In this document: positions 1 to 9,052 of the stretch, piece after piece
Layout of the letters: the number at the start of each line of letters is the position of its first letter
How positions within the stretch are numbered: the first letter of the stretch is position 1
NCBI GenBank assembly: GCA_012032855.1
Contig: JAAUQA010000098.1
Coordinates: 1 to 9,052 of the forward strand
Length of the DNA stretch: 9,052 nt
Direction of reading: 5' to 3'
DNA from: Candidatus Competibacteraceae bacterium
GTDB taxonomy: Bacteria > Pseudomonadota > Gammaproteobacteria > Competibacterales > Competibacteraceae
The notes under the pieces: model-generated
Database searches by the model: none
What the model saw: the letters and a program-made list of their open reading frames with translations, nothing else
Told to the model about the DNA's origin: nothing
Made by a program: the position numbers and the translations under genes

Positions 1-36
1 GAACCCGCTCAAATGATCGTGTTGGTGACCGAATAA
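1..36 (+). CDS. 3' end of an unidentified gene
   Basis: The first 36 bases read as an open frame of eleven codons (EPAQMIVLVTE) followed by TAA at 34-36. The hydrophobic MIVLV run followed by a charged end could be the last beta strand of a protein. Too little remains to identify the family. It would converge on the lipoprotein gene at 93-248 and share the hairpin at 48-81. The frame being open over so short a stretch is weak evidence by itself. Confidence 0.35.
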   Translation, partial: EPAQMIVLVTE

Positions 37-47
37 ACAACCCCGTC

Positions 48-81
48 CCCTGCTTTTCCCCGCTGAGGAAGAAAAGCAGGG
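48..81. terminator. Hairpin between convergent genes, possible bidirectional terminator
   Basis: An 11-bp perfect stem (CCCTGCTTTTC at 48-58 pairing with GAAAAGCAGGG at 71-81) encloses a 12-nt loop. It lies 12 nt beyond the stop of the lipoprotein gene on the minus strand and 12 nt beyond the stop of the putative gene on the plus strand, where a shared terminator is expected. Neither side has a clean run of T after the stem, so termination efficiency is uncertain. Confidence 0.55.
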
Positions 82-92
82 TGGCAACGGAA

Positions 93-248
93 TCAATATT
101 TCTTCTTCTGTTCGGCTTTTTTCTCAATGGCCTCACCGGCGGCACCGATATCCTGACCGGCGCCGCTAATCGTATTGCAGGCGGCCAAACCTTGCACCAC
201 CAAAACTAAAGCGAATATAAGCAATAGTCGGCGTTTGTGAACGAACAT
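93..248 (-). CDS. Entericidin-like small lipoprotein
   Basis: This encodes a 51-residue outer- or inner-membrane lipoprotein of the entericidin (EcnA/EcnB) type. Visible features are a basic N-terminus (MFVHKRR), a hydrophobic segment (LLLIFALVLVVQG), the lipobox LAAC with the acylated Cys near residue 24, and a short mature part NTISGAGQDIGAAGEAIEKK typical of the family, ending in a Lys-rich tail. A longer frame is open to 296, but ATG 246-248 is preferred: AGGAG lies at 257-261, 8 nt upstream, the signal peptide then begins normally, and the upstream start would precede the candidate -10 box at 285-290. In Escherichia coli entericidins act as an antidote/toxin pair linked to stress and RpoS control. 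Only one member is present here, so a toxin-antitoxin role cannot be claimed. Confidence 0.85.
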   Translation of the reverse strand: MFVHKRRLLLIFALVLVVQGLAACNTISGAGQDIGAAGEAIEKKAEQKKKY

Positions 249-284
249 GGCAAGCTCTCCTGAGTGTAATAGGGATAGGAAACT

Positions 285-290
285 ATCATA
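285..290 (-). promoter_or_regulatory. Candidate -10 box for the entericidin-like gene
   Basis: On the minus strand TATGAT sits about 37 nt upstream of the chosen ATG, in the context GCTATGATAG. No convincing -35 box is found at 16-18 nt spacing. A C immediately before the -10 and a missing -35 would be compatible with sigma-S type recognition, as known for entericidin B, but this is inference from one site. Confidence 0.35.
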
Positions 291-398
291 GCGCAACGCG
301 CGTCAGCAATTCGAGTGCGGCGAATAGTAGATAAACACCGGTTGGATGTGGCATCACACCGATGGCTGATAAATAATATTAAGTGCCAACGATAATGA

Positions 399-429
399 CT
401 GTCGGCGGCTTCTATTCGGCCAACGACAG
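399..429 (+). repeat. Inverted repeat in the ydcH-like gene leader
   Basis: CTGTCG at 399-404 pairs with CGACAG at 424-429. After a 2-nt internal loop, GGC 407-409 pairs with GCC 419-421. The structure lies 35 bp upstream of the YdcH-like start and could be an mRNA leader hairpin or an operator. GCCAACGA also occurs twice (384-391 and 419-426), so a protein-binding site is possible. No T tract follows, so it is not a terminator. Confidence 0.3.
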
Positions 430-463
430 CGAATTAATTGATTGACTACAGGAGAGTTTCACA

Positions 464-709
464 ATGTTGGGTGAAAACCACGATCTTTTCCATGAGCTGC
501 CCGAGTATCAAGAACGAATCGAGGCACTGAGAACCAACGACGACCATTTCGCTGAACTGTTCGACGACTATCATCGCGTTAACCGTGAAGTAGAGCGCAT
601 TGAAGACGGTTTAGAAACACCGTCTGATTTCTATACCGAAGATCTTAAGAAGCAGCGGTTGCACCTCAAAGATCAACTCTACGCCATACTCAGAAGCGTC
701 GACGCCTGA
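464..709 (+). CDS. YdcH family (DUF465) protein
   Basis: An 81-residue acidic protein with the full YdcH/DUF465 pattern: HELPEYQERIEALR, then HFAELFDDYHRVNREVERIE, then the C-terminal LKKQRLHLKDQLYAIL. The family forms a short helical hairpin or coiled coil; its biochemical role is not established, although the genes are widespread in Proteobacteria. The ATG is supported by AGGAGAG at 450-456 with 7-nt spacing. It has no signal peptide or membrane segment, so it is probably cytoplasmic. It appears to be a single-gene unit: 234 nt separate it from the next gene, including a hairpin CACCCT/AGGGTG at 725-738 and a palindromic repeat. Confidence 0.92.
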   Translation: MLGENHDLFHELPEYQERIEALRTNDDHFAELFDDYHRVNREVERIEDGLETPSDFYTEDLKKQRLHLKDQLYAILRSVDA

Positions 710-748
710 GTGACATCAGCACGTCACCCTCAAGGGTGGTTGATAGCC

Positions 749-834
749 CGGCAGGATGTGCTGAGCTAGCGAAGCGCATCGGTCGCGAGGGAAGACCGCG
801 AATGGTGCGCGTCCTTCGTCAACACATCCTACCG
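749..834. repeat. 86-bp imperfect palindrome, REP/MITE-like intergenic element
   Basis: Outer arms of 16 bp (749-764 and 819-834, CGGCAGGATGTGCTGA against its near complement) match at 14 of 16 positions. Nested inside are CGAA/TTCG (770-773 with 815-818), GCGCA/TGCGC (774-778 with 806-810) and CGGTC/GACCG (780-784 with 794-798). The whole element therefore folds into one long hairpin with small bulges. Both mismatches in the outer arms are C-A on the plus strand but G-U on the minus strand, so the minus-strand RNA would pair throughout the outer stem. It contains no open frame and lies wholly between genes. The style (aggatgtg...cacatcct with gcgaagcgc core) resembles dispersed REP/RAYT-type repeats, but only one copy is visible here. 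Confidence 0.6.
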
Positions 835-943
835 AGCTTCATCCCGCCATCGCAGGGGGTTGCAAGCGCGCTAAATATCACAGAACATGAACATATCGAC
901 ATCAACCGTTAACCATCGAGCATGACCACTCGGAGGAAGCCGT

Positions 944-1213
944 GTGATGAACCGAAACGACATAGAGCTGTTCTCTCTTTCTTCTGAGCGCGATACAGTA
1001 CCGTCCACCCAATCGGTCAGCGCGCGTGCTCGTGGAATCGAAGTGGGTTTGCTTCATGCGTTGCTAAAGGCTGCAGGCGACCCACCGGTGCAGGTGGTAC
1101 TGTGGGACGGTCGCCAAGCCTGTACCGCATCGACACCAGTGGCGCGCATGCAGATCCATGATCGCGCTGCGTTATTCAAATTGCTACTGCAGCCGGATTT
1201 GCAATTCGGGTGA
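944..1213 (+). pseudogene. cfa: N-terminal part of frameshifted CFA-synthase-like methyltransferase
   Basis: This frame encodes the first 89 residues of a cyclopropane-fatty-acyl-phospholipid-synthase family protein and ends at TGA 1211-1213. The last residues, FKLLLQPDLQFG, match the family's conserved lead-in PDLxxGExYxxGRLxV. The continuation ELYSAGRLTVEG is found in the +1 frame from 1212. Removing one G from GGG at 1208-1210 gives TTC GGT GAA CTG and restores a single 421-residue protein. The start may be GTG 944 or ATG 947; GGAGG at 932-936 serves both. The domain is the N-terminal helical region that in E. coli Cfa contributes to dimer and membrane function. The break may be a sequencing error, a real mutation or, less likely, programmed frameshifting. 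Confidence 0.75.
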
Positions 1214-2210
1214 ACTGTATAGCGCCGGGCGACTAACTGTGGAAGGTGCACTGGTCGATTTTCTGGAAGTGCTCCAACAGACCCTGCCGGATTTCGCGAA
1301 ACGCGGCCTCTGGATGAGGTGCTTATCAAGGCTTTATATGCTGCGTCCCATTACCCTGGCACGGGCGCGGGAGAATATTTATCACCATTACGACATCGGC
1401 AACGCGTTCTACCGATTGTGGTTGGACGAACAGCTGGTCTATACCTGCGCGTATTTTCAAACGCCGATGGCCACATTGGAAGCGGCGCAAGTCGCCAAGC
1501 TCGACCATGTCTGTCGCAAGTTACAACTGCACCACGACCAAGAGGTCGTGGAGGCCGGTTGTGGTTGGGGTGCGTTGGCGTTGCACATGGCCCGACGATA
1601 CGGCGTAAAGGTAAAAGCCTATAATATTTCCAAGGAACAAATCGCCTTTGCTCGCCAACGGGCACGAGACGAGGGATTAGACAGACAAGTCGAGTTTATC
1701 GAAGGCGATTACCGGGAAATCAGTGGTGATTTCGACGCCTTCGTATCTGTCGGCATGTTGGAGCATGTGGGCCTGAACCACTATCGCGAACTCGGTCAAG
1801 TCATTGATCGTTGTCTCCGCCCCCGTGGCCGGGGGTTGATTCACACCATCGGCAGAAATCGCCCTATTCCCATGAACGCCTGGATCGAGAAACGCATTTT
1901 CCCCGGGGGTTATCCGCCGAGCCTGGGAGAGATGATGGCCATCTTCGAACCTTATCGATTTTCAGTGCTGGACGTGGAAAATTTACGGCTGCATTACGCC
2001 AAAACACTGGAACACTGGCTGACACGTTTCGAGCAGGCAGCGGATCAGGTTAAACAGATGTACGATACCGATTTCGTCCGCGCTTGGCGTTTCTATCTTG
2101 CCGGTTCCCTGACCACATTCCGGATCGGTGAATTGCAACTGTTCCAGGTCGTGTTCACTCGCTTCAACAATAACGACATCCCCTGGACCCGGGACTCTTT
2201 GTACCACTGA
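1158..2210 (+). CDS. cfa: CFA-synthase-like SAM methyltransferase, catalytic part (after frameshift)
   Basis: From about 1212 this frame carries the catalytic domain of a cyclopropane-fatty-acyl-phospholipid-synthase family enzyme. Such enzymes transfer a methyl group from S-adenosylmethionine to the double bond of an unsaturated acyl chain in a membrane phospholipid. Visible landmarks are the substrate region NIYHHYDIGNAFYRLWLD, YTCAYF (Cys codon 1446), the SAM motif GCGWG (1557-1571), SVGMLEHVG (Glu codon 1761), HTIG (His codon 1842) and HYAKTLEHW (Tyr codon 1995). These correspond to the E. coli active-site residues as I recall them. The C-terminal Cys of E. coli Cfa (Cys354) appears as Ser (codon 2106). 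The ATG at 1158 is only the mechanical open-frame start: residues 1-17 are not family-like, and the true N-terminus lies in the frame starting at 944. The stop TGA overlaps the next ATG by one base (TGATG), indicating translational coupling. Related enzymes can make methyl-branched, methylene or cyclopropane products, so the product here is uncertain. Confidence 0.88.
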   Translation: MIALRYSNCYCSRICNSGELYSAGRLTVEGALVDFLEVLQQTLPDFAKRGLWMRCLSRLYMLRPITLARARENIYHHYDIGNAFYRLWLDEQLVYTCAYFQTPMATLEAAQVAKLDHVCRKLQLHHDQEVVEAGCGWGALALHMARRYGVKVKAYNISKEQIAFARQRARDEGLDRQVEFIEGDYREISGDFDAFVSVGMLEHVGLNHYRELGQVIDRCLRPRGRGLIHTIGRNRPIPMNAWIEKRIFPGGYPPSLGEMMAIFEPYRFSVLDVENLRLHYAKTLEHWLTRFEQAADQVKQMYDTDFVRAWRFYLAGSLTTFRIGELQLFQVVFTRFNNNDIPWTRDSLYH

Positions 2211-3250
2211 TGGGCAATCGTCAGCTGCAAGTCCATGAGGTGATTATTATCGGTGGCGGCCCGGCGGGCTCCAGCTGCGCCTGGCAACTCAGACGACACG
2301 GGGTAGACTGTCTGGTGTTGGATCGACAGACTTTCCCGCGTCCCAAGTTGTGCGCCGGCTGGATTACTCCGGAGGTAGTGCGGGATTTAGCACTTGATGT
2401 CGCAGCCTACCCGCAGGGCTTAGTCACGTTTAATCGGCTGCATGTGAAACTGTGGCGGTTGGGTTTCAAACTCAACACGGTACAGCATTCCATCCGTCGC
2501 TACGAATTCGACGCGTGGTTGCTGGCCCGTAGCGGAGCGCCGGTACAAACCCACTACGCCCGACATGTCCGCTACGATAACGGCGGGTATCTCGTGGATG
2601 ACCGCTATCGCTGCCGTTATCTGGTAGGCGCCGGCGGCACCCAATGCCCGGTTTACCGGGCCCTATTCAGGGATCACAATCCGCGTGCCAAAACATTACA
2701 GGCAGTGACGTTGGAAGAAGAATTTCCCTACGACTGGCAAGATCCGGATTGCCGCTTGTGGTTTTTCGACCGGGGGCTGCCCGGCTATTCCTGGTACGTG
2801 CCCAAAGCAAACGGCTATATCAATGTCGGCGTTGGCGGTATGGCACATAAACTGAAGCAACGTCGTGATGACATCAAGAACCACTGGAGGCATTTTACGC
2901 GTCTTTTGGCGCGCCAGGGCTTGGTAACCAATCATACTTACACTCCCGGTGGTTACAGCTACTATCTGCGCGAAAACGTGGACGTCGGGCAAGTAGGGAA
3001 TGCTTTTGTGGTGGGTGATGCCGCCGGGCTAGCGACTCGCGACCTGTGTGAAGGGATTGGACCGGCGGTAAAAAGCGGCCTGTTGGTCGCCGATGTGATT
3101 GCTGGTAAGACCCCGGTTTACTCACTGAACGAGGTGGCGAAAACCAGTGGCAGTGGTCTCATGAGTCAGTTGTTGGAATACATGTTCATTACCCGCCGGG
3201 AACGGGAACGTAGGCTGAATAAAATCCCCGCCTCCGCAACCGGCGAGTGA
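2210..3250 (+). CDS. Geranylgeranyl-reductase-family FAD oxidoreductase
   Basis: A 346-residue flavoprotein of the geranylgeranyl reductase / p-hydroxybenzoate-hydroxylase fold group. It shows the FAD Rossmann motif GGGPAG at residues 15-20, an acidic residue at the end of strand 2 (LVLDR, Asp38), the family loop PRPKLCAGWITP around residues 43-54, the mid-protein motif YVPKANGYINVGVGG at 196-210, and the second FAD motif VVGDAAGLA with Asp270. Family members use NAD(P)H or ferredoxin to saturate C=C bonds of isoprenoid chains; some relatives hydroxylate or desaturate. It is somewhat shorter than typical members (about 390 residues) and has no membrane segment, though the Arg-rich C-terminus could touch the membrane. 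The start ATG overlaps the stop of the methyltransferase gene and has no good Shine-Dalgarno, so coupling is likely. Its place between a lipid methyltransferase and an acyl-activating fusion suggests a lipid acyl-chain substrate; that is inference. Confidence 0.88.
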   Translation: MGNRQLQVHEVIIIGGGPAGSSCAWQLRRHGVDCLVLDRQTFPRPKLCAGWITPEVVRDLALDVAAYPQGLVTFNRLHVKLWRLGFKLNTVQHSIRRYEFDAWLLARSGAPVQTHYARHVRYDNGGYLVDDRYRCRYLVGAGGTQCPVYRALFRDHNPRAKTLQAVTLEEEFPYDWQDPDCRLWFFDRGLPGYSWYVPKANGYINVGVGGMAHKLKQRRDDIKNHWRHFTRLLARQGLVTNHTYTPGGYSYYLRENVDVGQVGNAFVVGDAAGLATRDLCEGIGPAVKSGLLVADVIAGKTPVYSLNEVAKTSGSGLMSQLLEYMFITRRERERRLNKIPASATGE

Positions 3251-6060
3251 GCATGACTGTTCCTGCCGTTTCTACCCCGTCAGCCGAGCAAACCGCAGCA
3301 CTACTGCTTGAAACCATCACCGCATTAGTGCGCGAGGCGCGGCAAGGTCGGGTAGGATTGATCTCACTGGACAGCCATCTGGAACGCGACATCGGTTTGG
3401 ATAGCCTGAGTCGTGCGGAGTTGTTGCTGCGCCTGGAGAGAGACTTCGCCATCGAACTGCCGCAAACCGCGCTGATTACGGAAACGCCCCGCGAGTTGTT
3501 GCGGTTGTTATTGACCGCCGACGGTAACTCCGGTCCAGCCACGGAAGCTGATCTGGTCATTCAGCCGCTAGGCGAAACGGAATCTGACCCCAGCCAAGCC
3601 GGTACATTATTGGACGTGTTGGATTGGCATGTTCGTGCTCACCCACAGCGAGTCTATCTGTACCTGTACGGCAAGAGCGATCGCCCTGAGGAAATCAGCT
3701 ACGCTGCGTTACACGAGGGCGCGCGGGCGGTGGCTGTGGGTCTACAGGGACGAGGTCTTTTGCCCGGTCAGACCGTAGCCATCATGCTGCCCACCGGGCA
3801 AGACTATTTCCTCAGTTTTTTCGGCACCTTACTGGCCGGCGGCATTCCGGTTCCCATTTATCCCCCGACCCGGCCCTCCCAACTCGAAGAGCATCTGCGT
3901 CGCCATAGCAAAATTCTTGACAATGCCCAAACGCCGGTACTGATTACCGTGCCCGAGGCACAGGCCGTTGCCCGTTTGTTGCAAACCCAACTCGATACGT
4001 TGCGCCATATAGCGACGGTGGAAGAATTAACGGTCGCCGGGGATAATGCTTGGGCTAGGCCGCTGGTGCGTACACAGGACATCGCGTTTTTGCAATACAC
4101 CTCTGGCAGTACCGGTGACCCGAAAGGGGTGATGCTGTCTCACGCCAATCTGTTGGCCAATATCCGCGCTATGGGGCAACGTATTCAGGCGAGTTCCAAC
4201 GATGTATTCGTCAGTTGGCTGCCGCTTTATCACGATATGGGGTTAATCGGCGCTTGTTTAGGCAGTCTGTATTATGCTTTCCCGTTGGTTGTGATGTCGC
4301 CGTTGAGTTTTCTGGCCCGACCTGCCCGTTGGTTACGGGCTATTCATCGCCATCACGGGACTTTATCGGCAGCACCGAATTTCGCCTATGAACTGTGCTT
4401 GCGGAACATTCCGGACAAAGCGCTGGAAGGTTTGGATTTAAGCTCTTGGCGGTTGGCGATCAACGGAGCAGAACCGGTAAATCCAGGCACATTGGAGCGC
4501 TTTATCCACCGCTTCGAACCGTATGGTTTCCGTCCCGAAGCGATGGCGCCCGTATATGGTCTAGCCGAAAGTTCAGTTGGCTTGGCGCTGCATCCGCCGG
4601 CTCGCGGGGTCATCATTGACCATATTGAGCGCGACGCCTTTATGAAAACGGGTCTAGCTGTACCGGCAGGTGACGACAATCCCCGTGCACTTTGCTTTGC
4701 CGCTTGCGGACAACCGTTGGCTGAGCATCAAATTCGGGTCGTAGACGAGCAGGGGCGTGAACTACCCGAGCGTCAGGAGGGTCGGTTGGAGTTTCAAGGC
4801 CCATCAGCCACCAGCGGATATTATCGTAACCCTGAAGCGACTCGTCGGTTGTTCCGAGGTGATTGGTTGGACTCCGGAGATCGCGCTTATCTGGCTGGTG
4901 GCGATGTGTATATCACCGGTCGGGTCAAGGAGATGATCATTCGCGGTGGACGTAATATTTTTCCCTATGAGTTGGAAAGCGCTGTCGGTGACATCGCCGG
5001 TATTCGGCGCGGCAACGTGGCGGTGTTTGCCAGCGACGATCCCGCCTCAGGAACCGAGCGTCTAGTCGTCGTGGCCGAAACCCGCACCACCGAGATGGAT
5101 GCTCAACAACAGTTACGGGAACGGATTCAATCCGTCGGCGTCGATCTGCTGGGCTTACCGCCCGATGAAGTGGTATTGGTGCCGCCGCACACCGTACTCA
5201 AAACGTCCAGCGGTAAAATTCGTCGGGCAACGATGCGAGAACTCTTTGAACGCAAAGCCCTGGGGCAGGGGCGGCGATCCGTGCGTTGGCAAGCGATCCG
5301 GCTGGCCGCGGTGAGCATTTGGCCTCCACTGCGACGCAGTTTGCGTAAGCTGGGGGAGTTTTTATATGCCGGCTATGCTTGGGTTTTGCTGGGCGTAGCG
5401 GCTTTGCCACTGTGGCTAGGCGTCATGGTGTTGCCCAACCGTGATCAACGCTGGGCATTAGCACGTACCATCGCCCGACTGGTCAGCCGCCTGGCTGGTA
5501 TTCGCCTGGGCATTCACGGATTGACCCATTTGGCCGGCAATCAGCCGTGTCTATTAGTATCCAATCATGCCAGTTACCTGGACAGTCTCGTGTTAGCGGC
5601 TGTATTACCTGGTCGATTCAGCTATGTGGCCAAGCGGGAATTGCGGGATAATCTGTGGGTGCGATTACCGTTGGAACGGCTGGACACGGTATTTGTCGAG
5701 CGATTCGATTTGCAACAAAGCGTTGCAGAGGGAGAGCGGGTCACACAAGCCGTTCAACAAGGACGCTCATTGGTGTTCTTTCCCGAAGGGACGTTTCGCC
5801 GTATGCCGGGTTTGCAACCGTTTCGGATGGGTGCTTTTGTGGTTGCAGCGCAAACGGCTGTGCCCGTTGTACCAGTGACGATTCGCGGAACGCGATCACT
5901 ATTACGGGCGCATTCATGGTTCCCGCGCCGTGGTTCCGTGCAGGTTGTGATCGGCGAACCGATTGCGCCGACCGGTCAAGACTGGCAAGCTGCGGTGCAG
6001 TTGCGTGATGCAGCACGCGCAGTGATTTTGCACCATTGCGGAGAGCCGGATTTGGGATAA
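3247..6060 (+). CDS. ACP - fatty-acyl-AMP ligase - PlsC acyltransferase fusion
   Basis: A 937-residue three-domain protein. Residues ~10-92 form an acyl carrier protein with the phosphopantetheine site GLDSL (Ser53). Residues ~115-680 form an adenylate-forming ligase closest in appearance to fatty-acyl-AMP ligases. Its motifs are YTSGSTGDPKG (284-294), SWLPLYHDMGLIG, PNFAYELC, YGLAESS (437-443), SGD (Asp545), GRVKEMIIRGGRN and the C-terminal catalytic Lys of SSGKIRR (Lys657). A hydrophobic segment at ~706-729 (probably membrane-anchoring) leads into a PlsC/LPLAT acyltransferase with NHASYLD (773-779, His774/Asp779) and FPEGTF (845-850). Expected chemistry: ATP-dependent adenylation of a free fatty acid, loading onto the in-cis carrier, then acyl transfer to a glycerophospholipid-type acceptor at the membrane. 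E. coli Aas combines acyl-ACP synthetase and acyltransferase in the opposite order and lacks a carrier domain. GTG 3247 overlaps the upstream stop by 4 nt (GTGA); ATG 3253 is an alternative start. Neither has a strong RBS, again suggesting coupling. Confidence 0.93.
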   Translation: MSMTVPAVSTPSAEQTAALLLETITALVREARQGRVGLISLDSHLERDIGLDSLSRAELLLRLERDFAIELPQTALITETPRELLRLLLTADGNSGPATEADLVIQPLGETESDPSQAGTLLDVLDWHVRAHPQRVYLYLYGKSDRPEEISYAALHEGARAVAVGLQGRGLLPGQTVAIMLPTGQDYFLSFFGTLLAGGIPVPIYPPTRPSQLEEHLRRHSKILDNAQTPVLITVPEAQAVARLLQTQLDTLRHIATVEELTVAGDNAWARPLVRTQDIAFLQYTSGSTGDPKGVMLSHANLLANIRAMGQRIQASSNDVFVSWLPLYHDMGLIGACLGSLYYAFPLVVMSPLSFLARPARWLRAIHRHHGTLSAAPNFAYELCLRNIPDKALEGLDLSSWRLAINGAEPVNPGTLERFIHRFEPYGFRPEAMAPVYGLAESSVGLALHPPARGVIIDHIERDAFMKTGLAVPAGDDNPRALCFAACGQPLAEHQIRVVDEQGRELPERQEGRLEFQGPSATSGYYRNPEATRRLFRGDWLDSGDRAYLAGGDVYITGRVKEMIIRGGRNIFPYELESAVGDIAGIRRGNVAVFASDDPASGTERLVVVAETRTTEMDAQQQLRERIQSVGVDLLGLPPDEVVLVPPHTVLKTSSGKIRRATMRELFERKALGQGRRSVRWQAIRLAAVSIWPPLRRSLRKLGEFLYAGYAWVLLGVAALPLWLGVMVLPNRDQRWALARTIARLVSRLAGIRLGIHGLTHLAGNQPCLLVSNHASYLDSLVLAAVLPGRFSYVAKRELRDNLWVRLPLERLDTVFVERFDLQQSVAEGERVTQAVQQGRSLVFFPEGTFRRMPGLQPFRMGAFVVAAQTAVPVVPVTIRGTRSLLRAHSWFPRRGSVQVVIGEPIAPTGQDWQAAVQLRDAARAVILHHCGEPDLG

Positions 6061-6098
6061 GGACACGATGGCATTCTGCCTTGCAAGAGGTAAAGACG

Positions 6099-6302
6099 AT
6101 GAACACAACGGTACTGGATCGAGAGATTAACTACTCGGATAGCGGCGGCCAACCGATGGCGGATAATACCAAGCAGTTTCGCTGGATTGTGACGATTGAA
6201 AACGGCCTGGAGGTGTTGTTTGCCGACCGATCGGATGTGTTCGTGGAAAACTTGGATAACCGGGATAAGTGGTATGCGCAAGCCCAAATTCACCGGACAT
6301 AA
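6099..6302 (+). CDS. 67-residue protein of unknown function, last gene of the lipid operon
   Basis: The protein begins MNTTVLDREINYSD and continues QFRWIVTIENGLEVLFADR, ending AQAQIHRT. I do not recognise a family. It is soluble and acidic, with no signal peptide or transmembrane stretch. The central part alternates hydrophobic and polar residues as in a small beta sheet (RWIVTIENGLEVLF). The frame is open from 6036, but ATG 6099 is chosen because AGAGG at 6086-6090 lies 8 nt upstream and the extension would overlap the acyltransferase end. It starts 38 nt after the fusion gene's stop on the same strand, so it is probably co-transcribed. A stand-alone role or accessory role in lipid remodelling cannot be told apart from sequence. 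Confidence 0.7.
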   Translation: MNTTVLDREINYSDSGGQPMADNTKQFRWIVTIENGLEVLFADRSDVFVENLDNRDKWYAQAQIHRT

Positions 6303-6345
6303 AATGTTGTATTTATAATACACAGAACAAATAAGACGATCTTTG

Positions 6346-6370
6346 CGGTAGAATACCGTCGCGTTCTTTT
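6346..6370 (+). terminator. Possible weak rho-independent terminator after the lipid operon
   Basis: CGGTA at 6346-6350 pairs with TACCG at 6354-6358 across a GAA loop, and an interrupted T-rich stretch (TCGCGTTCTTTT) follows. The stem is only 5 bp and the T run starts late, so it is a weak candidate. Its position 44 nt after the last operon gene fits. Confidence 0.35.
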
Positions 6371-6492
6371 GGAACCCCATGATGTCAACTGATTGCCTAA
6401 AGCATGATTTAAAAATTCAATATTTTGTTACGTTATACCTGTAGGGCTCTATCCCAAATGAAACAAAATATGTAAAAAGGATACACTTTTGC

Positions 6493-6521
6493 TTGACAGT
6501 GATACGGTGCCTTGCTATGCT
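6493..6521 (+). promoter_or_regulatory. Near-consensus sigma70 promoter
   Basis: A perfect -35 hexamer TTGACA (6493-6498) and a -10 hexamer TATGCT (6516-6521) are separated by exactly 17 bp. Transcription would start near 6528 and read into the NTF2-like exported protein gene. This is the best promoter in the window and makes the downstream gene an independent unit from the lipid operon. Confidence 0.8.
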
Positions 6522-6658
6522 TCAGCCCGACTATGTTCTTTATGCGTACAGTGATGAAAAGAAAAGCATGCTAGTGAGTTACTCGCTTGCCGCAAGGTTC
6601 GTGAAACGCGTGTTGAGATAGTTGGCGCTGGTTTGCTTGTTTGGAAAGCGGGGGCCAT

Positions 6659-7294
6659 ATGCCACAGTTGTATGGGTGTGAGCAGTTGGCATCGACCACA
6701 AGACCCGTTAATTGCAGTGAGTGCGTTAAGTCAAGGGTAAAACCCCTCAAGGAAGAACAATCAGTTTGGGTAATTGCATATGAAAACTGTTTTTTTGCCG
6801 GTAAGAAAGGACTTCTGGGAATTACCTTTTTATTACAAGGGAGCTTTGCGTTGGCTAGCGCACCGAACGCTCAACCCGACCAACCACCCGCTATTAATTT
6901 GCCGGCCTCCGAATCGGTTGCGCTCCAAGAGCAAAAGGTATTGGAGAAGGCTTTGGAAGAGCGGGTAAGTGCGCGTTGGACGGCTTTGATAAAGCGCGAT
7001 TTCGCGGCAGTTTATGAGTTTCAAACGCCAGCTTACCGCGGAGTCTATAACATGGAAGCATTTAATCAGCAATTTGGATCGGCCGCTAAATGGACGCAGG
7101 CTACCGTTGAAAAGATCACTATGCAGACCTCATCGGAAGAATCAAATTTACTCACGGCTGATGTTGTTGTTAATATCCACTACACAGTGCCTTTCCCCTC
7201 AGCGGAAAATCCGACCCAGACTTCGGGCTTTGTCAATGAGCGCTGGTTGAGGAAGGGAGGTCAGTGGTGGTATCTGGATTTTACCGGTGCTTAG
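6659..7294 (+). CDS. Exported NTF2/SnoaL-like small protein with doubtful start
   Basis: The conserved-looking part begins with a secretion signal (AGKKGLLGITFLLQGSFA, predicted cleavage ASA|PN after 6862). A Pro-rich linker, a charged helix (ALEERVSARWTALIKRDFAAVY) and a fold ending WYLD follow, resembling periplasmic NTF2-like domains of unknown function. The open frame extends back to TTG 6641 and ATG 6659, but the extra ~45 residues before the signal contain four Cys and look unlike an exported N-terminus. ATG 6780 starts MKTV in the neighbouring frame. One extra T in the T7 tract at 6790-6796 would join it to the signal peptide as MKTVFFAGKKGLLGIT, a textbook start. The natural gene is therefore probably 6780-7294 with a one-base deletion. 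The RBS near 6780 is weak (GGG 6768-6770). Stop TAG is at 7292-7294. No substrate or partner can be inferred. Confidence 0.65.
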   Translation: MPQLYGCEQLASTTRPVNCSECVKSRVKPLKEEQSVWVIAYENCFFAGKKGLLGITFLLQGSFALASAPNAQPDQPPAINLPASESVALQEQKVLEKALEERVSARWTALIKRDFAAVYEFQTPAYRGVYNMEAFNQQFGSAAKWTQATVEKITMQTSSEESNLLTADVVVNIHYTVPFPSAENPTQTSGFVNERWLRKGGQWWYLDFTGA

Positions 7295-7477
7295 AGAAAT
7301 GTCTCCTGGTTGCCAAGGGCTTGTTTCAGGTTGGGTGAATCCTATAAGGATTAATACAGGAATAGTGCTTCAGGCAAAGCCCAAATTGCGCTAAGTGTAA
7401 GTGTCTGGCGAGGAGAAGGGTTGTTCAACGATGAATAGGGTTGCGTGTGCCTGTTCGCAGCTAAACTTTCTTGAGGT

Positions 7478-7499
7478 GAGGGGTGTATAGAGGGGTGTA
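7478..7499 (+). repeat. Tandem 10-bp direct repeat upstream of the surface-protein gene
   Basis: GAGGGGTGTA occurs at 7478-7487 and again at 7490-7499, a 12-bp period, about 70 bp before the next start codon. Two identical sites roughly one helical turn apart could bind a regulator dimer on one DNA face. No consensus -35/-10 pair could be placed confidently around it. The rest of the 273-bp gap (7295-7567) shows no gene. Confidence 0.4.
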
Positions 7500-7567
7500 C
7501 AAACAGTGTGTAAAACATCGCGTTTTAGAGCTTTGTTTCTGATGACGACAATTAAGGAGAAAAGCTA

Positions 7568-9052
7568 ATGCTAAGAGCAAAATTCCGTAAATTAGGTATG
7601 GCTGCTGCGGTGTCAGCGGCTATCGGTATCGGTAGTCTGGCTGGTCCAGCTGCCCATGCCGTTAATCTGGCCCCCGATGGGTTGGGTGAAGTTGCGCTGT
7701 TCCAATACTACACAGCACGGGGTAGTTGGCAGACCTTCTTCCGTATAATTAATACCAGTGATGACATGGTGCCCGTCAAGGTGCGTTTCCGTCGGGCTAC
7801 CGACAGTGAAGACGTGCTGGACTTTGTGGTGGCCTTATCCCCTCGTGATATGTGGGTGGCCTGGACCGACAGCAATGTCGACGGCGCGGGCAATCCCGGT
7901 TTGATTACCTGGGATACCTCCTGTCTATCGCCCGCCCCCCAGCCGGGCAATCTGAGCGGTTGGGTTTCAACTCCGGGTACCGATCGTAAGTACGTGACCT
8001 TCAAAGACCCTGCTGGCGATGAAGGCCATGTTGAGATGATCGCCCTGGGACGCACCGGGCCGCTGCTGAACACCATTGGCACGGGTCTGTATGTGGACAC
8101 CCTGCATGGGCCAGACGATAGGCCGAGTTGTACCGTGTTCCCTGGCTCGTTCACGCCAGGAGGCGCCAGTTTCCAGGATAAGATATCGACTTCGCTGCAA
8201 TTCCTGGAACCCAACAATGTTCTAAAGACGAACGGCTACTTGATTAATCGTCCTACCGGTCAGGGCTTCGGTTACGACCCGGTGATGTTGGCGAATTTCT
8301 TCAATCCGATTCTGATCGACGACTCAATCCCTGCATTACTTGGCGAGTTCTTCACCGCTCCCCCGGATTTCACTTATCCGGATGACATCGGTTCGCCATT
8401 GATCGCGGCTTTGTTCGACGAAGGTTCGCCGAACCTGAACTTTACCTGGCCGCGCGTGTCGCAGGTCCAGGTGGATACCCCGTTTAATCTGCTTAATCTG
8501 GTGGAAGAGCTTCTGGAAGGCGGCGATGACCTTCAAATTCCTGGTCCTACCACTGTTTATGACGAATGGGACCGTGGTATTGATGCGGTGTCCGCTGTGC
8601 TGACCCGCAAATCGGTTATCAACGAATGGGCGGCTCGGGAAACCGTTTCCGTTGGCCAACCTGTTAACTTCTACGAGACGGAGTGGGTGGTTACTTTCCC
8701 GACCCGCTACCCGCGCTCTCAGAATTTCTATTTCCCATTTGCGGATGACGATCCCGCCGTTGCTCCTTTCTCTGACGGCGTCACCCCCATCCATACGGCA
8801 TTGTGGAACCGCGAGGAACGCACCAACAGTTGTGTGTCCGGTATTGGCCAGCAAACCAACTGCCAGCCGAACAACGAGCTGCCTCATGAAGTCAACGTAA
8901 TTACTTTCCGGGAAGAAAGCCGTGCACTGGGATTTGAGGCCAACCGGCTCGATTCGCAAGTGAAGACCAACATTCCAGAGGCCCTAATGCCGCTGCCCTT
9001 TACGCCGGGCGAATGGCTGGGTTGGATGGAAATGACCTTCACTGGGGCACAG
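7568..9052 (+). CDS. Large exported protein of unknown function, partial at right edge
   Basis: An uninterrupted frame of 495 codons runs to the window end without a stop. AAGGAGA at 7554-7560 lies 7 nt before ATG. Residues 1-31 form a signal peptide: basic n-region MLRAKFRK, an Ala/Gly-rich core, and cleavage AHA|VN after residue 31. The mature N-terminus (GEVALFQYYTARGSWQTFF, then IINTSDDMVPVKVRFRR and DVLDFVVALSPRDMWVAW) looks like a group of exported hypothetical proteins seen in Gammaproteobacteria. Those begin with a 'GEVLIFPYYT...VKVRF...VLDF...LSP.DVW' pattern; this recollection is not a database match. A few Cys (CLSPAP, SCTVF, NSCVSG/TNCQPN) could form disulfides in the periplasm or outside the cell. 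Any C-terminal sorting or anchor signal lies beyond the window, so its location on the surface or in the periplasm is open. It may be transcribed from its own promoter in the 273-bp gap. Confidence 0.85.
   Translation, partial: MLRAKFRKLGMAAAVSAAIGIGSLAGPAAHAVNLAPDGLGEVALFQYYTARGSWQTFFRIINTSDDMVPVKVRFRRATDSEDVLDFVVALSPRDMWVAWTDSNVDGAGNPGLITWDTSCLSPAPQPGNLSGWVSTPGTDRKYVTFKDPAGDEGHVEMIALGRTGPLLNTIGTGLYVDTLHGPDDRPSCTVFPGSFTPGGASFQDKISTSLQFLEPNNVLKTNGYLINRPTGQGFGYDPVMLANFFNPILIDDSIPALLGEFFTAPPDFTYPDDIGSPLIAALFDEGSPNLNFTWPRVSQVQVDTPFNLLNLVEELLEGGDDLQIPGPTTVYDEWDRGIDAVSAVLTRKSVINEWAARETVSVGQPVNFYETEWVVTFPTRYPRSQNFYFPFADDDPAVAPFSDGVTPIHTALWNREERTNSCVSGIGQQTNCQPNNELPHEVNVITFREESRALGFEANRLDSQVKTNIPEALMPLPFTPGEWLGWMEMTFTGAQ

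Follow-up and report, generated by a model that had tools for sequence, protein, structure and literature searches.

Does this locus encode a single lipid-remodelling pathway of three genes, or a known pair of genes next to a separate one? The first of these readings was put forward in an earlier note, made from the letters alone, which took the shared strand and the small overlaps between a methyltransferase gene, a flavoprotein gene and an acylating fusion gene as signs of a joint pathway. Fatty acids with a mid-chain methyl branch, 10-methylpalmitate among them, serve as membrane biomarkers. From the results below, it is probable that the first two genes make up a tmpBA (ten-methyl palmitate) operon, probably gammaproteobacterial, forming 10-methyl chains via 10-methylene ones, and that the fusion is a separate gene of phospholipid acylation which this chemistry does not require.

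Coding units of the locus and the break in tmpB

The window, that is, the whole stretch of 9,052 nucleotides analysed here, carries three co-directional coding units on the forward strand, at 944-2210, 2210-3250 and 3247-6060 (Table 1). The product of the first matches the CMAS family (PF02353, E = 2e-82), and the third contains an ORF of 937 amino acids joining PP-binding, AMP-binding and PlsC-type acyltransferase domains. The domain calls of the earlier note (methyltransferase, flavoprotein and ACP-ligase-PlsC fusion) match the Pfam and NCBIfam results. As for the overlaps of 1 and 4 nt, units 1 and 2 indeed share one nucleotide (TGATG, 2208-2212), but the second overlap holds only with the GTG start at 3247 and vanishes with the in-frame ATG at 3253, the start that fits the 935 amino acids of the database protein P0121. 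The 67-aa ORF downstream has no match in Pfam or NCBIfam; the end point of the earlier note, 6302, takes in this ORF. No structured RNA was found in the window at Rfam gathering thresholds, and its repeats, all short and imperfect, were judged to be due to chance.

The three genes are real, although the methyltransferase gene does not form a single ORF, as a one-base frameshift, absent from the earlier note, splits it over two. The upstream piece, which shows 31-53% identity to the CFA ORFs of relatives where matched (blastp), ends in ...DLQFG*, where nine aligned relatives read on as FG-D/E, and the split is explained by one extra base in GGGT. A conserved or programmed frameshift was considered and rejected, being absent from the nine aligned relatives. 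One relative, P0002, shows 86% identity. The break is thus either a sequencing or assembly error or a recent mutation damaging the copy in the window.

Table 1. Features of the locus, with positions in the window.
Feature	Position	Strand	Basis or remark
tmpB, 5' piece with the N-terminal domain of the CFA-type fatty-acyl methyltransferase	944..1213	+	aligns with the N-terminus of nine relatives; out-of-frame stop
tmpB frameshift site, one base, GGGT	1208..1211	+	alignment with nine relatives
tmpB, 3' piece with the SAM-methyltransferase/CMAS domain intact (ORF residues 69-331)	1158..2210	+	domain match, motifs, tree
tmpA, FAD protein of the geranylgeranyl-reductase fold, putative reductase of a methylene C=C bond	2210..3250	+	
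ACP - fatty acyl-AMP ligase - PlsC-type acyltransferase fusion	3247..6060	+	start GTG 3247 or ATG 3253; outside the conserved pair
67-aa ORF, putative operon member	6099..6302	+	ORF only

Conservation of the pair and its protein families

The methyltransferase gene lies upstream of the flavoprotein gene, on the same strand and within 700 nt, in 75 of the 80 flavoprotein loci compared (the best 80 of 366), and within 60 nt in 72 of them; these distances were taken from the longest ORFs, so that many starts lie too far upstream and give apparent overlaps. Among the five exceptions, L008 and L058 begin at or near a contig end, L061 has a divergent neighbour, L037 has its methyltransferase elsewhere in the genome, and for L078 none was found. 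Among 369 genomes sampled evenly from a single class, the flavoprotein was detected in 39, the methyltransferase in 54 and both in 36 (p = 6e-33, uncorrected for shared ancestry). We take this class to be the Gammaproteobacteria because the genome at the centre of the sample (G001) is the Thiocapsa genome of locus L033. The two genes are adjacent, methyltransferase first, in 31 of the 36 genomes with both and non-adjacent in the other five. A TmpB-like protein without a detected TmpA occurs in 18 of the 369 genomes; in five of these 18 it is only 42-44% identical to the query, and these five may, from their sequences, represent other CFA types. No third gene is conserved with the pair: within 7 kb, and leaving aside the ORFs of the pair and frames overlapping them, no neighbour family was present in more than 12 of the 80 loci.

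The methyltransferase tree agrees with this pairing. It comprised 72 rows, all longer than 300 amino acids, with the large paired group thinned to every second row; the broken L060 gene entered as two rows, one for each of its overlapping ORFs, and the unpaired rows were drawn from the 30 loci that the paralogue search gave, not from all its matches. The window sequence falls inside a clade of 52 rows with support 100/99, whose other members are 50 same-strand pairs and one divergent neighbour; 13 unpaired CFA-like paralogues, found in 10 genomes, lie apart from it. The methyltransferase and the flavoprotein, which the earlier note had proposed to act together, can therefore be considered a conserved two-gene unit from the loci, the genome counts (of 39 flavoprotein genomes, 36 also have the methyltransferase) and the tree. 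Seven of the 57 paired rows fall outside the main clade and represent a second methyltransferase type, 38-43% identical to that of the window, which pairs with the same flavoprotein. Conversely, within the same methyltransferase clade some members have a second, quite different type of flavoprotein (32-39%) as partner, so that partner exchange is seen in both directions.

The CFA active-site motifs YTCAY, GMLEHVG, LIHTIG and HYAKTL are all present in the 3' piece of the window TmpB. They align with the solved CFA synthases 7qos, 5z9o and 6bqc, at residues which we take to be the CFA bicarbonate site, and they are conserved across the TmpB clade (alignment omitting L060, L103 and L104). Against the NCBIfam CFA synthase models the protein scored 335.5, 275.9 and 262.1 bits for cut-offs of 600, 400 and 650, scores reduced by the absence of the N-terminal piece from the query. 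In TmpA, Cys48 (in KLCAGW), Glu169, Glu171 and the EGI-P motif are invariant across 28 aligned rows. Its best fold matches are geranylgeranyl reductases, although in a profile search of solved sequences the halogenase 5buk came first (E = 4e-15), followed by the reductase-like 3oz2 (6e-13). The protein reached 118 bits against the geranylgeranyl-reductase-like model TIGR02032 (cut-off 158.8), 67.8 of 700 against MenJ, 63.4 of 343.3 against BchP-ChlP and 38.7 of 580 against the DGGGPL reductase. The MenJ and BchP scores do not place it among the isoprenoid reductases of quinone or chlorophyll pathways, a placement which the earlier note had named as one that would tell against its reading. No plasmid-borne relatives of TmpA were found at E <= 1e-15 in 72,556 records (tblastn).

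The fusion gene and the competing readings

The middle domain of the fusion matches the solved fatty acyl-AMP ligase 3pbk (E = 3e-86) and FadD32 (5ey9, 2e-74), the first chains named as CoA synthetases appearing at about 1e-31. Two further chains, 7r7g and 3kxw, which we take to be FAALs, outscore 3pbk. By sequence comparison, the solved fatty acyl-AMP ligases are nearer to this domain than the acyl-CoA ligases are. The fusion was matched in 66 of the 369 genomes, with partial matches only in G042, G101 and G315; that these are the same 369 genomes as in the methyltransferase and flavoprotein counts is inferred from the identical sample size and handles.

In one competing reading, the three genes form a single pathway, with the fusion supplying or re-attaching the chain modified by TmpB and TmpA. 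In the window they do share a strand with small or zero gaps, and a second lineage may have flavoprotein and fusion on one contig, since the matches P0005 (flavoprotein, 75%) and P0123 (fusion, 71%) each have a longest contig of 43,324 bases. In addition, the fusion is over-represented with the TmpB-like protein (20 of 54 against 46 of 315 genomes, p = 2e-4, ancestry uncorrected). Nevertheless, its co-occurrence with the flavoprotein is weak (11 of 39, p = 0.065; in a narrower count 5 of 17, p = 0.17), and none of the 80 best-matching flavoprotein loci (out of 366; at least 1 kb downstream in 70, less in 10) has it next to the pair. Nor does either partner adjoin the fusion in any of 30 fusion loci with flanks of about 1.5 kb, of which 28 reach 1 kb or more to each side, or in any of 20 longer stretches, 18 of them from the same 30 loci. 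In G417, the sole tmpA genome among 40 in the order of G082, the fusion is on another contig and the 3.7 kb beyond tmpA lack it, although tmpA is found there in two overlapping contig-end pieces, so that two copies are possible. The joint pathway of the earlier note, with the fusion supplying or recycling the chain, is thus not sustained, and we regard it as unlikely. The same low probability applies to a coupling confined to the lineage of the window, in which the fusion would be a chain-exchange enzyme reloading chains modified by TmpB and TmpA, or unsaturated ones, onto lysophospholipids, making methyl-branching and remodelling one cycle. Rather, the fusion looks like a lineage-specific neighbour of tmpBA. 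Its own surroundings showed a second, adjacent AMP-ligase-like ORF in 4 of the 20 longer stretches and no other conserved neighbour in these 20, and the accessible part of a review on aminolipids (PMC11631085) gave no explanation of it.

Other readings concern the chemistry of the pair. The flavoprotein could oxidise the methylated chain, like the desaturase of furan fatty acid synthesis. We consider this very unlikely, as the best fold and NCBIfam matches of TmpA are reductases, and as, in the lipid data for T. versutus, the saturated 10-Me-C16:0 predominates at 30 C (19.3% versus 1.7%); the corresponding values at 10 C are 3.4% versus 3.9%. In T. nitratis, 10-Me-C16:0 was not detected. Alternatively, the methyltransferase could form ordinary cyclopropane chains, with the flavoprotein acting on another substrate (quinone, carotenoid or isoprenoid), in line with the CFA motifs kept in TmpB and with cyclopropane synthases as its nearest NCBIfam models. 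Nevertheless, TmpA falls widely short of the cut-offs for isoprenoid reductases, as TmpB does of those for cyclopropane synthases, though with scores lowered by the missing N-terminal piece, and the TmpB proteins tested in the available text of Blitzblau et al. (PMC7791843) yield 10-methylene chains. The strict pairing and the separation from the 13 unpaired paralogues also argue for a shared substrate, making the cyclopropane reading highly improbable.

In the tmpBA reading, which we prefer, TmpB would use S-adenosylmethionine to methylate a monounsaturated phospholipid chain at about C10, giving a 10-methylene chain, and TmpA would reduce its C=C bond to a saturated 10-methyl chain. The fusion, judging from its domains, would convert a free fatty acid to acyl-AMP, attach the chain to the ACP domain within the fusion and pass it to a lysophospholipid. 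Methyl-branch formation, as the earlier note had favoured, remains the best reading, and its chemistry was likely right, given the conserved pair and the match to tmpBA.

Relation to known systems

The fusion resembles E. coli Aas, an acyl-ACP synthetase/lysophospholipid acyltransferase, in combining a ligase and a PlsC-type acyltransferase in one chain, for fatty acid and lysophospholipid. It differs in its built-in ACP domain, in a ligase closest to fatty acyl-AMP ligases and, presumably, in the opposite domain order. The window TmpA is 19-20% identical to the archaeal geranylgeranyl reductases and reductase-like proteins 3oz2 and 3atq. It is shorter than the archaeal enzymes, lies far below their NCBIfam cut-offs and, unlike them, has a fatty-acyl methyltransferase as its partner gene. 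The actinobacterial bfaAB and tmsAB systems for 10-methylstearate likewise combine a methyltransferase and a flavoprotein for 10-methyl chains. Nevertheless, according to the text available of Blitzblau et al. (PMC7791843), their gene order is opposite to that of tmpBA and BfaA has no meaningful homology to TmpA.

The absence of a described pathway, as stated in the earlier note, does not hold for the pair, since in the operon named tmpBA (Blitzblau et al., 2021; PMC7791843) a CFA-type methyltransferase gene likewise precedes that of a flavoprotein, so that protein types and order agree with those of the window. In the accessible part of that study, the flavoprotein is called similar to archaeal geranylgeranyl reductases, and operons of Marinobacter hydrocarbonoclasticus, Thiohalospira halophila and three Desulfobacteraceae were tested. 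Four of the five gave 10-methylenepalmitate in E. coli, demonstrating 10-methylene formation by those TmpB proteins, none of the five gave the 10-methyl product there, and in yeast no activity was seen for any tmpA gene (PMC7791843). The PMC literature searched from 2019 on yielded no later work on TmpA. The TmpB-TmpA pair is common, as the 36 genomes of the sample indicate, and two TmpA types serve one TmpB clade; these many natural pairs offer a range in which to look for a TmpA that would function in a laboratory host, making the question of the TmpA reductase and its electron donor directly testable.

The likeness to the tested operons lies in protein types and order. The tested TmpB and TmpA sequences of M. 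hydrocarbonoclasticus and T. halophila were not recognised among the best 120 of 5351 and the best 120 of 7949 protein matches, nor their species among the best 80 of 366 flavoprotein loci. The window differs from the tested operons in its frameshifted tmpB and in the ACP-FAAL-PlsC gene downstream. The sequences suggest that the pair most likely belongs to the known tmpBA kind, with the unusual fatty-acid-activating fusion gene as an addition.

Conservation of the methyltransferase and flavoprotein pair

The 1-nt overlap between the methyltransferase and flavoprotein genes of the window was confirmed (junction TGATG), while the 4-nt overlap claimed for the next junction holds only if the fusion starts at GTG 3247 instead of the alternative ATG 3253. 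Elsewhere in the window, a small DUF465 protein (PF04325) is encoded at 464-709, upstream of the pair, and a long ORF (7568-9052) with a signal-peptide-like start, as judged by eye, continues past the window end and had no match in Pfam or NCBIfam.

Genes of the probable tmpBA region in the window
Gene	Position	Strand	Basis
CFA-type methyltransferase (tmpB)	944-2210	+	ORF and domain searches; split by frameshift
FAD protein, geranylgeranyl-reductase superfamily (tmpA)	2210-3250	+	ORF and domain searches
ACP / AMP-ligase / PlsC-type acyltransferase fusion, 937 aa	3247-6060	+	ORF and domain searches

The ORF at 944-1213 terminates in ..DLQFG*, where nine aligned relatives have FG-D/E, and the remainder of tmpB is read in another frame, inside the ORF at 1158-2210; a single extra base in GGGT (1208-1211) suffices for this shift. 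Since all nine relatives are intact at this site, the extra base probably reflects recent damage or an error in sequencing, and programmed frameshifting is unlikely. The paired methyltransferase is likewise divided into two ORFs, apparently broken, in loci L050 (1193-2500) and L060 (7037-8325).

A genome collection with one genome per species (84,980 species) was scanned for flavoprotein relatives, and the best 80 of the 366 found were kept as loci. Same-strand CFA-type methyltransferases lie within 700 nt upstream of the flavoprotein gene in 75 of these 80 loci and within 60 nt in 72. Among the other five, L008 and L058 begin at or near a contig edge, the methyltransferase is a divergent neighbour in L061 and is located elsewhere in the genome in L037, and none was found in L078. 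Besides the pair and overlapping frames, no neighbour family occurred in more than 12 of these best 80 loci.

In 369 genomes evenly drawn from one class and centred on the Thiocapsa genome of L033, TmpB-like proteins (E <= 1e-80) were present in 54 and TmpA-like proteins (E <= 1e-45) in 39, with both in 36 (Fisher p = 6e-33, kinship ignored). By matched coordinates, TmpA follows TmpB on the same strand within 101 nt in 31 of these 36, the two being on separate contigs in the other five. The pair noticed in the earlier note is real and conserved. Three genomes have TmpA without a TmpB-like protein, including G010, where a second-type methyltransferase adjoins TmpA (L169). TmpB occurs without detected TmpA in 18 genomes (identity to the query just 42-44% in five), and its products there may be methylene or cyclopropane chains only.

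Methyltransferase phylogeny and partner exchange

In the methyltransferase tree (72 rows), the clade containing the window sequence (support 100/99) comprises 52 rows, namely 50 same-strand pairs, one divergent neighbour and the window itself. Thirteen CFA-like paralogues that are unpaired, taken from 10 of 14 genomes, branch outside it, as do seven paired rows. The latter represent a second methyltransferase type, with 38-43% identity to that of the window, adjoining the same flavoprotein (L006, L016, L018, L028 and its duplicate L169, L053, L074). Conversely, a second flavoprotein type (32-39% identity) is paired with the main methyltransferase clade. This two-way exchange of partners is a pattern that a shared substrate would allow. 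The tmpB rows of L066 and L069, from MAGs labelled Polyangiaceae and Thermoplasmata, are nested among gammaproteobacterial rows, which probably reflects binning contamination, not transfer.

The ACP-FAAL-PlsC fusion

The domain content of the fusion predicts that it activates a fatty acid, charges its built-in ACP domain with it and passes the chain to a lysophospholipid. The earlier note placed it in a joint pathway with the pair, which is not borne out: no copy adjoined tmpBA at any of the best 80 of 366 flavoprotein loci (1 kb or more of downstream sequence in 70), of 30 fusion loci with flanks of about 1.5 kb (1 kb or more on each side in 28) or of 20 longer stretches, whose flanks ran from 1.3 to 9.3 kb and 18 of which lie around loci among the same 30. 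In the window it appears to be a local addition next to tmpBA. In the class sample the fusion was matched (E <= 1e-100) in 66 of 369 genomes, just part of the protein in three of them. Its co-occurrence with TmpA was weak (11 of 39 genomes, p = 0.065, kinship ignored) and that with TmpB-like proteins stronger (20 of 54, p = 2e-4, kinship ignored); by a hand count from the lists, it is present in nine of the 18 TmpB-only genomes. In the order to which G082 belongs, whose fusion is the closest in the class sample, tmpA was found in one of 40 genomes (G417); there tmpB lies upstream of tmpA, and a different contig carries the fusion. An indirect hint of the same gene arrangement in another lineage is that a longest contig of 43,324 bases is reported for both P0005, a flavoprotein relative (75%), and P0123, a fusion relative (71%).

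Relationship to described tmpBA operons

The earlier note knew of no described pathway with such a set, a claim that fails for the methyltransferase and flavoprotein, as a pair of the same two protein types, tmpBA, was described by Blitzblau et al. 2021 (PMC7791843). The product type it proposed, methyl-branched chains, is probably of the right kind. In that study, four of five tmpBA operons gave 10-methylenepalmitate in E. coli and none of the five the 10-methyl product (PMC7791843); no later paper on tmpB and 10-methyl turned up among the PMC papers searched. Another study gives 10-Me-C16:0 as 19.3% of fatty acids in Thioalkalivibrio versutus at 30 C and as not detected in T. nitratis (PMC8092127); a tmpBA-type pair is present in T. 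sulfidiphilus ALJ17 (L068). By architecture and fold, the window pair is probably a previously unreported example of the described tmpBA kind, in which TmpB is CFA-type and TmpA resembles archaeal geranylgeranyl reductases (PMC7791843).
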